64,000 nucleotides of DNA from Bifidobacterium pseudolongum subsp. pseudolongum DSM 20099 (GTDB lineage Bacteria > Actinomycetota > Actinomycetes > Actinomycetales > Bifidobacteriaceae), in assembly GCF_000771225.1 (NCBI RefSeq), contig NZ_JDTZ01000004.1:1-64000 (forward strand), in the 5' to 3' direction. Position numbers and translations under genes: made by a program. The notes below the pieces were generated by a model, which ran no database searches, was not told the origin of the DNA, and was given only the letters and a program-made list of their open reading frames with translations. This document shows, in pieces, positions 1 to 64,000 of this stretch; positions within the stretch are counted from its first letter, which is position 1; each line of letters opens with the position of its first letter.

Positions 1-460
1 CGGCCGGCTCGCTCGCGTGCTCACCGGCATCGGCGCCCTCATCGGCCGTGGCGGCCTTGGTGCTGCGGCGACGCGTGCGGCGCGGTGTCTCAGTCGCTTC
101 GGTGGTTTCGCTGGCAGTGGAACGGCGGCGCGAGCGCGTCGTCTTGCGCGCGGGCTCGGCCTGCTCGGCGTCGGCCGACGACTCGTCCTCAGCCGGGGTC
201 TCGGCACCCTTGGCGGCGGGCGCCGCGGTCAGCGCGTGCACCGGCTTCGACGCGGGCAGCGCGGTGGGAGGTTCCTTGAAAAGCGGGCCGTGCTCCTCCA
301 CTTTGAGCTCCACCGTGGCGCCGGCGGCACCGGCCCCGCGCACCACGCGGCGGCCCGTACGGCGGCGGCGCGTGGTGGCCGGCTGTTCGTTGGTTGATGG
401 GAAATCGGTATTCGATGCGGTTTCGAGTGGCTCGAAACCCTGTTCTGTCTGTTCGGGCAC
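1..460 (-). CDS. rne: Ribonuclease E/G, amino-terminal part (partial)
   Basis: About 153 codons are visible; the gene runs off the left edge, so the S1 and catalytic domains are not seen. The visible part is a low-complexity extension: acidic and Ala/Pro-rich stretches alternate with Arg-rich patches (RRRRTGRRVVRG near residue 30, [15 protein letters not shown]). This is typical of the disordered RNA- or partner-binding tail that precedes the S1 domain in actinobacterial RNase E/G, an endonuclease for rRNA maturation and mRNA decay. The start is a GTG at 460 with AGGAG about seven bases upstream. Identification rests on this tail and on recollection of the bifidobacterial order rne next to dapE, so another basic-tailed protein is possible. 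Confidence 0.7.
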   Translation of the reverse strand, partial: MPEQTEQGFEPLETASNTDFPSTNEQPATTRRRRTGRRVVRGAGAAGATVELKVEEHGPLFKEPPTALPASKPVHALTAAPAAKGAETPAEDESSADAEQAEPARKTTRSRRRSTASETTEATETPRRTRRRSTKAATADEGADAGEHASEPA

Positions 461-775
461 AATGCTCCTACTGGTGGCGCCGTGCTGCAATCTTGGCGCA
501 CTCGTCCTGGCCCCATGCGGCCTCACGCCATACTCTCACCATGGCCGCGCCATGCAGGCGCCCGCTGGAAGCAATCCAAAAGTCAAATCATGCGGCAACG
601 GACACCGGCGCTCGCGAAACTGATCACGCAGTTCGTCGCGAGGGGATCAACGCTGTCGGATGGAGGGCGATGTTGCAGGTATCGCCCTCTCTAGTATTGC
701 ACAACTCATGGTCGGGGCCGTACCGCCGCGCAAAATCATGTTCATGGGCATGGCAGCACGGCCGCGCGGACTGTG
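461..775. other. dapE-rne intergenic region
   Basis: About 315 bases between two minus-strand genes. It probably holds the rne promoter and untranslated leader, but I see no convincing -10 box. The one clear structure is a perfect 9-bp hairpin at 663-689, close to the dapE stop. No supported ORF was found. Confidence 0.5.
663..689 (-). terminator. Hairpin after dapE, no U-tract
   Basis: GAGGGCGAT and ATCGCCCTC form a perfect 9-bp stem with a 9-base loop, about 85 bases past the dapE stop on its strand. There is no run of T on either side. It could be a non-canonical terminator or part of the rne leader. Confidence 0.4.
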
Positions 776-2041
776 TCAGCCCAGCCAGTCGATGAGGATT
801 CCGGCCATGAGTGCCAGATCGGAGTTCGGCACCTGCTCGTTGCTCTTGTGGGCGAGCAGCGGACTGCCGGCGCCCAAATTCACCGCCGGCACGCCGAGGA
901 TCGAAAAGCGCGCCACATCGGTCCAGCCGAGCTTGGCAAGCGGCTGGCGGCCGGTGCGCTCCTCGACGAGCTTGACGAGCGACTGCACGAGCGGGTCGCT
1001 CATGCCCGGGCGGGCCGACGGCGATTCGTCGCGCATCTCGATGTCGAAGCCGTGGAAGAAGCCGCCGGTGGCGGGGTGTTCGCCATTGCCGAGCTCGGAT
1101 TCGGCACCTTCGCCGATCATCAGCGCCTTCGCCTCGGCGAGTGTCTTGTCTGGCGCGAACCGGTAGTTCACATGCACGCGGCATTCGGACGGGATCACAT
1201 TGGTGCCGTTGCCGCCCGAAATCAGTGTGGCGTTGAGGCCCTCCTGGTAGATCAGGCCGTCCACGTCCACCGCCTCGTCTTTGTGTGCGACAAGGCGGTT
1301 GAGGATCTCGGCGGCCTTGTGGATCGCGTTGTCGCCCATCCACGCACGGGCGGAGTGCGCGGCCACGCCGTTCGCGATCACGTCGAAGCGCATCGTGCCG
1401 TTGCAGCCGGCTTCGATGCCGCATGACGTGGGTTCGCCGATGATCGCGAAATCACCTTGGATCCAATCCGGGTGGTCTTCCACAACACGGCCCAGACCGT
1501 TGTATTCGGCGGCCACCTCTTCATGGTCGTAGAAGACAAAGGTCAGGTCCACCTTCGGCTCGGCCAGTGTGGCCGCAAGGTACAACAGCACCGCGTCGGA
1601 GGCCTTCATGTCGGTGGCGCCGCGCCCCCACATCACCGGCGTGCCCGGGTACAGTTCGGCCACGTCCTTGTCGATGAGCGGGTCGCCAGGGGCGAGCCAC
1701 TTCGGCGGGAAGTTGTCGAGCACCGGCACCGTGTCGAGGTGACCTGCCAGAATCACGCGGTGCGCGCGCCCCAGATTGGTGGACGCCACCACTGTGGCAT
1801 CGTCGCGGCGCACCTGCAGGTGCTGGTAGCGCTTGAGGAAGCGCTCCACACGGTTGGTGAGCGGGCCTTCCGCGTCGCTCACCGAATAGACGGCCATGAT
1901 CTGGCCAAGCAACGAGTCAAGGCCGTCCTGCATGGAAGCGTCCGGGTCAAGCACGATCTCGCGCGGCTCGATGTCGAGCGACCTGGATTGTGCGGAAGGC
2001 AGGTATTTCTTGGGATTGGTTTTGGTGTTTCGCGTGACCAT
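776..2041 (-). CDS. dapE: Succinyl-diaminopimelate desuccinylase-like M20 peptidase
   Basis: 421 residues of the M20 metallopeptidase family. The expected role is hydrolysis of N-succinyl-LL-diaminopimelate to succinate and LL-DAP in lysine and cell-wall precursor synthesis. Metal-site motifs are present: GHLDTVP, GRGATDMKAS with the bridging Asp, YDHEEV with the catalytic and ligand Glu, IGEPTSC, and a final His in LLAHKSNEQ. A dimerisation (lid) domain lies between the metal half-sites. The start at 2041 has GGGAG in range; an earlier in-frame ATG at 2089 lacks a site. The gene is divergent from the AEC permease at 2126. Close relatives include other M20 amidohydrolases, so substrate is inferred from the actinobacterial DapE-like motifs. 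Confidence 0.85.
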   Translation of the reverse strand: MVTRNTKTNPKKYLPSAQSRSLDIEPREIVLDPDASMQDGLDSLLGQIMAVYSVSDAEGPLTNRVERFLKRYQHLQVRRDDATVVASTNLGRAHRVILAGHLDTVPVLDNFPPKWLAPGDPLIDKDVAELYPGTPVMWGRGATDMKASDAVLLYLAATLAEPKVDLTFVFYDHEEVAAEYNGLGRVVEDHPDWIQGDFAIIGEPTSCGIEAGCNGTMRFDVIANGVAAHSARAWMGDNAIHKAAEILNRLVAHKDEAVDVDGLIYQEGLNATLISGGNGTNVIPSECRVHVNYRFAPDKTLAEAKALMIGEGAESELGNGEHPATGGFFHGFDIEMRDESPSARPGMSDPLVQSLVKLVEERTGRQPLAKLGWTDVARFSILGVPAVNLGAGSPLLAHKSNEQVPNSDLALMAGILIDWLG

Positions 2042-2080
2042 GTGATATCTCCCGTGTGAAGTATCGAATCTGCGCAATAT

Positions 2081-2100
2081 GGTAGTCACAGGTAGTCACA
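2081..2100. repeat. 10-bp perfect tandem repeat
   Basis: GGTAGTCACA occurs twice back to back in the divergent dapE/AEC promoter region. Direct repeats one helical turn apart can be regulator sites; nothing here identifies the protein. Confidence 0.5.
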
Positions 2101-2125
2101 GGGCCGGGAAAGCAACAGGGGCGGT

Positions 2126-3070
2126 ATGGCTGGATTGTTGGATGCGATGCAGGGATTCGCCGTGATCGGCATCGTGATCGCGGTGGGGTATGTGGCCGCG
2201 CGCATGCGTGTGGGCGGTTCGCAGGCGCAGATGGTGCTCAACCGCATGAGCTTCTTCGTGGCCACGCCATGCCTGATCTTCAGCATCCTGTCACGCGAGC
2301 GGCTCACCACGCTCCTGCACCCCTCGATTGTGGTGGCGTTCGTGGCCGCGCTCACCGTGGGCGCGCTGTTCCTGCTGTGCAACCGGCTGTGGTTCCGCCT
2401 GCGCGCGCCCGACGCGGCGATCGGCGCACTCGGCGCGCTGTACCTCAACTCGAACAACATCGGGCTGCCGGTCGCCTCATACATCCTTGGCAATCCCGCG
2501 CTCGTGGTGCCAATCGTGATGATGCAGTGGCTCATCTTCATGCCCGCCGGCCTGGCGGCGCTCGACGCCACGACGCGCGGCACGGTCTCCGTACGCGCGA
2601 TGGTGCTACAGCCGCTCAAACAGCCGATCCTGATCGGCAGTGTGCTCGGCGTGGTCGTCTCGGCAATCAATGCGCGCGTGGGGTTCGACGTGGTGCCGGC
2701 GTTCGTGCGCAACCCAATCGGCATGATCGGCGAAGCGGCCGTGCCGATGATCCTCATGGCGTTCGGCATGTCGTTGCGCGGCGCGCGCCCGCTCGGCAGC
2801 AGGTCGGGCCGCGCGGCCGCACTGACCGTGGTGGCGCTCAAGAACCTGGTGATGCCGGCCGTGGCCTTCGCCATGGCCTACTGGGGCATGGGGTTCCGCG
2901 GGCCCGTGCTGTATGCGTGCGTCGTGCTCGCCGCGCTGCCGACCGGGCAGAACGTCTACAATTACGCCGCCAGCTACAACGCTGGCGTCGCGTTTTCGCG
3001 CGACTGCATCTTGGTGAGCACAATCGTCAGCCCGTTCGTCATCGCCACGATCGCGCTCGCCCTCGGCTAG
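2126..3070 (+). CDS. AEC-family permease
   Basis: 314 residues, nearly all hydrophobic, with about ten predicted membrane segments. It has the auxin efflux carrier layout: two bundles of five helices, with the conserved stretches LNSNNIGLP near residue 110 and ALPTGQNVYNYA near residue 275 where the helix-breaking Asn and Pro lie. Bacterial AEC proteins move small carboxylates or amino acids; the substrate cannot be read from sequence. AGGGGCGGT precedes the ATG. The stop overlaps by 4 bases the stop of the ABC permease coded on the other strand, so the two genes are convergent with no room for separate terminators. A paralogue lies at 12031. Confidence 0.85.
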   Translation: MAGLLDAMQGFAVIGIVIAVGYVAARMRVGGSQAQMVLNRMSFFVATPCLIFSILSRERLTTLLHPSIVVAFVAALTVGALFLLCNRLWFRLRAPDAAIGALGALYLNSNNIGLPVASYILGNPALVVPIVMMQWLIFMPAGLAALDATTRGTVSVRAMVLQPLKQPILIGSVLGVVVSAINARVGFDVVPAFVRNPIGMIGEAAVPMILMAFGMSLRGARPLGSRSGRAAALTVVALKNLVMPAVAFAMAYWGMGFRGPVLYACVVLAALPTGQNVYNYAASYNAGVAFSRDCILVSTIVSPFVIATIALALG

Positions 3071-4536
3071 TCGTCTGCGCGCGTTGTGGCGCGGGCCACG
3101 CGCGCTGCCGTACGGTTCGCGGCGACCGCGCCGACGATCACGAGCGCGTAACACAGCGCCACTCCCCCGACAAAGCTGATGAGCGGCCCGGGCTGCGTGA
3201 ATGCGTTGCCGACGAGCGGCACGAGCAGCAGCGCCGAGCAGGCGGCCGCGAGCACGACGACGGTGTTGAGCGGCGTGAGCACTTCGGCGAACCGCGCACG
3301 GCGCAGCGTGGCCTCGCTTGTGCCTTCGAGCACGAGCATGTGGTATTCGTTGGCCTGGTCGATCACACTGGCCGACTGCATGACGCCCGAGCTGACCGCC
3401 GCGAGCACGCCGGCGAACGCGAGCGTGAGCAAGCCGCCGGTGCCGATGTCCTGCATCATGACCGTCGCGGCGGAGTCGACGTCACCGCCGGCGCTCGAAC
3501 CGAACAGCGCGCACACCGAGGTGATGCCGGCGATGAACACGGCCAGGCCGATGCCGGAGACGTTGCGCCATGCGCGCTTCGGGTTGTCGAGGATGCGCCG
3601 CATGGCGATCATCGTGGCCGCGTTCTTGGGGCGGCGGGCGCGCGACCGGGCACGCAGCGTGACCGCGAACGAGCCGACGAGGTTGATCAGCGCGAAACAG
3701 CCGATGACCAAGCCGAAGATGATGGCGATCATGACGCCGGTGCCCGCGTTGATCAGCTGCATGTTCGACAGCACGGCGAGCGCGCCGACGAGCGCCACCA
3801 GGAAGATGACGAGCCGGACCGAGCTGGGCAGGGGCTGGCCTTGGCGCGCGGAGACGCCGAGCGGGGTGATTGCCACACGGCGCAACGTGAGCAGTGCGGA
3901 GACGAGCGCGAGCAACGTGACGCCGGCCACGGTGGCCACGAGCGCGATCGGCCCCACCCACAGTTGCGCGAACGTAAAGTGCTGGTTTTGGAACGTGAGC
4001 AGCATGATCAGCGGCATCAGTGCGAAGTAGCCGGCGATGCCGATGAGCGCTCCGCCGAGCGCCTGCAGCGCGGAGTCGAATGCGGTCAGGCGCACGACCT
4101 GGCTTGTTGTGGCGCCGGCGAGGCGCAGGGCGGCGAGGCGCGCGTCGCGACGTGAGGCGGCCAGGCGCGCAGCCGAACCGGCGAGCGCGGCGAAGGGCAC
4201 GAGCAGCAGCAGGCAGGCGAATACCGCGAGCATGATGTAGGTGGATGAGAGGCTGGCTTGGTCGGAGGCGGCTTTGCTGGCGGCGATCGCATGGTTGTGC
4301 GCGGCGAGGGCGGCGGCGTCGCAGTTGCTTTTGCTCAGCAGGCATGGGATCGTGTGGTCAGGCGAGGCGCGCCAGATGAAGCCGTGCAGGCCGCCAAGCA
4401 CGGTCAGGAAAATCGTGGTGGCTGCGGCGAACGCCACCACGGCGAGCAGTGTGGTGGAGTCGGCGGCGCGCGTACCGGTGCGGCTGGCGACCGGTGCGGG
4501 ACGGTGGAACAGGCGCCAGAGTGCGAATGTGCTCAT
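3067..4536 (-). CDS. ABC transporter permease, FtsX/MacB type
   Basis: 489 residues. The amino end carries one membrane segment and a short extracytoplasmic loop with a Cys pair (IPCLLSKSNCDAA near residue 65). A four-helix FtsX-type domain follows, and a second block of membrane segments lies in the carboxyl half. This is the layout of permeases that pair with MacB/LolD-type ATPases and move peptides, lipids or drugs, or act mechanically at the envelope. GGAGGAGACGCACG stands before the ATG at 4536. The start overlaps the end of the ATPase gene by 4 bases, indicating translational coupling. Substrate is unknown; no sensor kinase, as seen for bacitracin-type exporters, lies next to it. Confidence 0.85.
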   Translation of the reverse strand: MSTFALWRLFHRPAPVASRTGTRAADSTTLLAVVAFAAATTIFLTVLGGLHGFIWRASPDHTIPCLLSKSNCDAAALAAHNHAIAASKAASDQASLSSTYIMLAVFACLLLLVPFAALAGSAARLAASRRDARLAALRLAGATTSQVVRLTAFDSALQALGGALIGIAGYFALMPLIMLLTFQNQHFTFAQLWVGPIALVATVAGVTLLALVSALLTLRRVAITPLGVSARQGQPLPSSVRLVIFLVALVGALAVLSNMQLINAGTGVMIAIIFGLVIGCFALINLVGSFAVTLRARSRARRPKNAATMIAMRRILDNPKRAWRNVSGIGLAVFIAGITSVCALFGSSAGGDVDSAATVMMQDIGTGGLLTLAFAGVLAAVSSGVMQSASVIDQANEYHMLVLEGTSEATLRRARFAEVLTPLNTVVVLAAACSALLLVPLVGNAFTQPGPLISFVGGVALCYALVIVGAVAANRTAARVARATTRADD

Positions 4537-5342
4537 CGTGCGTCTCCTCCCTGCATCGGCGCGGGCCGGGTCTGTGGGCGTGGTTGTGCGGCGGTGCGCG
4601 GCGCGGCTGGGGTGATCATGCCGTCGCGCATCTGTACGGTGTGTGAGCAGTAGGCGGCCACGTTCGGGTCGTGCGTCACGAGCACGACGGAGGCGTTGTT
4701 CGCGCGCGCCGCGTCCATGAGCAGGCGCATCACCTCGTGGCCGGTCGTCTGGTCGAGCGCGCCGGTCGGCTCGTCGGCGAAAATGACTGCCGGGCCCACG
4801 CTCAGTGCGCGGGCGATGGCGACGCGCTGCATCTGGCCGCCGCTCATCTCGCCGGGGCGTTGGTTCATCAGCGCGCGCAGGCCGAAGCGTTCGAGCCACA
4901 GCACGGCCTGCGATGTGGCCTGCGCGTACGGCATGCCGCCGAGCATGAGCGGCAGGGCGATGTTCTCCACCGCGGGCAGTTCGGGCAGCAGCTGGCCGGA
5001 TTGGAACACGAAGCCGAACGCGTTGCGGCGCAGGGCCGTGCGCGCGGAGTCGGGCATCGACGCCAGATTGGTGCCCCGGAATTGCACGGCGCCAGCGGTG
5101 GGTGTGATGATGCCGGCGAGCGCGTGCAGCAACGTGGATTTGCCGGAGCCGGAGGGGCCCATCACGGCCACGGTCTCGCCGGGGTAGAGCGTGAAATTGA
5201 CGCGGTTGAGCGCAAGCGGGTGTGGGGCGAACGCGCCGGGGCCGCCCGGGGCGGGTTGCGCGGCGCGCGGTTTGGCGGCCTGCGCGGCGTAGTCCATCGT
5301 GAGGTCGGTGGCGGTGAGGATCGGCTGTGCTGTGTTGTTCAT
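4533..5342 (-). CDS. ABC transporter ATP-binding protein
   Basis: 269 residues of the MacB/LolD class. It carries Walker A GPSGSGKST, Q-loop FQSGQLLPELP, signature MSGGQMQRVAIARAL, Walker B VIFADEPTGALD and switch His in VTHDP. An unusual Ala/Pro-rich insert of about 25 residues follows the first strand (near residues 20-45). It energises the permease coded immediately downstream at 3067. At the ATG at 5342 a GGAGG lies only one base away, which is too close for ordinary use; an in-frame ATG at 5411 with GAGAAGG upstream would add 23 residues. I keep 5342 because the extra residues look non-coding. Confidence 0.85.
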   Translation of the reverse strand: MNNTAQPILTATDLTMDYAAQAAKPRAAQPAPGGPGAFAPHPLALNRVNFTLYPGETVAVMGPSGSGKSTLLHALAGIITPTAGAVQFRGTNLASMPDSARTALRRNAFGFVFQSGQLLPELPAVENIALPLMLGGMPYAQATSQAVLWLERFGLRALMNQRPGEMSGGQMQRVAIARALSVGPAVIFADEPTGALDQTTGHEVMRLLMDAARANNASVVLVTHDPNVAAYCSHTVQMRDGMITPAAPRTAAQPRPQTRPAPMQGGDAR

Positions 5343-5497
5343 GCCTCCGACTCTATGGGCCGGCGGGCGGCGCGGGTATCGTGCGCGGGAATGAATCGGC
5401 GCGCATGGCATGCGCCTTCTCATCCTTGGGAATGAGGCGGCATGATGCTGGCTGCCGAAAACGCTGGGGGTGTTCGCCTGGGGTGGAAAACGCGCCG

Positions 5498-6322
5498 CTA
5501 GAGCAGCTTCCAGCTCGTGCGGTGTTCGTCGCAAGGGCCGTATTGCGCGATCGCGGCCCGGTGCTCCTGTGAACCGTAACCCTTGTTGTGTGCCCAGCCA
5601 TAGCGCGCGTAGTCGGGGTTGGTTTCGGCGAGCCGGGTCATCAGGCGGTCGCGCGTGACCTTCGCGAGCACGGCCGCGCACGCCACGGAACCGCAGTGCT
5701 GATCGCCCTTGACCTGTGTGACGACGTGCGCGGGCATGGATACGGCCGGCGCCTCGAACGTGCCGAGCGCCTTGGTGATGTAGTCGTTGGGGCCGTCCAG
5801 GATCGCACCGACGCGCGGCATGCGGGCGGGGTCGAGCGCGTCCCAGTCCGCGGCGAGCGTAGGCTCCTGCGCGCCAGCCGCCGGCATGCTTCCCTGCGCG
5901 CGGAATACACCGCCGGATTGCGTGGCGGAGGTTGCGCTCGCGGCGTCGGCGAACGCGCCGAACAGCGTGCGCTCCACCGTGTCAAGCGCACGCAGGGCGG
6001 CGATGCCGAGCGCGTGCGAGATGCCCCATTCGTCGATCTCCGCGCTCGTGGCGGAACCGACCGCCCACGCGTCGGCCCACTGCTGCAATGGTTCGTAGAG
6101 CGCTTCGCGTCGGCGTTCGGTGAGCATCTTCGAATCGGCCAGATAGTGCGGCATGTCGTGCGCGGCCTGTGGCAGGCGTTGGGCGAGGAACGCCGCCGCA
6201 CCCACCATGACCGGGCCGGCGAGACTACCGCGGCCCACCTCGTCGAAACCGACGATCACGCTGTAGCCTTCGCGCGCGAGCGACTCCTCAAGGTCGAATG
6301 TGGGGACTGCGGAAATGCTCAT
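5498..6322 (-). CDS. rnhB: Ribonuclease HII
   Basis: 274 residues. It cuts RNA in RNA-DNA hybrids and starts ribonucleotide excision from DNA. The family residues are present: GFDEVGRGSLAGP (Asp27, Glu28), ADSKMLT (Asp63) and AILDGPND (Asp176). The protein is longer than the usual 200-230 residues because of an Ala/Ser/Gly-rich insert of about 45 residues (roughly 123-168) between the EWGISHALGIAAL helix and the third catalytic strand. AGAGGAACG precedes the ATG at 6322. It follows lepB by 74 bases in the common actinobacterial order rplS-lepB-rnhB. Confidence 0.93.
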   Translation of the reverse strand: MSISAVPTFDLEESLAREGYSVIVGFDEVGRGSLAGPVMVGAAAFLAQRLPQAAHDMPHYLADSKMLTERRREALYEPLQQWADAWAVGSATSAEIDEWGISHALGIAALRALDTVERTLFGAFADAASATSATQSGGVFRAQGSMPAAGAQEPTLAADWDALDPARMPRVGAILDGPNDYITKALGTFEAPAVSMPAHVVTQVKGDQHCGSVACAAVLAKVTRDRLMTRLAETNPDYARYGWAHNKGYGSQEHRAAIAQYGPCDEHRTSWKLL

Positions 6323-6396
6323 CGTTCCTCTTTTCGGGCGGGGTTGCGGCGTATGCTTTCCCGGCGGCATGCGGGTGGCGGATTGCGGCTGTGCGG

Positions 6397-7212
6397 TCAG
6401 CCGGTGGGTGCGCGTGTGGGCACATCGCGAAAGACATCATGATGCGCGCTGAGCCAGCCCATGCGGTTGAACGGCCAGTAGCGTACGAATGCCACGCCCT
6501 CCACATCATCGACCGGCACCAGACCCTGCGCGCCGTCGTTCGTGTGCGCGCGCGAATCGGCGGAATTAGCACGGTTGTCGCCCAGCACAAACAGGCGGCC
6601 GGCGGGCACGGTCACCGAAAACGCGCTGCGGCTCGGCTCCACGCCCGGTTTGAGATACGCCGATTCATCGATCGGCACGCCATTGATCACAATCGGCGCG
6701 CCGCCGCCCGCGCACTCCACCGTGTCGCCGGGAAGGCCGATCAGCCGTTTGATCAGGCGGTCGCTGTTGTGTGAGGCGCCCTCGTTCGCAAGCCAGTTGG
6801 CGGGATCCTTGAACACAACGATGTCGCCACGGCGCAGGGCGATCGGGCGCGGCGAGAGGTGTGTGGTGATCACGCGGTCGCCGGGCATGATCGTGTTTTC
6901 CATCGAGCCGGACGGGATCACGTACAGGCCGAACACGAACAGGCGCAAACCAAGCACGATGAGCACGGGCAGCACGCACCACAGCAGTATGTCGCGCAAT
7001 GTGAACAGGGTGCGTGATCCGGCGGCGGTGCCGGGCGCGTCTGGCGCTGAGGCCGGCGCGGCATGGCGTGGCGCATGCGGATTGTGACGGGTATCGATGC
7101 GTGGGCGGATCTGGTGTGGATCCGGCGACAGTGGACCGGTTTCATGCCGCAGCGACGGCCGGTCTTCGGCATGAGGGGCCCGGTGGGGGTTCCTCGTCTG
7201 TGGATTGCTCAT
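6397..7212 (-). CDS. lepB: Signal peptidase I
   Basis: 271 residues; membrane serine protease that removes signal peptides from secreted preproteins. A cytoplasmic, His/Pro-rich tail of about 70 residues comes first, then one membrane segment (about 73-97). The catalytic Ser lies in IPSGSMENT (Ser103) and the catalytic Lys in SDRLIKRLIGLPGD (Lys155), with the family motif GDNRANSADSRAH near the end. AAAGGAG precedes the ATG at 7212. Its own promoter is seen at 7273-7278 and the rplS terminator lies between it and rplS, so it is probably transcribed separately, followed by rnhB. Confidence 0.95.
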   Translation of the reverse strand: MSNPQTRNPHRAPHAEDRPSLRHETGPLSPDPHQIRPRIDTRHNPHAPRHAAPASAPDAPGTAAGSRTLFTLRDILLWCVLPVLIVLGLRLFVFGLYVIPSGSMENTIMPGDRVITTHLSPRPIALRRGDIVVFKDPANWLANEGASHNSDRLIKRLIGLPGDTVECAGGGAPIVINGVPIDESAYLKPGVEPSRSAFSVTVPAGRLFVLGDNRANSADSRAHTNDGAQGLVPVDDVEGVAFVRYWPFNRMGWLSAHHDVFRDVPTRAPTG

Positions 7213-7272
7213 GCCGACTCCTTTATATATAGGCCGATGCGCGGTGATCGGCCCCGCAAGCAACCGTACGCC

Positions 7273-7278
7273 ATTGTA
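7273..7278 (-). promoter_or_regulatory. Candidate lepB -10 box
   Basis: TACAAT on the minus strand, 60 bases before the lepB start and downstream of the rplS terminator. No good -35 was found. Confidence 0.45.
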
Positions 7279-7306
7279 TGTCAGACAGCGGCATACGCCC
7301 AATTCT

Positions 7307-7319
7307 GCTACGGGTAGTG
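7307..7319 (+). repeat. Dispersed intergenic repeat, single copy
   Basis: GCTACGGGTAGTG, one copy of the 13-bp element that recurs between genes throughout the window. It lies between the lepB promoter and the rplS terminator. Confidence 0.7.
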
Positions 7320-7349
7320 CCCTGTCCGAGGCTGACCGTCTGAAAACGC

Positions 7350-7377
7350 AAAGACCCCGGGTGGGCCCGGGGTCTTT
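7350..7377 (-). terminator. rplS terminator
   Basis: AAAGACCCCGGG pairs perfectly with CCCGGGGTCTTT around a 4-base loop, 22 bases past the rplS stop. A GCGTTTT run follows on the minus strand. Confidence 0.9.
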
Positions 7378-7398
7378 TCACGAATTACCGCGTAAGAA

Positions 7399-7764
7399 TC
7401 ACTTGGCGGAATTGTCGCGGCGCTCGGCGATGCGGGCGGCCTTACCGCGCAGGTTGCGCAGGTAGTAAAGCTTGGCGCGGCGCACCTTGCCACGACGGAC
7501 GACCTTGATGGAGTCGATCGTGGGGGCGTGCAGCGGGAAGCGGCGCTCGACACCGGTGCCGAAGCTGATCTTGCGCACGATGAAGGTCTCGCGCACACCA
7601 GCACCCTGACGGGCGATGACCACGCCGGTGAAGGTCTGGATACGGGAGTTGTTGCCTTCCTGGATCTTCACGTTCACGTCCACGGTGTCGCCGGGGCGGA
7701 AGTCCGGGATTTCCTCGGAGGCCTTCAGATGCTTTGCATCAAATGCTTCAATAGCGTTAACCAT
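7399..7764 (-). CDS. rplS: 50S ribosomal protein L19
   Basis: 121 residues, the normal length. L19 sits at the 30S-50S interface. Family stretches are clear: [47 protein letters not shown], and a basic carboxyl end [26 protein letters not shown] precedes the ATG. A leader of about 175 bases separates it from the candidate promoter at 7947, and an intrinsic terminator follows. Confidence 0.97.
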
Positions 7765-7940
7765 TGTTCCCTCGCTCGCTGCCGCATATCAGCGCAGTGG
7801 TTGGGGCGCCCGCGCATGGGCCGGCGCCTGAATCGCCACGGACCACTTCAGCCCGCGGGCTGCCAATCCGCCGAAAGTCAGGGTTCGGCTGGACCTTGTG
7901 ACGCACTGGGCTATGCGGCGCCCCGCGCATCGGCACAACG
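7765..7940 (-). promoter_or_regulatory. rplS 5' leader
   Basis: About 175 bases between the candidate transcription start near 7940 and the rplS ATG. It contains GC-rich self-complementary stretches (GGGGCGCC early, GCGCGGGCGCCCC late). Ribosomal-protein leaders are often autoregulatory; I cannot match this one to a known class by eye. Confidence 0.4.
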
Positions 7941-7946
7941 GATGGT

Positions 7947-7952
7947 ATTGTA
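7947..7952 (-). promoter_or_regulatory. Candidate rplS -10 box
   Basis: TACAAT on the minus strand within GTGTACAATACC; the -35 is weak. Confidence 0.5.
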
Positions 7953-7987
7953 CACGCGGCCATGAACAGTGGCAGCCTTTCATGGCT

Positions 7988-8180
7988 GACCCTAGACGCC
8001 AACAGCCGCCGCGCCCCATGCAACAGCAGTCTGTGTCTACCGTCCAGACACGAGCAGCCGCCAATCCCTGCCGAGATGGTTGTGAATGTCTACCGTCCAG
8101 ACACCGACTGCCACCAATCCCCCTCATGGCAGCAGTCCGCGTCTATCCACTAGCTGCCAACAGCCATCTGCACCCACACC
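7988..8180. repeat. 53-bp degenerate tandem repeat
   Basis: Three to four units with a period of 52-53 bp lie between the rplS promoter and the pgi terminator. The two best units each carry the palindromic core TGTCTACCGTCCAGACA (8034-8050 and 8087-8103) and share a GCCRCCAATCCC tail. The third unit has GTCTATCCAC at 8141, exactly 53 bp on. The unit before the first core is more decayed (CCTAGACGCCAACAGCCGCC). No ORF covers it convincingly. Confidence 0.7.
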
Positions 8181-8193
8181 GCAGCCACAGCAA

Positions 8194-8228
8194 AGGGGCG
8201 CGCAGTCCATAACGGACCGCACGCCCCT
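8194..8228 (-). terminator. pgi terminator
   Basis: AGGGGCGTGCGGTCC pairs with GGACTGCGCGCCCCT apart from two wobbles around a 5-base loop. A short TTT run follows, about 53 bases past the pgi stop. Confidence 0.8.
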
Positions 8229-8281
8229 CGGATCAGCGACCAACGGCCGAATACGGCTCATCGGTCAACCGCACACGCGAA

Positions 8282-9979
8282 TCAGAACTCGCGCACCTTG
8301 CGGTAGAAGTTGATCAGGCTGCGCGTGGAGGCATCCTGCGCGGCGAGTGCCTCGTCGCTTTCGGAGATCGCCGGGGTGATCTCCTTCGCGAGCTGCTTGC
8401 CGAGCTCGACGCCCCACTGGTCGTAGGAATCGAGGCCCCACACGGTGCCTTCGACGAAGGTGATGTGTTCGTAGAGCGCGATCAGCTCGCCGAGCGCGAA
8501 CGGGTCGAGGCGCACGCCGAAGATCGACGTGGTCGGGCGGTTGCCGGTGAACACGCGGGCCGGGACGATCTCTTCCGGCGTGCCTTCGGCGCGCACTTCG
8601 TCGGCGGTCTTGCCGAAGGCGAGCGCCTTGGTCTGCGCGAAGTAGTTGCCGAGCAGCAGCTCGTGCATGTCCTGGTCGCCGTCCTTGAGCGGGTTCGGCG
8701 TGTTGGCGAACGCGATGAAGTCGGCCGGGATCAGCTGCGTGCCCTGATGGATCAGCTGGTAGAACGCGTGCTGGCCGTTGGTGCCGGGCTCGCCCCAGAA
8801 GATCTCGCCGGTCTCGGTGGTGACGGGCGTGCCGTCCCAACGCACGGACTTGCCGTTCGATTCCATCGTGAGCTGCTGCAGGTACGCCGGGAAGCGGTGC
8901 AGGTACTGGTCGTACGGCAGCACGGCGTGCGAGGCGACCTTGAAGAAGTTTCGGTACCAGACGTTGAGCATGCCCATGAGCACCACGACGTTCTTCTCGA
9001 ACGGGGTGTTGGCGAAGTACTCGTCGATCTGGTGGAAGCCGTTGAGGAACTCCTCGAATCGCGCCGGTCCGAAGACGATGGCGAGCGTGAGGCCGACGGC
9101 GGAGTCGACGGAGTAACGGCCGCCGACCCAATCCCAGAAGCCGAACGCGTTGGCCGGGTCGATGCCGAATTCCTTGACGCGCTCGAGGTTGGTGGACACG
9201 GCCACGAAGTGCTTTTCGATGGCTTCGGCCTTGGAGACCTCGGTGCCGTCGATCGCGTTGCTCGCGGTGAGTTCCTCGAGGAGCCATGCGCGCGCCTCAC
9301 GGGCGTTGGTCAGGGTTTCAAGGGTGCCGAAGGTCTTGGAGACGACGACGAACAGCGTGGTCTCCGGGTTGAGGTCGCGGGTCTTCTCGGCGATGTCGTT
9401 GGGGTCGATGTTGGAGACGTAGCGGGCCTTGATGCCGGCGTCGGCGAACGGCTTGAGCGCCTCGTACGCCATGACGGGACCCAGGTCGGAACCACCGATG
9501 CCAATGTTGACGACGGTTTCGATCTCCTTGCCGGTCACGCCCTTCCATTCGCCGGAACGGACTTTCTCAGCGAACGCGTACATGCGCTCGAGGGTCTCGC
9601 GCACATCCTTGACGGTGTCCTGGCCGTCCACGATGTACTTGCCTTCGTCTTCGGCCGGGCGGCGCAGCGCGGTGTGCAGCACGGCGCGGTCCTCGGTGTT
9701 GTTGATGTGCACGCCCGTATACATCTGCTTGGTGCGCTCGGCGAGGTTGACCTCGTTGGCGAGTTCGGCGAAGAGCTCCAGCGTCTCCGGCTTGATCAGG
9801 TTCTTGGAAAGATCGAAGTGCAGCGTGCCCGCTTCGAACGTGAGGTCGTCCACGCGGTTCTCGTCGTCCGCGAACCACTTCTTGAGGTCGATGCCCTCGG
9901 ACTGCATCTCGTCGTAGTGACGCTGCAGCTTGGCCCACGCCTCGGTCTGAGTGGCGTCAACTGGCGGATTGATAGCCAT
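8282..9979 (-). CDS. pgi: Glucose-6-phosphate isomerase
   Basis: 565 residues. It interconverts glucose-6-phosphate and fructose-6-phosphate, which feeds the bifidobacterial fructose-6-phosphate phosphoketolase shunt. Family signatures are clear: [41 protein letters not shown] and, near the end, [12 protein letters not shown] with the catalytic Lys. AAAGGACCAAAT precedes the ATG at 9979; the open frame extends further upstream without any site. It lies downstream of manC on the same strand with a gap of 212 bases, and ends at a good terminator. Confidence 0.97.
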
Positions 9980-10191
9980 ATTTGGTCCTTTCATCATCAT
10001 CAGGTGGAAAGCGCGGCTGCGCCCGCGGCGAATCCGCACGGCGGCGGCTGTGTCAACGCATGTTCCGCACACGTTCGCAACGCTTCACCGAACACCCACA
10101 CTACTCATGAAATGCGACAGTGCCGCGCACGCCGCACGTCCGCGCAACGCGTGCCGTGCGCGGCGGAAAACCGCGGCGCTCGTTGCGGCGA

Positions 10192-11403
10192 CTACAGCAG
10201 ATCCTCACGCCCGGAGTCGGCGAGATGCTTGACCATCGCCTTGACCTCCTGGCTGCGCGCGCGTGGCGCGATGAGCAGCGCGTCGGGCGTATCGACGACG
10301 ACCATGTCGTTCACGCCGAGCAATGCGACCGTTCGCCCCGACGCCGGCACCACCACGTCGCCCGCCGAATCGAGATACGCCACGTCGTCCACACTGCCGA
10401 GCACCTTGATGTTGCGCTCGTTCACGCTCGGCAGCAGCGCGGCGACCGAGTTGAAATCACCGACGTCGTCCCAGCCGAAGTCACCCGGGATCATCGCCAC
10501 GCCGCCCTCCACCGAAAGTGGTTCGGCCACCGCGTAATCGAACGCGATCTTCTCAATCGACGGCCAGTACGTGCGCATCGCCTCGTCGCGATGCTCGTGG
10601 AAATCCGCGCGCGCGACCGTCTCGAGCTGGTTCTCGCCGCGTTCGTGCGCTTCGGCGCAGGCGCGCTCGAACGCGCGGTCGTCTTCGATGATCGCGTCGG
10701 CGATCGCGTCGATCGCGCGCGCGAGCTGCGGCTTGTGCGCGTGCAGATGGTCGAGCAGCACGTCTGCGCGCATGACGAACATGCCCGCGTTCCAGCGGTA
10801 TTCGCCCGTGGAGAGATACGCCTGCGCGGTCGCGGCGTTCGGTTTTTCGACGAAGCGCTCCACAATGCACGCATCCGGCGCGTTCGGGATCCGCTCGGCG
10901 AGCGACGCGCCTTCGTGGATGTAGCCGAACGCGGTCGACGGGCGCGAGGCGGCGATGCCGATCGTGGTGACGTACCCGGCGCGCGCGGTCTCCACCGCCT
11001 GCCGCACCGCTTCGATGAATGCGATCTTGCCGCGGATCACATGGTCGGCGGCGAACGAACCGACGATGACGTTGCCGCCGTTGCGCCGCGCCAGCACGGC
11101 GGTGGCGAGTGCGATCGCCGCCGTCGAGTCGCGTGGCGCCGGCTCGGCGAAGATCTGGTCCGCGCCGATTTCGGGCAGCTGTTCGCGCACGGTGTCCACG
11201 TGGTAGTCGCCGGTGCTCACGCACACATGGTCCATGCCGCAGATCTGCGAAAGGCGGTCATAGGTGGATTGGATGAGCGTGCGGCCCTGGCCGAGCAGGT
11301 CGTAGAAGAACTTGGGCCGGCGCTCGCGGCTGAGCGGCCACAGGCGCGTGCCGGTGCCGCCGGCGGGAATGATGGCGTAGAAATCGTCGAATCCGTTGGT
11401 CAT
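10192..11403 (-). CDS. manC: Mannose-1-phosphate guanylyltransferase
   Basis: 403 residues of the nucleotidyltransferase fold. It makes GDP-mannose from mannose-1-phosphate and GTP for glycan synthesis. It starts with the signature IIPAGGTGTRLWPLSRERRPK and carries the sugar-binding stretches VERFVEKPN, YRWNAGMFV and PGDFGWDDVGDF. The carboxyl end is a short left-handed beta-helix part, without the isomerase domain of bifunctional enzymes. No Shine-Dalgarno precedes the ATG at 11403. TAAAAT lies exactly 7 bases upstream (11411-11416), so the transcript is probably leaderless. No other mannose or polysaccharide gene is adjacent. Confidence 0.9.
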   Translation of the reverse strand: MTNGFDDFYAIIPAGGTGTRLWPLSRERRPKFFYDLLGQGRTLIQSTYDRLSQICGMDHVCVSTGDYHVDTVREQLPEIGADQIFAEPAPRDSTAAIALATAVLARRNGGNVIVGSFAADHVIRGKIAFIEAVRQAVETARAGYVTTIGIAASRPSTAFGYIHEGASLAERIPNAPDACIVERFVEKPNAATAQAYLSTGEYRWNAGMFVMRADVLLDHLHAHKPQLARAIDAIADAIIEDDRAFERACAEAHERGENQLETVARADFHEHRDEAMRTYWPSIEKIAFDYAVAEPLSVEGGVAMIPGDFGWDDVGDFNSVAALLPSVNERNIKVLGSVDDVAYLDSAGDVVVPASGRTVALLGVNDMVVVDTPDALLIAPRARSQEVKAMVKHLADSGREDLL

Positions 11404-11410
11404 GGGGATT

Positions 11411-11416
11411 ATTTTA
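11411..11416 (-). promoter_or_regulatory. manC -10 box, leaderless start
   Basis: TAAAAT, then 7 bases, then the manC ATG. This spacing places transcription start on or next to the start codon and explains the missing ribosome-binding site. Confidence 0.6.
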
Positions 11417-11476
11417 GCGGTGGCGGTGGCAGCCACTTTTCCCGTCTGGCTTTCTGTGGATGCATCCTTCCCCGTT

Positions 11477-11489
11477 GCTACGGGTAGTG
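11477..11489 (+). repeat. Dispersed intergenic repeat, single copy
   Basis: GCTACGGGTAGTG between manC and tRNA-Leu, about 75 bases upstream of the manC start. Confidence 0.7.
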
Positions 11490-11553
11490 CTTCCACGCCT
11501 GAGGATCACACAGAATCGTTGGAATATAACGGATTATATGGAAGGCATACGCG

Positions 11554-11594
11554 AAAAAACACTACTCGTAGCGAAGAAGGCACTACCCGTAGTG
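11554..11594 (-). terminator. tRNA-Leu terminator built from dispersed repeats
   Basis: Six bases past the tRNA-Leu 3' end the minus strand reads CACTACGGGTAGTG, a short spacer, GCTACGAGTAGTG, then TTTTTT. The two repeat copies can pair with each other or fold individually, and the T6 run makes an intrinsic terminator likely. Confidence 0.65.
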
Positions 11595-11599
11595 AAAGG

Positions 11600-11681
11600 T
11601 GCGCGAGATGGGACTCGAACCCACACGACCGAAGTCACAGGAACCTAAATCCTGCGCGGCTACCAATTACGCCACTCGCGC
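11600..11681 (-). tRNA. tRNA-Leu (UAG)
   Basis: 82 bases form a class II tRNA. The acceptor stem is GCGCGAG with CTCGCGC and discriminator A; the D-arm includes GTAATTGGTAGCC; the anticodon loop TTTAGGT gives UAG (reads CUN codons). A variable arm is present and the T-arm is GGGTTCGAGTCCC. The CCA is not encoded. It follows tRNA-Thr on the same strand with a terminator between them. Confidence 0.95.
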
Positions 11682-11690
11682 GCATAGTAC

Positions 11691-11720
11691 AAAACCCTAG
11701 GCGGCGAACACCACCTAGGG
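11691..11720 (-). terminator. tRNA-Thr terminator
   Basis: A 10-bp stem (CCCTAGGTGG with CCGCCTAGGG, one mismatch) around a 6-base loop, followed by TTTT on the minus strand, just past tRNA-Thr. Confidence 0.85.
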
Positions 11721-11725
11721 CCTTA

Positions 11726-11801
11726 TGGAGCCACTTGACAGAATCGAACTGTCGACCTGCTCATTACGAGTGAGCCGCTCTACCGACTGAGCTAAAGTGG
11801 C
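11726..11801 (-). tRNA. tRNA-Thr (CGU)
   Basis: 76 bases including an encoded CCA. The acceptor stem is GCCACTT with AAGTGGC and discriminator T; the D-arm is TAGCTCAGTCGGTAGAGC; the anticodon stem GCTCA/TGAGC encloses loop CTCGTAA, giving anticodon CGU (reads ACG); the T-loop is GTTCGATTC. Confidence 0.95.
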
Positions 11802-11975
11802 ATGCGCACAATTTGCATCTGCGCACAGAAAGAACATTCTACACATAATCGCAGGTTTGTCCAATCCCAACGGCGCAGACAACCCCGCACGGCGTGTCGC
11901 GAGATAAGACACGCGGTATCTACCCAGGTGACATACCATAATCGCGCATATTGGAGCACCATCACACAATCCAAT

Positions 11976-11988
11976 CACTACCCGTAGC
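11976..11988 (-). repeat. Dispersed intergenic repeat, single copy
   Basis: CACTACCCGTAGC on the plus strand, 42 bases before the second AEC permease. Confidence 0.7.
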
Positions 11989-12030
11989 AGAATAGAAAAC
12001 AACATCACCACACACAGAAGAACCGACACC

Positions 12031-13041
12031 ATGCTCGCTATGCTCCAACCCATCTCGCTCCTGCTCATCATCGTGGCGGGCTATCTGTTCAAGCGCAACA
12101 ACCTGTTCGGCCCGCGCGACTACCGCATTGTGCAGGTGGCGCTCTTCGACCTGGTGCTGCCGGGAGCGATTGTCTATTCCTTTGCCAAGAACCCGCACGA
12201 CATCTCGCTGCTGTGGCTTTCCGCATACGGCTTCATTGTGGCGCTCGTGCCGGTCATCATCATCTACCTGGCCACATCGCGCCGCCCGATCGCCCAACGC
12301 GCGTTTCTCATGTTCAACGGCACGGGCCTGAACATCGGCTGTTTCTGCTTCCCTGTGGTGCAGGCGTTCCTCGGCAACGCGGCCGTGGTGCCCGCCGCGA
12401 TGTTCGACATCGGCAACTGCGTGATGGTGGCCGCCGGCACGAATGTGATGACGCAGACGCTCCTGCACATCCAACCCGGCCTCACGCTCGCCGAACAGCA
12501 CGCGGACGACGCGCCGACGCTCCCCTACTCACCACCCACCGACCGCGACGCCAAACGCCTGGCCCGCCGCGCGCTCGCGAAGACGATCGCACGCGGCTTC
12601 GTCGGCTCGGTGCCGTTCGACGTCTACATGCTCATGATCGCGCTGACGGTGGCCGGCTGGTCGGTGCCCACGTGGCTCGCCGACATGTTCGCGCCGTTCG
12701 CCAACGCGAACGCGTGCGTGGCGATGCTCATGGTCGGCATGCTCATGGACCTGCCCGCGAACAAACACGACATGCTGTCCGTGCTGCAGGTGATCGCCTG
12801 GCGGTTGCCGTTTGGCATCGCGTTCGGCCTCGCCGCCTGGTTCCTGCTGCCGTTCAGCCCGATGATCCGCGAGGCCACGCTGATGTGCTGCCTGGCGCCG
12901 ATCGCCGTCTTCTCCACGCTGTTCACTGACGAAGTGCTGGGCAATGCGAAACTCGCCGGCTTCTCGCTCACCGTGACCGCCGTGATCAGCCTGCTGACGA
13001 TGACCGGCGCGCACGCGCTGATCGCCGCGGGAATCCTGTAG
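12031..13041 (+). CDS. AEC-family permease
   Basis: 336 residues, about ten membrane segments. A central hydrophilic loop of about 45 residues (roughly 150-195, rich in Asp and Arg) lies between the two five-helix bundles. It has the AEC stretches FNGTGLNIGCFCFP and, near the end, CCLAPIAVFSTLF. It is only distantly similar to the permease at 2126. The substrate is unknown; malate, other small carboxylates or amino acids are possible for the family. Only a weak AGAAG precedes the ATG. It is convergent with the FemAB gene at 13060. Confidence 0.8.
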   Translation: MLAMLQPISLLLIIVAGYLFKRNNLFGPRDYRIVQVALFDLVLPGAIVYSFAKNPHDISLLWLSAYGFIVALVPVIIIYLATSRRPIAQRAFLMFNGTGLNIGCFCFPVVQAFLGNAAVVPAAMFDIGNCVMVAAGTNVMTQTLLHIQPGLTLAEQHADDAPTLPYSPPTDRDAKRLARRALAKTIARGFVGSVPFDVYMLMIALTVAGWSVPTWLADMFAPFANANACVAMLMVGMLMDLPANKHDMLSVLQVIAWRLPFGIAFGLAAWFLLPFSPMIREATLMCCLAPIAVFSTLFTDEVLGNAKLAGFSLTVTAVISLLTMTGAHALIAAGIL

Positions 13042-13059
13042 GACTCACCAACCGCCCAC

Positions 13060-14340
13060 TCAGCGGCCGATCACTTTCTGCGCGATCCGCTTGACCGCGC
13101 ACCGCACGCGGCTCACCGGCAGCGTGAACTCGCCGGGCAGTTCCTCCACGTACCCGTTGAATCCCTGCTTGAACTCGAGCACGCCGTGCCCTTCGCTGTG
13201 CGGGTCGTCGAACACGCCGTCGATGCCGTAGAAATTGTACCGATCGATGCCGCGCTCTACGCACAACCGCAGCATCGCCTCGTGCTGGATGAGCGCGGAG
13301 GCATAGAACGGCTTGAATTCCTCGAGCGAGCCGGAGAACAGGTAGACGACCTCGTTCGGATGCTCGACGAACAGCGAGCACGCGGCCGGCAGCATGTCGC
13401 CGCGTGCCGCCAGTTCGCGCGCCGCCTGCAACCGTTTGTTCACGGCGGCCAGATTGCTCGACTCCTCGTTGTACCGCCGGCGCAGTTTGGTCGTCTCGCG
13501 CACCTGCATCTTCGCGCCAATCGAATCGACGAGCGCCTGCAGATCACTCGCCTTGCGCTGCATCGATTCGAGGTAGCGCGCGGTGTCGATATACGCGACC
13601 ATGAAATGCGCGCGCGCACCGAACGCATGCGCGAAATCATGGAAGTATCGCTCGCCGCGGAACGCGAACCGGCGGCGTTCGGCGGTCTGCTGTTCGATCT
13701 GCGCGAACACGCCGAACTCGCTTTCACCCACTTCGCGCACCACCACGCCCATGCTGCGCGCGCGTGTGACGCTCCACTGTGTGCGCTTGGAATACGATTC
13801 GAGCAGCGCGCGCTCGCTGGAGATCCCCGTGAGGTCCTTGACGTAGACCCAGCGGTTCATCACCGAGTCGTAGCCGGTGCCGAACCCTTGGTGCCGCCAG
13901 TGCGCACGCGTGTAGTCGCGCATAAGCGCGCCGTCCGCCGCGCCGTCCGCGCTGCCGTCGGAATGATGCCTGCGGTAGACGTCATTGGGCCAGCACGAGA
14001 TGCTCAGCGCGTGGTGGCGCCGGCCATCCTCGAGGATCGCCTCGCTCACCGCGCTCACCATGTCCGGGGCGTCCGGGTCGCACAGCGGCCCCGCCCACAC
14101 CGACCCGACCGGGCCGAAGCGCGAGGGCGTGTACGCAATCATCGCGCCGGCGACCGGCTCGTCATGTTCGTCGACGACGCCGACGAGCGACGTGCTTGCG
14201 CCGTGCGCCTGCGCCATGTCGCGCATGCTCAGCGACTGCTGGAAGCTCCCTTCGGCCATGCGCTGCGAGAGCTGCTCGAATTCGTCGTCGCGCAGCGGGC
14301 GCACGTTCCAGTGATGCGCGCGTGCGGGTGCCTGTGCCAT
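13060..14340 (-). CDS. FemAB/MurM-type peptidoglycan bridge enzyme (second of pair)
   Basis: 426 residues. These enzymes move an amino acid from aminoacyl-tRNA to the lipid-linked peptidoglycan precursor and so build the interpeptide bridge. Two GNAT-like subdomains are recognisable (FQQSLSMRDMA near residue 40; WVYVKDLTGISSERALLESYSKRTQWSVTRA near 185). A helical coiled-coil arm with a Lys/Arg/Glu-rich heptad pattern runs from about residue 270 to 335. The carboxyl end FYGIDGVFDD plus EFKQGFNGYVEELPGEF is the family hallmark. AGGA precedes the ATG at 14340. It is a close paralogue of the next upstream gene; the amino acid added cannot be read from sequence. Confidence 0.9.
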   Translation of the reverse strand: MAQAPARAHHWNVRPLRDDEFEQLSQRMAEGSFQQSLSMRDMAQAHGASTSLVGVVDEHDEPVAGAMIAYTPSRFGPVGSVWAGPLCDPDAPDMVSAVSEAILEDGRRHHALSISCWPNDVYRRHHSDGSADGAADGALMRDYTRAHWRHQGFGTGYDSVMNRWVYVKDLTGISSERALLESYSKRTQWSVTRARSMGVVVREVGESEFGVFAQIEQQTAERRRFAFRGERYFHDFAHAFGARAHFMVAYIDTARYLESMQRKASDLQALVDSIGAKMQVRETTKLRRRYNEESSNLAAVNKRLQAARELAARGDMLPAACSLFVEHPNEVVYLFSGSLEEFKPFYASALIQHEAMLRLCVERGIDRYNFYGIDGVFDDPHSEGHGVLEFKQGFNGYVEELPGEFTLPVSRVRCAVKRIAQKVIGR

Positions 14341-14446
14341 CGTCCTGCCTTCCGTGAGCGGTTTGATCGTACGGATGCTATGAAAATATACCGCACAGAT
14401 GTTGCGCTCAAAGCAGATAATTATCGCACAGAAAAATAAGAAATGA

Positions 14447-15718
14447 TTATCGCCGAGAGCAAACCGTGTGCACAAGCCGCTCGAGGCGGTAGAGCGCGGG
14501 GCGCAGCACGCGCATGAACTCGCCCGGCAGCTCCTCCACGTACCCGTTGAATCCCTGCTTGAACTCGAGCACGCCGCGGCCCTCGCTATTGGGGTCGTCG
14601 AACACGCCGTCGATGCCGTAGAAGTTGTAACGCGCGATGCCCTGCTCCACGCACAGCCGCAACATCGCCTCGTACTGGATCAGCGCGGACGCGTAGAACG
14701 GCTTGTATTCCTCAAGCGAACCCGAGAACAGATAGACAACCTCTTGCGGCATGTCTACAAACAGCGACGCCGCGACCGGGATCCGCTCGCCGCGCGCCAC
14801 GAGCACGCGCGCCTCGTCGAGCCGCTTGCGCGCGGCCGCGAGATTGTTCGACTCCTCGTTGTGGCGCCGGCGCAGTTTCGTCGTCTCATGCACGGCAATC
14901 TTGGCTTCCAAATCATCCACGAGCCGCTGCAGGTCGTCGGCCTTCCGCTCCATCGCATTGAAGTAGGCCTGCGTGTCGATTTCGGCGATCAGGAAATGCG
15001 CGCGCTCGCCGTACGCCTGCGCGAACTGGCGGAAATACTCCTCGCCGCGGTAGGCGAAATGCCGGCGCTCGGCGGTGGCTTGCTCGATCGACGCAAACAG
15101 GTGCAGCTCGTCCATGCCGATCTGCCGGATGCACACCCCCATGCTGCGCGCGCGTTTGACGCTCCACTGGGTACGCTTCGAGAACGACGCGAGCAGCTGC
15201 TCCGCGCTGGCGATGCCGGTGAGGTCCTTGACGAACCGCCAGCGCGGCACGGCCGTGTACCCGCGTGTAAACCCGCCGTGGGCCATGTGCGCGGCGGTGA
15301 TGTTCGCGATCATCGCGTTGTCCGGGTCGCTTGCCGGGTCGCCGGCGATCGGCTCGCCTTCCGCGTTGAGCACGCGGTACGGCTGTTCGGGTGTGATGTC
15401 GAGGTGCACGGCGTGCAGGCGCTTGGCGTACGCGGCCAAGTGGTCCAGAAAGAATGTGGTCAGTTCGCGGTCGTCGTAGTCGCACAGCGGACCGTCGTGC
15501 ACCGCGCAGAATGTGGCGGGGCCGGACCCGTGCACCTCGAGCAGTGCGGCCGCCACGGTCTCGGTGCCTTCGCGCACGCCGACGAAGCGCGTGGCCACGC
15601 CGTTGGCGCCGCGCAGGCGGGCCGCCATCACGGTCTGTTGGAAGTTGCCGCGCGGCGCGCGCTCGGAGAACGCCTCGAAGTCGTCCGCGGAAAGTTCGGT
15701 GAACGTCAAAGAACGCAT
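14447..15718 (-). CDS. FemAB/MurM-type peptidoglycan bridge enzyme (first of pair)
   Basis: 423 residues, closely related to its downstream neighbour: same FQQTVMAARLRG start region, DLTGIASAEQLLASFSKRTQWSV, coiled-coil arm (about 265-330), and the identical carboxyl hallmark EFKQGFNGYVEELPGEF. Two paralogues in tandem suggest a bridge of at least two residues added in order, as with FemA and FemB, though the gap of 106 AT-rich bases allows separate promoters. Only a weak AGG lies before the ATG at 15718. Confidence 0.9.
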   Translation of the reverse strand: MRSLTFTELSADDFEAFSERAPRGNFQQTVMAARLRGANGVATRFVGVREGTETVAAALLEVHGSGPATFCAVHDGPLCDYDDRELTTFFLDHLAAYAKRLHAVHLDITPEQPYRVLNAEGEPIAGDPASDPDNAMIANITAAHMAHGGFTRGYTAVPRWRFVKDLTGIASAEQLLASFSKRTQWSVKRARSMGVCIRQIGMDELHLFASIEQATAERRHFAYRGEEYFRQFAQAYGERAHFLIAEIDTQAYFNAMERKADDLQRLVDDLEAKIAVHETTKLRRRHNEESNNLAAARKRLDEARVLVARGERIPVAASLFVDMPQEVVYLFSGSLEEYKPFYASALIQYEAMLRLCVEQGIARYNFYGIDGVFDDPNSEGRGVLEFKQGFNGYVEELPGEFMRVLRPALYRLERLVHTVCSRR

Positions 15719-15777
15719 GAATACCTACTATGCAGTCTTACTTTGTCTCTGTTGATTCTCTATTGATATTGATTCGC

Positions 15778-16443
15778 CTAGTCGTCGAGCAGCGCTTTGA
15801 CGGCGGGCACGAGCGCGCGCAACGCCTTGCCGCGGTGCGAGATCGCGTTCTTCTGCTCGGGCATCATCTGCGCGCTCGTAAGCAGCTCGCCGCTGTCTCG
15901 CGCGGCCTGCGGCTGGTCGTCGGGCATGAAGATCGGGTCGTAGCCGAAGCCGTTCGCGCCGTGCGGATGGCGCAGGATTGTGCCGGGCATCTCGCCAAGC
16001 GCGACGGTCTCGTGGAACTCACCGAGTCCGTCGCCGTCGCTCTCCACCGGCACCACGAGCGCGGCGGCGCAGCGGAAGCGCGCCGTGCGGTCGTCGTCGG
16101 GGATGTCTTCGATCTGCGCAAGCAGCAGGCGGTTGTTCGCCTCGTCGTCGCCGTGCGTGCCCGACCAGCGCGCGGAGAGGATGCCGGGCGCGTTGCCCAT
16201 CACATCGACGATCAGGCCGGAGTCGTCGGCGATCGCCGGCAGCCCGGTCTCGCCCGCCACGAAGCGCGCCTTGAGCAGCGCGTTCTCCTCGAAGGTCACG
16301 CCCGTTTCGGCCGGGTCGGCAAGGCCCAGGCTGCCGGCGGAGACGAGTTCGATGCCCTGCGCGGCGGCGCTGAGTTGCTCGTTGAGGATGTTGCGGATCT
16401 CCACAAGTTTGCCTTCGTTGTGCGTGGCGACGACGATCTTCAC
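15778..16443 (-). CDS. rdgB: Non-canonical purine NTP pyrophosphatase (RdgB/HAM1)
   Basis: 221 residues. It hydrolyses dITP, ITP and XTP to monophosphates, keeping deaminated purines out of DNA and RNA. Signatures: ATHNEGKLVEI at the amino end, TFEENALLKA, ADDSGLIVDVMGNAPGILSARW, GYDPIFMPDD and NAISHRGKALRAL. The start is GTG at 16443 with AAGGAG in range. It follows rph by 54 bases on the same strand, the widespread rph-rdgB pairing. Confidence 0.95.
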   Translation of the reverse strand: MKIVVATHNEGKLVEIRNILNEQLSAAAQGIELVSAGSLGLADPAETGVTFEENALLKARFVAGETGLPAIADDSGLIVDVMGNAPGILSARWSGTHGDDEANNRLLLAQIEDIPDDDRTARFRCAAALVVPVESDGDGLGEFHETVALGEMPGTILRHPHGANGFGYDPIFMPDDQPQAARDSGELLTSAQMMPEQKNAISHRGKALRALVPAVKALLDD

Positions 16444-16497
16444 GGTGTGCTCCTTGGTGCGGTTGCGGTTGGACTGGGTGGATTGCCGAGTGCGGTC

Positions 16498-17253
16498 TCA
16501 GCGCTCGGCGAGTTCGGCGAGCGCGTCGGCCTGCGCGCGCTGCAGTTCGCGGTTGCCTTTGGTGGCCAGGTCGAGCAGCACGTTGAGTTCGTCGCGTGAG
16601 AACGGGCGGTGCTCTGCGGTGCCCTGGATCTCGACGAAGTCACCCGAGCCGGTCATCGCCACATTCATATCGGTCATGGCCTGACTGTCTTCGATGTACG
16701 GCAGGTCGAGCATGGGCGTGCCGTTGATCACGCCGACCGAGACGGCGGAGACGCTGTCTTTGAGCACGCGCTCCACGCTGCGAATCTTATGCTGGCTCTT
16801 CGCCCAGTGCAGCGCGTCGACGAGCGCCACGTACGCGCCGGTGATCGACGCGGTGCGCGTGCCGCCGTCTGCCTGCAGCACGTCGCAGTCGAGTTGAATC
16901 TGGTTTTCACCCAGGGCCTTCATATCCACGACCGCGCGCAGGCAGCGGCCGATCAGGCGGCTGATCTCGTGCGTGCGCCCGCCGACCTTGCCGCGCACGG
17001 ATTCGCGGTCGGTGCGTTCTGCGGTGGCGCGCGGGAGCATCGCATACTCCGCGGTCACCCAGCCCAGGCCGCTGTCTTTGCGCCAGCGCGGCACGCCGGG
17101 GGTGAATGTGGCGGTGCACATGACGCGCGTGTTGCCGCATTCGATGAGCACGGAGCCTTCGGGCACATCGGTGAAGCTGCGGGTGATCTTCACGGGACGC
17201 AGTTCGTCGACGGCGCGGCCGTCGGTGCGGATGATCGTCTGGGCGTCGAGCAT
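16498..17253 (-). CDS. rph: Ribonuclease PH
   Basis: About 251 residues. It is a phosphate-dependent 3'-5' exonuclease that trims tRNA 3' ends. Motifs: [44 protein letters not shown], the phosphate-site Arg in [32 protein letters not shown] and [17 protein letters not shown] give the ATG at 17253. A GTG at 17265 with GAGAGG upstream is equally possible and would add four residues. It is the first gene of a likely rph-rdgB operon. Confidence 0.93.
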
Positions 17254-17359
17254 GTCTTTGATTTGCACGGTGTTGCTGTTCCTCTCCGGGTGCGCACGGC
17301 AGCGCACCGTTTATGTTGCTCTTTGCAGGATAGTACGCGCGCGCCGGTTCAGCGCGTGG

Positions 17360-17986
17360 CTACTTCGCGAGCGGATGTTCGGGAAGCGCGCGGTCGACGA
17401 GGCACACGACCGCGCCGCTCGCCAGGAACGCAGCGAGCACTTTGAGACACGCGATGCCGAACTGCGCCCAACCCACGGCCGGCAGGTTCAGGAAGTCGTA
17501 GGGGTATGGGCTGCCGCCGGCGCCGGGGCCGGCGTGCGGCCACCACCACGCGCGCACAAGCACGAACGTCAGGTAGAGCGGCGGGTAGATGAGCCACAGC
17601 AGCGGGTAGGACGCCTTGAGGCGCCGGTGTTCGTCGAAGAGCAGAAAATCGAGCACCACCATGGCGGGCACGATGCGGTGCAGCATCGTGTTGGTCATGA
17701 TGCCCATGATCTGCGGTACATAGCGCGGATCGTCAGGCGGCAGCATCGTGAACGCCACAAGCGCCACCACGATCGCGTAGGTGGTGGCGGCGCCTTTGAG
17801 CCATGCCGGCGGCTGCACGCCGCGCACAAGGCTCGCCGCGCCCGCCCACAGCATGACGAAACCGACGAGCGCGCCCGTCTGGAACGTGAAATACACCCAA
17901 CGGTTCGGCTGGGTCCATGCTTCCGACGTGCCCATCACGCACAGCGCCACAATCGCCAGGCGCCAGATTCCCGCAACAAAACGCAT
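17360..17986 (-). CDS. Pr6Pr-family membrane protein
   Basis: 208 residues with six predicted membrane segments. The segment pattern and the conserved TNTMLHRIVPAMVVLDFLLF plus YPPLYLTFVLVRA stretches fit the Pr6Pr (FAR-17a/AIG1-like) family. Some eukaryotic relatives hydrolyse branched fatty-acid esters; the bacterial role is not known. The central Thr and His in the NTMLHR stretch match the residues conserved there. No Shine-Dalgarno is present. TAAACT lies 6 bases before the ATG (17993-17998), so it is probably leaderless. It is divergent from pncB. Confidence 0.75.
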   Translation of the reverse strand: MRFVAGIWRLAIVALCVMGTSEAWTQPNRWVYFTFQTGALVGFVMLWAGAASLVRGVQPPAWLKGAATTYAIVVALVAFTMLPPDDPRYVPQIMGIMTNTMLHRIVPAMVVLDFLLFDEHRRLKASYPLLWLIYPPLYLTFVLVRAWWWPHAGPGAGGSPYPYDFLNLPAVGWAQFGIACLKVLAAFLASGAVVCLVDRALPEHPLAK

Positions 17987-17992
17987 GGCCCC

Positions 17993-17998
17993 AGTTTA
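17993..17998 (-). promoter_or_regulatory. -10 box of Pr6Pr gene, leaderless start
   Basis: TAAACT followed by 6 bases and the ATG at 17986. Confidence 0.5.
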
Positions 17999-18168
17999 GC
18001 GTGCGGTCCTGCACCACCCGCGCGCCGCCACCCCTCGACCCGCCCGCAGCGCATTGCCGCTCGCGGCGACTACGCTAAGAGCAACGCTGCACACAGCACG
18101 ACGGAACAACCACGTCCCGCCGCCGGCACAGCGAAGTACGCACCAGCCGCCCAGCAAAGGAGCCATCC

Positions 18169-19542
18169 ATGCCCACACAACCCATCCAGACAACGCCACA
18201 CCCCCGTTCGATCAGCGGACCGGTCAACCCTTCGATGATGACCGACATGTACGAGTACACGATGCTCGACGCCACGCTGCAAGACGGCACCGCCAACCGC
18301 GACTGCGTGTTCGAGGTCTTCACACGCCACCTTCCCGAAGGGCGCCGCTACGGCGTGGTCGCCGGCATCGGCCGCCTGCTCGACGAACTCGAGGCGTTCC
18401 ACCCGAGCGAAGACGACCTGCGGTTCCTGGCCGACCGCCACATTGTGAGCAAAGAGACAATCACTTGGCTTGAGAACTACCATTTCAACGGCACGATCCG
18501 CGGCTACCGCGAAGGCGAGGCGTACTTCCCCAATTCGCCGATCCTGCAGGTCGAGGGCACCTTCGGCGAGTGCACGCTGCTCGAAACGCTGATCCTGTCG
18601 ATCCTCAACTACGATTCGGCGGTGGCCGCGGCGGCCTCGCGCATGACTTCGGCCGCGAAGAACCGCCCGTGCATGGACATGGGCGGCCGGCGCACCAACG
18701 AGTGGGCGGCCGTGGCGGCGGCGCGCGCCTCGATCGTGGGCGGCTTCAAGGGCACGGCGAATCTGCTCGCTGCGCAACTGTACGGCCTGACCGCGATCGG
18801 CACTGCCGCGCACTGCTTCACCCTCGTGCACGACAGCGAGCGCGCCGCGTTCGAATCGCAGATCGCCGCGCTCGGCAGGAACACGACGCTGCTCGTCGAC
18901 ACGTACAACATCGAGGAGGCCGTGCGCACGGCGGTCGAAGTGGCCGGCCCGGAGCTCGGCGGCGTGCGCATCGACTCGGGCGATCTGGCCGCGCTCGCCC
19001 AGCGCGTGCGCAACCAGCTCGACGCGCTCGGTGCGGTCAACACGAAGATCACGGTGACGAACGACCTCGACGAATACGCAATCGCCGCGCTGCAGACAGC
19101 GCCGGTCGATTCGTACGGCGTCGGCACGCAGCTCGTCACGGGCTCCGGCGCCCCCACATGCGCGATGGTCTACAAGCTCACCGAACGCATGGGCGCGCAC
19201 GGCGCAATGGAGCCGGTGGCGAAGAAGTCGAAAGACAAGGCCACGGTGCCGGGGCGCAAGCTCGCGTTCCGCTCGTACGAATATTCGCTTGCGAGCTGTG
19301 AGCATGTCATCGCGGGCAATGCGCAGGCGCTCGCCGATTTTGCGCCGGGCGAAGGGTGGAAGGACCTGCTCGTCGACTATGTGGACCACGGGCAGATCGA
19401 CAACCAGTGGCGCGGGCATGACGCGATCATGAACGCGCGCGACTACCACGCGCAGGCCCTGAGCGAGCTGCCGATCACCGCGCAGTCGCTCATGCGCGGC
19501 GACCCGGTGATCCCCACCGAGACGACCGTGCTGCCGCAGTGA
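18169..19542 (+). CDS. pncB: Nicotinate phosphoribosyltransferase
   Basis: 457 residues. It converts nicotinate and PRPP to nicotinate mononucleotide in the Preiss-Handler NAD route. The amino end has LPNSMMTDMYEYTML-like sequence (here VNPSMMTDMYEYTMLDA), then FEVFTRHLPEGRRYGVVAG, RTNEWAAVAAARAS, GTAAHCFTLVHD, LVDTYNIEEA and the PRPP-site VRIDSGDLAAL. AAAGGAG precedes the ATG. A strong hairpin follows at 19549. It stands alone, divergent from the Pr6Pr gene. Confidence 0.95.
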   Translation: MPTQPIQTTPHPRSISGPVNPSMMTDMYEYTMLDATLQDGTANRDCVFEVFTRHLPEGRRYGVVAGIGRLLDELEAFHPSEDDLRFLADRHIVSKETITWLENYHFNGTIRGYREGEAYFPNSPILQVEGTFGECTLLETLILSILNYDSAVAAAASRMTSAAKNRPCMDMGGRRTNEWAAVAAARASIVGGFKGTANLLAAQLYGLTAIGTAAHCFTLVHDSERAAFESQIAALGRNTTLLVDTYNIEEAVRTAVEVAGPELGGVRIDSGDLAALAQRVRNQLDALGAVNTKITVTNDLDEYAIAALQTAPVDSYGVGTQLVTGSGAPTCAMVYKLTERMGAHGAMEPVAKKSKDKATVPGRKLAFRSYEYSLASCEHVIAGNAQALADFAPGEGWKDLLVDYVDHGQIDNQWRGHDAIMNARDYHAQALSELPITAQSLMRGDPVIPTETTVLPQ

Positions 19543-19548
19543 GCCACG

Positions 19549-19579
19549 CGGCGCCCGCGCCCCCGGTGCGCGGGCGCCG
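19549..19579 (+). terminator. pncB hairpin terminator
   Basis: CGGCGCCCGCGC pairs perfectly with GCGCGGGCGCCG around a 7-base loop, 7 bases past the pncB stop. There is no U-tract, so termination may be weak or Rho-assisted. Confidence 0.6.
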
Positions 19580-19631
19580 CTGGTCCTCCCGTGGTATACT
19601 GGGACGACGTAAAGGAACAAATCCGAACAAT

Positions 19632-19637
19632 TATAAT
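19632..19637 (+). promoter_or_regulatory. Candidate -10 box of aldo/keto reductase
   Basis: TATAAT 39 bases before the ATG. An alternative TATACT lies about 35 bases further upstream, just past the pncB hairpin. Confidence 0.4.
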
Positions 19638-19676
19638 CACAACTCAACAGACATAGAACGACACGATGGAGTGACC

Positions 19677-20687
19677 ATGTTCGAACCAACAGCCGTCTAC
19701 ACCCCCGACCCCACCCGCTACGAATCGATGCGCTACGTGCACAGCGGCGATTCCGGCCTGCAGCTTCCGGAAGTCTCGCTGGGCCTATGGCACAATTTCG
19801 GCGACATCACGCCGTACGCGCAAATGAAAGAGGTCGTCTTCACCGCCTTCGACAACGGCATCACGCACTTCGACTTGGCGAACAACTACGGCCCCGAACC
19901 GGGCAGCGCGGAGAAGAACTTCGGGCGCATCATGCGCGAATATTTCCCCTGCCACCGCGACGAGATGGTCATCAGCACCAAGGCCGGGTACGAGATGTGG
20001 GACGGGCCCTACGGGCGTGGCGGTAGCCGCAAATACCTGCTGTCGAGCCTCGACCAGAGCCTTGAACGCCTCGGCCTTGACTATGTGGACATCTTCTACC
20101 ACCACTGCATGGATCCGGACACCCCGGTCGAGGAATCGATGGGCGCGCTTGCCCAGGCGGTCAACAGCGGGCGCGCGATCTACGCGGGGCTCTCGAACTA
20201 CGACGGGCCGACGCTCGAACAGGCCGCCGCGATCCTCGACGAGCTGCATGTGCCGTTCGTCATCAACCAGAACCGCTACAACATCTTCGACCGCACGATC
20301 GAACGCAACGGGCTCAAAGAGACCGCGAAGAAGCTCGGCAAAGGGCTGATCACCTTCTCGCCGCTCGAACAGGGATTGCTCACCGACCGCTACCTCAACG
20401 GCATCCCGGCCGACAGCCGCATCGCGCACGACGGCCGGTTCCTCGGCGAGGACGCGCTCACCGACGAGCGCATGGGCCAGATCCGCGAACTCAACGCCAT
20501 CGCGCAACAGCGCGGGCAGACGCTCGCCGAGATGGCGCTCGCGTGGCTGCTGCACGACGACGCGGTCACCTCCGTGCTCGTCGGCGCCTCCAAACCGCAG
20601 CAGGTGCTCGACGACATCGCCGCGATGAACAACACCGACTTCACCGATGAGGAACTGCGCCGCATCGACGAGATCGCCGGCGCATAA
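19677..20687 (+). CDS. Aldo/keto reductase (YghZ/Gpr-like)
   Basis: 336 residues of the AKR fold, similar to L-glyceraldehyde-3-phosphate reductase (YghZ, AKR14). These NADPH-dependent enzymes detoxify methylglyoxal and related carbonyls. The tetrad is present: Asp66 and Tyr71 in THFDLANNYG, Lys102 in STKAGYEMW, and His142 or His143 in YVDIFYHHCMD. SLGLWHNFGD near residue 34 is typical of the subgroup, and VLVGASKPQQ near residue 300 binds the cofactor. TGGAGTG precedes the ATG at 19677. Exact substrate unknown. Confidence 0.88.
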   Translation: MFEPTAVYTPDPTRYESMRYVHSGDSGLQLPEVSLGLWHNFGDITPYAQMKEVVFTAFDNGITHFDLANNYGPEPGSAEKNFGRIMREYFPCHRDEMVISTKAGYEMWDGPYGRGGSRKYLLSSLDQSLERLGLDYVDIFYHHCMDPDTPVEESMGALAQAVNSGRAIYAGLSNYDGPTLEQAAAILDELHVPFVINQNRYNIFDRTIERNGLKETAKKLGKGLITFSPLEQGLLTDRYLNGIPADSRIAHDGRFLGEDALTDERMGQIRELNAIAQQRGQTLAEMALAWLLHDDAVTSVLVGASKPQQVLDDIAAMNNTDFTDEELRRIDEIAGA

Positions 20688-20690
20688 CCC

Positions 20691-20745
20691 GTGCCCGTAG
20701 CAGAGACGGCACTGCCCGTAGCGGAACAGGATGCTACGGGCAGTG
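20691..20745 (+). repeat. Dispersed repeat cluster forming a hairpin
   Basis: Three copies of the 13-bp element follow the aldo/keto reductase: a partial GTGCCCGTAGCAG at 20691, CACTGCCCGTAGC at 20710-20722 and its exact complement GCTACGGGCAGTG at 20733-20745. The last two form a perfect 13-bp stem with a 10-base loop, 22 bases past the stop codon. It may terminate transcription although no U-tract follows; the converging DUF3039 gene ends at 20768. Confidence 0.75.
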
Positions 20746-20767
20746 TGCGTACGCGGACACGGAGGGG

Positions 20768-21073
20768 TCAGAACCCGCCGCCGGCGCCGTACTCCTCGAA
20801 GATGCGCTTGCACTCCGGGCACACCGGGTAGTTCTTCGGGTCGTGTTTCGGCACCCACACCTTGCCGCACAGCGCCACTACCGGGCGGCCGGTCAGGCGC
20901 GATTCGGCGATGCGCTCGCGCGAAACGTAATGGGCGAAGCGGTCGCCTTCGCCATCGTTGCTGCGCTGTTCTTGCTCCTCTTCGACCGGACGTTCGAGCA
21001 CCGCGGTGCCGCCACCCGAATCGGGCGCGAACAGCGGATCGGCGTCATCGAGGCCATCCATCCATGCACTCAT
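20768..21073 (-). CDS. DUF3039 protein
   Basis: 101 residues. An acidic, disordered start is followed by a short conserved domain: [28 protein letters not shown], then [14 protein letters not shown]. The single Cys plus the CPEC pair suggest a zinc knuckle. This is the DUF3039 family found across actinobacteria; its function is unknown. GGAGAG precedes the ATG at 21073. The gene stands alone between convergent and divergent neighbours. Confidence 0.8.
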
Positions 21074-21245
21074 CGATCTCTCCGTTTCTGTATGTGTGCG
21101 CACGGCGCGCGCCAACACGCGACGCCCCACGCAAAAGCCTGCCTTGTGCCCTCCATTGTGGCACGCATGCCCGGCATCTGTGCGCACAGGCGGCACCAAG
21201 AGCGAAAAAACGGGCGAAACACCATGATGCAGGCGCGCCGCACAG

Positions 21246-21251
21246 TACTCT
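21246..21251 (+). promoter_or_regulatory. coaD -10 box, leaderless start
   Basis: TACTCT, then exactly 7 bases, then the coaD ATG at 21259; no Shine-Dalgarno is present. Confidence 0.55.
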
Positions 21252-21258
21252 AGTGCAT

Positions 21259-21768
21259 ATGACTATTGCAGTATGCCCCGGATCCTATGACCCCGTGACG
21301 AGCGGTCATCTCGACGTGATCCAACGATGCGCGCGCCTGTTCACCGAAGTGCATGTAGTTGTGGCGGTCAATGCGGCGAAGACGCCGCTGTTCACCGAGG
21401 ATGAACGCGTGGACATCATTCGCCATGCGCTCGCCGATATGCACTGCCACAACGTGGTCGTCAGCTCCACCGACGGCCTGATCACCGACTACTGCACCAA
21501 GGTGGGCGCGCCGGTGATCGTCAAAGGCCTGCGCCAGAACGGCGATTACGAAGCCGAGCTGGGCATGGCGCTCGTGAACCGCAAACTCGCCGGCATCGAA
21601 ACGATGTTCCTGCCCGCCGCGCCGGCCCTCGAACACATCTCGAGCTCGGTCGTCAAAGACGTGGCGCGCCACGGCGGCGACGTGACCGGCATGGTGCCCG
21701 ACTACGTGATCCCCATGCTGTACACCGCGCTGCACGCCGAGCGGCCGGCCGCGACGGCACAGCACTGA
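21259..21768 (+). CDS. coaD: Phosphopantetheine adenylyltransferase
   Basis: 169 residues. It transfers AMP from ATP to 4'-phosphopantetheine, the fourth step of coenzyme A synthesis. The nucleotidyl-transferase motif is [14 protein letters not shown] (T/S-x-GH variant). Further family stretches are [32 protein letters not shown] and [21 protein letters not shown]. Length is normal. It starts the run coaD, DivIVA-like, DUF177, rpmF, rnc, whose order is common in actinobacteria. Confidence 0.96.
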
Positions 21769-21810
21769 ACCGGCAACCAGGCGTAACGAGAGGCCAGAAG
21801 GAGCACACCC

Positions 21811-22515
21811 ATGACGGACATGACGGAACCACACCCCGAACCGGAAACCGACCCCACCGGCACCGAGGCTTCGACCCCCACACAGCGTCACCGATTCTCG
21901 ATGGACGACCTGCCCGACCTGCGCGAAACCCACGACAGCGACGGCGGTGTCACGCCGGCGCATGAGCAGGCCGAGTTCACCACCGTGTACGACGCGATCG
22001 ACGCGATGGAACGCATGCTCAACGAGGCGAAAGGCTCGATCTTCTCACCCACGGCCGTCAAGATCGACCGCGACGACTTCCTCGAACAGCTGCAGTCGCT
22101 CAAATCGATGCTCCCCGTGCAGCTCGAGCGCGCGTCGGCGCTGATGCGCGAGGCCGAGCGCCGGCTCGCCGACGCGCAAAGCCAGGCAAACGTGATCATC
22201 ACATCCGCGCAGAGCCGCGCCGCCGACATGGTGCGCGACGCGAACGAACAGGTGCGCTTCATGGCGAGCCAGGAGAACGTGACGCAGCTGGCGCGCGAAA
22301 AGGCGCGGTCGATGCTCGACAAGGCGCAGAGCAAATCGGACCACCTGACGCAGGGCGCCGACCGCTACTGCATCGGCGTGATGAACGACCTCGAAGAACA
22401 ACTGCACAAGCTGGAACGCGACGTGCAAGCGGGACTCAAGGTGCTCGAGGACCGCCAGCAGAAAGCCGCCGAGCAATTGCCGCGGCTCGACGAGGGCGAC
22501 TACCCGGACGACTAG
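21811..22515 (+). CDS. DivIVA-like coiled-coil protein
   Basis: 234 residues. The acidic amino end (about 50 residues) is followed by a long region of heptad repeats rich in Ala, Gln, Arg and Glu (about 85-230: FLEQLQSLKSML, ASALMREAERRLADAQSQANVI, MLDKAQSKSDHLTQGADRY). It resembles the cell division initiation proteins annotated between coaD and the DUF177 gene in bifidobacteria. The classic DivIVA amino-terminal membrane-binding motif is not obvious, so the name is tentative. AGAAGGAG precedes the ATG. Confidence 0.65.
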   Translation: MTDMTEPHPEPETDPTGTEASTPTQRHRFSMDDLPDLRETHDSDGGVTPAHEQAEFTTVYDAIDAMERMLNEAKGSIFSPTAVKIDRDDFLEQLQSLKSMLPVQLERASALMREAERRLADAQSQANVIITSAQSRAADMVRDANEQVRFMASQENVTQLAREKARSMLDKAQSKSDHLTQGADRYCIGVMNDLEEQLHKLERDVQAGLKVLEDRQQKAAEQLPRLDEGDYPDD

Positions 22516-22554
22516 GCCGGCGCGGCGGCGTGGAATACCACGCGCGCGCAGGCG

Positions 22555-22574
22555 ATTGAACCAAATTGAACCAA
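22555..22574. repeat. 10-bp perfect tandem repeat
   Basis: ATTGAACCAA occurs twice back to back, about 75 bases before the DUF177 gene. Confidence 0.5.
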
Positions 22575-22646
22575 ACAGACAGCGCACAAGCAGCAGACCG
22601 GGCCCGCACGCACGGCCCGGCACGAGGAAATGGAGAGCGTGGAGAT

Positions 22647-23264
22647 ATGGCACGAGTCACGTATACGGATTGGACGATTCCCGTGGCGCAGATCGGTTCG
22701 CGCGCGGGGCAGTCGATGGAGATCGACAAGGCGTTCCCCGCGCCGGGCGGCATCGGCGACACGATTGTCGGCATCACCGAAGGCAGCGACGTGCAGGTGC
22801 GCGGGCGGTTCGACTCGATTGTGGACGGGCTGATCTTCACCGGCAGCTTCACCGCGCCGGTGCACGCCGTGTGCACGCGCTGCGACACGCCGCTCGACCG
22901 CGACTGGACGGCGCAGGCAACCGCGTTCTTCCCCTTCGAGGAACAGCCTGCGGATGGCGAGAAGACGGCCGCCAAGTCCGACGACGAAGTGGAGATCTTC
23001 GCAGGTGAGGACGAGGCGGAGGACGTGTACCCGCTGATCGACCGCGGCGCATTCGCCGACATCGAAGCGTTGATCCGCGACACCTTCGTCGATGCGCTTC
23101 CGCTGCAGCCGTTGTGCCGCCCGGATTGCAAGGGCCTGTGCCCGCAGTGCGGCGTCGATCTCAACGAGCACCCCGAGCACGAGCACAAAGTGGCCGACAT
23201 GCGGTTCGCCGGTCTGGCTGCGCTCAAGGAACAGCTCGAGGCGGAAGAGCAGGGCGACGCCTGA
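22647..23264 (+). CDS. DUF177 (YceD) protein
   Basis: 205 residues. YceD proteins are coded next to rpmF in most bacteria and are linked to 23S rRNA accumulation or L32 assembly; the biochemical role is not settled. A CTRC motif at mid-protein (VCTRCDTPLDRDW) and CRPDCKGLCPQCGVDL near the end give two Cys clusters, probably a zinc site. An acidic insert separates them. GGAGAG lies upstream of the ATG at 22647. rpmF follows after 72 bases. Confidence 0.88.
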   Translation: MARVTYTDWTIPVAQIGSRAGQSMEIDKAFPAPGGIGDTIVGITEGSDVQVRGRFDSIVDGLIFTGSFTAPVHAVCTRCDTPLDRDWTAQATAFFPFEEQPADGEKTAAKSDDEVEIFAGEDEAEDVYPLIDRGAFADIEALIRDTFVDALPLQPLCRPDCKGLCPQCGVDLNEHPEHEHKVADMRFAGLAALKEQLEAEEQGDA

Positions 23265-23336
23265 GTTGTACCGCAGGCGTGTTAACATGCTGAACGCTTA
23301 AGCTCATATTGTTCGAACGAAACAGAGGATACGACT

Positions 23337-23531
23337 ATGGCACTGCCAAAGTATAAGATGTCGCGCGCCAACACGCGCACGCGTCGCTCCACCTGGAAGG
23401 CCAAGGCCGCCCAGACGATCAGCTGCCCGAACTGCGGCGCTCCGACCCTGGCCCACATGGCCTGCCCGACCTGCGGTTCCTACCGCGGCCGCGTCTACCG
23501 CGAGGCCATCCGCGCCACGCATTCGCGCTGA
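23337..23531 (+). CDS. rpmF: 50S ribosomal protein L32
   Basis: 64 residues. The amino end [20 protein letters not shown] is basic. A zinc ribbon follows (CPNCGAP and CPTCGSY), so this is the zinc-binding C+ form. It follows the DUF177 gene, its usual partner, and ends at a strong terminator. Confidence 0.97.
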
Positions 23532-23554
23532 ATCCAGGCGGTTCACTGACGCTC

Positions 23555-23590
23555 AACGCTCTGCCATCGACGGGTGGCAGGGCGTTTTTT
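23555..23590 (+). terminator. rpmF terminator
   Basis: AACGCTCTGCCA pairs with TGGCAGGGCGTT (one wobble) around an 8-base loop. The 3' arm runs into TTTTTT. Confidence 0.93.
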
Positions 23591-23629
23591 CTATGCATCG
23601 GCGCGCCCGGTGCCCGTTACGGCACCGAG

Positions 23630-23635
23630 TAGTAT
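23630..23635 (+). promoter_or_regulatory. rnc -10 box, leaderless start
   Basis: TAGTAT, 7 bases, then the rnc ATG at 23643. Confidence 0.6.
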
Positions 23636-23642
23636 GCCAACT

Positions 23643-24398
23643 ATGACTTCACATTCCGTTCGGGTAAGCACAGACATCCCCTCACCTTCCAGCGAGCTGC
23701 TCGCCGCGCTCGGCACCACGTTGCAGCCGGACCTGCTCGTGGAGGCGCTCACGCACCGCTCGTTCTCGCACGAGCACCCCGGCGTCAAGAACTACGAGCG
23801 GCTCGAGTTCCTCGGTGACGCCGTGCTCGAGCTCGTCGCCACCGAAACGCTGTTCGCGCGCCACCCCGACATGACCGAAGGCCAGCTCGCCAAGATCCGC
23901 GCCAAAGCCGTCTCCGAAGAGGAGCTGAGCGCCATCGCGCGCGACAAACTGCATGTGAGCCCCTACATCCTGCTCGGCCACGGCGAGCGCGAACAGGGCG
24001 GCGCGGAGAAAAGCTCGATCCTGTGCGACATCGTGGAGTCGCTCATCGGCGCCACGTTCGTGGAGCACGGTATCGACGAGGCGCGCAAGGTCGTGCACCA
24101 CCTGATCGACAACACGCTCGCCGAAGTCGCGAGCGAAGGCCCGGCGCTTGACTGGAAGACGTCGCTCACCGTGAAGGCGCATCAAATGGGCCTCGGCGAG
24201 CCGCGGTACCAGATGTCGGTGGCCGGCCCCGAGTATGCGCCGGTGTTCACGGCGCGTGCCATGCTCGGCGATTCGGTCGAGATCATCGGCACCGGCACCG
24301 GCACGAGCAAACGCAAGGCGCAGCTCGCCGCCGCCGAAGAGGGCTGGAAGACGCTCGACGCGCGCGGCAAGGAACAACGCGCGCGCAAGAAGCGGTAG
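23643..24398 (+). CDS. rnc: Ribonuclease III
   Basis: 251 residues. It cleaves double-stranded RNA in rRNA processing and regulation. The RNase III domain carries ERLEFLGDAVLELV with the catalytic Glu and Asp, and DIVESLIGATFVEHG with the second pair. A double-stranded RNA-binding domain follows from about residue 172 (DWKTSLTVKAHQMG to SKRKAQLAAAEEGWKTL). An ATG at 23634 in the same frame overlaps the -10 box, so 23643 is preferred; the transcript is probably leaderless. Confidence 0.95.
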   Translation: MTSHSVRVSTDIPSPSSELLAALGTTLQPDLLVEALTHRSFSHEHPGVKNYERLEFLGDAVLELVATETLFARHPDMTEGQLAKIRAKAVSEEELSAIARDKLHVSPYILLGHGEREQGGAEKSSILCDIVESLIGATFVEHGIDEARKVVHHLIDNTLAEVASEGPALDWKTSLTVKAHQMGLGEPRYQMSVAGPEYAPVFTARAMLGDSVEIIGTGTGTSKRKAQLAAAEEGWKTLDARGKEQRARKKR

Positions 24399-24455
24399 TG
24401 CCCATACCCCGATTCAGCATTCGGTCATCACTGTCCACGCCCTGCTTGCTTCCAG

Positions 24456-24461
24456 TAGTAT
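24456..24461 (+). promoter_or_regulatory. Candidate ilvB -10 box
   Basis: TAGTAT, giving a leader of about 45 bases before the ilvB GTG. The leader holds a small GC hairpin but no leader-peptide attenuator was seen. Confidence 0.5.
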
Positions 24462-24513
24462 GGCTGCAACCGTGGGGCCCGCCCCAGCCGTACTATCAAC
24501 GAGAGGGAAAGCA

Positions 24514-26409
24514 GTGTCACCTACACCCCTGCAGGCGTTCCGCGGCGTGAACAAATCCGCCGCAGATCAGCACAAGCGCACCATCGCCGACGGAGAGAAG
24601 ATGACCGGCGCGCAAGCGCTGGTACGCTCGCTGGAGGACCTGGGAGTCAAAGACGTGTTCGGCGTCCCGGGAGGCGCGATCCTGCCCGTATACCACGCGA
24701 TCAACGACCAGACCGGGTTCCGGTTCATCCTCGCGCGCCATGAGCAGGCCGCGGGGCACGCCGCCGAAGGCTACGCTGTGGCCACGGGTGAGGTGGGCGT
24801 GTGCATCGTCACGTCCGGCCCCGGCGCCACGAACATCATCACGGCGATCGCCGACGCGAACATGGATTCGATCCCGATGGTGGTGATCACCGGCCAGGTG
24901 GGCGTCGACTCGATCGGCACCGACGCGTTCCAGGAGGCCGACATCGTGGGCGCCACCTACCCGTTGTCCAAGCATTCGTACCTCGTCACCAATGCGCAGG
25001 ACGTGCCGCGCGTGCTCGCCGAAGCGCATTACATCGCGCGCTCCGGCCGCCCCGGCCCCGTCGTCGTCGATCTGACGAAGACCGCGCAGAACGGCGAGAT
25101 GTATTATTCGTGGCCGCAGCGCATGATCCTGCCCGGCTATAACCCGGTGACCGAAGCGCACGGCCACGTGCTCGCCGACGCCGCGCGCATGTTCCAGCGC
25201 TCGTTCCGCCCCGTGCTGTATGTGGGCGGCGGCGCCGTGCGTTCCGACGCCGGCAATGAGATCAAGGCGCTGAGCGACCTGACCGGCGCGCCGATTGTGA
25301 CAACGCTGCCCGCGCGCGGCATCGTGCCCGACGACGACCCGGCGGTGCTCGGCATGCTCGGCATGCACGGCACGATCGCGGCGACCGGCGCCGTGCAGCG
25401 CTCCGACCTGCTCGTGGCGATCGGCGCGCGCTTCGACGACCGCGTGACCGGTAAGCTCGAGGCCTTCGCCCCGGGCGCGCGCGTGATCCACATCGACATC
25501 GACCCGGCGGAGATCGGCAAGAACCGCGTGGCGGACGTGCCGATTGTGGGCGATGTGAAAACCGTGCTGCAGGCATTGATCCCGCAGATCGAGCAGCTGC
25601 ACAAGGAGTACGGCAAGCCGGATCTGACGACATGGTGGAAGTTGCTCGACAAGTGGGTGGAGCAGTATCCGGTGGCGTACGAGGAGCCGACGGACGGCAC
25701 GCTTGCCCCGCAGTGGGTCGTGCAGCAGCTTTCGGCCGAGGCGGACCCGAACACGATCTGGGTCTCGGGCGTGGGCCAGCACCAGATGTGGGCCACGCAG
25801 CTCATCGAGTTCCACCACCCGCACCAGTGGATCTCGTCGGGCGGCCTGGGCACGATGGGCTTCGGTCTGCCTGCCGCGATTGGCGCCGAAATCGGCTCGC
25901 AGCAGTATTTCGACGGCAAGAAGCCGGTGTGGCTCATCGACGGCGACGGTTCGTTCCAGATGACGAGCGAAGAACTCGCCACCGCGTTCATGGAAGGCAC
26001 GCCGATCAAGATCGCGCTGCTCAACAACTCCGTGTACGGCATGGTGCGCCAATGGCAGACGCTCTTCTACGAGAAGCACTATTCGGCCACGATCCTCCAT
26101 GAGGAGGAGAAGACCGGGCTCGTGGGCGTACCGGACTTCGTCAAGCTCGCCGAAGCCTACGGCTGCGTGGGGCTGCGCGCACGCACGAAGGAAGAGGCCA
26201 TCGAGTGCATCCGCAAGGCGAACGAAATCAACGACCGGCCGGTACTGATCGACTTCCACGTGTGGAAAGACGCGATGGTGTGGCCGATGGTCGCCGCCGG
26301 TGACGCCAACGACAACGTGACCTACATGCCGGGCATCAAGCCGCTGCTCAACCCGCAGGGTAACGTGAGCCTGCAAGACGAGCCGGAAACCACCGAGGAA
26401 AACAACTGA
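24514..26409 (+). CDS. ilvB: Acetolactate synthase, large subunit
   Basis: 631 residues. It is a thiamine diphosphate and FAD enzyme that joins two pyruvates, or pyruvate and 2-oxobutyrate, at the start of branched-chain amino acid synthesis. Motifs: GVPGGAILPVYHA, the catalytic Glu in ARHEQAAGHAAEGYA, CIVTSGPGATN, and the TPP-binding span from GDGSFQMTSEEL to LLNNSVYGMVRQWQ. The start is GTG at 24514 with GAGAGGGAAA upstream; a longer open frame upstream overlaps rnc and has no site. ilvN follows after 14 bases. Confidence 0.96.
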   Translation: MSPTPLQAFRGVNKSAADQHKRTIADGEKMTGAQALVRSLEDLGVKDVFGVPGGAILPVYHAINDQTGFRFILARHEQAAGHAAEGYAVATGEVGVCIVTSGPGATNIITAIADANMDSIPMVVITGQVGVDSIGTDAFQEADIVGATYPLSKHSYLVTNAQDVPRVLAEAHYIARSGRPGPVVVDLTKTAQNGEMYYSWPQRMILPGYNPVTEAHGHVLADAARMFQRSFRPVLYVGGGAVRSDAGNEIKALSDLTGAPIVTTLPARGIVPDDDPAVLGMLGMHGTIAATGAVQRSDLLVAIGARFDDRVTGKLEAFAPGARVIHIDIDPAEIGKNRVADVPIVGDVKTVLQALIPQIEQLHKEYGKPDLTTWWKLLDKWVEQYPVAYEEPTDGTLAPQWVVQQLSAEADPNTIWVSGVGQHQMWATQLIEFHHPHQWISSGGLGTMGFGLPAAIGAEIGSQQYFDGKKPVWLIDGDGSFQMTSEELATAFMEGTPIKIALLNNSVYGMVRQWQTLFYEKHYSATILHEEEKTGLVGVPDFVKLAEAYGCVGLRARTKEEAIECIRKANEINDRPVLIDFHVWKDAMVWPMVAAGDANDNVTYMPGIKPLLNPQGNVSLQDEPETTEENN

Positions 26410-26423
26410 AAGGGGCGCCGCAG

Positions 26424-26978
26424 ATGACATCCTATCCTGCATCCAAGCCGGGTTCCCAGCGTCACACGCTGTCGGTGCTCGTGGAAAACCGACCGGGCGT
26501 GCTCGCGCGCATCGCCGGGCTGTTCGCACGCCGCGCGTTCAACATCAATTCGCTTTCGGTCTCACCGACCGAACGCCCCGATATCTCACGCGTCACCGTG
26601 ACCGCCGACGTGGAGGATGTGCCGCTCGAGCAGATTATCAAGCAGCTCAACAAACTGCTCCATGTGCTCAAGATCGTCGACCTCGACCCCGCCACGACAG
26701 TGGAACGCGAGCTCGTGCTCATCAAAGTGGCGGCCGACGAATCGAACCGCTCCGACGTGCTCGAGATCGTGCGCCTGTTCCGCGTGCGCGTGGTGGATGT
26801 GAACCCCGAATCGCTCACGATCGAAGCGACCGGCGCGGGCGGCAAGATTGACGCGCTGCTCGGACTGCTCGAGCATTACGGCGTCACCGAGCTTGTGCGG
26901 TCGGGCGCGGTCGCGATGACCCGCGGCCCACACGCGCTGAGCGAAAAAGTGGTCGGCTCGGAAATCACCGGCCGCTGA
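26424..26978 (+). CDS. ilvN: Acetolactate synthase, regulatory subunit
   Basis: 184 residues. It is the small subunit that raises catalytic activity and confers valine feedback. An ACT domain fills residues 12-90 (HTLSVLVENRPGVLARIAGLFARRAFNI), followed by the conserved carboxyl domain (ESNRSDVLEIVRLFRVRVVDV to YGVTELVRSGAVAMTRG). AGGGG precedes the ATG. It is co-transcribed with ilvB and ends at a terminator. Confidence 0.96.
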   Translation: MTSYPASKPGSQRHTLSVLVENRPGVLARIAGLFARRAFNINSLSVSPTERPDISRVTVTADVEDVPLEQIIKQLNKLLHVLKIVDLDPATTVERELVLIKVAADESNRSDVLEIVRLFRVRVVDVNPESLTIEATGAGGKIDALLGLLEHYGVTELVRSGAVAMTRGPHALSEKVVGSEITGR

Positions 26979-26986
26979 AACCAGCG

Positions 26987-27039
26987 AACGCCGTGCACCG
27001 TGCGCGGGGCATCCGCCCCCATGCGCGGTGCGCGGCGTT
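26987..27039 (+). terminator. ilvBN terminator
   Basis: A long GC-rich stem from AACGCCGTGCACC to GGTGCGCGGCGTT, nearly perfect over about 22 bp with a short loop, 9 bases past the ilvN stop. The T-run is short (TTCCTATAT). Confidence 0.75.
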
Positions 27040-27093
27040 CCTATATCGGGTGCCCCGTTCACCGTGGCCTGCGCACCGCTACATCTTTGTGGA

Positions 27094-27184
27094 TTCGCCG
27101 TTTGTGTCACTGTTTTCGCCGTTATCGTCACTTTTTAGCCGGATTAATGACGATAACAGCGAAAACAGTGACGTAAACAGCGAA
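27094..27184. repeat. Large inverted repeat, intergenic element locus A
   Basis: Two 37-base arms (27094-27130 and 27148-27184) match in inverse orientation at 33 positions, with a 17-base AT-rich loop. Each arm is made of two direct copies of a ~20-bp unit, TTTTCGCCGTTATCGTCAC-like. The same unit recurs at 35380-35454. It is AT-richer than the genes around it and lies between the ilvBN terminator and the amidotransferase promoter. It codes for nothing recognisable. Confidence 0.85.
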
Positions 27185-27232
27185 ATGCAGCCGGGTAGTA
27201 GGCGGACTCCACCGCCTCGTCCGGGCAGATGG

Positions 27233-27238
27233 CACAAT
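27233..27238 (+). promoter_or_regulatory. -10 box of amidotransferase, leaderless start
   Basis: CACAAT, 7 bases, then the ATG at 27246. Confidence 0.4.
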
Positions 27239-27245
27239 AGTGGCT

Positions 27246-27974
27246 ATGAGCAAACCGGAAGTTCTGATTCTTCAGCATGCGGCGTGGGAAAAACCCGGGC
27301 GCATCCTCACCGACCTCGAAGAAATCGAGCTGCCCACGCAGACGCTGAACATCACCACACACAAAAAACCGGACATGCCGGACTTCGACGAAGTGGCCGG
27401 CGTGGTGCTGATGGGCGGCCCCATGGGTGCGACCGACGTGGACGACTACCCCGGACTCAAAGCCGAAGCCAAACTCGTGCGCGCCGCCGTGAGCGTGGGC
27501 AAACCCGTGCTCGGCGTATGCCTGGGCCACCAAATCATCGCCACGGCGCTCGGCGCCAAACTCAAACGCAACTGCACGCCCGAAATCGGCGTGCTACCGA
27601 TCAAACGCATGGAACGCCACGACTACTTCTCCATGTGGAGCAAACAGCTCGACGTGCTGCACTGGCACACCGACGCCGTCACACTGCCCGAAGGCGCGCA
27701 GCTGCTCGCACGGTCCGCCGAAACCAAAGTGCAGGCGTTCCGCTTCGGATCGGCCCTCGGCATGCAATTCCACCTCGAAGTCACACCACAACTGCTCGAA
27801 GAGTGGCTCGACGAACCCACCATGGTCAAACAGCTCAAAGCGGCGGGCGGATCCAAATCCCAACTGCGCGACGCCTACGCCACGGTCTACGGCCAGCTGC
27901 AGCCGCTCGCCGAACAGGTGTTCTCTGGGTTCGCCGCGCGCTGCAACACCTACGCGCGCTCGCTCATGAACTAG
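27246..27974 (+). CDS. Class I glutamine amidotransferase-like protein
   Basis: 242 residues, a stand-alone GATase1 domain. The nucleophile is Cys92 in VLGVCLGHQ, the His-Glu pair lies in QFHLEVTP, and the oxyanion segment is VVLMGGPMGATD. It resembles the proteins annotated as GMP synthase glutamine amidotransferase domain, but there is no synthetase domain. The family includes small-molecule gamma-glutamyl hydrolases such as PuuD-like and YfeJ-like proteins. The partner or substrate is unknown. A GTG six bases earlier (27240) is an alternative start. Confidence 0.85.
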   Translation: MSKPEVLILQHAAWEKPGRILTDLEEIELPTQTLNITTHKKPDMPDFDEVAGVVLMGGPMGATDVDDYPGLKAEAKLVRAAVSVGKPVLGVCLGHQIIATALGAKLKRNCTPEIGVLPIKRMERHDYFSMWSKQLDVLHWHTDAVTLPEGAQLLARSAETKVQAFRFGSALGMQFHLEVTPQLLEEWLDEPTMVKQLKAAGGSKSQLRDAYATVYGQLQPLAEQVFSGFAARCNTYARSLMN

Positions 27975-28024
27975 CCGACGCACGGCCTGCACGGCTCCGG
28001 CACGGTGATTTACCGCGGTCTCAT

Positions 28025-28030
28025 TACAGT
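28025..28030 (+). promoter_or_regulatory. -10 box of ABC-F gene, near-leaderless
   Basis: TACAGT, 8 bases, then the ATG at 28039. Confidence 0.5.
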
Positions 28031-28038
28031 GGAACACT

Positions 28039-30204
28039 ATGCCGACTTATGACCTGGGACTTGAGCATGTATCGCTCGCATTCGCCACAAAAACCGTGTT
28101 CACCGACGTCACGCAGGGCGTGTTCGAAGGCGACCGCATTGGCATCGTCGGCCGCAACGGCGACGGCAAATCCACGCTGCTCAAACTGCTCGCCGGCACG
28201 CAGGAGCCCGACTCCGGGCGCGTGACGCGCCGCAACGGCCTGACCTTCGGCATGCTCACGCAGCGCGATACGCTCGACGACAACGCGACACTGCGCGAAG
28301 CCGCGCTCGAGGGGCGTGAAGACTACGAATGGGCGTCACAGCAACAGTCGCGCGAGATCGTGGAGGCACTGCTGGGCGGCATGAACCTCGATGCGAAAGT
28401 CGGCTCGCTTTCCGGCGGGCAGCGGCGCCGCGCCGACCTGGCGCGCCTGCTGCTCAAGGAATGGGACATCCTCGCGCTCGACGAGCCCACCAACCACCTC
28501 GATGTGATCACGATCCACTGGCTCGCCGAACATCTCAAGAACCGGTGGAACCGCGGCACGGGCGCGCTCCTGCTCGTGACGCACGACCGCTGGTTCCTCG
28601 ACGAAGTGTGCGAATCGATGTGGGAGGTGCACGACGGGCGGATCGAACCGTTCGAAGGCGGTTACAGCGCCTACATGCTGCAGCGCGTGGAGCGCGACCG
28701 GCAGGCCGACGTGCGCGAAACCAAGCGCCGCAACCTGGCACGCAAAGAGCTCGCGTGGCTCTCGCGCGGGGCGCGCGCACGGTCCACGAAGCAGAAATTC
28801 CACGTCAAGGCGGCCACCGAGCTCATCGCCGACGTGCCGCCGATCCGCAACACGGTGGAACTCAAGCAGATGGCCACCTCGCGCTTGGGCAAGCAGGTCG
28901 TGGATCTGGTGGACGTGACGCAGATCTACGACCGCGAGCAGGGTTCGTATGCGGACATCGACCCCGATGCGGCGGCGCTCGCGGCGAACACGCGGTCGGC
29001 GAGCACCGTGGACGTGGTGGAGCCGATGGTGCGGGAACCACAAGTGTTCGGCAGCGTCACAATCGCCGTCGACGATGCGGATGACCCGCGGCTCACCTCG
29101 GCGTTCGGGGCGCGCGCGGGCGAAGTCGCCGCCGAGCACGGTCTGACGCACCACGAGCCGGAGGGCGAGATCAACGCGTTGCGCGGCACGCGCGGCGAGG
29201 CGGAAACCGCTCCGGATGAGACGAGCGCGGCCGTGGAGATCACGGTGAGCGGCCGTAAGATCCTCGACGATGTGACGTGGCTCATCGGGCCGGGCGATCG
29301 CTTCGGCATCGTCGGCGCGAACGGCGCGGGCAAATCGACGCTGCTCAAGATCCTCGACGGCACGCTCACGCCCACCGCCGGACGGGTGAACATCGGCAAG
29401 ACCGTGCGCTTCGCCGTACTTTCACAGCGGCTCGACGAGCTGGAGAAGCTCGGCAAATACAAGGTCAAGGAAGTGCTCAGCCGGTACAAGCCGAGCTACA
29501 TCGTGGACGGCAAGGAAGTGACACCGGGCCAGCTCATGGAGCGGCTCGGATTCGAGGCAGCGCAACTGATGACGCCGATCCGCGACCTTTCGGGCGGCCA
29601 GAAGCGCCGTATGCAGCTGCTGCTGATTCTGCTTGACGAACCGAACGTGCTGATCATGGACGAGCCGGGCAACGATCTGGACACCGACATGCTGGCCGTG
29701 ATGGAGGATCTGCTCGACACGTGGCCGGGCACGCTGATCGTGGTGAGCCACGACCGTTACTTGCTCGAACGCGTGACCGACGAGCAGTTCGCACTGATCG
29801 GCGGCAAGGTGCGCCACCTGCCGGGCGGCGTGCAGGACTACCTCGACATGGTGGAACAGCTCAAACGCGGCGAGGACCCGCTGGGGCTGGAAGGTGCTGC
29901 GGCTGGCGCGGCTGGCGAGAATGTTGCTGGCGGCGCCTCCGATGGCGCCGCCTCCGCTGCGTCGGAAACCCTGAAGCTCAGCGGCAAGGCCTATGCCGAC
30001 GCCTCGCGGCGCGTTTCGGCGATCGAACGCAAACTCGAGAAGCTGGAAACACAGAAAGAGCGGCTCGAGGAGCAGATGGCGGCGCACGACCCAAGCGACT
30101 ACGTCGGACTCAACGAGCTCAACGGGCAATTGCAGGCGCTCACGACGGAATCGGAGGACCTCGAGGCCGAATGGCTCGACCTTTCCGAGCAAATGGGCCA
30201 GTGA
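28039..30204 (+). CDS. ABC-F family ATPase (Uup/EttA group)
   Basis: 721 residues and no membrane segments. Two ABC domains are fused: Walker A GRNGDGKSTLLKLL and signature LSGGQRRRADLARLL in the first; GANGAGKSTLLKIL and LSGGQKRRMQL in the second. Between them lie a linker with Arg-rich sequence and an acidic, low-complexity insert of about 100 residues (about 300-400). The carboxyl end is a coiled coil (about 650-720) as in Uup. ABC-F proteins bind the ribosomal E site and rescue or tune translation; some give antibiotic resistance. The coiled coil argues for a Uup-like housekeeping role, but this is inference. Confidence 0.88.
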   Translation: MPTYDLGLEHVSLAFATKTVFTDVTQGVFEGDRIGIVGRNGDGKSTLLKLLAGTQEPDSGRVTRRNGLTFGMLTQRDTLDDNATLREAALEGREDYEWASQQQSREIVEALLGGMNLDAKVGSLSGGQRRRADLARLLLKEWDILALDEPTNHLDVITIHWLAEHLKNRWNRGTGALLLVTHDRWFLDEVCESMWEVHDGRIEPFEGGYSAYMLQRVERDRQADVRETKRRNLARKELAWLSRGARARSTKQKFHVKAATELIADVPPIRNTVELKQMATSRLGKQVVDLVDVTQIYDREQGSYADIDPDAAALAANTRSASTVDVVEPMVREPQVFGSVTIAVDDADDPRLTSAFGARAGEVAAEHGLTHHEPEGEINALRGTRGEAETAPDETSAAVEITVSGRKILDDVTWLIGPGDRFGIVGANGAGKSTLLKILDGTLTPTAGRVNIGKTVRFAVLSQRLDELEKLGKYKVKEVLSRYKPSYIVDGKEVTPGQLMERLGFEAAQLMTPIRDLSGGQKRRMQLLLILLDEPNVLIMDEPGNDLDTDMLAVMEDLLDTWPGTLIVVSHDRYLLERVTDEQFALIGGKVRHLPGGVQDYLDMVEQLKRGEDPLGLEGAAAGAAGENVAGGASDGAASAASETLKLSGKAYADASRRVSAIERKLEKLETQKERLEEQMAAHDPSDYVGLNELNGQLQALTTESEDLEAEWLDLSEQMGQ

Positions 30205-30258
30205 ACAGCAGCATCGCAAACGCTTGAGCCTCGCATTCTATTTGTCTACAAAACGCAA

Positions 30259-30264
30259 TACGCT
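30259..30264 (+). promoter_or_regulatory. cysS -10 box, leaderless start
   Basis: TACGCT, 6 bases, then the cysS ATG at 30271. Confidence 0.5.
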
Positions 30265-30270
30265 CGAACC

Positions 30271-31920
30271 ATGACCGAGCATTCCCACAACGCAAGCAAT
30301 GCCAACACTTTCAAGGACCCGCAGTTCACCGAAACGCAGATGGCCGGCGACGGCGGCGTCGCGAACGCGGCCGTCGCCTTGAAGCTCTACGACACGGCGT
30401 CGCATGAGGTCTCGCGCTTCGAGCCGATCCAGCCGGGCAAGGTGGGCATGTACGTGTGTGGCGCCACGGTGCAGAGCTCGCCGCACATCGGGCACATCCG
30501 CGCCGGCGTGGCGTTCGACATCATCCGCCGTTGGTTCCTGCGCTTGGGGTATGACGTCACGTTCATCCGCAACGTGACCGATATCGACGACAAGATCCTC
30601 GACAAAGCCGCGGCGGCCGGGCAGCGCTGGTGGGCGCGCGCCTACCACTATGAGCGCGAATTCACCGAGGCCTACGAGCAGCTGGGCGTGCTGCCGCCAA
30701 CCTATGAGCCGCGCGCGACCGGGCACATCATGGATATGGTCCACCTGATCGAGCGCATCATCGACAACGGCCACGCCTATGTGGTGCGTGACGAAAACGG
30801 CGAACTCACGGGCGATGTCTACTTCGATGTGGCGTCGTGGCCGCATTACGGCGAACTCACCCACCAGAAGCAGACCACCGAGGTCGACGAGGCGGCGACC
30901 GTGGCCGACCGCATGGGGCCGTCGGTGGACGCCACCGGCGAAGACAAATACAATCCGGCTGACCCGGCCGACCTTTCCGAAGACAAGCGCGACCCGCGTG
31001 ATTTCGCGCTGTGGAAGCGCCCGAAGCCCACCGACCCGGCCGACGCGCGCTGGAAGACGCCGTTCGGCACCGGCCGCCCGGGCTGGCACATCGAATGCTC
31101 CGCGATGAGCTACCGCTACCTCGACGGCATGTTCGACATCCATGGCGGCGGCCTCGACCTGCGCTTCCCGCACCACGAGAACGAGATGGCACAGACGCGC
31201 GCGGCCGGCTACCGCACGGCGAACCGCTGGATGCATTCGGCGTGGGTCACCGCGAAGGGCGAGAAGATGAGCAAATCGCTCGGCAACGGGCTCTCGGTGC
31301 CCGTCGTGCTCAAGGAGCACTCCGCGTGGGTCGTGCGCTATGCGCTCGGCTCGGTGCAGTACCGGTCGATGCTCGAGTGGTCCGACCAGACGCTCACCGA
31401 GGCGCAAGCCGCCTACGACCGCATCATGAACTTCATCGAACACGCGGGCGAAGCGCTCGGCGAGCAGCCGTCGCGCGAGGAGATCGCGGGCGTCTCCGCC
31501 GACGATCTGCCGGTGGACTTCGTGGCCGCGATGAACGACGATGTCAATGTTTCACGTGCAACAGCCGCGATCTTCACGCAGGTGCGCGCGGGCAACACGC
31601 AGCTCACCGAACTCGTGGACGACGCCGAAACCAGCAAGCGCGCGGCCCTGCGCGCCACGCTTGTCAATGTGCGCGCGATGCTCGACACGCTCGGCCTTGA
31701 CCCGCTCGCCGAACCGTGGATCAGCGGCGGCGACGAAGCTGGCGGCGAGTCGGCGGCGCAGGACGCGCTCGGGCGCCTCATCGACGCGCAGCTCGAAGCG
31801 CGCGCCGCTGCCCGCAAGGCCAAGGATTTCGCGGCCGCGGACAAGATCCGTGACGACCTTGCGGCCCTCGGCATCACAATCGAAGACGGCCCCAACGGCT
31901 CGACTTGGTCCCTCGACTGA
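30271..31920 (+). CDS. cysS: Cysteinyl-tRNA synthetase
   Basis: 549 residues of the class I synthetases. HIGH motif: [11 protein letters not shown] near residue 72; KMSKS loop: [11 protein letters not shown]. Zinc ligands are seen in [14 protein letters not shown] and HHENE. The amino end has about 30 extra residues before the core, and an acidic, Pro-rich insert (about 205-240) interrupts the connective region, making it longer than the E. coli enzyme. It is convergent with the MFS remnant, 5 bases apart. Confidence 0.95.
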
Positions 31921-31925
31921 CCTAG

Positions 31926-32558
31926 CTACAGTTCCGCCGTATCCCAGCCGTCGGCGCGCGGGATGCGGCGGATGCGCGCACTGCACAACACGATCACCGT
32001 GGAGAGCGCAAGTGCCGCAAGGAACACCGCGATGGTGCCGCGGAATCCGAGCACAGGCACGATGAGCGAGACGGCGATCCTGCCCTGCATCAACGTCGGC
32101 GCCTTCGCATACACGAAGCCGAGCAGCAGCGCGTCGATGATCGGGAACGGCAGGCCCATCACCGAATTCGCGACAAACACAAGCGCATACGACGCGCCAT
32201 CCGATACTCCAGGCCCATACGCGAACAGCATCGGCGCCACGCACGCGCACAGAAACACGAAACTGACGCAGATGCAGACGCCGACCGGTACGCGGTCGCT
32301 CAACCGCGCGGCGGCGAACGCGCCGACGAGCATCATCGCGGCGATGCCGCTGCCGATCGCGCCAATGAGCGTCGCGTCCGTGTTGAACTGCATCAGATGC
32401 AATTGAATCGCATATTCGACACCGTTCACACCGAAGTTCAGCAGTGCGGCCGCTACCATGACCGTCACGAGCAGCGGTTTGCGCAGAGACCACGACCATC
32501 CGCTCACAAAGTCGCCGAAGAACGACGGGCGCGCGGCGGGCGCGGCCGCGTGCGCCAT
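31926..32558 (-). pseudogene. MFS transporter, carboxyl half only
   Basis: 210 residues with six predicted membrane segments, matching only the second half of a major facilitator. It begins with a cytoplasmic-loop-like stretch (SFFGDFVSGWSWSLRKPLLVTVM), as found before TM7. TM8 is followed by a loop with ARLSDRVPVG, the usual location of the repeated MFS loop motif. No first half is found upstream: the CDF gene ends at 32596, 38 bases before the ATG. There is no convincing ribosome-binding site. The most likely reading is a remnant after deletion of the 5' half; a functional six-helix protein is less likely. Confidence 0.7.
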
Positions 32559-32595
32559 ACGCGGCAGGCGAATGCGTCGCGCGGCCGCACACCAC

Positions 32596-33501
32596 CTACT
32601 CGAACACGAAGTCCACGTTGACGATGTACAGCTTCGGCTCCAACGCTTTTTCGATCGTCTGGCGCGCCCCCACGAGCTCCTCCATCTGCACGGTACCCTT
32701 GGTGCTGCCGATGAAGATGTCCACATCGAAGTTCATGCCGGTCTTGAACACGTGGATCTTCTCCATCTCGATCCCCGCGGGCAGATGCGTCTCGACTTCG
32801 CGCGTCACAACATCGGAGATCTCCTCGTCGTCATGCGTGCCGCCGACGAGCTCCACAAACGCGTCACGCAACACGATGACCGGCTCCTTGATCGTGAGCA
32901 GCACAATGATCGTCGTAATGAAGAAATCGCCGGTGTAGTGCAGAAAATCAAATGGTGTGCCATTGGGCAGGAAGTACAGCAGCACCGCCACAATGCCAAT
33001 GCCGAGCGAGATCATACCGTCGATCCATGTGCCGTTCGCCTCCGCTTTGAGCATGAGGCTCGCGTTGCCGATCGCCCGGTTGCGCGCGCGGTAATACCCC
33101 ACGAGCATGAGGCACACCGCCACGGCCGCGATCTGGTAGATGATCACCGGGCCGAAACTGAGCCGCTCGCCCTCGCCGTACGCGAAATAGTCGATCGCCA
33201 CGCGCAGCACGTCGAGGAACGAAAACAGCAGCAGGCAGATCGTGAAGATCGATTTGCAGATCGCGTAGATCGGCTCGAGCGCGAACATGCCGTTGGGGAA
33301 CCGGTCGCTCACGCGCACCGTCTTCCGGGAGAGATACGACGCCACGCCGCCGGAGATGACCGAGATCACCGTGAACGAGGCGTCGAGGAACATGGATTTG
33401 AGGCCGGTGAGGAAGAACACGAAGAATCCGGCGAGCACCATGACCACATTGACGACGATGCCCACCGTCAACGCCTGCTGTTCGATTTTCTTCTGCTTCA
33501 T
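32596..33501 (-). CDS. Cation transporter of the CDF family (COG3965-like)
   Basis: 301 residues with six membrane segments in the first two thirds and a cytoplasmic carboxyl domain of about 90 residues (EVETHLPAGIEMEKIHVFKTG). CDF proteins export Zn, Co, Mn or Fe by proton antiport. The expected metal-site positions carry Asp without the usual His: FLDASFTVIS in the second helix and GTWIDGM in the fifth, a pattern I associate with the COG3965 branch. AAGGAG precedes the ATG at 33501. Metal specificity is unknown. Confidence 0.75.
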   Translation of the reverse strand: MKQKKIEQQALTVGIVVNVVMVLAGFFVFFLTGLKSMFLDASFTVISVISGGVASYLSRKTVRVSDRFPNGMFALEPIYAICKSIFTICLLLFSFLDVLRVAIDYFAYGEGERLSFGPVIIYQIAAVAVCLMLVGYYRARNRAIGNASLMLKAEANGTWIDGMISLGIGIVAVLLYFLPNGTPFDFLHYTGDFFITTIIVLLTIKEPVIVLRDAFVELVGGTHDDEEISDVVTREVETHLPAGIEMEKIHVFKTGMNFDVDIFIGSTKGTVQMEELVGARQTIEKALEPKLYIVNVDFVFE

Positions 33502-33622
33502 GCAGCCACTCCTTCGCGCCACGCTCAACCTCTCCAGCTTAACATTCCACACGGTTATGCGCAGACCAAAACGACATGTCGCACAACGTCCACACAATCC
33601 CGCCCTTTTCCCACGCAACGGC

Positions 33623-33628
33623 TAGAAT
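33623..33628 (+). promoter_or_regulatory. ffh -10 box, near-leaderless
   Basis: TAGAAT, 9 bases, then the ffh ATG at 33638. No Shine-Dalgarno is seen. Confidence 0.5.
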
Positions 33629-33637
33629 CGGCTCATT

Positions 33638-35266
33638 ATGGCAGCATTTAGTTCTCTTACAGACAGGCTCTCGAACGCGTTCAAGCATCTCAAGAGCAAA
33701 GGCAAGCTCTCCGAAGCGGACATCGACGGCACGATCCGCGAGATCCGCCGCGCGTTGCTCGATGCGGACGTCTCGCTCGACGTGGTGCGCTCGTTCACCG
33801 CGCGCGTACGCGAGCGCGCGCTCGGCGCCGAGGTCTCCGAAGCGCTCAACCCGGCACAGCAGGTGGTGAAGATCGTCAATGACGAGCTCACCGACATCCT
33901 GGGCCAGGGCGTCGATCGCCCGCTCAACTTCGCGAAGAACCCGCCCACGATCATCATGCTCGCGGGTCTGCAGGGCGCCGGCAAGACGACGCTCGCGGGC
34001 AAGCTCGGCTACTGGCTCAAGGATTCGGGCCATACGCCGCTGCTCGTGGCGGCCGATCTGCAGCGCCCGAACGCAGTGACGCAGCTCGAGGTCGTCGGCG
34101 AGCGCGCCGGCGTGCCCGTCTACGCGCCGGAGAAGGGCGTGCAGTCCGCGGGCGGCGACGCGGTTTCCGCCCCGGGCGAGACGACCGGCGACCCGGTGAA
34201 GGTGGCGCGCGACTCGATCGAATACGCGCGGCAGAAGCTGTACGACACGGTGATCATCGACACCGCCGGCCGACTCGGCGTGGACGAGACGCTGATGCAG
34301 CAGGCGCGAGACATCCGCGACGCCGTGCAGCCGAACGAGATCCTGTTCGTGATCGACGCGATGATCGGCCAGGACGCGGTGCGCACCGCCCAAGCCTTCG
34401 ATGAGGGCGTCGATTTCACCGGCGTGGTGCTCTCCAAACTCGATGGCGATGCGCGCGGTGGCGCGGCGCTTTCGGTCGCGTCGGTGACCGGCAAGCCGAT
34501 CCTATTCGCGTCGAACGGCGAAGGTCTCAAGGACTTCGAGGTGTTCCACCCGGATCGCATGGCTTCGCGCATCCTCGACATGGGCGACATCCTCACGCTC
34601 ATCGAGCAGGCGCAGCGCGAATTCGACGAGGAGCAGACGCGCGAGGCCGCCGCGAAGATGGCGGAGGGCAGCTTCGGCCTCGACGACTTCCTGGCCCAGC
34701 TGCAGCAGGTGCGCAAGCTCGGTTCGATGAAGTCGCTGCTCGGCATGATTCCGGGCATGGCGCAGCACCGCAAGGAACTCGAACAGTTCGATGAGCGCGA
34801 GATCGACCGCACCGAGGCGATCATCCGCTCGATGACCCCCGAAGAGCGCCGCGACCCGAAAATCATCGACGGTTCGCGCCGAGCTCGCATCGCGTATGGT
34901 TCGGGCGTCACCGTCTCCGCCGTCAATGCGCTGCTGCAGCGCTTCGAGCAGGCCGCGAAGATGATGAAGCGCATGAGCAACAAAGCCGGCATGGGTGGAT
35001 TCCCCGGCATGGGTGGCCCCGGCGGCGGCAAGAAAGGCAAAAAGGGGAAGAAAGGCAAGAAGGGCGGCTCCAAGTCGGGCAATCCGATGAAGCGCGAGGC
35101 CGAAGAGAAGGCATTGCGCGCACGCCTTTCGGGCAAGCCGAGCTCGGGGGGTTCGGCGTTCGCGAAGAAGCAAGGCACCCCGCAGCTGCCGGAAGGACTG
35201 CAGGATGCCTTCGGCGGCGAGCTCCCACCAAACCTGGGTGGCGGCCTGAGCGGTCTCCTCGGCTGA
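33638..35266 (+). CDS. ffh: Signal recognition particle protein Ffh
   Basis: 542 residues. It binds signal sequences and 4.5S RNA and delivers ribosomes to FtsY. The N domain is helical (about 1-90). The G domain follows with GLQGAGKTTLAGKL, DTAGRL and SKLDGDARGG; an insert of about 15 residues near 165-185 is rich in Gly and Ala. The M domain holds the RNA-binding RRARIAYGSGVTVSAVNALLQRF and Met-rich MMKRMSNKAGMGG. The long basic/Gly-rich tail (GGGKKGKKGKKGKKGGSKSG) and Gly-rich end extend past the E. coli length. Confidence 0.97.
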   Translation: MAAFSSLTDRLSNAFKHLKSKGKLSEADIDGTIREIRRALLDADVSLDVVRSFTARVRERALGAEVSEALNPAQQVVKIVNDELTDILGQGVDRPLNFAKNPPTIIMLAGLQGAGKTTLAGKLGYWLKDSGHTPLLVAADLQRPNAVTQLEVVGERAGVPVYAPEKGVQSAGGDAVSAPGETTGDPVKVARDSIEYARQKLYDTVIIDTAGRLGVDETLMQQARDIRDAVQPNEILFVIDAMIGQDAVRTAQAFDEGVDFTGVVLSKLDGDARGGAALSVASVTGKPILFASNGEGLKDFEVFHPDRMASRILDMGDILTLIEQAQREFDEEQTREAAAKMAEGSFGLDDFLAQLQQVRKLGSMKSLLGMIPGMAQHRKELEQFDEREIDRTEAIIRSMTPEERRDPKIIDGSRRARIAYGSGVTVSAVNALLQRFEQAAKMMKRMSNKAGMGGFPGMGGPGGGKKGKKGKKGKKGGSKSGNPMKREAEEKALRARLSGKPSSGGSAFAKKQGTPQLPEGLQDAFGGELPPNLGGGLSGLLG

Positions 35267-35273
35267 GCCCTTT

Positions 35274-35309
35274 GCGCGGCGTCACCAACCAAGTCGGGTG
35301 GCGCCGCGC
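35274..35309 (+). terminator. ffh terminator
   Basis: GCGCGGCGTCACC pairs with GGTGGCGCCGCGC (one wobble) around a 10-base loop, 7 bases past the stop. It is followed by AGCCTTTGCT, a weak T-run. Confidence 0.75.
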
Positions 35310-35379
35310 AGCCTTTGCTGCCGGCCAGTAGCCCTGCAACCCGCCGCCACTACCCTATCCAGCGTGTGATTGACTATCA

Positions 35380-35454
35380 TTTTCGCCGTAATCGTCACTG
35401 TTTTCGCCGTTTACGTCATAAAAACAGAAGAAAAGTGACCAAAACGGCGAAAAG
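35380..35454. repeat. Intergenic element locus B
   Basis: Two direct copies of the ~20-bp unit (TTTTCGCCGTAATCGTCACT at 35380 and TTTTCGCCGTTTACGTCAT at 35401) face one inverted copy (GTGACCAAAACGGCGAAAA at 35435). The second and third can form an imperfect 19-bp stem with a 15-base A-rich loop. It is the same family as 27094-27184 and lies between the ffh terminator and the next gene. Confidence 0.8.
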
Positions 35455-35505
35455 CCTAGGCACCTAGAGACCTACCCACCCCATCCATCAGTCGAAAGGA
35501 CCTCC

Positions 35506-36666
35506 ATGCTCATCGCACTGTGGATTATCCTGATTGTCTGCCTGCTATGGCTCGCGCTCACCGAACTGCCAGCCGGCTGGGACGGCCACAACCCGCTGCC
35601 GTACCTCATCGCGCTCACCCCCATGCTGTGGATCGCGTTCGCCGCGCTCGGCATCGCTGGCCTATGCATGCGCGAATGGGGGTTCGCTGCTTGTTGCGCC
35701 GCTGGCCTCATCGCCTCGCTCATGCGCAAAACCGCATACTGGCTCAACAACCTGAAGTCGCCGAACACCGGCGAGGCGATCGCCCGCAAAATCGCCGAAC
35801 GCAAAGCCCGCGAAGCGCAGGCGCGGCACACGCCCACACCATCCGACGACCGCCTCGACAACGCGCATGACGGCCGATTCCGCGTGCTCACGCTCAACTG
35901 CCGCTTCGGCCATGCCAACGCCGCCGAAATCGTGCGCGCGGTGCGGAGCGAAGACGTGGCCGTGCTCGCGTTGCAGGAACTGACCGAAGACCTCGTGCAC
36001 CAGCTCGATGAAGCCGGCCTCGCCACGCTCCTGCCCTACCGCCAGCTCGGCGACCCGCAGGCGAGCGACAATGGCGGCTTCAACGGCGTGTGGCTGCGCG
36101 TCGAACCGGCGCAAAGCACGCCCACCGGCGTGGCGATCCCCGCCGCCGACGTGCCCGCCGTCACACTGCAGGTCTCGCCGATGCGCGATATCACATTCGC
36201 CTCCGCGCACACGAAATCACCCCAGCGCAGCTGCCGCGAATGGTCCGAAGGGATAATCGGCTTGGGCGCACTCGCCCGCCCGCAGCAGAATCTGGCCGCT
36301 CCGGACACCCCGGCGCACGAGACGATCACGGTGATCCTGGGCGACCTCAACGCGAGCATCCCGCACCCGAGCTTCCGCAAACTGCTCGCGAGCGGATTCC
36401 ACGACGCCGCGCTCGACGAGGCGAAGGGCCTGCACCCCACGTTCCCCACGTGGCTGCCGTGGCCGCGCATTGTAATCGACCATGTGATCTTCACCGACCA
36501 TCTGCACGCGAGCGACGTGCAGGCCGTGCGCATCGACGGCTCCGACCATATGGCGCTCGCCGCCACGCTCACCTTGCAGGACGCACGCGAGCCAGTGAAT
36601 GCGGCCGCCCGCGAAACCTGGCCCGAATCATTGCCGCCGTTGCCCAAGAAAGAGAAGGCGCGCTGA
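35506..36666 (+). CDS. Membrane-anchored endonuclease/exonuclease/phosphatase protein
   Basis: 386 residues. The amino end has two to three membrane segments (about 1-75) and a charged linker. An EEP domain follows (about 125-365) with LTLNCRFGHAN, the metal ligand Glu in ALQELTED, ILGDLNASIPHPSF and GSDHMALAA. EEP enzymes cleave phosphodiesters or phosphomonoesters of nucleic acids, lipids or sugars; this membrane-tethered form is common in actinobacteria and its substrate is unknown. AAAGGAC precedes the ATG. It is convergent with lacZ, 6 bases apart. Confidence 0.85.
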   Translation: MLIALWIILIVCLLWLALTELPAGWDGHNPLPYLIALTPMLWIAFAALGIAGLCMREWGFAACCAAGLIASLMRKTAYWLNNLKSPNTGEAIARKIAERKAREAQARHTPTPSDDRLDNAHDGRFRVLTLNCRFGHANAAEIVRAVRSEDVAVLALQELTEDLVHQLDEAGLATLLPYRQLGDPQASDNGGFNGVWLRVEPAQSTPTGVAIPAADVPAVTLQVSPMRDITFASAHTKSPQRSCREWSEGIIGLGALARPQQNLAAPDTPAHETITVILGDLNASIPHPSFRKLLASGFHDAALDEAKGLHPTFPTWLPWPRIVIDHVIFTDHLHASDVQAVRIDGSDHMALAATLTLQDAREPVNAAARETWPESLPPLPKKEKAR

Positions 36667-36672
36667 CCGCCG

Positions 36673-40209
<3,537 letters not shown>

Positions 40210-40304
40210 CTACTACCGTGTGGCCAAGGAACACGTGCACCGGCCGGGCTGTGCCCCACACGGCACGGGATGGCGCACACCCCTAGTTACCAAGGAGAGC
40301 CATT

Positions 40305-40784
40305 TTGGCAACCAAGATTCGTCTCAAGCGCATGGGTAAGAAGTTCTACGCGGTCTACCGCGTGGTCATCATGGATTCGCGTACCAAGCGCGATGGCAGG
40401 GCCATTGAGGAGATCGGCCTGTACAACCCGAACACCCAGCCTTCGACCATCGAAATCAACTCCGAGCGCGCCCAGTACTGGCTCGGCGTTGGTGCCCAGC
40501 CGACCGAGCAGGTGCTCAACCTGCTCAAGATCACCGGCGATTGGCAGAAGTTCAAGGGCCTCAAGGGCGCCGAAGGCACCCTGAAGACCGTTGCCCCGAA
40601 GAAGGACGCCGCCACGCTGGTCGAAGAGGCCGACACCAAGGCCCAGAAGCTCAAGGCCGCCAAGGCCGAAGCCGAGATCAAGGCGAACGAGAACGCGACC
40701 GACGCCGACGCTGCCGCCGAGCAGAAGGCCGACGAAAAGGTCGAGTTCGCAGACGCCGAAGAGTCCGCACCGGAAGCAGTGTGA
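40305..40784 (+). CDS. rpsP: 30S ribosomal protein S16
   Basis: 159 residues. S16 helps assemble the 5' domain of 16S rRNA. The conserved core is [31 protein letters not shown] to [30 protein letters not shown]. An Ala/Glu/Lys-rich acidic tail (about residues 95-159) extends it beyond the usual 80-90 residues, as in other actinobacteria. The start codon is TTG at 40305, supported by AAGGAGAG and by alignment of the ATKIRL start. It opens the operon rpsP-khpA-rimM-trmD. Confidence 0.97.
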
Positions 40785-40791
40785 TCCGATC

Positions 40792-41025
40792 ATGCTTGCT
40801 CAAGCCGTGGAACATCTGATTAAGAACATCGTCGATTTTCCCGACGACGTTTCGGTCAAGTCCCATGAGAATGCGCGCGGGGAACTCATTCGCGTACGCG
40901 TGAATCCTGAAGACATTGGCCGAGTGATTGGCCGCAACGGCCGCACCGCCAACGCGATCCGCACAGTGGTGCAGGCCATGGCCGACCACAAGGTGCGCGT
41001 CGACATCATGGATGTGCGTAGGTGA
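40792..41025 (+). CDS. khpA: KH-domain RNA-binding protein (KhpA/YlqC)
   Basis: 77 residues, a single KH domain with GRVIGRNGRTANAIR carrying the GxxG loop. Small KH proteins at this place in the rpsP operon bind RNA and in some bacteria act with a KhpB partner on cell division or small-RNA regulation. Its stop overlaps the rimM GTG (GTGA), so translation is probably coupled. Confidence 0.92.
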   Translation: MLAQAVEHLIKNIVDFPDDVSVKSHENARGELIRVRVNPEDIGRVIGRNGRTANAIRTVVQAMADHKVRVDIMDVRR

Positions 41026-41567
41026 GTGGTGAACTTCCTGCAGACCCTCAACAGCCCGAGTTGTTGAGGGTCTGTCGTATTGGCCGCGCGCAGGGGCTCA
41101 AGGGCGAAGTGACCGTGCGCATCTTCACGGACGAACCCGAAGAGCGGTTCGCCCCCGGCGCCGAGCTGTTCAACCGCGACGGCTCCGTGACCTACATTGT
41201 GGAACGTGCACGCACGTTCAAAAACCGCTGGTACCTCAAACTCGAAGGCGTGGACGACCGCAACGCCGCCGAGGAGCTCAACGGCACCGTGCTCTACGGC
41301 GAACCATGGGAGCTCGAGGACGACGAGTTCTACCCGAAAGACATCGTGGGCCTCGAGGCACGCCTGAAGGCCGACGGCCGCGTGCTCGGCAAGGTCGTGG
41401 ACATGATCGAAGGCGCGCAATGGCTGCTCAAGATCCGCCTCACACAGCCCGTGGGCGATGAGACGACGGCACTCGTGCCATTCGTGGTCGATCTTGTGCC
41501 GGATGTGGACCTCGACGAGGGCTATCTGACGGTCGACCCGCCCGGCGGCCTGATTCCCGGGGTATGA
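41022..41567 (+). CDS. rimM: Ribosome maturation factor RimM
   Basis: 181 residues. It binds S19 and assists maturation of the 30S head. The amino domain has VCRIGRAQGLKGEVTVRIFTD and the carboxyl PRC-barrel has FYPKDIVGLEARLKADGRVLGKVVDMIEGAQ and VDLVPDVDLDEGYLTVDPPGGL. The start is GTG at 41022, overlapping khpA. A perfect 13-bp hairpin lies in codons 7-18 (41041-41074), ahead of the first conserved domain, so an alternative start downstream of it, such as the GTG of RVCRIG at 41072, should be considered. Confidence 0.93.
   Translation: MSGELPADPQQPELLRVCRIGRAQGLKGEVTVRIFTDEPEERFAPGAELFNRDGSVTYIVERARTFKNRWYLKLEGVDDRNAAEELNGTVLYGEPWELEDDEFYPKDIVGLEARLKADGRVLGKVVDMIEGAQWLLKIRLTQPVGDETTALVPFVVDLVPDVDLDEGYLTVDPPGGLIPGV
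41041..41074 (+). promoter_or_regulatory. Perfect hairpin inside the start of rimM
   Basis: CAGACCCTCAACA and TGTTGAGGGTCTG form a perfect 13-bp stem with an 8-base loop, beginning 20 bases into rimM. There is no T-run after it. It may control rimM translation or mark a processing site. Confidence 0.7.
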
Positions 41568-41588
41568 TCTTCCACTTTTGTCGGGGCG

Positions 41589-41626
41589 TGGTGATTTGTG
41601 CGCGCTCCAGCGCGCACAAATCACCA
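41589..41626. promoter_or_regulatory. Perfect 18-bp inverted repeat between rimM and trmD
   Basis: TGGTGATTTGTGCGCGCT and AGCGCGCACAAATCACCA are exact complements separated by CC. GGGG before and CCCC after can extend the pairing past small bulges. It lies 22 bases past the rimM stop. No U-tract follows on the plus strand. Confidence 0.8.
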
Positions 41627-41646
41627 TTTCACCCCAAAACTCCTCC

Positions 41647-41673
41647 CACTTTTTCCAAGCCCGGAAAAAAGTG
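41647..41673. promoter_or_regulatory. Second hairpin before trmD
   Basis: CACTTTTTCC pairs with GGAAAAAAGTG (one extra A) around a 6-base loop, 28 bases before the trmD start. Confidence 0.6.
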
Positions 41674-41700
41674 CGCACTGCGTTTTCTTAAAGGACTGCC

Positions 41701-42519
41701 ATGGACATCGACATCGTTTCGGTTTTCCCCGAATACTTCGACGTGCTCAACCTGAGCCTGCTCGGCAAGGCGAAAGACAAGGGGCTCATCAGCGTGCACG
41801 CGCACAATCTGCGCGACTGGACGCACGACGTGCACCAGTCCGTGGATGACACACCAGTCGGCGGCGGCGCGGGCATGGTCATGAAGCCGGCCGTCTGGGC
41901 GGAATGCCTCGACGAACTGCTCGGCCTGCCGGCGGATGCGCCCGCGCAGGAGACTGCACTCCCGGACCGCCCGATCCTCATCTTCCCCAATCCCTCCGCC
42001 CCACTCTTCACACAGCAGGACGCGACCGAGCTTTCGCACGCACAGCATCTCGTGTTCGGCTGCGGGCGCTACGAGGGATACGACGCGCGCATCCCCGTCT
42101 ACTACCGCGAGCGCGGCGTGGACGTGCGCGAATACTCAATCGGAGATTATGTGCTCAACGGCGGCGAAGTGGCTGTCTCGGTGATGCTCGAGGCGATCAC
42201 GCGCCTGCTGCCGGGCTTCATGGGCAATCCCGATTCAATTATCGAGGAGTCGTACACCGGCGGCAATGCGCTGCTCGAACACAACCAGTACACGAAGCCC
42301 GCCAGTTGGCGCAGCCTGGACGTGCCGGCCGTGCTGCTTTCCGGCGACCATGCCAAGGTTGACCGTTTCCGGCGCGACGAGGCTCTTGAGAAGACGAACC
42401 GCATCCGCCCCGACCTCATCGCGCAACTCGACTGCCACGCGCTGAGCAAGGCGGACCGCAAGACGCTGATCGAACTCGGCTGGGAGGTCTCCGGCGACCA
42501 CCCGCGCCGCATCGGATGA
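41701..42519 (+). CDS. trmD: tRNA (guanine-N1)-methyltransferase
   Basis: 272 residues. It methylates G37 of tRNAs with a G at position 36. The SPOUT knot is clear: DIVSVFPEYFDVLNLSLLGKA at the start, DDTPVGGGAGMVMKP, CGRYEGYDARI, YSIGDYVLNGGEVAVSVMLEA and RLLPGFMGN. AAAGGA precedes the ATG. The gap from rimM is 133 bases, long for this operon, and filled by two hairpins. It is convergent with rsmD, 5 bases apart. Confidence 0.97.
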   Translation: MDIDIVSVFPEYFDVLNLSLLGKAKDKGLISVHAHNLRDWTHDVHQSVDDTPVGGGAGMVMKPAVWAECLDELLGLPADAPAQETALPDRPILIFPNPSAPLFTQQDATELSHAQHLVFGCGRYEGYDARIPVYYRERGVDVREYSIGDYVLNGGEVAVSVMLEAITRLLPGFMGNPDSIIEESYTGGNALLEHNQYTKPASWRSLDVPAVLLSGDHAKVDRFRRDEALEKTNRIRPDLIAQLDCHALSKADRKTLIELGWEVSGDHPRRIG

Positions 42520-42524
42520 CTGCC

Positions 42525-43136
42525 CTATTCCTCTGACTGTTCCCGCACAATCTGCTCGTATTCCTGCGAGCGGAACGTGTAGACGGCCGTCTCGCCGTAG
42601 TCACGCCGGTCGATCATCACCCATCCTTCCGGGGCTGCCGGCGGCGCGGTGCGCGTGGAGCGTTCGAGCACGATCGCGCCGAAGCGTGCGACGAGTCCGC
42701 GCGCGGTCAGGTCGCGCAACAGGCGCTCGCAATCGGCTGAGGCGAAGGCGTACGGCGGGTCAATCAACACGAGGTCGAACGGCTCCCCCGGCTTCGCCTT
42801 CGCCGCATATCGCTCCGCCTTGGCATGCACGACGCGCGCACCCATCCCTTCCTGCCATCCGGCGTACCGTCGCAGCGCGGTGAGTGTCTGCGCGATGAGC
42901 TGCGCCGCCTGCGCGGACGATTCGACGACGACGAGTTCATGTGCGCCACGGCTGAGCGCCTCGATGCCGAGCGCGCCGGTGCCGCCGAACAGGTCGAGCA
43001 CGCGCGCATCCTGCAGCAGCCCATGCGATTCGAGGCGTGAGAACAGCGCCTCCTTGGTGCGGTCGGTCGTCGGCCGTGTCTCCGCGCGCGGCGTGGCGAG
43101 CGGCATTCCCTTGAATCTGCCGGTAATCACATGCAT
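42525..43136 (-). CDS. rsmD: 16S rRNA (guanine966-N2)-methyltransferase
   Basis: 203 residues. It methylates G966 of 16S rRNA on assembled 30S. Motifs: HVITGRFKGMPLATP, RPTTDRTKEALFSRL, the SAM site VLDLFGGTGALGIEALSRGA and the catalytic LIDPPYAF. The ATG at 43136 is preceded by TATGCT at a distance of 7 bases (43144-43149), so the transcript is probably leaderless; the dispersed-repeat cluster lies further upstream. Confidence 0.93.
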   Translation of the reverse strand: MHVITGRFKGMPLATPRAETRPTTDRTKEALFSRLESHGLLQDARVLDLFGGTGALGIEALSRGAHELVVVESSAQAAQLIAQTLTALRRYAGWQEGMGARVVHAKAERYAAKAKPGEPFDLVLIDPPYAFASADCERLLRDLTARGLVARFGAIVLERSTRTAPPAAPEGWVMIDRRDYGETAVYTFRSQEYEQIVREQSEE

Positions 43137-43143
43137 ATATCTG

Positions 43144-43149
43144 AGCATA
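43144..43149 (-). promoter_or_regulatory. rsmD -10 box, leaderless start
   Basis: TATGCT, 7 bases, then the ATG at 43136. Confidence 0.5.
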
Positions 43150-43195
43150 GCCGCCGATCTGCACCATCTCATGACCGGATCCTCCGTGCTTCCCT

Positions 43196-43342
43196 GTTAC
43201 GGGTAGTGCCTCCTCTGTTACGGGTAGTGCCGCCCTTTGTAGACTCCGGAATCTTTTTGTTACTGGTAGTGAAAAAGGCGCCAAAATATATCGTCTTTCG
43301 ATAAAAATACACTACCCGTAACAGGGATGCACTGCCCGTAGC
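43196..43342. repeat. Cluster of five dispersed repeats
   Basis: Three copies in one direction (43196-43208, 43217-43229 and a variant at 43259-43271) face two in the other (43310-43322, 43330-43342). Consensus GYTACGGGYAGTG. Opposed copies can pair across the AT-rich centre. The cluster sits between rsmD and the left end of the IS30 element. No ORF is supported here. Confidence 0.8.
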
Positions 43343-43367
43343 AGAAAAGGGCCGCGTGCTCCTTCCC

Positions 43368-44324
43368 GCCGTTGTCTAAATGAAAGTGCAACACCCGGTA
43401 GATTGGTAATTGTCCAGAAAACCAGTCTGGAAGGATGTTGCACCTATGGGAGCGGTGTATTCGCACCTGTCGGAAGAGGAACGCCAGATCATCCAGATCG
43501 AGATCGGCAATGGCACCGGCATACGGGCGATCGCCACGATGCTCGCTCGCAGCGCGTCCACCATCAGCAGGGAAATCAAGCGCAACACGTGGTTCCCATC
43601 CAACGAGAACGGGTCGTACCGGCCATACCGGCCCAAACGCCTCAAAACGGGCCCGTGGACCGGGCGCTACTACATCGCCGGGCCCGCGCAACGCAAGGCC
43701 GGACGGCGCAGGATGAAGCCACGCAAACCGCATCGCCTGTCGTACGGGCGCCTGTGGACGCAGGTGGCCGCATGGCTGGGATGCGGCTACTCTCCGCTGC
43801 TTATCAGCGGCAGGCTGCGTGTCCTGTGGCCGGATGACCGGTCCATGCATGTGTGCCCGAAAGACCATCTACCAATGGATCTACGCCGACAAGCGACGGC
43901 GCGAGCGTTGGGCGCGTTGCCTGCCTCGCGGCCACAGGCGCCGCCGAAAACGCCTGGGGCGCAAGGTATCGCGCTTCGCGCTTCCCGAAGGCGCCAGGAT
44001 CAGCGTCACGCATGACAACGGCGCCGAGTTCGCCCGCCACACGCGGCTGCGCGACGAACCGGGCATGATCACATACTTCGCCGACCCGTACGCCAGCTGG
44101 CAGCGGGCGAGCTGCGAGAACCGCAACGGCATGATCCGCCGCTACCTGCCCAAACGCTGCACAATCACGATGGACATGGCGCGGGAGGTGCAAGAGATCG
44201 TCGACGAGACCGACAACCGGCCCATGCGCGTGCTCGGATACCGCACACCAGCCGAAGCCTTCATTGACGAACTGCTACACTTACAAGCCTGACAACAGTG
44301 TTGCACTTTCATTTAGACAACGGC
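43368..44324 (+). mobile_element. IS30-family insertion sequence, decayed
   Basis: 957 bases bounded by perfect 27-bp inverted repeats (43368-43394 and 44298-44324, reading GCCGTTGTCTAAATG inward). The inner transposase frame is broken by a frameshift and an internal deletion, so the element cannot move by itself. The outermost three bases of each end may be target sequence, since direct target duplications of 2-3 bp are not obvious. The right end truncates the surface-protein gene at 44309. Confidence 0.92.
43446..44292 (+). pseudogene. IS30 transposase, frameshifted and internally deleted
   Basis: The first frame (from the ATG at 43446) has the IS30 helix-turn-helix region: GAVYSHLSEEERQIIQI and TMLARSASTISREIKRNTW. 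Near 43860 one extra base shifts the frame; the second frame resumes with KTIYQWIYADKRRRERWARCL. Soon after, RLGRKVSRF runs directly into ALPEGARISVTHDNGAEF, so the usual segment with the first catalytic Asp (about 65 or more residues) is gone. The second Asp (THDNGAEF) and the Glu (CENRNGMIRRYLPKR) remain. The total is about 282 codons against roughly 350-400 in intact relatives. Confidence 0.88.
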
Positions 44325-45931
44325 TCCACGTTCGCCGTGTACAGGCGCAACGGCAGCAGCTCGGCGGGGACATTGACGGTGACGAGATCGCCGGTCTTGC
44401 CCTCATTGTGCGTGACGACGATCTGCATCGTGCTCAGATCGGCTTCCTTGTAGATCTCGTTCGCCTCGACCTTGCCTTCGAACGTGTAGGTGGTCTGCGA
44501 GCCGTCCGCCGAGGTCTGCGACGAGACCTCGCTGTACTGCTGCCCCGCGAACACGATGCTGTTCATGCGGGTTACGCGCATGTAGTCGCCGAGCTGGTCG
44601 GTGAAGGTCACCACACCGTTGCCTTCGGTCGTGCCGCCTTGCGATTCAGTTTGAATCGGCGAGGTCGGGTTGCTCGAAACCTCGCCCCAGATTGTGTCGA
44701 ACACGGCATTGAGCGCATCGGCGTCGGACGCGGCCAGATAGTGGTTCGCGTCCGCGGCCTTCGTGCCCAGCTTCGTGTACGCCGTGGCATCCGGGTAATT
44801 GCTTGACACACCCTGCATGAACGCGTTCGACCTGAGTGTCGTGTTGCTGTTGCTTGTCACATTGGACACGTTGGCTGCCGGGTCGGCGCCTTCGAAGATA
44901 CCGACCGAATAGACGGAAGCGCCGCTTTCCTTCATCGTCTTCGCGTTCGCGATGGCACCATTCGCGACCGCCGCTTCAAAAGTATTGCCGCTCGTCGGCT
45001 GGCCATCGGTGAAGAAGATGACAATCTTCGAGGCATCAGCGCGCGCATTGTTGAGCACCTTATTGGCGTTCTCCAAACCAGAATCTGCGCGCGTGGCGCC
45101 AGTGGCTGAAAGGTCGTTCACCGTGCCCTTCAATGCTTCCAAGCTATCGGTCAAGCCACTGCGCGTGGTCGCCGAGCTCGCATAGGTCACCAAACCGATG
45201 CGGTTCTTCTTGTTCGGATCGCTCACCTTGGCGTTCGCCGCAATCGTCTGGTCGATGAAGCCATTGACCGCCTGCTTGAGCGCATCCATACGCGAATCCG
45301 TGGATCGGGCATAGAATTGCACATGGCCCGCGGCCGTGTCGTCCGCGGCGGTCTTCGGCGTGACCGATGTCCAATTCCTCCGGCCATACCCCCATGAGTT
45401 TTCGCTGTCACTCCAGCTCACCTCACGGTAGCTGCCGCCATTGGGGATGTAATACGATTTGTCCTTATCGAGCTGGCTGTCGTATACCGGACTGTACATG
45501 TTCTTATCCATCGACCCCGAGGTGTCGAGCACGAGCACGATATCCAACGGTTTTGTCACGTTCGAGACGCCGACGAGCTTCTGCGCGCTCGACATCGCCG
45601 AAAGCCCCACGAGGAATGAACCCTCCGCTGGCGTGACGGTCACTGTATCGCCTTTATAGGTCTTCAGCGTCACCGGCTTGGTCGACACCGACTTGTCGGT
45701 CCATACGCGCCCGGTGGAGCGTGGATCGGTCGGGTCGCCCATGCCCTGCTCCCACTGTGTGAACGTGGTGGGGTCCGCGATTCGTGTTTCTTCTGCGTGC
45801 GCCGGGGCAGCAACCAGTACCGGCGCCGCAACCGTTGCGAGCGCCGTCAATGCGGCCAGGGCCTTGCGCCCATGGGCTTGCACTGCGCGTATGGCTGTTT
45901 GCGTCCACGTACGCCTATGCTGCGTGAACAT
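44309..45931 (-). pseudogene. Secreted von Willebrand A domain surface protein, truncated by IS30
   Basis: 540 codons remain. A signal peptide (basic start, hydrophobic 24-43, cleavage after AHA at 46) precedes a VWA domain with an intact MIDAS motif DTSGSM (136-141), then VIFFTDGQPTSGNTF and GASVYSVGIFEGA. The region after VWA matches the adhesin or pilus-tip type (TSPIQTESQ, YMRVTRMNSIVFAGQQY, VNVPAELLPLRLYT). The reading frame then enters the IS30 end repeat, which supplies the last residues PLSK and the stop. No LPXTG anchor or further domains follow, and no remainder is found on the far side of the IS. AAGGAAA precedes the ATG. If still secreted, it would be released, not wall-bound. Confidence 0.85.
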
Positions 45932-46310
45932 AGCTTTTCCTTCTGCCTGCCTGCGCTGGAAGTTGTGGCTCCAAAATCGTCCACCCCTCCACGCGAGGGG
46001 TTATTGGCGCGGCCTGCCCCCATACCTCGTTCGTAACCATCTGAATCCCACATGAGCGAGGTGCCGCGATTACCCCATCAGTTTAACAGATCATCCTATG
46101 GAGCCTAAAAGCTAGCACACATCATTACACATCATCCCTTCCCCTCCCCATCCCCTCTAGCCTCCCCTCCAATTGGCTCCAACACTGCCCTCCGCACCCA
46201 CCACCGCCACCGACACGCACCTCCGCAAATCCATACCAACATTTCACAACCAAATCCACATTTCGGACAAAACGTCCGAATCTTGGTCGTTTACGTCCAA
46301 TATGTCTAGC
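45932..46310. other. Intergenic region upstream of the VWA gene
   Basis: 379 bases, noticeably AT-richer than the neighbouring core genes, with C-rich patches (46137-46175). It holds hairpins at 45983-46001 (ACCCCTC with GAGGGGT) and 46262-46280. No ORF is supported. The VWA promoter should lie here; I could not fix it. Confidence 0.5.
46262..46280 (-). terminator. Possible recG terminator
   Basis: TTCGGAC and GTCCGAA form a perfect 7-bp stem with a 5-base loop, about 30 bases past the recG stop. There is no clear U-tract. Confidence 0.35.
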
Positions 46311-48704
46311 TCAGTTGCTCGTCAGATATTGCTCGTTGCCGCGCGTGAAATCGAGCACGGCGCCCGCGAGCTGCACATGCCCCTCAAGGCCGGGGTCGTG
46401 CGCGAGCAGCTCCTGCGCCCGTGCGCGCGCATCGGCGATCATGCGCGCGTCCTGCACGACGCGCAGCAGTTTGAGGCTCGATTTTCCGCCCGACTGCGCG
46501 TCGCCGAGCACGTCGCCGGCTCCGCGCAACTCGAGGTCGCGGCTCGCGATCTCGGCGCCGTCGAGCGAGCCGGCGATCACTTCGAGCCGCTCCTGCGCGA
46601 TTGTGCCCGGCTCAGCGCGCGAGACAAGGAACGCCCAGCTGTCGGTGCCGCCGCGGCCCACACGCCCGCGCAACTGGTGCAGCTGCGACAGGCCGTATCG
46701 GTCGGCATCGAAGATCGTGATGCAGCTGGCTTGCGGCACATCCACACCGACTTCGACCACGGTCGTGGCCACCATGACCGGCGTCTCGCCCGATTCGAAA
46801 TCCGCCATGACCTGCGCTTTCGTCGCGTCGTCGTCCCGCCCGGTCAGCGTGCACAGCCGCACGCCGTTGAACTGCGGCAGCGACCGCAGCCGCTGCGCGA
46901 TCTCCACCACGGCGTGCAGCGGAGGCCGCGGTTCACCTGTGTCGCCCAGTGCGGCGTCGCTGAGCAGTTCGGGCGCGTCGGCCTCGCCACCCCCGTCTTC
47001 GGTGTCACTCGGTTCGATGCGCGGGCAGATGATGTACGCGCGCTCGCCGGCGTCGATGCGGCGGCGGATGTGCCAGAACATGTCGGACATCACGCGCGCA
47101 TCGCCTTCGGGAATCACGAACGTGCGGATCGGCTTCCGGCCGCCGGGCAGTTCGGTGAGCCACGAGATGTCGAGGTCGCCGAACCATGTCATCGCCGCCG
47201 TGCGCGGGATCGGCGTGGCCGTCATGACGAGCAGGTGCGGGTCACGCTCCGATTTCGCACGCAGTGTTTCACGCTGTTCCACGCCGAAGCGGTGCTGCTC
47301 GTCGATCACGGCGAGCGCCAGGTTCGGCGCTTGGAACGATTTCGAGAACGCGGCGTGCGTGGCCACCACGATGCACGGCTCGCCGCTCGCCGCCGCCGCA
47401 AGCACCTTGCGCCGCGCCGCGAGCTTCATGCCGCCGGTGAGCAGGTGCACAGGCACGAGATCGCCCACCGAGGCGCTGATCGATTGGAAATGCTGTTCCG
47501 CAAGCACCTGTGTTGGCGCGACGAGCACGGCCTGGTGCCCCGATCCCACGGCCTGCAGCATCGCGGCCACGGCCACTACCGTCTTGCCCGAGCCGACCTC
47601 GCCCTGCAGCAGGCGTTGCATCGGGTGCGCACGGCCCATGTCGATGCCGATCGCATCGATCACCTCGCGCTGCCCGTTCGTCAGCGCAAAAGGCAACCGC
47701 TCAATGTACCCGTCGCGCAACTGCACATCCGCGCACGGGTAGGCGTTGCTTGTGGCGGCGCGGTTGCGCGCCATCAGCAGCGCGCACTGGCAGACGAACG
47801 CCTCCTCATAGCGCATCGTCCCGATCGCGCGCTTGAAGTCGGCCACCGATTGTGGCTCGTGGATCGCGCAGAACGCCTGCGCACGGTGCATGAGCTGCTT
47901 CGCTTCGCGCACCGGCTCGGGCAGCACATCGGGAATCCGTTCGGCGAGCCGCGCGCGGGCGTGCTCGCCGAGCGTGAACTGCTCGCCGAACTGCGCGCTG
48001 TCGGCGGTGCCGGGCGCAGCGGCGGCGAGCGGGTCCTCGCCGGCGAGCATGCGCAGCACCTGGTCGATCGTCTCGTGGATGTGCTCACTCGAAATGCGCG
48101 CATTCGCATGGTAGACGGGGCGCGGGCGTGTGGCGCGTGCCAGCCCCTGCGCCACCGAATCCACGTCGTACCGCAAACGCGGTGCGGGTTGCGGTTGCAC
48201 GGCCGGTTCGCCGAACGCGAGCTGCGGTTCGGCCGCCGGCGGCTCGGCGGGCACCACGGTCAGGATGTCGGGGTGGGTGAACTGCAGGCGGTCATTGAAT
48301 GTGCTCGGCTCGCCCGAAATGACGAGCTGCAGGCCCGCGCGCAGGCGCGAGGCCATCCAATCGACATATGATTTGCGGTGCGAAAAGAAGACGAGGGACG
48401 CGGTGCGCGGGGCCACGGCGCGCGCGGACGCGGTCGGCGCATCGTCGACGAGCACTTCGAGCCGGTAGCCGCGGCGCGCGTTCATCGGCGTCACGCGCAG
48501 TGCGCGCACATCCACGGCGCACGCCATCTTCTCGCCGAACCGCGCCTCGGCGAGCGCGCGCACGGGCACGGGGTCGGTTACGCGGAAGGGATAATACGTG
48601 AGTGCGTCGGCCACAGTGACCACGCCGAGCGCCTTGAGGGCGCTGACGCGGCGCTTGTTCGTCAGCAGCGCAGCCAGGGGCGTGTCCACGGTGGTGTCGG
48701 TCAT
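46311..48704 (-). CDS. recG: ATP-dependent DNA helicase RecG
   Basis: 797 residues. It remodels stalled replication forks and Holliday junctions. A wedge/OB domain fills roughly residues 50-200, followed by the helicase core: FALTNGQREVIDAIGID, Walker A LLQGEVGSGKTVVA, DEQH box AVIDEQHRFGVEQ, MTATPIPRTAAMTWFGDLD, VGVDVPQASCITIFDADRYGLSQLHQLRGRVGRG. The wedge domain has Pro/Ala-rich inserts that lengthen it. Of two possible starts, 48704 has TACAAT exactly 7 bases upstream, so a leaderless start there is preferred over the ATG at 48713, which overlaps that box. Confidence 0.95.
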   Translation of the reverse strand: MTDTTVDTPLAALLTNKRRVSALKALGVVTVADALTYYPFRVTDPVPVRALAEARFGEKMACAVDVRALRVTPMNARRGYRLEVLVDDAPTASARAVAPRTASLVFFSHRKSYVDWMASRLRAGLQLVISGEPSTFNDRLQFTHPDILTVVPAEPPAAEPQLAFGEPAVQPQPAPRLRYDVDSVAQGLARATRPRPVYHANARISSEHIHETIDQVLRMLAGEDPLAAAAPGTADSAQFGEQFTLGEHARARLAERIPDVLPEPVREAKQLMHRAQAFCAIHEPQSVADFKRAIGTMRYEEAFVCQCALLMARNRAATSNAYPCADVQLRDGYIERLPFALTNGQREVIDAIGIDMGRAHPMQRLLQGEVGSGKTVVAVAAMLQAVGSGHQAVLVAPTQVLAEQHFQSISASVGDLVPVHLLTGGMKLAARRKVLAAAASGEPCIVVATHAAFSKSFQAPNLALAVIDEQHRFGVEQRETLRAKSERDPHLLVMTATPIPRTAAMTWFGDLDISWLTELPGGRKPIRTFVIPEGDARVMSDMFWHIRRRIDAGERAYIICPRIEPSDTEDGGGEADAPELLSDAALGDTGEPRPPLHAVVEIAQRLRSLPQFNGVRLCTLTGRDDDATKAQVMADFESGETPVMVATTVVEVGVDVPQASCITIFDADRYGLSQLHQLRGRVGRGGTDSWAFLVSRAEPGTIAQERLEVIAGSLDGAEIASRDLELRGAGDVLGDAQSGGKSSLKLLRVVQDARMIADARARAQELLAHDPGLEGHVQLAGAVLDFTRGNEQYLTSN

Positions 48705-48711
48705 GCGGTCC

Positions 48712-48717
48712 ATTGTA
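48712..48717 (-). promoter_or_regulatory. recG -10 box, leaderless start
   Basis: TACAAT directly follows the T-tract of the rpmB terminator and stands 7 bases before the recG ATG. Confidence 0.6.
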
Positions 48718-48718
48718 C

Positions 48719-48750
48719 AAAAACAACCCCGGGAGCGTCGCTCACCGGGG
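48719..48750 (-). terminator. rpmB terminator
   Basis: CCCCGG and GAG pair with CTC and CCGGGG around a 5-base loop with one bulged base, then TTGTTTTTG on the minus strand. The last bases merge into the recG promoter. Confidence 0.8.
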
Positions 48751-48769
48751 CTGTGGTCGTCTGCGCATA

Positions 48770-48967
48770 TCAGACAGCGCTCACACGCTGAACCTTGCCT
48801 GCCTTGAGGCATTTCGCGCACACACGCACGCGGACGTTCTGGCCGTCCACAGTGGTGCGCACCGGCTGCAGGTTCGGCAGGAAGCGGCGCTTGGTACGAA
48901 TATGCGAGTGCGAAACGGTGTAACCGGTCTGCGGTCCCTTGCCGCACACTGCACAACGAGCTGCCAT
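48770..48967 (-). CDS. rpmB: 50S ribosomal protein L28
   Basis: 65 residues. The start [21 protein letters not shown] and the end [13 protein letters not shown] give two CxxC pairs, the zinc-binding C+ form. [14 protein letters not shown] is the rRNA-binding core. AGGGAG precedes the ATG. A 14-bp palindrome lies 27 bases upstream (48994-49007). In some actinobacteria C+/C- copies of L28 are swapped under zinc control; no second copy is seen in this window. Confidence 0.96.
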
Positions 48968-48993
48968 AATGGACTCCCTACAATTACTTCTAT

Positions 48994-49007
48994 AGACTTG
49001 CAAGTCT
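48994..49007. promoter_or_regulatory. Perfect 14-bp palindrome before rpmB
   Basis: AGACTTGCAAGTCT, 27 bases upstream of the rpmB start and probably overlapping its promoter (TATAGA lies at its edge). It is a candidate operator. Confidence 0.5.
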
Positions 49008-49173
49008 GTGCACCCGCGCACGCGCCCGAAAAAGGGCATGCACCAATACACACAACTTCCCAATAGTACAACCGGACCGCGGACAACGCAACACCCACCC
49101 TCGCCAGTACACGTTCCGTGTATGAATGGGCGCGGTTTGGCAGCGTTTTCAGGCAATTCCCCGCAAACACGGA

Positions 49174-49179
49174 TACAAT
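49174..49179 (+). promoter_or_regulatory. Candidate -10 box of PfkB-like gene
   Basis: TACAAT within GGATACAATCG; gives a leader of about 80 bases. Confidence 0.5.
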
Positions 49180-49264
49180 CGTGCTAACCGTGATGCGCCA
49201 CACCCGTCAGCGTCGATGCATCACGGATTCGTTCGGGAATTTTCAGGGAAGGAACCCAAGGCCC

Positions 49265-50317
49265 ATGCTCAGCGACATCCTGCACAAGATCCGCGCACAG
49301 CGCGACCACGAACCGACGGTCATCTCGATAGGCCAGATCTGGGTCGACATCACCATGCATGTACAGGAGATGCCGCAGCCGGGCGAGTTCACCAACGCCC
49401 CTTCGGTGACCAAATCGGCGGGCGGCAGTTTCCATGTGCTGCAGGCGGCGAGCCGCATGGGCGCGCGCACCGAACTAGCGAGCATCATGGGCACCGGACC
49501 GTGGGCCACGATGTTGCGCAATTCGCTGCGCCGCTCGCACATCCTGCACACCGGCCCCACCAGGCCGAACCAAGACAACGGGTTCCGCATTGTGCTCACC
49601 GACGGCATGCAGAAGTCGTATGTGGCGCACCATGGCGCCGAGGCGCATGGCGAACCCCACGCGTTCGCGCATATGCGCCCGCAGCGCGGCGACGTAGTAC
49701 ACATCAGCGGCAATGCACTGATGAACGAGTCGCCGCTCGCCGTCAACGCGTTCATCCAACAGCCGCAATGCCGCCCGCAGGAGCGCGAATTCCGTATGGT
49801 GATCAACCCCACGAACACACTGCGGCTCGTCAACGACCAGCTGCTCGAGAATCTCGTGCTCACGCGCCCCATCTGGTCGATGAACCGGCAGGAGGCGCAC
49901 ACACTCGCCTATCGTCTGGGCGTGACCTTCGACGAAAGCGCCACGATGCGCGTGAACGGCGGCTTCGACGAGTCGATGCACGCGCTGTGTGAGGCGCTCG
50001 GCGAGACACTGCGTGCGCCGGTCGTGCTGCGCGCCGGCGCACGCGGCGCCTGGGTGCGCCAGCACGGCAAGGGCGTGGAGCACATCGACGGCTTCCCCAC
50101 GAAGGCCACGCACATCCGTTCCGCCGGCCCCGCGCACACCGGTGCGTTGTGCGCGCTGCTCGCCGAAGGGTGGGATCTGGAGAGCGCGGTGCAGATCGCG
50201 AACGCCGCCGCATCGCTCGCGATCACACACAACCACGCGGGCATCCCGTTCTGCCCCACGTACGATGAGGCCGCCAAACTGGTGTCGGACACCCTCACCA
50301 CACCGAAGAAGGACTGA
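49265..50317 (+). CDS. PfkB-fold carbohydrate kinase-like protein, altered active site
   Basis: 350 residues of the ribokinase fold: a start with ISIGQIWVDITMHVQEMPQPGEF, the Gly-rich SAGGSFHVLQAASRMGARTELASIMG, GDVVHISGNALM, and VVLRAGARGAWVRQHGKGVEHI. At the second PfkB signature, where active kinases have GAGD with the catalytic Asp, this protein reads SAGPAHTGALCALLAEG. The base Asp and anion-hole Gly pattern are replaced, so kinase activity is doubtful; it may bind a sugar or nucleoside without phosphorylating it. GGGAAGGAA lies upstream of the ATG. It abuts, stop to stop, the TPR gene. Confidence 0.8.
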   Translation: MLSDILHKIRAQRDHEPTVISIGQIWVDITMHVQEMPQPGEFTNAPSVTKSAGGSFHVLQAASRMGARTELASIMGTGPWATMLRNSLRRSHILHTGPTRPNQDNGFRIVLTDGMQKSYVAHHGAEAHGEPHAFAHMRPQRGDVVHISGNALMNESPLAVNAFIQQPQCRPQEREFRMVINPTNTLRLVNDQLLENLVLTRPIWSMNRQEAHTLAYRLGVTFDESATMRVNGGFDESMHALCEALGETLRAPVVLRAGARGAWVRQHGKGVEHIDGFPTKATHIRSAGPAHTGALCALLAEGWDLESAVQIANAAASLAITHNHAGIPFCPTYDEAAKLVSDTLTTPKKD

Positions 50318-52778
50318 TCACTCGTCGCTGTCCGGGGTGATGCCGGCGGCTCCCCACCGCAGGCAGCGGCGCAGCGCCGGCAGCACGTCGGCCGGCTGCA
50401 TGATGCCGAGCATCCACACCGCCTCGTCGGCTGCGAGCGGGAAGCCTGCGTCCACGAGCATGATCGCCACTTTGGCGAGCTGTTCGAGCAACGTGAGCGG
50501 CGGCGCCACCGGAATGCCGGCCGCGCGCAGGGTCTGCTCGGCGCGGTCGCGGTCCGGCAGCTCCTCTTCGCCCATCTTGGCGCGCAGCTGGTTCGACTCG
50601 TCACGGCTCTTGTCGTGGAACGGCCCTTCGGGCATCGAAAGCACCATCGCGTAGCACGCCAGGGCGGCCTTGTGGTTGTTGGTCCTCCACAACGCGAAGG
50701 CCAGGCGGTAATACATGAAGCCCACGTCAATCGGCATCAGCGCGGTCTTGAGTCCGCGGATCAGCGCATCCGCCGACCCCGCGTAGTCCTCACCCACATC
50801 CGTGTAGTCAAGCGAAAGCTCGATGGCGCCGCGCGCGGTCGTCGGCGCCAGACGCATCATCTCCTCGGAATGGGCCACCGCCTTGTCTCGCTCGCCCAGT
50901 TCGCGGTTCAGGCGGCTGAGCGCGCCATGCGCGTTGTACACGGCGTCGGGCAGCTTCCAGTAGCGGTCGGTCGCCTTGCCTTCCACGTTCACCATGAGCA
51001 GGCGCATGAGCGGGTGTTCGCAATACAACGGTTTGCGGTCGCCATGGTCCTTTTCGGCGCTTTCGATCTGCATGAGCGCGGATTCCACCTCGAACATGGC
51101 GGTCACCGGCGAATCCTCGTTCTGGTTCACAATGTCCCAGATCTCCGGGCCCTTGACCACGCAGTCGTCGTGCATCACGTCGAGTTCGTACGCGAAGTCG
51201 GCGCGCACAAGCGTCTTGATGTCGTCGGGCAGTTCTCGCTTGTCTTTCCACAGCGGCACATGCTGGCGCACGAGCGCCTTCGGCAGCGGCAGCGGCTCGA
51301 CCGGCATCAGGCCGCGGTCCGCGCCGAAGCTCAGCGCGTGGCGCGCCGGCTGGAGCATCTGCACGATCGCCGCCGGGTCGTTGTCTTGCGCGGTGTCGTC
51401 GAACCGGCCGCTCACATACGCCGGCTGCACGCCCATCTGGAACGGGCTGCGGTCAAAGCCGAGCGACAGCACCGGCTGACCGCGCAGCGAGCCGAGGCGC
51501 CCGGTGACGTCGACCGACGTGACGCGCACGCCGGTCGTGAACGCGGCCTGTGCGAGCAGGCCCGCGAGGCGCAGCGCGTACGACGCGGCACGGCCCGCGC
51601 GTTCGGCGCGCGCATCGATCCACTGGCCGCCCACAAAATCGGACCCCGGCATCATCAGTGCGGTGGGCACGCTGAACGTGACCGCCATCTGCCCGCTCTT
51701 CGGATCCACGTCGCACAGGTACTCGAGGCGGAACGGCAGCTTGAGGCGCTCGCAGATCGCGATGAATCGCGTCATCACATCCCACGCGCCGCCGCGGGCC
51801 GCCTTGGCGCCGCGCACGGTCTGCTCCGGGTTCTCCACCGTGGCCTCCTGCTGCACGAACCTCGCGTGTGCGGCCCACATGTGCATCGAGCGCGTGGCTG
51901 CGCGGAAGCACTCCTCCTCGGTGAGCGTGGAGACAAGTCCCATACCGTTGTCGTGGCCTCGGGCCTCGATGTCCACGAACGACAGGCGATTGAGCGCGGC
52001 TTCCACACCGAGCACCAAGTCGCGCTGCAGGCCTTCGATCTCATCGTCATCGAAGCGCATCCAGAACATGTCGGTCGATTCCAACCGAATCACGTTGAGC
52101 GGGTGCTCGCCTTCGATCTGGCGGATCTGCCCGGCGCCCGCCTCCACAAGCTGGCGGGCGGCGAAGCGTTCGAAGACCGAGGCATGGCCGTTGTTCGTGG
52201 TGCCGCGCCAGATGATCTCGTCGAGCCCGTCGGGCAGCGGCTTGTTCATCATGTTGCGGAACAGTTCGCTGATGCGCCCCGAGCCCGAGCCCACCGTCTT
52301 TCCCGCAAGGCGCGGCACAAGGCATGCGCCGATCCAGCAGCACGGCGAGCAGCACGGCGAGCGGGTGCTTGCCTTCGCGGTACGCGCCGAGGTCCTCCGT
52401 GCAGGCGGTGAGCCACGCCGTGCCGCCGTCCACCGCGTATTCGCCGATCGTGACGGTGCGGTCGAAGCCGTCTGAGCTCTGCACGCGCACGGCGCCCGAG
52501 TTCGGGGTGTCGGTCCACGGGTCGAAATGCAGCTCGCCAGGCTCTCCCGGCGTCTGGTCGAGCGTCTGGGTTGCGGGGAACACCTTCATGTCTTCGCTGA
52601 TCCATGCCAGCACCCGCACCTTGCGGCGCCCCACGACCTGCGCCACATACCCGAGTCCGCCTTTGGGCTGGTCCAGGTCCTTGACAAGGCTGTATGTGGC
52701 GTCGACCGGCTGGCCCGGCAGCGTGCCGAGCGCCGTGGCATGCGAGAGCAGCGGCAACCTGTAGATGTTCTGTTCCAT
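50318..52778 (-). pseudogene. TPR-containing protein, broken by a single frameshift
   Basis: Two overlapping frames read as one protein of about 820 residues. The first (ATG at 52778, AGGAGAG upstream) codes about 147 residues (EQNIYRLPLLSHATALGTLPG to KHPLAVLLAVLL). The second begins at the matching place (IGACLVPRLAGKTVGSGSG, near 52335) and runs 660 residues to 50318. One extra base near GCTGCTGGATCGG accounts for the shift, just after a 12-bp tandem duplication. The carboxyl third has TPR-like helical repeats (YNAHGALSRLNRELGERDKAVAHSEEMMRL; YYRLAFALWRTNNHKAALACYAMVLSM). I do not recognise the amino domains. A sequencing error, a real null allele or programmed frameshifting would all look like this. 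Confidence 0.7.
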
Positions 52779-53014
52779 AAATCTCTCTCCTGGGTCCGTT
52801 CCATTCCATCCGGCCGCAAGCGTGTGCAAGCACACTTCCACCGTTCCTCATTGCACGGCGCGCTGCACGGGTGGGCTCCCACTCGGCAAAGCGGCATGTT
52901 GTTGCACTGTAACACGCGTCATGCGGTGCCGTCGAGCCCCGTTCCACCGTGCAGTCACCCCAATGACCACGATTGCAACAATCATGCACACCCCGCCTCG
53001 CCATGGGCGTGCTG

Positions 53015-53020
53015 TAGCGT
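53015..53020 (+). promoter_or_regulatory. -10 box of CmpB-like gene, leaderless start
   Basis: TAGCGT, 7 bases, then the ATG at 53028; no Shine-Dalgarno. Confidence 0.45.
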
Positions 53021-53027
53021 TGGCGGC

Positions 53028-53861
53028 ATGACTTGGCTCGCACTCGAACAGACCTTCCTGTGGTTCCTGCTGTACAGCTTTGTGGGCTGGCTGTGGGAGA
53101 CCGTACTCAACATCGTCATGAAAAAGCGGTTCGTGGACCGCGGCATCCTCAACGGACCCATCTGCCCCATCTACGGCTTCGGTGCGCTGCTGGCGATCTA
53201 CGCGCTGCCCGGCGAGCATTCGGTCGTCGCAATCTTCCTCAGCAGCGGCGTGCTGTGCTGCACGCTCGAATACTTCACGTCGTGGGCCATCGAAAAGCTC
53301 TTCCACATGCGGCTGTGGGACTATTCGGGCAAACCGTTCAACATCAACGGGCGCGTCTACCTCAACGGCTTCCTCTTCTTCGCCGCCGGCTGCACCGTGG
53401 TCAAACTGTGGGTGCAGCCGCACGTCATGGACCTGCTCGACGCAATCGACCCGCGCACGATCACGGTCCTCGCCGTGGCGCTGCTCGTGGCGCTGCTCGC
53501 CGACGCCGCTGTCACGCTCGCCGGCCTGACGAGCCTCAACAGTTGCCTCGGGCACGCCGAACAAGACATCAAGGCGCTCAAAGCGCGCGGCATCGCGCAC
53601 ATCGACGTCGGCATCACCGCCGCCGACAAGCGCATCGAGTCGACCGAAACGCGCATCACCACCGTGTGCGCGCAGCTCACCGAGCGCGCGCACACGGACG
53701 GCGAGGCGCTCGCCGCGCATGTGGCGCACCTGTTCGATTGGCAGCAGCGCCGTCTGATCCGCGCCTACCCCGCCATGCGCACCGAGCACGGCGAAGGCCT
53801 GCTTGCCGAAGTGCGCGAGCAATTCGACCGCGCGCGCAATTCGCACACCAACACCAAGTGA
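53028..53861 (+). CDS. CmpB-like membrane protein (putative ABC transporter type IV family)
   Basis: 277 residues with five membrane segments in the first 165 residues. The family signature is complete: FLLYSFVGWLWETVLN, KKRFVDRGILNGPICPIYGFGALL, LEYFTSWAIEKLFHMRLWDYSGKPFNINGRVYL split over two helices. The remaining 110 residues are cytoplasmic, helical and His/Ala-rich. Despite the family name no ATPase partner is present, and the function is unknown. It is followed 76 bases later by the aminotransferase. Confidence 0.8.
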   Translation: MTWLALEQTFLWFLLYSFVGWLWETVLNIVMKKRFVDRGILNGPICPIYGFGALLAIYALPGEHSVVAIFLSSGVLCCTLEYFTSWAIEKLFHMRLWDYSGKPFNINGRVYLNGFLFFAAGCTVVKLWVQPHVMDLLDAIDPRTITVLAVALLVALLADAAVTLAGLTSLNSCLGHAEQDIKALKARGIAHIDVGITAADKRIESTETRITTVCAQLTERAHTDGEALAAHVAHLFDWQQRRLIRAYPAMRTEHGEGLLAEVREQFDRARNSHTNTK

Positions 53862-53937
53862 ACGCCGCGCCACACCGGCGCGCGCATGCGCTACGGTAGT
53901 GGCAGTGGCGCAGTCCCGGGCGAACAGGAGAAGACCC

Positions 53938-55128
53938 ATGATCAACGAAACATACCAGTCCATGCTCAACGCAAAATCCGTGATCCGCATGATCGGCGAA
54001 CGCGCGAGCGCACGCCGCGCGCAGATCGGCGCGAGCGAGGTCTTCGACTTCTCGCTCGGTAATCCGAGCGTGCCGTGCGCGCCGGAGTTCACGCGCGCCA
54101 TGATCGACCTCTACGAGACGCAGGCGCCGTACGCGCTGCACGGGTACAGCCCGTCCGTCGGGATCGAGTCGGTGCGCGGCGCGATCGCCGACTCGCTCAA
54201 CCGACGCTTCGGCATGGGGTACACGCCCGCGCACATCTTCCCCACCGCCGGTGCCACCGCAGCGCTTGCGCACGCGTTCCGCGCGGTCACGGAGCCGGGC
54301 AGCGAGATCGTCACATTCGCCCCGTATTTCCCCGAATACCAGCCGTATGTGGGAGGTACGGGCGCCACGCTGACCGTGGTGCCCGCCGACACCGCGCATT
54401 TCCAGATTGATTTCGACGCGTTTGAACGCGCGCTCAACCCGCGCGTGGCGGCCGTGCTGATCAACACGCCGAACAACCCTTCGGGCGCCGTCTATTCCGA
54501 GCAGACCCTGCGCCGCCTTGCGCAGATCCTCGAGGACCGCGAGCGCGCATGGGGGCACAGCATCTTCCTGATCAGCGACGAACCGTACCGCGAGATCGTG
54601 TTCGGGGGCGCCGAGCAGCCTTACCCCGCGCGCTTCTACGACAACACGCTCACCTGCTATTCGTTCTCGAAGGCGCTTTCGCTGCCCGGCGAGCGCATCG
54701 GGTACATCGCGGTCAATCCGCGCGCCGAACAGGCCGAGCTGCTCGTGCCGATGTTCGCGCAGATCAGCCGCACGATCGGGCACAACTGCCCGTCGTCGAG
54801 CATGCAGCTCGCCGTGGCGCGCGTGATCGACGAGACGAGCGACCTGGGTGTGTACGAACGCAACATGGAGCTGCTGTACAGCGCGCTTGTGCGGCTCGGG
54901 TTCACGGTGGAAAAGCCGGGCGGCACGTTCTACATCTTCCCGCAGTCGCCCATCCCCGACGCAATGGAGTTCTGCGAGCAGGCGATGGAATACGACCTGT
55001 TCATGGTGCCGTCCGATTCGTTCGGCGTGCCGGGGCACCTGCGCTTGTCGTACTGCATGGAGACGGACCATCTCGAGCGCGCGATCGAGCGGCTCGAACA
55101 GTTCATGCACGAACGCCACGGCCGCTGA
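53938..55128 (+). CDS. PLP-dependent aminotransferase, class I/II
   Basis: 396 residues of fold type I. The PLP Lys lies in CYSFSKALSLPGERIGYIA. Other motifs: DFSLGNPSVPCAPEF, TAGATAALAHAFRAV, INTPNNPSGAVYSEQTL, ISDEPYREIVF and the carboxylate-binding Arg in HLRLSYCME. Related proteins are annotated as aspartate, alanine or aromatic aminotransferases; substrate cannot be assigned by eye. AGGAGAAG precedes the ATG at 53938. Confidence 0.92.
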   Translation: MINETYQSMLNAKSVIRMIGERASARRAQIGASEVFDFSLGNPSVPCAPEFTRAMIDLYETQAPYALHGYSPSVGIESVRGAIADSLNRRFGMGYTPAHIFPTAGATAALAHAFRAVTEPGSEIVTFAPYFPEYQPYVGGTGATLTVVPADTAHFQIDFDAFERALNPRVAAVLINTPNNPSGAVYSEQTLRRLAQILEDRERAWGHSIFLISDEPYREIVFGGAEQPYPARFYDNTLTCYSFSKALSLPGERIGYIAVNPRAEQAELLVPMFAQISRTIGHNCPSSSMQLAVARVIDETSDLGVYERNMELLYSALVRLGFTVEKPGGTFYIFPQSPIPDAMEFCEQAMEYDLFMVPSDSFGVPGHLRLSYCMETDHLERAIERLEQFMHERHGR

Positions 55129-55230
55129 GCACGCCCTGCAGCTGAAAGCCTGCGCGCACGTCCGCGGTCCCCTAGAATTGAGACGGGCGCGGCGCGCCAT
55201 CCGGCGTCCGCTTGAGTGACGGGAGCATAT

Positions 55231-56436
55231 GTGGAGGAGCAACGCACAGGCACGATTCTCGATTACGCGCGCACGCAGACACGGGACTTCACCGAGTACC
55301 CGTTCCAGACGGCCGACGCGCTCGTGTTCGCGCTGCTCAGCTACGACCGGATCCCGCAGTCGGTGCCGCGCCTCAAGTCACTTGTGGCACGCTATGGCTC
55401 ACTGTCGCGGCGCGTGCGGTCCTTTGACTGGCGGCACCCGGTGGCTTCGGCGCAGGCGCTTGTGCGCGTGCCGTTCGACGGCCCTACGATGCGGCAGGTG
55501 GAGCAGGAGCTGACGCTGTACGAAGAGCACCACCCGTACCTCGAGGAGCACGCCGGGTTCGTGCCGGCGGGCACACCGCGCCGGTTCTACCGTTCGATCG
55601 CGCACAACCCGCGCTTCGCCGTCACGCGTGTCAACGCCGCCGACGAACGCTTCGACTTGGACCAGCAGACGCAGTTCGCGGCCATGACGTTCCTGCTGCC
55701 CACCGGCACGCTTGTAGTGGCGTTCCGCGGCACCGACGACTCGCTCGTCGGGTGGAAAGAGGACTTCAACATGGCGTTCACCTACCCGGTGCCCGCCCAG
55801 AAGCAGGCCGCGGATTACCTGGAGCATGTGGGCGCGCTGTGGAGTGGCGACATTGTGCTCACCGGGCATTCCAAGGGCGGCAATCTGGCGATCTACGCGG
55901 CCATGAACGCGCCCGACGCCATCAAGGACCGCATCACGCGCATCTACACGCTCGATGGGCCCGGGTTCAGCCCCGAGGTGATCCACAGCTACGAATACAG
56001 CACCGTGGTGCACCGCATCACGCGTGTGATCCCCGATGGGTCGATCATCGGCATGCTGCTCACGCATTCGCCGCACGCGCACCGCATCGTCGTCAAATCG
56101 AGCGCTGACGGGCTCATGCAGCATTCGTGCTACACGTGGCTCATGCACGGCGACCAATTTGTGCAGGAGCCTGACGTGACATCCACCTCGCGGTCCTTCG
56201 CCGAGGCGATGAACTCGTGGCTCGGCGGCATGACGCAACGCCAGCGCGAACACGGCGTGGAGGCGCTGTTCCGCGTGCTGGCGTCCTCCGGCCATGGCAC
56301 AATCACCGAGCTGATGACGGCCGGCCCGCGCATCATCCCCGACATGCTCGGCAGCTATGTGGGTCTGAGTGGCGAGGAACGCAAATACATCAACCAGGCA
56401 CTGTGGATGCTCGCCGGTGCCACATTGCATCATTAA
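55231..56436 (+). CDS. DUF2974 (Mbeg1-like) alpha/beta hydrolase
   Basis: 401 residues. The nucleophile elbow GHSKGGNLAIYAA and the strand TLVVAFRGTDDSLVGWKEDFNMAF mark a lipase-like fold of the DUF2974 family. No signal peptide is present. An Asp-containing strand (YTLDGPGFSPEV) may supply the acid; the His cannot be fixed. Substrate is unknown. The GTG at 55231 has GGGAG at good spacing; a GTG at 55216 has no site. It stands alone after the aminotransferase. Confidence 0.85.
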   Translation: MEEQRTGTILDYARTQTRDFTEYPFQTADALVFALLSYDRIPQSVPRLKSLVARYGSLSRRVRSFDWRHPVASAQALVRVPFDGPTMRQVEQELTLYEEHHPYLEEHAGFVPAGTPRRFYRSIAHNPRFAVTRVNAADERFDLDQQTQFAAMTFLLPTGTLVVAFRGTDDSLVGWKEDFNMAFTYPVPAQKQAADYLEHVGALWSGDIVLTGHSKGGNLAIYAAMNAPDAIKDRITRIYTLDGPGFSPEVIHSYEYSTVVHRITRVIPDGSIIGMLLTHSPHAHRIVVKSSADGLMQHSCYTWLMHGDQFVQEPDVTSTSRSFAEAMNSWLGGMTQRQREHGVEALFRVLASSGHGTITELMTAGPRIIPDMLGSYVGLSGEERKYINQALWMLAGATLHH

Positions 56437-56514
56437 CGGTGAAATTGTGCGGCATTTCGCCCGCAGCCATGGTTGCACAAGAACCGGCCCGACGACTATA
56501 AACTTACGTACACG

Positions 56515-56527
56515 GACACATTGTGTC
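56515..56527. promoter_or_regulatory. Candidate operator before the TetR gene
   Basis: GACACA, one base, TGTGTC: a perfect inverted repeat 50 bases before the TetR start, next to a TATAAA at about 56498. It is the kind of site a TetR dimer would use for autoregulation. Confidence 0.45.
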
Positions 56528-56576
56528 AGCATAAGAAGGGCGGTCACACCACCGTACCTTCGCGAAGGAGTACGTT

Positions 56577-57257
56577 ATGCCGAGGCCACGTCGCGATTCA
56601 GAGATTCTCCCCGCCAAGGAGCGATTGGAGAACGCCTTCTGGACGCTCCTCGCCGATCGTCCCTTCAAAAAAATCACCGTGACCGACGTGGTGCACGAGG
56701 CGCGCGTGAACCGCAACTCGTTCTACTACCATTTCTCCGGCCTGCCCGAACTCGCCGACTCCGCGATCATGTATGAGCTCAACCGGCTGCCGGTGCCGCC
56801 GGTGCCCGATTCCCACGACGACCCGCTCATGATATGGCACACGTTCTGCTCGTCGATGGTCTCCACGCCCGAGAACATCCGGCACATCGACCACTTGGCG
56901 TTGCTGACGAGCGAACACAGCACACGCGAACTCGTGGACTCGCTGCGTGACTTCCTGCGTCTAACGCTGTTGAGCCTGCTGGACGAGACGCCGAACTCGA
57001 TCACCAACACGAAGCGCGTGCTGCTCGACTTCGCCGTCGGCGGCATCCTCTCGCTCCTGGCGCATTGGCCGGAGACGCGCCACACGGTGACGCTGCGCGA
57101 AGTGCAGAACCGTGACGTGGCCGTGCTGGCCATGGGCCTGTATGTCTCCATGTCCCGCCAAGACACCAACGGCTTCTGGGAGCGTCTGTACCTCGACTCC
57201 ACGCGCTACGGCGGCAAGGAGTCCACCACCGCCGGCCTCGAGGCATACCGCATCTAG
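56577..57257 (+). CDS. TetR-family transcriptional regulator
   Basis: 226 residues. The DNA-binding domain is near the start: RLENAFWTLLADRPFKKITVTDVVHEARVNRNSFYYHFSGLPEL, with the recognition helix ending in NSFYYHF. The ligand-binding part is helical and unlike any family I can name. GAAGGAG precedes the ATG. Likely targets are itself and possibly the following mscS-like gene, 82 bases downstream. Confidence 0.88.
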   Translation: MPRPRRDSEILPAKERLENAFWTLLADRPFKKITVTDVVHEARVNRNSFYYHFSGLPELADSAIMYELNRLPVPPVPDSHDDPLMIWHTFCSSMVSTPENIRHIDHLALLTSEHSTRELVDSLRDFLRLTLLSLLDETPNSITNTKRVLLDFAVGGILSLLAHWPETRHTVTLREVQNRDVAVLAMGLYVSMSRQDTNGFWERLYLDSTRYGGKESTTAGLEAYRI

Positions 57258-57339
57258 CCCACGCCCTGCCCGGTTCCCCACACCCCCTATGATGGAGCTG
57301 CCGCGCCCCGCGGCCCCCGCACACATCATCAGGAGTGGC

Positions 57340-58182
57340 ATGGAACAGCCGAACATGGAACAGGTCGTGGACTGGCTCAAGGTCCATTCGTCTCGCATCA
57401 TCTTTCTGGCCATCGTCTGTGTGGCCGCATATGTGACGGCCCGCCTCGTCTCTCGCGCGCTGCGCAAGGCGCTCGAGAAATCGCAGATTCCCGACGCTTC
57501 GATCTTCGTCAATCTGGCGCGCGTGCTGATCTGGGTCATCGCCGTCACGATTGTGCTCAAACCGGTGTTCGGCGTCAACCCGATGACGCTGTTCACGGCG
57601 CTCGGCATCGGCGGTTTCGCCGTCTCGCTCGGCCTCAAGGATTCGATCGCCAACACGATTGGCGGGTTCCAGCTCATGTTCTCGCATGTGCTGCAGCCGG
57701 GCGACATGGTGCGCATATCCGGCATCACGGGCGAAGTGCAAGACGTCACGTGGCGGCAGACGGTGGTGCGCGAACGCGACGGCAACCTGATGATGATCCC
57801 GAACTCGGTGCTGAACACCACGCTGCTCGAAAAACTCGACCCGCACAACGAAGCGAGCGTCACGATTCCCTTCACCGCCAAACCGAACGTGGACACGGTG
57901 CGTCTGACGAACGAACTGTTGTCGAAGATCGACGAGTCCGCACACGGCCTGATGGACCCCAAAACCCCGCCGATCGTGCGCCTGACCGGGTTTTCGCCAG
58001 CCGGCGTGACCGGCAACATCATCGCCTACGCCAAACCGCACGCCTCGCAGGCGCAGCTCATCGACGCCGTGACGCGTTCGGTGAGCTCATCGGACCTGTT
58101 CACCGACCTCGTGGCGAGTGGCGATGCCAAGGCGCGCGATCTGCTCGCCACACAACACGATACGGGTGACAGCGGCAAATAG
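57340..58182 (+). CDS. Small-conductance mechanosensitive channel, MscS family
   Basis: 280 residues. Three membrane segments (about 20-40, 60-80, 85-115) are followed by the pore helix region FTALGIGGFAVSLGLKDSIANTIGGFQLM. The beta domain follows (GDMVRISGITGEVQDVTWRQTVVRERDGNLMMIPNSVLNTT) and then the alpha-beta domain. It releases solutes on hypo-osmotic shock. AGGAG precedes the ATG at 57340. It is convergent with the CPBP gene, 2 bases apart. Confidence 0.92.
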   Translation: MEQPNMEQVVDWLKVHSSRIIFLAIVCVAAYVTARLVSRALRKALEKSQIPDASIFVNLARVLIWVIAVTIVLKPVFGVNPMTLFTALGIGGFAVSLGLKDSIANTIGGFQLMFSHVLQPGDMVRISGITGEVQDVTWRQTVVRERDGNLMMIPNSVLNTTLLEKLDPHNEASVTIPFTAKPNVDTVRLTNELLSKIDESAHGLMDPKTPPIVRLTGFSPAGVTGNIIAYAKPHASQAQLIDAVTRSVSSSDLFTDLVASGDAKARDLLATQHDTGDSGK

Positions 58183-58184
58183 CC

Positions 58185-59267
58185 TCACGCGAACAGCATG
58201 AGCAGCGTGCCGAGCGTGCCGACGGCGATGCAGGTGATGACGCCGGGATTGCCGAACGCGGCACGGCCCGCGGCACCGTGCGGCAATTGTTCGGGCGCCA
58301 GGTAGAATTCGCGGCGCTTCCAGCGCACGATGAGCAGCACGAGGCCGGCCAGTGTGGCGGCGAGCAGCAGAAACGCATAGGCGAAGCCGCTGAGCAGCGC
58401 GCCCATCTGCGCGTTGGTGATTGTCTCGGCCGTGGGGTGCGCCTCCACGACCGCCATCATCCGGTTCATGAACCACGGGGCCACAATGCCGCCGTTGGCG
58501 TTGATGAGCATGTGCAGCCCCACCGTGTAGCGCAGTTTGCTCGTGCGCATGTAGACGTAGCCGAACAGCACGCCCAGTCCGAACGCGTAGAAGAACTGGA
58601 AGAGGTTCAGGTGGAACAGCGCGAAGAACAGTGCGGAGACCAGGATCGCCGGCAGTTCGCCGAAGCGGCGCAGGCGGCCGATGAGCTGTTTGCGGAACAG
58701 CCATTCCTCCACGATCGGCGCGAGCAGCACCGCGGCAACGATGTTGACGACCCAATCCGAGCCGCCGGTCATGTCGAGGATGCGGTTGCTCGCCTGACCG
58801 CCCGAGAGAAGGGCGGACAGCACGATGCCGATGATGTTGCCGGCGTAGGTGATCGGCAGCGCGATCAGCAGGTACATGAGGAACCGTGAGGGTTTGAGCG
58901 TGAACCTGCGTGTGGGCAGCATCGGCTCGGTGCGCAGCACGATGAACCCGAGCGGCAACGCGATGCAGTACAGCACGCCGCTCGAGATCACCACGCTCAG
59001 CCACATGGAAAGCTGCGGCGTGCGCAGCATGCCGGCCACGGCCCCCTGCAGCAGCAGCGTCAGCAGCACCCACACCACGAGCATCAACGCGATGGCGGCA
59101 CCGGCGCGCGAATAGGCGCGCTTGGCCGCCGTGATGCGCGCCTGCCATGGCGATGGCGCCGGCGCCGGCCGCATGGCGGCCATCGGCGGCACCGGCGGCC
59201 AATGCGTCGGCGGCCGTTGTGGCTGTTGGGGCTGGAATCGCTGTGGCTGCTGCGGGGGCATGGTCAT
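58185..59267 (-). CDS. CPBP-family intramembrane metalloprotease
   Basis: 360 residues. A Pro/Gln-rich cytoplasmic start of about 40 residues precedes eight or so membrane segments. The CAAX-protease motifs are present: EEWLFRKQL (EExxxR), FFALFHLNLFQF (FxxxH) and HMLINAN (HxxxN). Bacterial members cleave small membrane peptides or bacteriocins, or protect against them; the substrate is unknown. The Pro/Gln-rich head resembles those of the two DUF4190 proteins coded upstream on the same strand. Confidence 0.88.
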   Translation of the reverse strand: MTMPPQQPQRFQPQQPQRPPTHWPPVPPMAAMRPAPAPSPWQARITAAKRAYSRAGAAIALMLVVWVLLTLLLQGAVAGMLRTPQLSMWLSVVISSGVLYCIALPLGFIVLRTEPMLPTRRFTLKPSRFLMYLLIALPITYAGNIIGIVLSALLSGGQASNRILDMTGGSDWVVNIVAAVLLAPIVEEWLFRKQLIGRLRRFGELPAILVSALFFALFHLNLFQFFYAFGLGVLFGYVYMRTSKLRYTVGLHMLINANGGIVAPWFMNRMMAVVEAHPTAETITNAQMGALLSGFAYAFLLLAATLAGLVLLIVRWKRREFYLAPEQLPHGAAGRAAFGNPGVITCIAVGTLGTLLMLFA

Positions 59268-59283
59268 GGGTCAGGGCTTTCGG

Positions 59284-59844
59284 CTAGCGGATCGTGAGGC
59301 CGGCGAGCAACACCTCGGGCGTCTCGCGTGCGGCGAGCTCGGCGGCGCTGTGGTACCCGGTCTGCACCTTGATGTCGTCGCACACCTCGTCATAGGGGTC
59401 GCAAGCGTAGGAGTCGCGGGTGTCGTCGAACGCCACACCCAACACACTGACGCCGATCACCACGAACGCGATGATCATGACGATGGTCATGACGATTGAC
59501 AGGCCGGAGATGATGATGCCCGCCAACGCGAGCTCCTTGCCTTTCTCGCCCGTCTTCTTGGTCTGGTTGTAGCCGATGATGCTCAGCACCAGGCCGACGA
59601 TGCTGAAGATGAACGAGCAGACGAACCCGGCGATCGCCATGCCGTTCCAGCGGTCCTGTGGGTAATACGCCGGCTGCTGACCATACGGCTGCTGCGGCGC
59701 CTGCCCGCAGGTCGGCTGGATGTATGGCTGCTGGCCCGCGTACCCGTATTCCTGCGCGTACGGGTTCGGCTGTTCGGCCTGTGGCTGCTGTGGCGCGCCG
59801 TACTGGGGCTGCTCACCGCCGTATGGGTTGGTTGGCTGGGTCAT
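59284..59844 (-). CDS. DUF4190 membrane protein
   Basis: 186 residues. The first 65 are a Pro/Gln/Tyr-rich disordered tail (repeats of QQPY and QPNPY). Two membrane segments follow (NGMAIAGFVCSFIFSIVGLVLSIIG and LALAGIIISGLSIVMTIVMI), the DUF4190 hairpin, and a short extracytoplasmic end with a Cys pair (YACDPYDEVCDD). Function unknown. It follows a larger paralogue by 10 bases on the same strand. Confidence 0.8.
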   Translation of the reverse strand: MTQPTNPYGGEQPQYGAPQQPQAEQPNPYAQEYGYAGQQPYIQPTCGQAPQQPYGQQPAYYPQDRWNGMAIAGFVCSFIFSIVGLVLSIIGYNQTKKTGEKGKELALAGIIISGLSIVMTIVMIIAFVVIGVSVLGVAFDDTRDSYACDPYDEVCDDIKVQTGYHSAAELAARETPEVLLAGLTIR

Positions 59845-59854
59845 CTGCTATGCC

Positions 59855-60856
59855 TCACTCCGTGTAATCCTTGTCGACGATCGTCTGGCCGTCCGCGAGT
59901 TTCATGGTCAGGTGCACCACCACATCATCGGTGCCGAGCTCGCTGTTGAGATTGCCGGCGATCTCTTCCATCTGCGAGCCGAGCACCGACTCGGCCATGC
60001 TGCGCACCTGCTCCACCTGATCGTCCGTCAGCGATTCGTTGATCGTGGCGTCGAAGGTGAGCGTGTTGCCCTTGGCGCTGACCTTCATGTCCATGTTGTC
60101 GGGCATGCCTGCGGTGGTCTGCCGTTCGATCTGCTCCTTGAACGTGGGCATGCTCAGCAGGTCTTCGAGCGTCACGCCCTCCGGCAGCGTGTCCACATCG
60201 TTGTCGAGGTCGTCCAGATCGTCATCCAGATCGTCGATGTCGTTGTCGAGGTCGTCGATGTCCGGGTCGGTCGTGCTCGGCGAGGAGGACGAGGACGATG
60301 GGCTCTGCGACGCGGTGATCGCCGTCTGCACAGCGCTGTTGGCGGCGTTGAGCATCGAGAACACGAGCAGGCCGTTGAGCACCATCACCACAACCGAGAC
60401 GAGGATGCCGGCGATCGCCATGCCCTTGCTCTTGCCGCCGTTCTTGTTGATCTGCACCATGCCGATGATGCTCAGGATCAGACCGACAATCGGAACCAGG
60501 AACGCGCACACGAAGCCCGCGATCACCAGGCCGTTCCATTTGTCGTTGTTCTGCGGCGCGCCATAGCCGCCCATCGGTTCCTGCGGCGGGATCTGCCCGC
60601 CGTACGGCTGCTGTCCCTGCTGGCTGTAGTCGAATGATTGCATGGGCTGTTCGGGCGCCGCATACGGGTTCGGCTGCATCTGGCCGTATTCCGGCATGGC
60701 CTGCATGGGTTCGGCCTGCGGCGCGCCATACGGCTGTCGTGCAGGCTGGCCGTAGGGCTGCTGCGCAGGCTGGCCGTACTGCTGTGTCTCGTCGGCCGGC
60801 TGCCCGGTGCCCGGTGCATACGGGTCGCCGTTGTACGGATTCTCTGGGGTTGTCAT
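59855..60856 (-). CDS. DUF4190 membrane protein with acidic heptad repeat
   Basis: 333 residues. A Pro/Gln-rich tail of about 105 residues (QQPYGQPARQPYG and similar) leads to the DUF4190 helical pair (NGLVIAGFVCAFLVPIVGLILSIIG; GMAIAGILVSVVVMVLNGLLVF). The outer part begins with a Ser-rich spacer, then three near-perfect heptads DDLDNDI, DDLDDDL, DDLDNDV, then about 100 residues of soluble domain (VTLEDLLSMPTFKEQIERQ to VVVHLTMKLADG) resembling the DUF4854-type secreted domain; that resemblance is tentative. Function unknown. Confidence 0.75.
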   Translation of the reverse strand: MTTPENPYNGDPYAPGTGQPADETQQYGQPAQQPYGQPARQPYGAPQAEPMQAMPEYGQMQPNPYAAPEQPMQSFDYSQQGQQPYGGQIPPQEPMGGYGAPQNNDKWNGLVIAGFVCAFLVPIVGLILSIIGMVQINKNGGKSKGMAIAGILVSVVVMVLNGLLVFSMLNAANSAVQTAITASQSPSSSSSSPSTTDPDIDDLDNDIDDLDDDLDDLDNDVDTLPEGVTLEDLLSMPTFKEQIERQTTAGMPDNMDMKVSAKGNTLTFDATINESLTDDQVEQVRSMAESVLGSQMEEIAGNLNSELGTDDVVVHLTMKLADGQTIVDKDYTE

Positions 60857-60977
60857 CTCTGTCTGCTCTCTTTCCTGTGAGTACACCGCACCGCGCCATG
60901 TGGGCGCGCGCAGCGTGCCTCCCAGTGTACTGAACGCCACCTGTGGCGCCAGATGTCGTCCGCTGGTTGGGCGCCTG

Positions 60978-62120
60978 TCAGCTATGCAACGCGCCGTCGA
61001 TGAGCGTGGTGATCAGGTCGGTGTATGCGATGCCGGTGGCCTCCCAGGCCTTGGGATACATGGAGATCGACGTGAACCCGGGCATCGTGTTGATCTCGTT
61101 GACAAGCACATCGCCGCCCGGCGTCACAAACGTGTCCACACGGCTCAGGCCGGTGCCGTCGACCGCCAGGAACGCCTTCACCGCCGTCTCGCGCACACGT
61201 TCGATCAGCTCGGCGGGAAGATGCGCGGGCACCTCCACATGGCTCGCCTGCGCATCCATGTATTTGCTGTCGAAATCGTAGAACTGGTCGTCGTCCTGGT
61301 CCCGGCGGTCGAGCACGATCTCGCCGGGCAGGCTCGCGCGCGGCGCCTCATCGCTGCGCGGGCGCAGCACCGGGCATTCGATCTCACGACCGTCGACGCC
61401 CTGCTCCACGATCACACGCCAGTCATGCAGGCTCGCCTCATACACGGCGGCCGCAATCTCCTCCGCGTCACCCACGCGCTCGACCTTCGTCACGCCGAAA
61501 CTCGATCCGGCGCGCGACGGCTTCACGAACAGCGGGTACTGCAGCCCCGCCTCGTCCACCGCGTCCAGGAATCCCGGCCCATCAGCCGCAAAACGGTCCG
61601 ACGCATCACACAGGCGGGTGTCCAAGGTGATGCCCGGCGCGACGGAGATGCCGGCGGCCGCAAGCAGCGTCTTCGTGTAATGCTTGTCCATCGAGGCGGC
61701 GCTCGCGAGCACGCCGCAACCCACATATGGCACGCCCATCATCTCGAACAGGCCTTGGATCGTGCCATCTTCGCCGTACGGGCCGTGCAGCACCGGCAGC
61801 ACCACGTCGATGTGGCCGAGCGACTCCAACGTGCCGTCGGCGTTGCGCGCGTAGAACCCGTCACCGCCTTCGCCCATGCTCAGCACGACGCCGCGCGAGC
61901 CGACGGTGCGCTCGACCTGCGGCAGGCCCTTGTCGAGCGCCCACTGGCGCGGGTCCTCGCCGTCCACGATCCATTCGCCCTGTTTGGTGATGCCGATCAG
62001 CACCGGCTCGAAACGGTCCGTGTCGAGCGCTCGCAGCACGCTCGCCACGGAAATGCAGGAGATCGGGTGTTCGTCGGCCTTACCGCCGTACATGACGGCC
62101 ACGCGTGTGAGTTGTGCCAT
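60978..62120 (-). CDS. ddl: D-alanine--D-alanine ligase
   Basis: 380 residues of the ATP-grasp fold. It makes the D-Ala-D-Ala dipeptide for peptidoglycan. Motifs: VMYGGKADEHPISCISVASV, VLPVLHGPYGEDGTIQGLFEMMGVPYVGCGVLASAASMDK in pieces, LFVKPSRAGSSFGVTKV, YDFDSKYMD and LVNEINTMPGFTSISMYPKAWEATGI split across the metal site. The Phe/Tyr selecting D-Ala over D-lactate cannot be judged safely by eye. GGAAGGGA lies rather far (14 bases) from the ATG. It follows gpsA by 110 bases on the same strand. Confidence 0.95.
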   Translation of the reverse strand: MAQLTRVAVMYGGKADEHPISCISVASVLRALDTDRFEPVLIGITKQGEWIVDGEDPRQWALDKGLPQVERTVGSRGVVLSMGEGGDGFYARNADGTLESLGHIDVVLPVLHGPYGEDGTIQGLFEMMGVPYVGCGVLASAASMDKHYTKTLLAAAGISVAPGITLDTRLCDASDRFAADGPGFLDAVDEAGLQYPLFVKPSRAGSSFGVTKVERVGDAEEIAAAVYEASLHDWRVIVEQGVDGREIECPVLRPRSDEAPRASLPGEIVLDRRDQDDDQFYDFDSKYMDAQASHVEVPAHLPAELIERVRETAVKAFLAVDGTGLSRVDTFVTPGGDVLVNEINTMPGFTSISMYPKAWEATGIAYTDLITTLIDGALHS

Positions 62121-62230
62121 AATTCGGTTCGTCCCTTCCAGCAAAAACAGGGTGCTCAATGGCTCCCAGCGTACCGCAAGGCTTGCCTTTCGCCGCGCGC
62201 GCAGTCCCCGCGCGCACGCGGCGGACGGCG

Positions 62231-63229
62231 TCACTCCACCGTCACGTCGGCGGGGAACATCTCCGCGATCATCTGCTTGAACGAGATACCGTCGTCGAGC
62301 AGGCGCGTCACCGCCTTGGCGAGCGGCGTGCACACATGGTACTGCTCGCCGAGGGCCACGACGGCGCTCGCCGTGGCGACGCCTTCGGCGACGCCGTTGC
62401 TCGCCTTCGTGGCTTCCTCCACGCTCATGCCCTTGCCCAGGTTGTAGCCGAAGGTGTAGTTGCGCGAAAGCGACGAGCCGCATGTGGCGATCAGGTCGCC
62501 CACGCCGGCCAGGCCATAGAAGGTCTCGGGCAGGGCGCCCGCCGCCGTGCCGACGTCCTTGATCTCGGTCAAGCCGCGCGTCTCGATCATCGCGGCCGTG
62601 TTCTCGCCGAAGCCCGCGCCGTGCGACATGCCCACGGCGAGCGCCACCACATTCTTGAGCGATCCGCACAGTTCCAGACCGATCACGTCGGCGGTGATGA
62701 AGGTCTTGAAGTAGTCAGTCGTGCACAGTTTCGCCACGCGGCGCGCCACGTCGATGTCGGTGCAGCCGACCACGGTCGCGGCGGGTTCGCGCGCGGCGAT
62801 CTGCTTGCTCAGGTTCGGTCCCGAAATCGCCACAAAACGGTCGGTGGGCAGGTCGAGCGCCTCGGTGACCACCTGGTCCATGCGCTTGCCGGTTTTCTGC
62901 TCAATGCCCTTCATCAGTGAGACGACCACGGCCTCGTCGGGAATCAGCCCCTTGAATTCCTCGAGCGCCTGGCGTGCGTACTGGGCGGCGATCGCCACGA
63001 CGACCACCTCGGCATGCGCCACGGCCTCGGCGCGGTCACCGGTCGCGGTCACCGAGTCGGGCAGCTTATCCACGCTCGGCAGGCGAACCGGGTTGCGGTG
63101 CTCGGTCTGGATCGCCTTGACGATTTCGGGTTCGATCGCCCACATCATCACATCGTTGCCGGCGTCCGCAAGCACCTGACCGAATGCCGTGCCCCATGCG
63201 CCGGCACCCAATACCGTAATATTCGCCAT
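62231..63229 (-). CDS. gpsA: Glycerol-3-phosphate dehydrogenase [NAD(P)+]
   Basis: 332 residues. It reduces dihydroxyacetone phosphate to sn-glycerol-3-phosphate for phospholipid synthesis. NAD site VLGAGAWGTAFGQVLADAG; further signatures SLMKGIEQKTGKRM, SGPNLSKQIA, the catalytic Lys in LCGSLKNVVALAVG, and GVGDLIATCGSSLSRNYTFG. AAAGGAG precedes the ATG. It sits between the acyltransferase upstream and ddl downstream, the frequent plsC-gpsA-ddl order of actinobacteria. Confidence 0.96.
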   Translation of the reverse strand: MANITVLGAGAWGTAFGQVLADAGNDVMMWAIEPEIVKAIQTEHRNPVRLPSVDKLPDSVTATGDRAEAVAHAEVVVVAIAAQYARQALEEFKGLIPDEAVVVSLMKGIEQKTGKRMDQVVTEALDLPTDRFVAISGPNLSKQIAAREPAATVVGCTDIDVARRVAKLCTTDYFKTFITADVIGLELCGSLKNVVALAVGMSHGAGFGENTAAMIETRGLTEIKDVGTAAGALPETFYGLAGVGDLIATCGSSLSRNYTFGYNLGKGMSVEEATKASNGVAEGVATASAVVALGEQYHVCTPLAKAVTRLLDDGISFKQMIAEMFPADVTVE

Positions 63230-63327
63230 ACTCTGCTCCTTTTATCATTCAGCCGTGCCGCCGCGCATACGATGAACGGCGGTGCACTGGCTTCCATTGT
63301 TGGCCTTTTTGCGCGGGTCGCGCGTGA

Positions 63328-64000
63328 TTATGCTCTTGGCTGGGCGTGCGTGGGCATATCCGTCACATCGCCTATCCCGCCGCATATCGGGATGCGCTCC
63401 CGGTCTTGCGTGAGCGCACGCGCATCCATCTGGTGCAGGTCGGGGAACGGCTCGACTTCGGGCACTTCCTTCATGATCCGGTAGTCGAAGAAGCCCTTCG
63501 GCGGCTGTTCGTCGCGGATGTTGGCCATCACATTCTTCATGCGCACGCGGATGCGGCGCGCCAGTTCGTTCGCGTATTCGACCGGCGGCTCCGCGCCCCA
63601 GTCATCCATGCCTTCGAGCAGGTCGCTGTAGTCGAGGCGCTCGTCGTAGCACATGACGACGTTCTTGCGCGGCCACGGCCAGAAGTGGTTGATGCTCGCC
63701 GCCCCCCATGTGACAGCGCAGTACAGCGGGATCTGCCTGCCGAGCCGGCGCGAGGCCTCGAGCGCGATGAACCCGACGCCGTTCTTCATGCTCATCGGCC
63801 ATTTCTGCGGGTCGCGCGTCACGGTGCCTTCCGGCCAGATCGTCAGGGGGCGCCCACCGGTCAGGATCGAGATCGATTCCTCTTCGATCTGGCGCGCCTT
63901 GCCGCTGCGTCGCGTGACCGGCTGCATGCCCACGGCGCGGAACCATTTGCCGATGATCGGCCATTTGCCCATCTCGGCCTTGGCCATGTAGCGCGGACGG
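63328..64000 (-). CDS. plsC: 1-acyl-sn-glycerol-3-phosphate acyltransferase, carboxyl part (partial)
   Basis: About 223 residues are visible; the frame is open to the right edge, so the NHxxxxD motif is outside the window. The visible part has RPRYMAKAEMGKWPIIGKWF (family motif II region), the motif III equivalent TIWPEGTVTRDP, and the following GFIALEASRRLGRQIPLYCAV. PlsC makes phosphatidic acid from lysophosphatidic acid. It lies directly upstream of gpsA, which supplies the glycerol phosphate, so the two probably work in the same pathway. Confidence 0.9.
   Translation of the reverse strand, partial: RPRYMAKAEMGKWPIIGKWFRAVGMQPVTRRSGKARQIEEESISILTGGRPLTIWPEGTVTRDPQKWPMSMKNGVGFIALEASRRLGRQIPLYCAVTWGAASINHFWPWPRKNVVMCYDERLDYSDLLEGMDDWGAEPPVEYANELARRIRVRMKNVMANIRDEQPPKGFFDYRIMKEVPEVEPFPDLHQMDARALTQDRERIPICGGIGDVTDMPTHAQPRA

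Follow-up and report, generated by a model that had tools for sequence, protein, structure and literature searches.

What is the large inverted repeat located between ilvN and an amidotransferase gene of Bifidobacterium pseudolongum subsp. pseudolongum DSM 20099? It was pointed out in a first-pass annotation of the window (i.e., the whole stretch of DNA analysed, 64,000 nucleotides of contig NZ_JDTZ01000004.1), in which three identities were put forward: (i) a small RNA; (ii) a protein-binding array; (iii) the remnant of a miniature mobile element. The analysis reported here leads to a preference for the second, with a predicted protein.

The inverted repeat behind ilvN

The 37-bp inverted repeat downstream of ilvN is real: its two arms of 37 nt each are 89% complementary, are separated by a spacer of 17 nt and fold far beyond shuffled sequences. 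Each arm is built of two direct units, as first described; the period is exactly 21 nt (27094/27115 and 27148/27169) and not about 20 bp. The features of the locus are the following:

26424..26978, + strand: ilvN, acetolactate synthase small subunit (above curated cut-offs)
26987..27039, + strand: GC-rich hairpin behind ilvN, separate from the element (-50.3 kcal/mol)
27094..27184, no strand assigned: whole element, two head-to-head arms of two 21-bp units each
27094..27130, + strand: left arm (16-mer units 27094-27109 and 27115-27130)
27131..27147, + strand: spacer, 17 nt, polar, with its T-run at the left here; flipped in the G034 ortholog
27148..27184, - strand: right arm, inverted (16-mer units 27148-27163 and 27169-27184)
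27246..27974, + strand: glutamine amidotransferase-like gene (below all curated cut-offs)

Folded as RNA, 27085-27195 has a z value of -8.1 on the + strand and -11.1 on the - strand (0/200 shuffles as good); folded as DNA, 27094-27184 has a z value of -8.8. The unit consensus, TTCGCyGTTwtsGTCA, is not self-complementary. By reading of the copies, the foot is TTCGC/GCGAA.

An ilvBN terminator had been placed just upstream, the element being regarded as a separate structure. The hairpin at about 26987-27039 is indeed distinct from the element, and is possibly the end-of-operon structure of ilvN, but a scan of 26950-27300 found no T-tract terminator. When read by eye, the ilvN 3' gaps of relatives (L113-L116) also contain hairpin-like inverted repeats, of unrelated sequence; an end-of-operon hairpin behind ilvN may thus be conserved in place and not in sequence.

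Distribution and genomic context of the family

The comparison used the genome of the strain itself (G000), a genus set of 112 genomes and a family set of 189 genomes, all drafts. The search of the genome for the unit, which had been suggested in the first-pass annotation, shows that the unit is not unique to this place. In G000, a DNA search returned 24 matches (for the most part, one place is matched on each of the two strands), and the unit pattern with 2 mismatches allowed gave 67 matches vs. 2 for the reversed-pattern control; both searches combined lead to 13 sites. Elsewhere, the number of sites (matches on two strands halved) is 12 in G034, 13 in G062 and 1 in G026. Another copy is found in the window, and its G034 ortholog has three right units:

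35382..35451, no strand assigned: second window copy, two left units and one right, between ffh and an Exo_endo_phos-domain gene

The genus DNA search matched 5/112 genomes, among them G058 only by a weak 31-base match that corresponds to a short direct-repeat stretch. A covariance model built from 33 copies matched 7/112 genomes: G000, G034 and G062 (26, 24 and 26 matches, on two strands), G026 (2), G018 (27), plus G047 and G055, whose single weak matches are other hairpins. There are five carriers, i.e., G000, G034, G062, G026 and G018; the other 107 genus genomes have weak or isolated matches only. Some copies of G034 and G062 recur unchanged in LMG 11569 and 2093B, two records of B. pseudolongum subsp. 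globosum, and G026 shares identical copies with B. criceti. When 84,980 species genomes were scanned with a pattern blind to G018-type units, in a set that perhaps lacks the window's own record, 18 stretches were returned, all from LMG 11569, 2093B or B. criceti. In a search for a parent transposon with the same ends, the exact tandem-unit pattern is present in 4/112 genus genomes, only at element sites among the matches listed (the G018 arrays being sampled). The family was not found in the viral contigs, plasmids or phages searched. Seven of the 13 G000 copies are located on one 326-kb contig, and a bias in chromosome position was at one point suspected. It was also observed that the G062 contig NZ_RYUH01000002 (L018/L046) ends soon after an element copy, as if the palindrome had broken the assembly.

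Genes were called with our own GC-frame script. Copies and arrays are intergenic, apart from short ORFs of low GC3 taken as spurious (L009 has them across the element; L088, L092 and L093 have them across arrays). Both neighbours could be assigned at 25 sites, and these are codirectional at 16, convergent at 8 and divergent at 1. Two of the 14 G018 stretches, L091 and L093, lack a called gene on one flank and do not enter this count. The neighbours scanned include ilvN, ffh, dgt/alr, ppc/Fic, araA, upp, two P-type ATPases, beta-glucosidase and malQ. Since these genes are functionally mixed, with no evident common pathway, a role in a single regulon was dropped. A protein of 344 aa encoded between two element copies (L013:3242-4276, contig C19 of G000) has no NCBIfam or Pfam match. 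The family is thus lineage-restricted, intergenic and dispersed in B. pseudolongum.

Changes between orthologous copies

Flank alignment places an element in G034 at 12/13 of the G000 sites and in G062 at 10/13. Gain or loss of units, homogenisation of arms and inversion of spacers are observed in the B. pseudolongum copies. From the alignments as read, the number of units varies at 7 or more of the 13 sites, in 21-bp steps where the steps are clear; at the ilvN site, G000 has 2+2 units while G034 and G062 have 2+3.

The spacer is polar (TTTTTnGCynGATT). Of the 11 sites that have full copies in at least two of G000, G034 and G062, 5 show it inverted from one ortholog to another. At four of these five sites, one or more flipped pairs are closer than the mean copy-to-copy difference (6.0 of 17). 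At C19_154090, inversion lowers the differences between the G034 and G062 spacers from 8 to 1 of 17. At C19_302804, the flipped spacers are no closer to each other than paralogs are, and a replacement by another copy is possible; at C19_152850, a clear polarity is lacking in the G000 spacer.

The two arms of a copy agree at 90.4%, vs. 82.7% between copies (0/10,000 permutations as high). Within-copy agreement also exceeds agreement across orthologs (33.8 vs. 32.4 of 37, as means; this is not the case for every pair). In the alignment, 14 pairs are changed on both sides vs. 10.4 when shuffled, and there are 90 double-change cells vs. 38.7. Five of the 38 copies have an incomplete outer unit and were left out of the arm-agreement, alignment and spacer tests, as well as of the strand-mismatch and constraint tests given below. 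It must be added that arm co-variation in B. pseudolongum is also predicted by selection for the hairpin.

According to PMC8604942, template switching between inverted repeats yields homogenised arms and inverted spacers. As both are found in the B. pseudolongum copies, they are read here as the results of template switching; homogenisation is not seen in G018. The repeats of PMC8604942 likewise have homogenised arms and spacers inverted between related strains, but they are separate repeats in yeast coding genes whose inversions change 2-5 bp. Here, a 17-bp spacer is flipped at several sites of one dispersed bacterial family. SbcD was matched in 0/5 carriers; 90/112 genus genomes are also without a match, and a link between SbcD absence and the carriers was discarded because only 22/112 genomes were matched at all.

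At C19_195041 (L019/L035), the B. criceti and G062 copies have 4/91 differences and the same spacer orientation; against the B. criceti copy, G000 has 12 differences and G034 has 14. The flanks of G062 and B. criceti are only about 87-91% alike. An exchange of this copy between species is possible.

Constraint on the unit

Variation within the arms is mostly at fixed unit positions, in outer and inner units alike. At sites shared by orthologs, the motif (TTyGCyGTT...) diverges by 2-4% and the rest of the arms by 15-25%. Near-invariant positions differ in 28/1104 cases vs. 144/598 for the remaining positions, a comparison for which the positions were chosen from the same copies, and which was therefore repeated on G034 vs. 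G062 with positions picked from elsewhere: 15/400 vs. 47/192 with positions from G000 only, and 5/224 vs. 57/368 with positions from G018 only. This constraint is independent of pairing, as would be expected of an array of protein sites. The motif could also be conserved because a mobilising enzyme recognises it while the sites turn over.

The geometry is recurrent. In 37 clusters collected with spacing left free, the opposite inner units have their starts 33 apart, and additional units recur every 21. The collection of copies by their 33-nt centre is no independent evidence for this geometry; the unit-pattern matches and the spacing-free clusters are.

G018 has a diverged unit (TTTGCyGTTTTnnC...), organised in long arrays. 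Its neighbour spacings are ++21 (53), --21 (41), +-39 or 38 (33) and -+21 or 22 (25), others being rarer, and it contains 93 tandem unit pairs vs. 5 for the control pattern. Any tandem pair at all is found in 9/189 family genomes; besides the five carriers, these are four with one pair each, namely G056, and G010, G156 and G171, which have no head-to-head element in the stretch read. Starting from 94 exact unit anchors in G018, a partner of at least 8/11 is present 48 times at -21 and 49 times at +21, vs. 0-6 of 94 at 20 other offsets; the motif was never required of the partner. On the other hand, the arms of 34 G018 modules pair like shuffled arms (0.716 vs. 0.714). Almost every one of their 68 arms has TT.GC.GTT, a conservation that is partly built in as the modules were picked with a mismatch-tolerant motif, the 94-anchor test being the unfiltered check. 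The modules come from 14 stretches chosen among the covariance-model matches, and one of the 34, overlapping a second one, is probably spurious. Since partners are found at +/-21 while the arms do not co-vary, the unit and the lattice persist in G018 although the hairpin does not.

A second family on a similar lattice

A second dispersed family, with CTACGGGTAGTG units, is found in the same B. pseudolongum genomes. Its units, too, repeat in tandem every 21 bp and are arranged head to head, the centre being mostly at 82 or 50 in the loci examined. Tandem CTACGGGTAGTG pairs number 62 in G062, 21 in G034, 14 in G000 and 1 each in G022 and G026; there are none in the other 107 genus genomes, G018 included, and the reversed control gives 0. 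The unit pattern locates two copies in the window:

11478..11592, no strand assigned: CTACGGGTAGTG-family copy
43197..43341, no strand assigned: CTACGGGTAGTG-family copy, head-to-head

By inspection, the two families are alike in architecture and unlike in sequence. As two unrelated unit sequences share one lattice, the 21-bp spacing would seem to matter in itself. In L058 (G000 C20:21000-22961) and L059 (C19:69000-71500), a ATGGCTGTTGGCGTCTGAG-like sequence was seen by eye beside single units of both families; it is possibly a third short repeat.

Comparison with mobile repeats

The element may be a non-autonomous mobile repeat of the REP/REPIN or MITE kind, which a trans-acting enzyme, recognising the units or the hairpin, once copied and whose copies are now mostly fixed remnants. 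This explanation is a serious one, although the balance is somewhat against it. The copies are dispersed, intergenic and in inverted pairs, as REPINs and REP-BIMEs are; the alternating-unit arrays of G018 resemble BIMEs; and only 1/25 assignable sites is a gap between divergent genes (a raw count). The units themselves are not palindromic, however, and the number of outer units varies, so that the ends are not fixed. In the copies read, no palindromic REP with an unpaired GTAG or CGTC end tag is found; CGTC occurs inside many units, in paired positions. A RAYT-driven element was considered and rejected: the search for the Y1 transposase family (Y1_Tnp, PF01797) matched 0/5 carriers and 7/112 genus genomes.

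The occupancy of the site was compared in relatives, as also suggested at first. The ilvN gap, as read, is without the element in G007, G018, G022, G026 and G039, so that a gain in the B. pseudolongum lineage is the simplest account; but these gaps are too diverged to set edges. None of the sites compared shows a clean empty site or a target duplication, and most G000 sites are shared with G034 and G062. Opposite one copy present only in G062, the G000 junction keeps the first bases of the element and looks like a deletion scar; G034 has a larger gap there. A mobile-element remnant is thus possible: dispersal and the probable gain at ilvN are in its favour, whereas the outer units vary in number and the comparisons made gave no target duplication, clean empty site or, in the carriers, Y1 transposase.

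With regard to known systems, PMC3116915 and PMC2817692 describe REPINs and REPs as intergenic and dispersed, with invariant 16-mers in inverted pairs, a less conserved spacer, compensatory changes and, in some genomes, ordered clusters. All this is shared by the present repeat, and the inverted 16-mers with compensatory changes (PMC3116915) speak for the mobile origin. The present repeat differs by (i) non-palindromic units, tandem at 21 bp; (ii) no GTAG at the foot; (iii) no Y1 match in carriers; (iv) about 13 sites and not hundreds; (v) G018 units without arm co-variation. The GTAG- and CGTC-tagged REP superfamilies (PMC3733652) are, like the present repeat, short dispersed palindromes, and the CGTC class likewise has no dedicated transposase. 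They differ by their size of 20-40 bp and their unpaired tetranucleotide tag; 'bifidobacteri' and 'actinobacteria' have 0 occurrences in the main text of that paper. The present repeat is REP/BIME-like in kind, yet a new variant. BOX elements of streptococci are modular intergenic repeats with a variable number of internal modules. They are alike in modularity and differ in sequence, module sizes and host; here it is the outer units that vary, around a constant centre.

RNA-level and neutral explanations

A function as RNA (i.e., terminator, mRNA-stabilising 3' hairpin or small RNA) is unlikely. The fold is very stable on both strands, the sites are mostly behind genes and the arms co-vary in B. 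pseudolongum, as would suit such a function. Nevertheless, the two window copies have neither a sigma-70-like promoter nor an intrinsic terminator (GC-rich stem plus T-run), and at the ilvN site it is the opposite strand that folds better. Counted on the transcribed strand at codirectional sites, the mismatches comprise 12 G-U, 20 A-C and 28 others (gene directions called in G000 being applied to its orthologs). The RNA explanation is weakened because these mismatches are not biased to G-U, and the G018 arms do not co-vary. At gathering score, Rfam 15 matches two tRNAs only in the window, and not the element; at a relaxed threshold, only eukaryotic miRNA-type hairpins appear, far below gathering score. 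The small RNA first proposed is not supported.

A family of neutral palindromes that slippage and template switching alone maintain, with no reader, is more improbable still: the unit-number changes, homogenised arms and flipped spacers are mutational signatures, and the lack of an SbcD match in carriers, shared with most of the genus, may mean that hairpins are tolerated, but neutral processes hardly account for position-specific constraint inside one stem or for G018 units that persist without arm co-variation.

Interpretation

The protein-binding array is the best supported of the three identities first proposed, by the constraint on the unit, the 21-bp lattice and the G018 units without arm co-variation; binding itself is a prediction. 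The element is one copy of the dispersed repeat of 21-bp units; we consider it an even matter whether these units are duplex binding sites for a sequence-specific protein. Each unit would be a candidate site, read in double-stranded DNA. The candidate protein would bind several phased units at once, the lattice corresponding to two helical turns; instead of serving one regulon, it would act on chromosome structure or on something close to the ends of genes. The hairpin behaviour would then be a mutational by-product of slippage and template switching, inversion and homogenisation probably arising from replication template switching at hairpin-prone DNA.

A wider proposal is rather doubtful: that, in bifidobacteria of this clade, at least two unrelated families of intergenic 21-bp arrays, of one architecture, are read by related putative proteins of different specificity organising the chromosome or insulating gene ends, the arrays being also hot spots of template-switch flips.

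In the open-licence literature, judged mostly from titles and abstract openings, no paper is recognisable as describing this repeat. Whatever the protein may be, the orthologous copies form a natural series in which homogenisation, gain and loss of 21-bp units and spacer inversion can be counted, within one bacterial species and in genomes without an SbcD match. If the units are protein-bound, they would represent a sequence-specific, chromosome-wide binding system in a common gut genus, absent from the open-licence literature searched, and the element would be a ready-made bait for the candidate protein.
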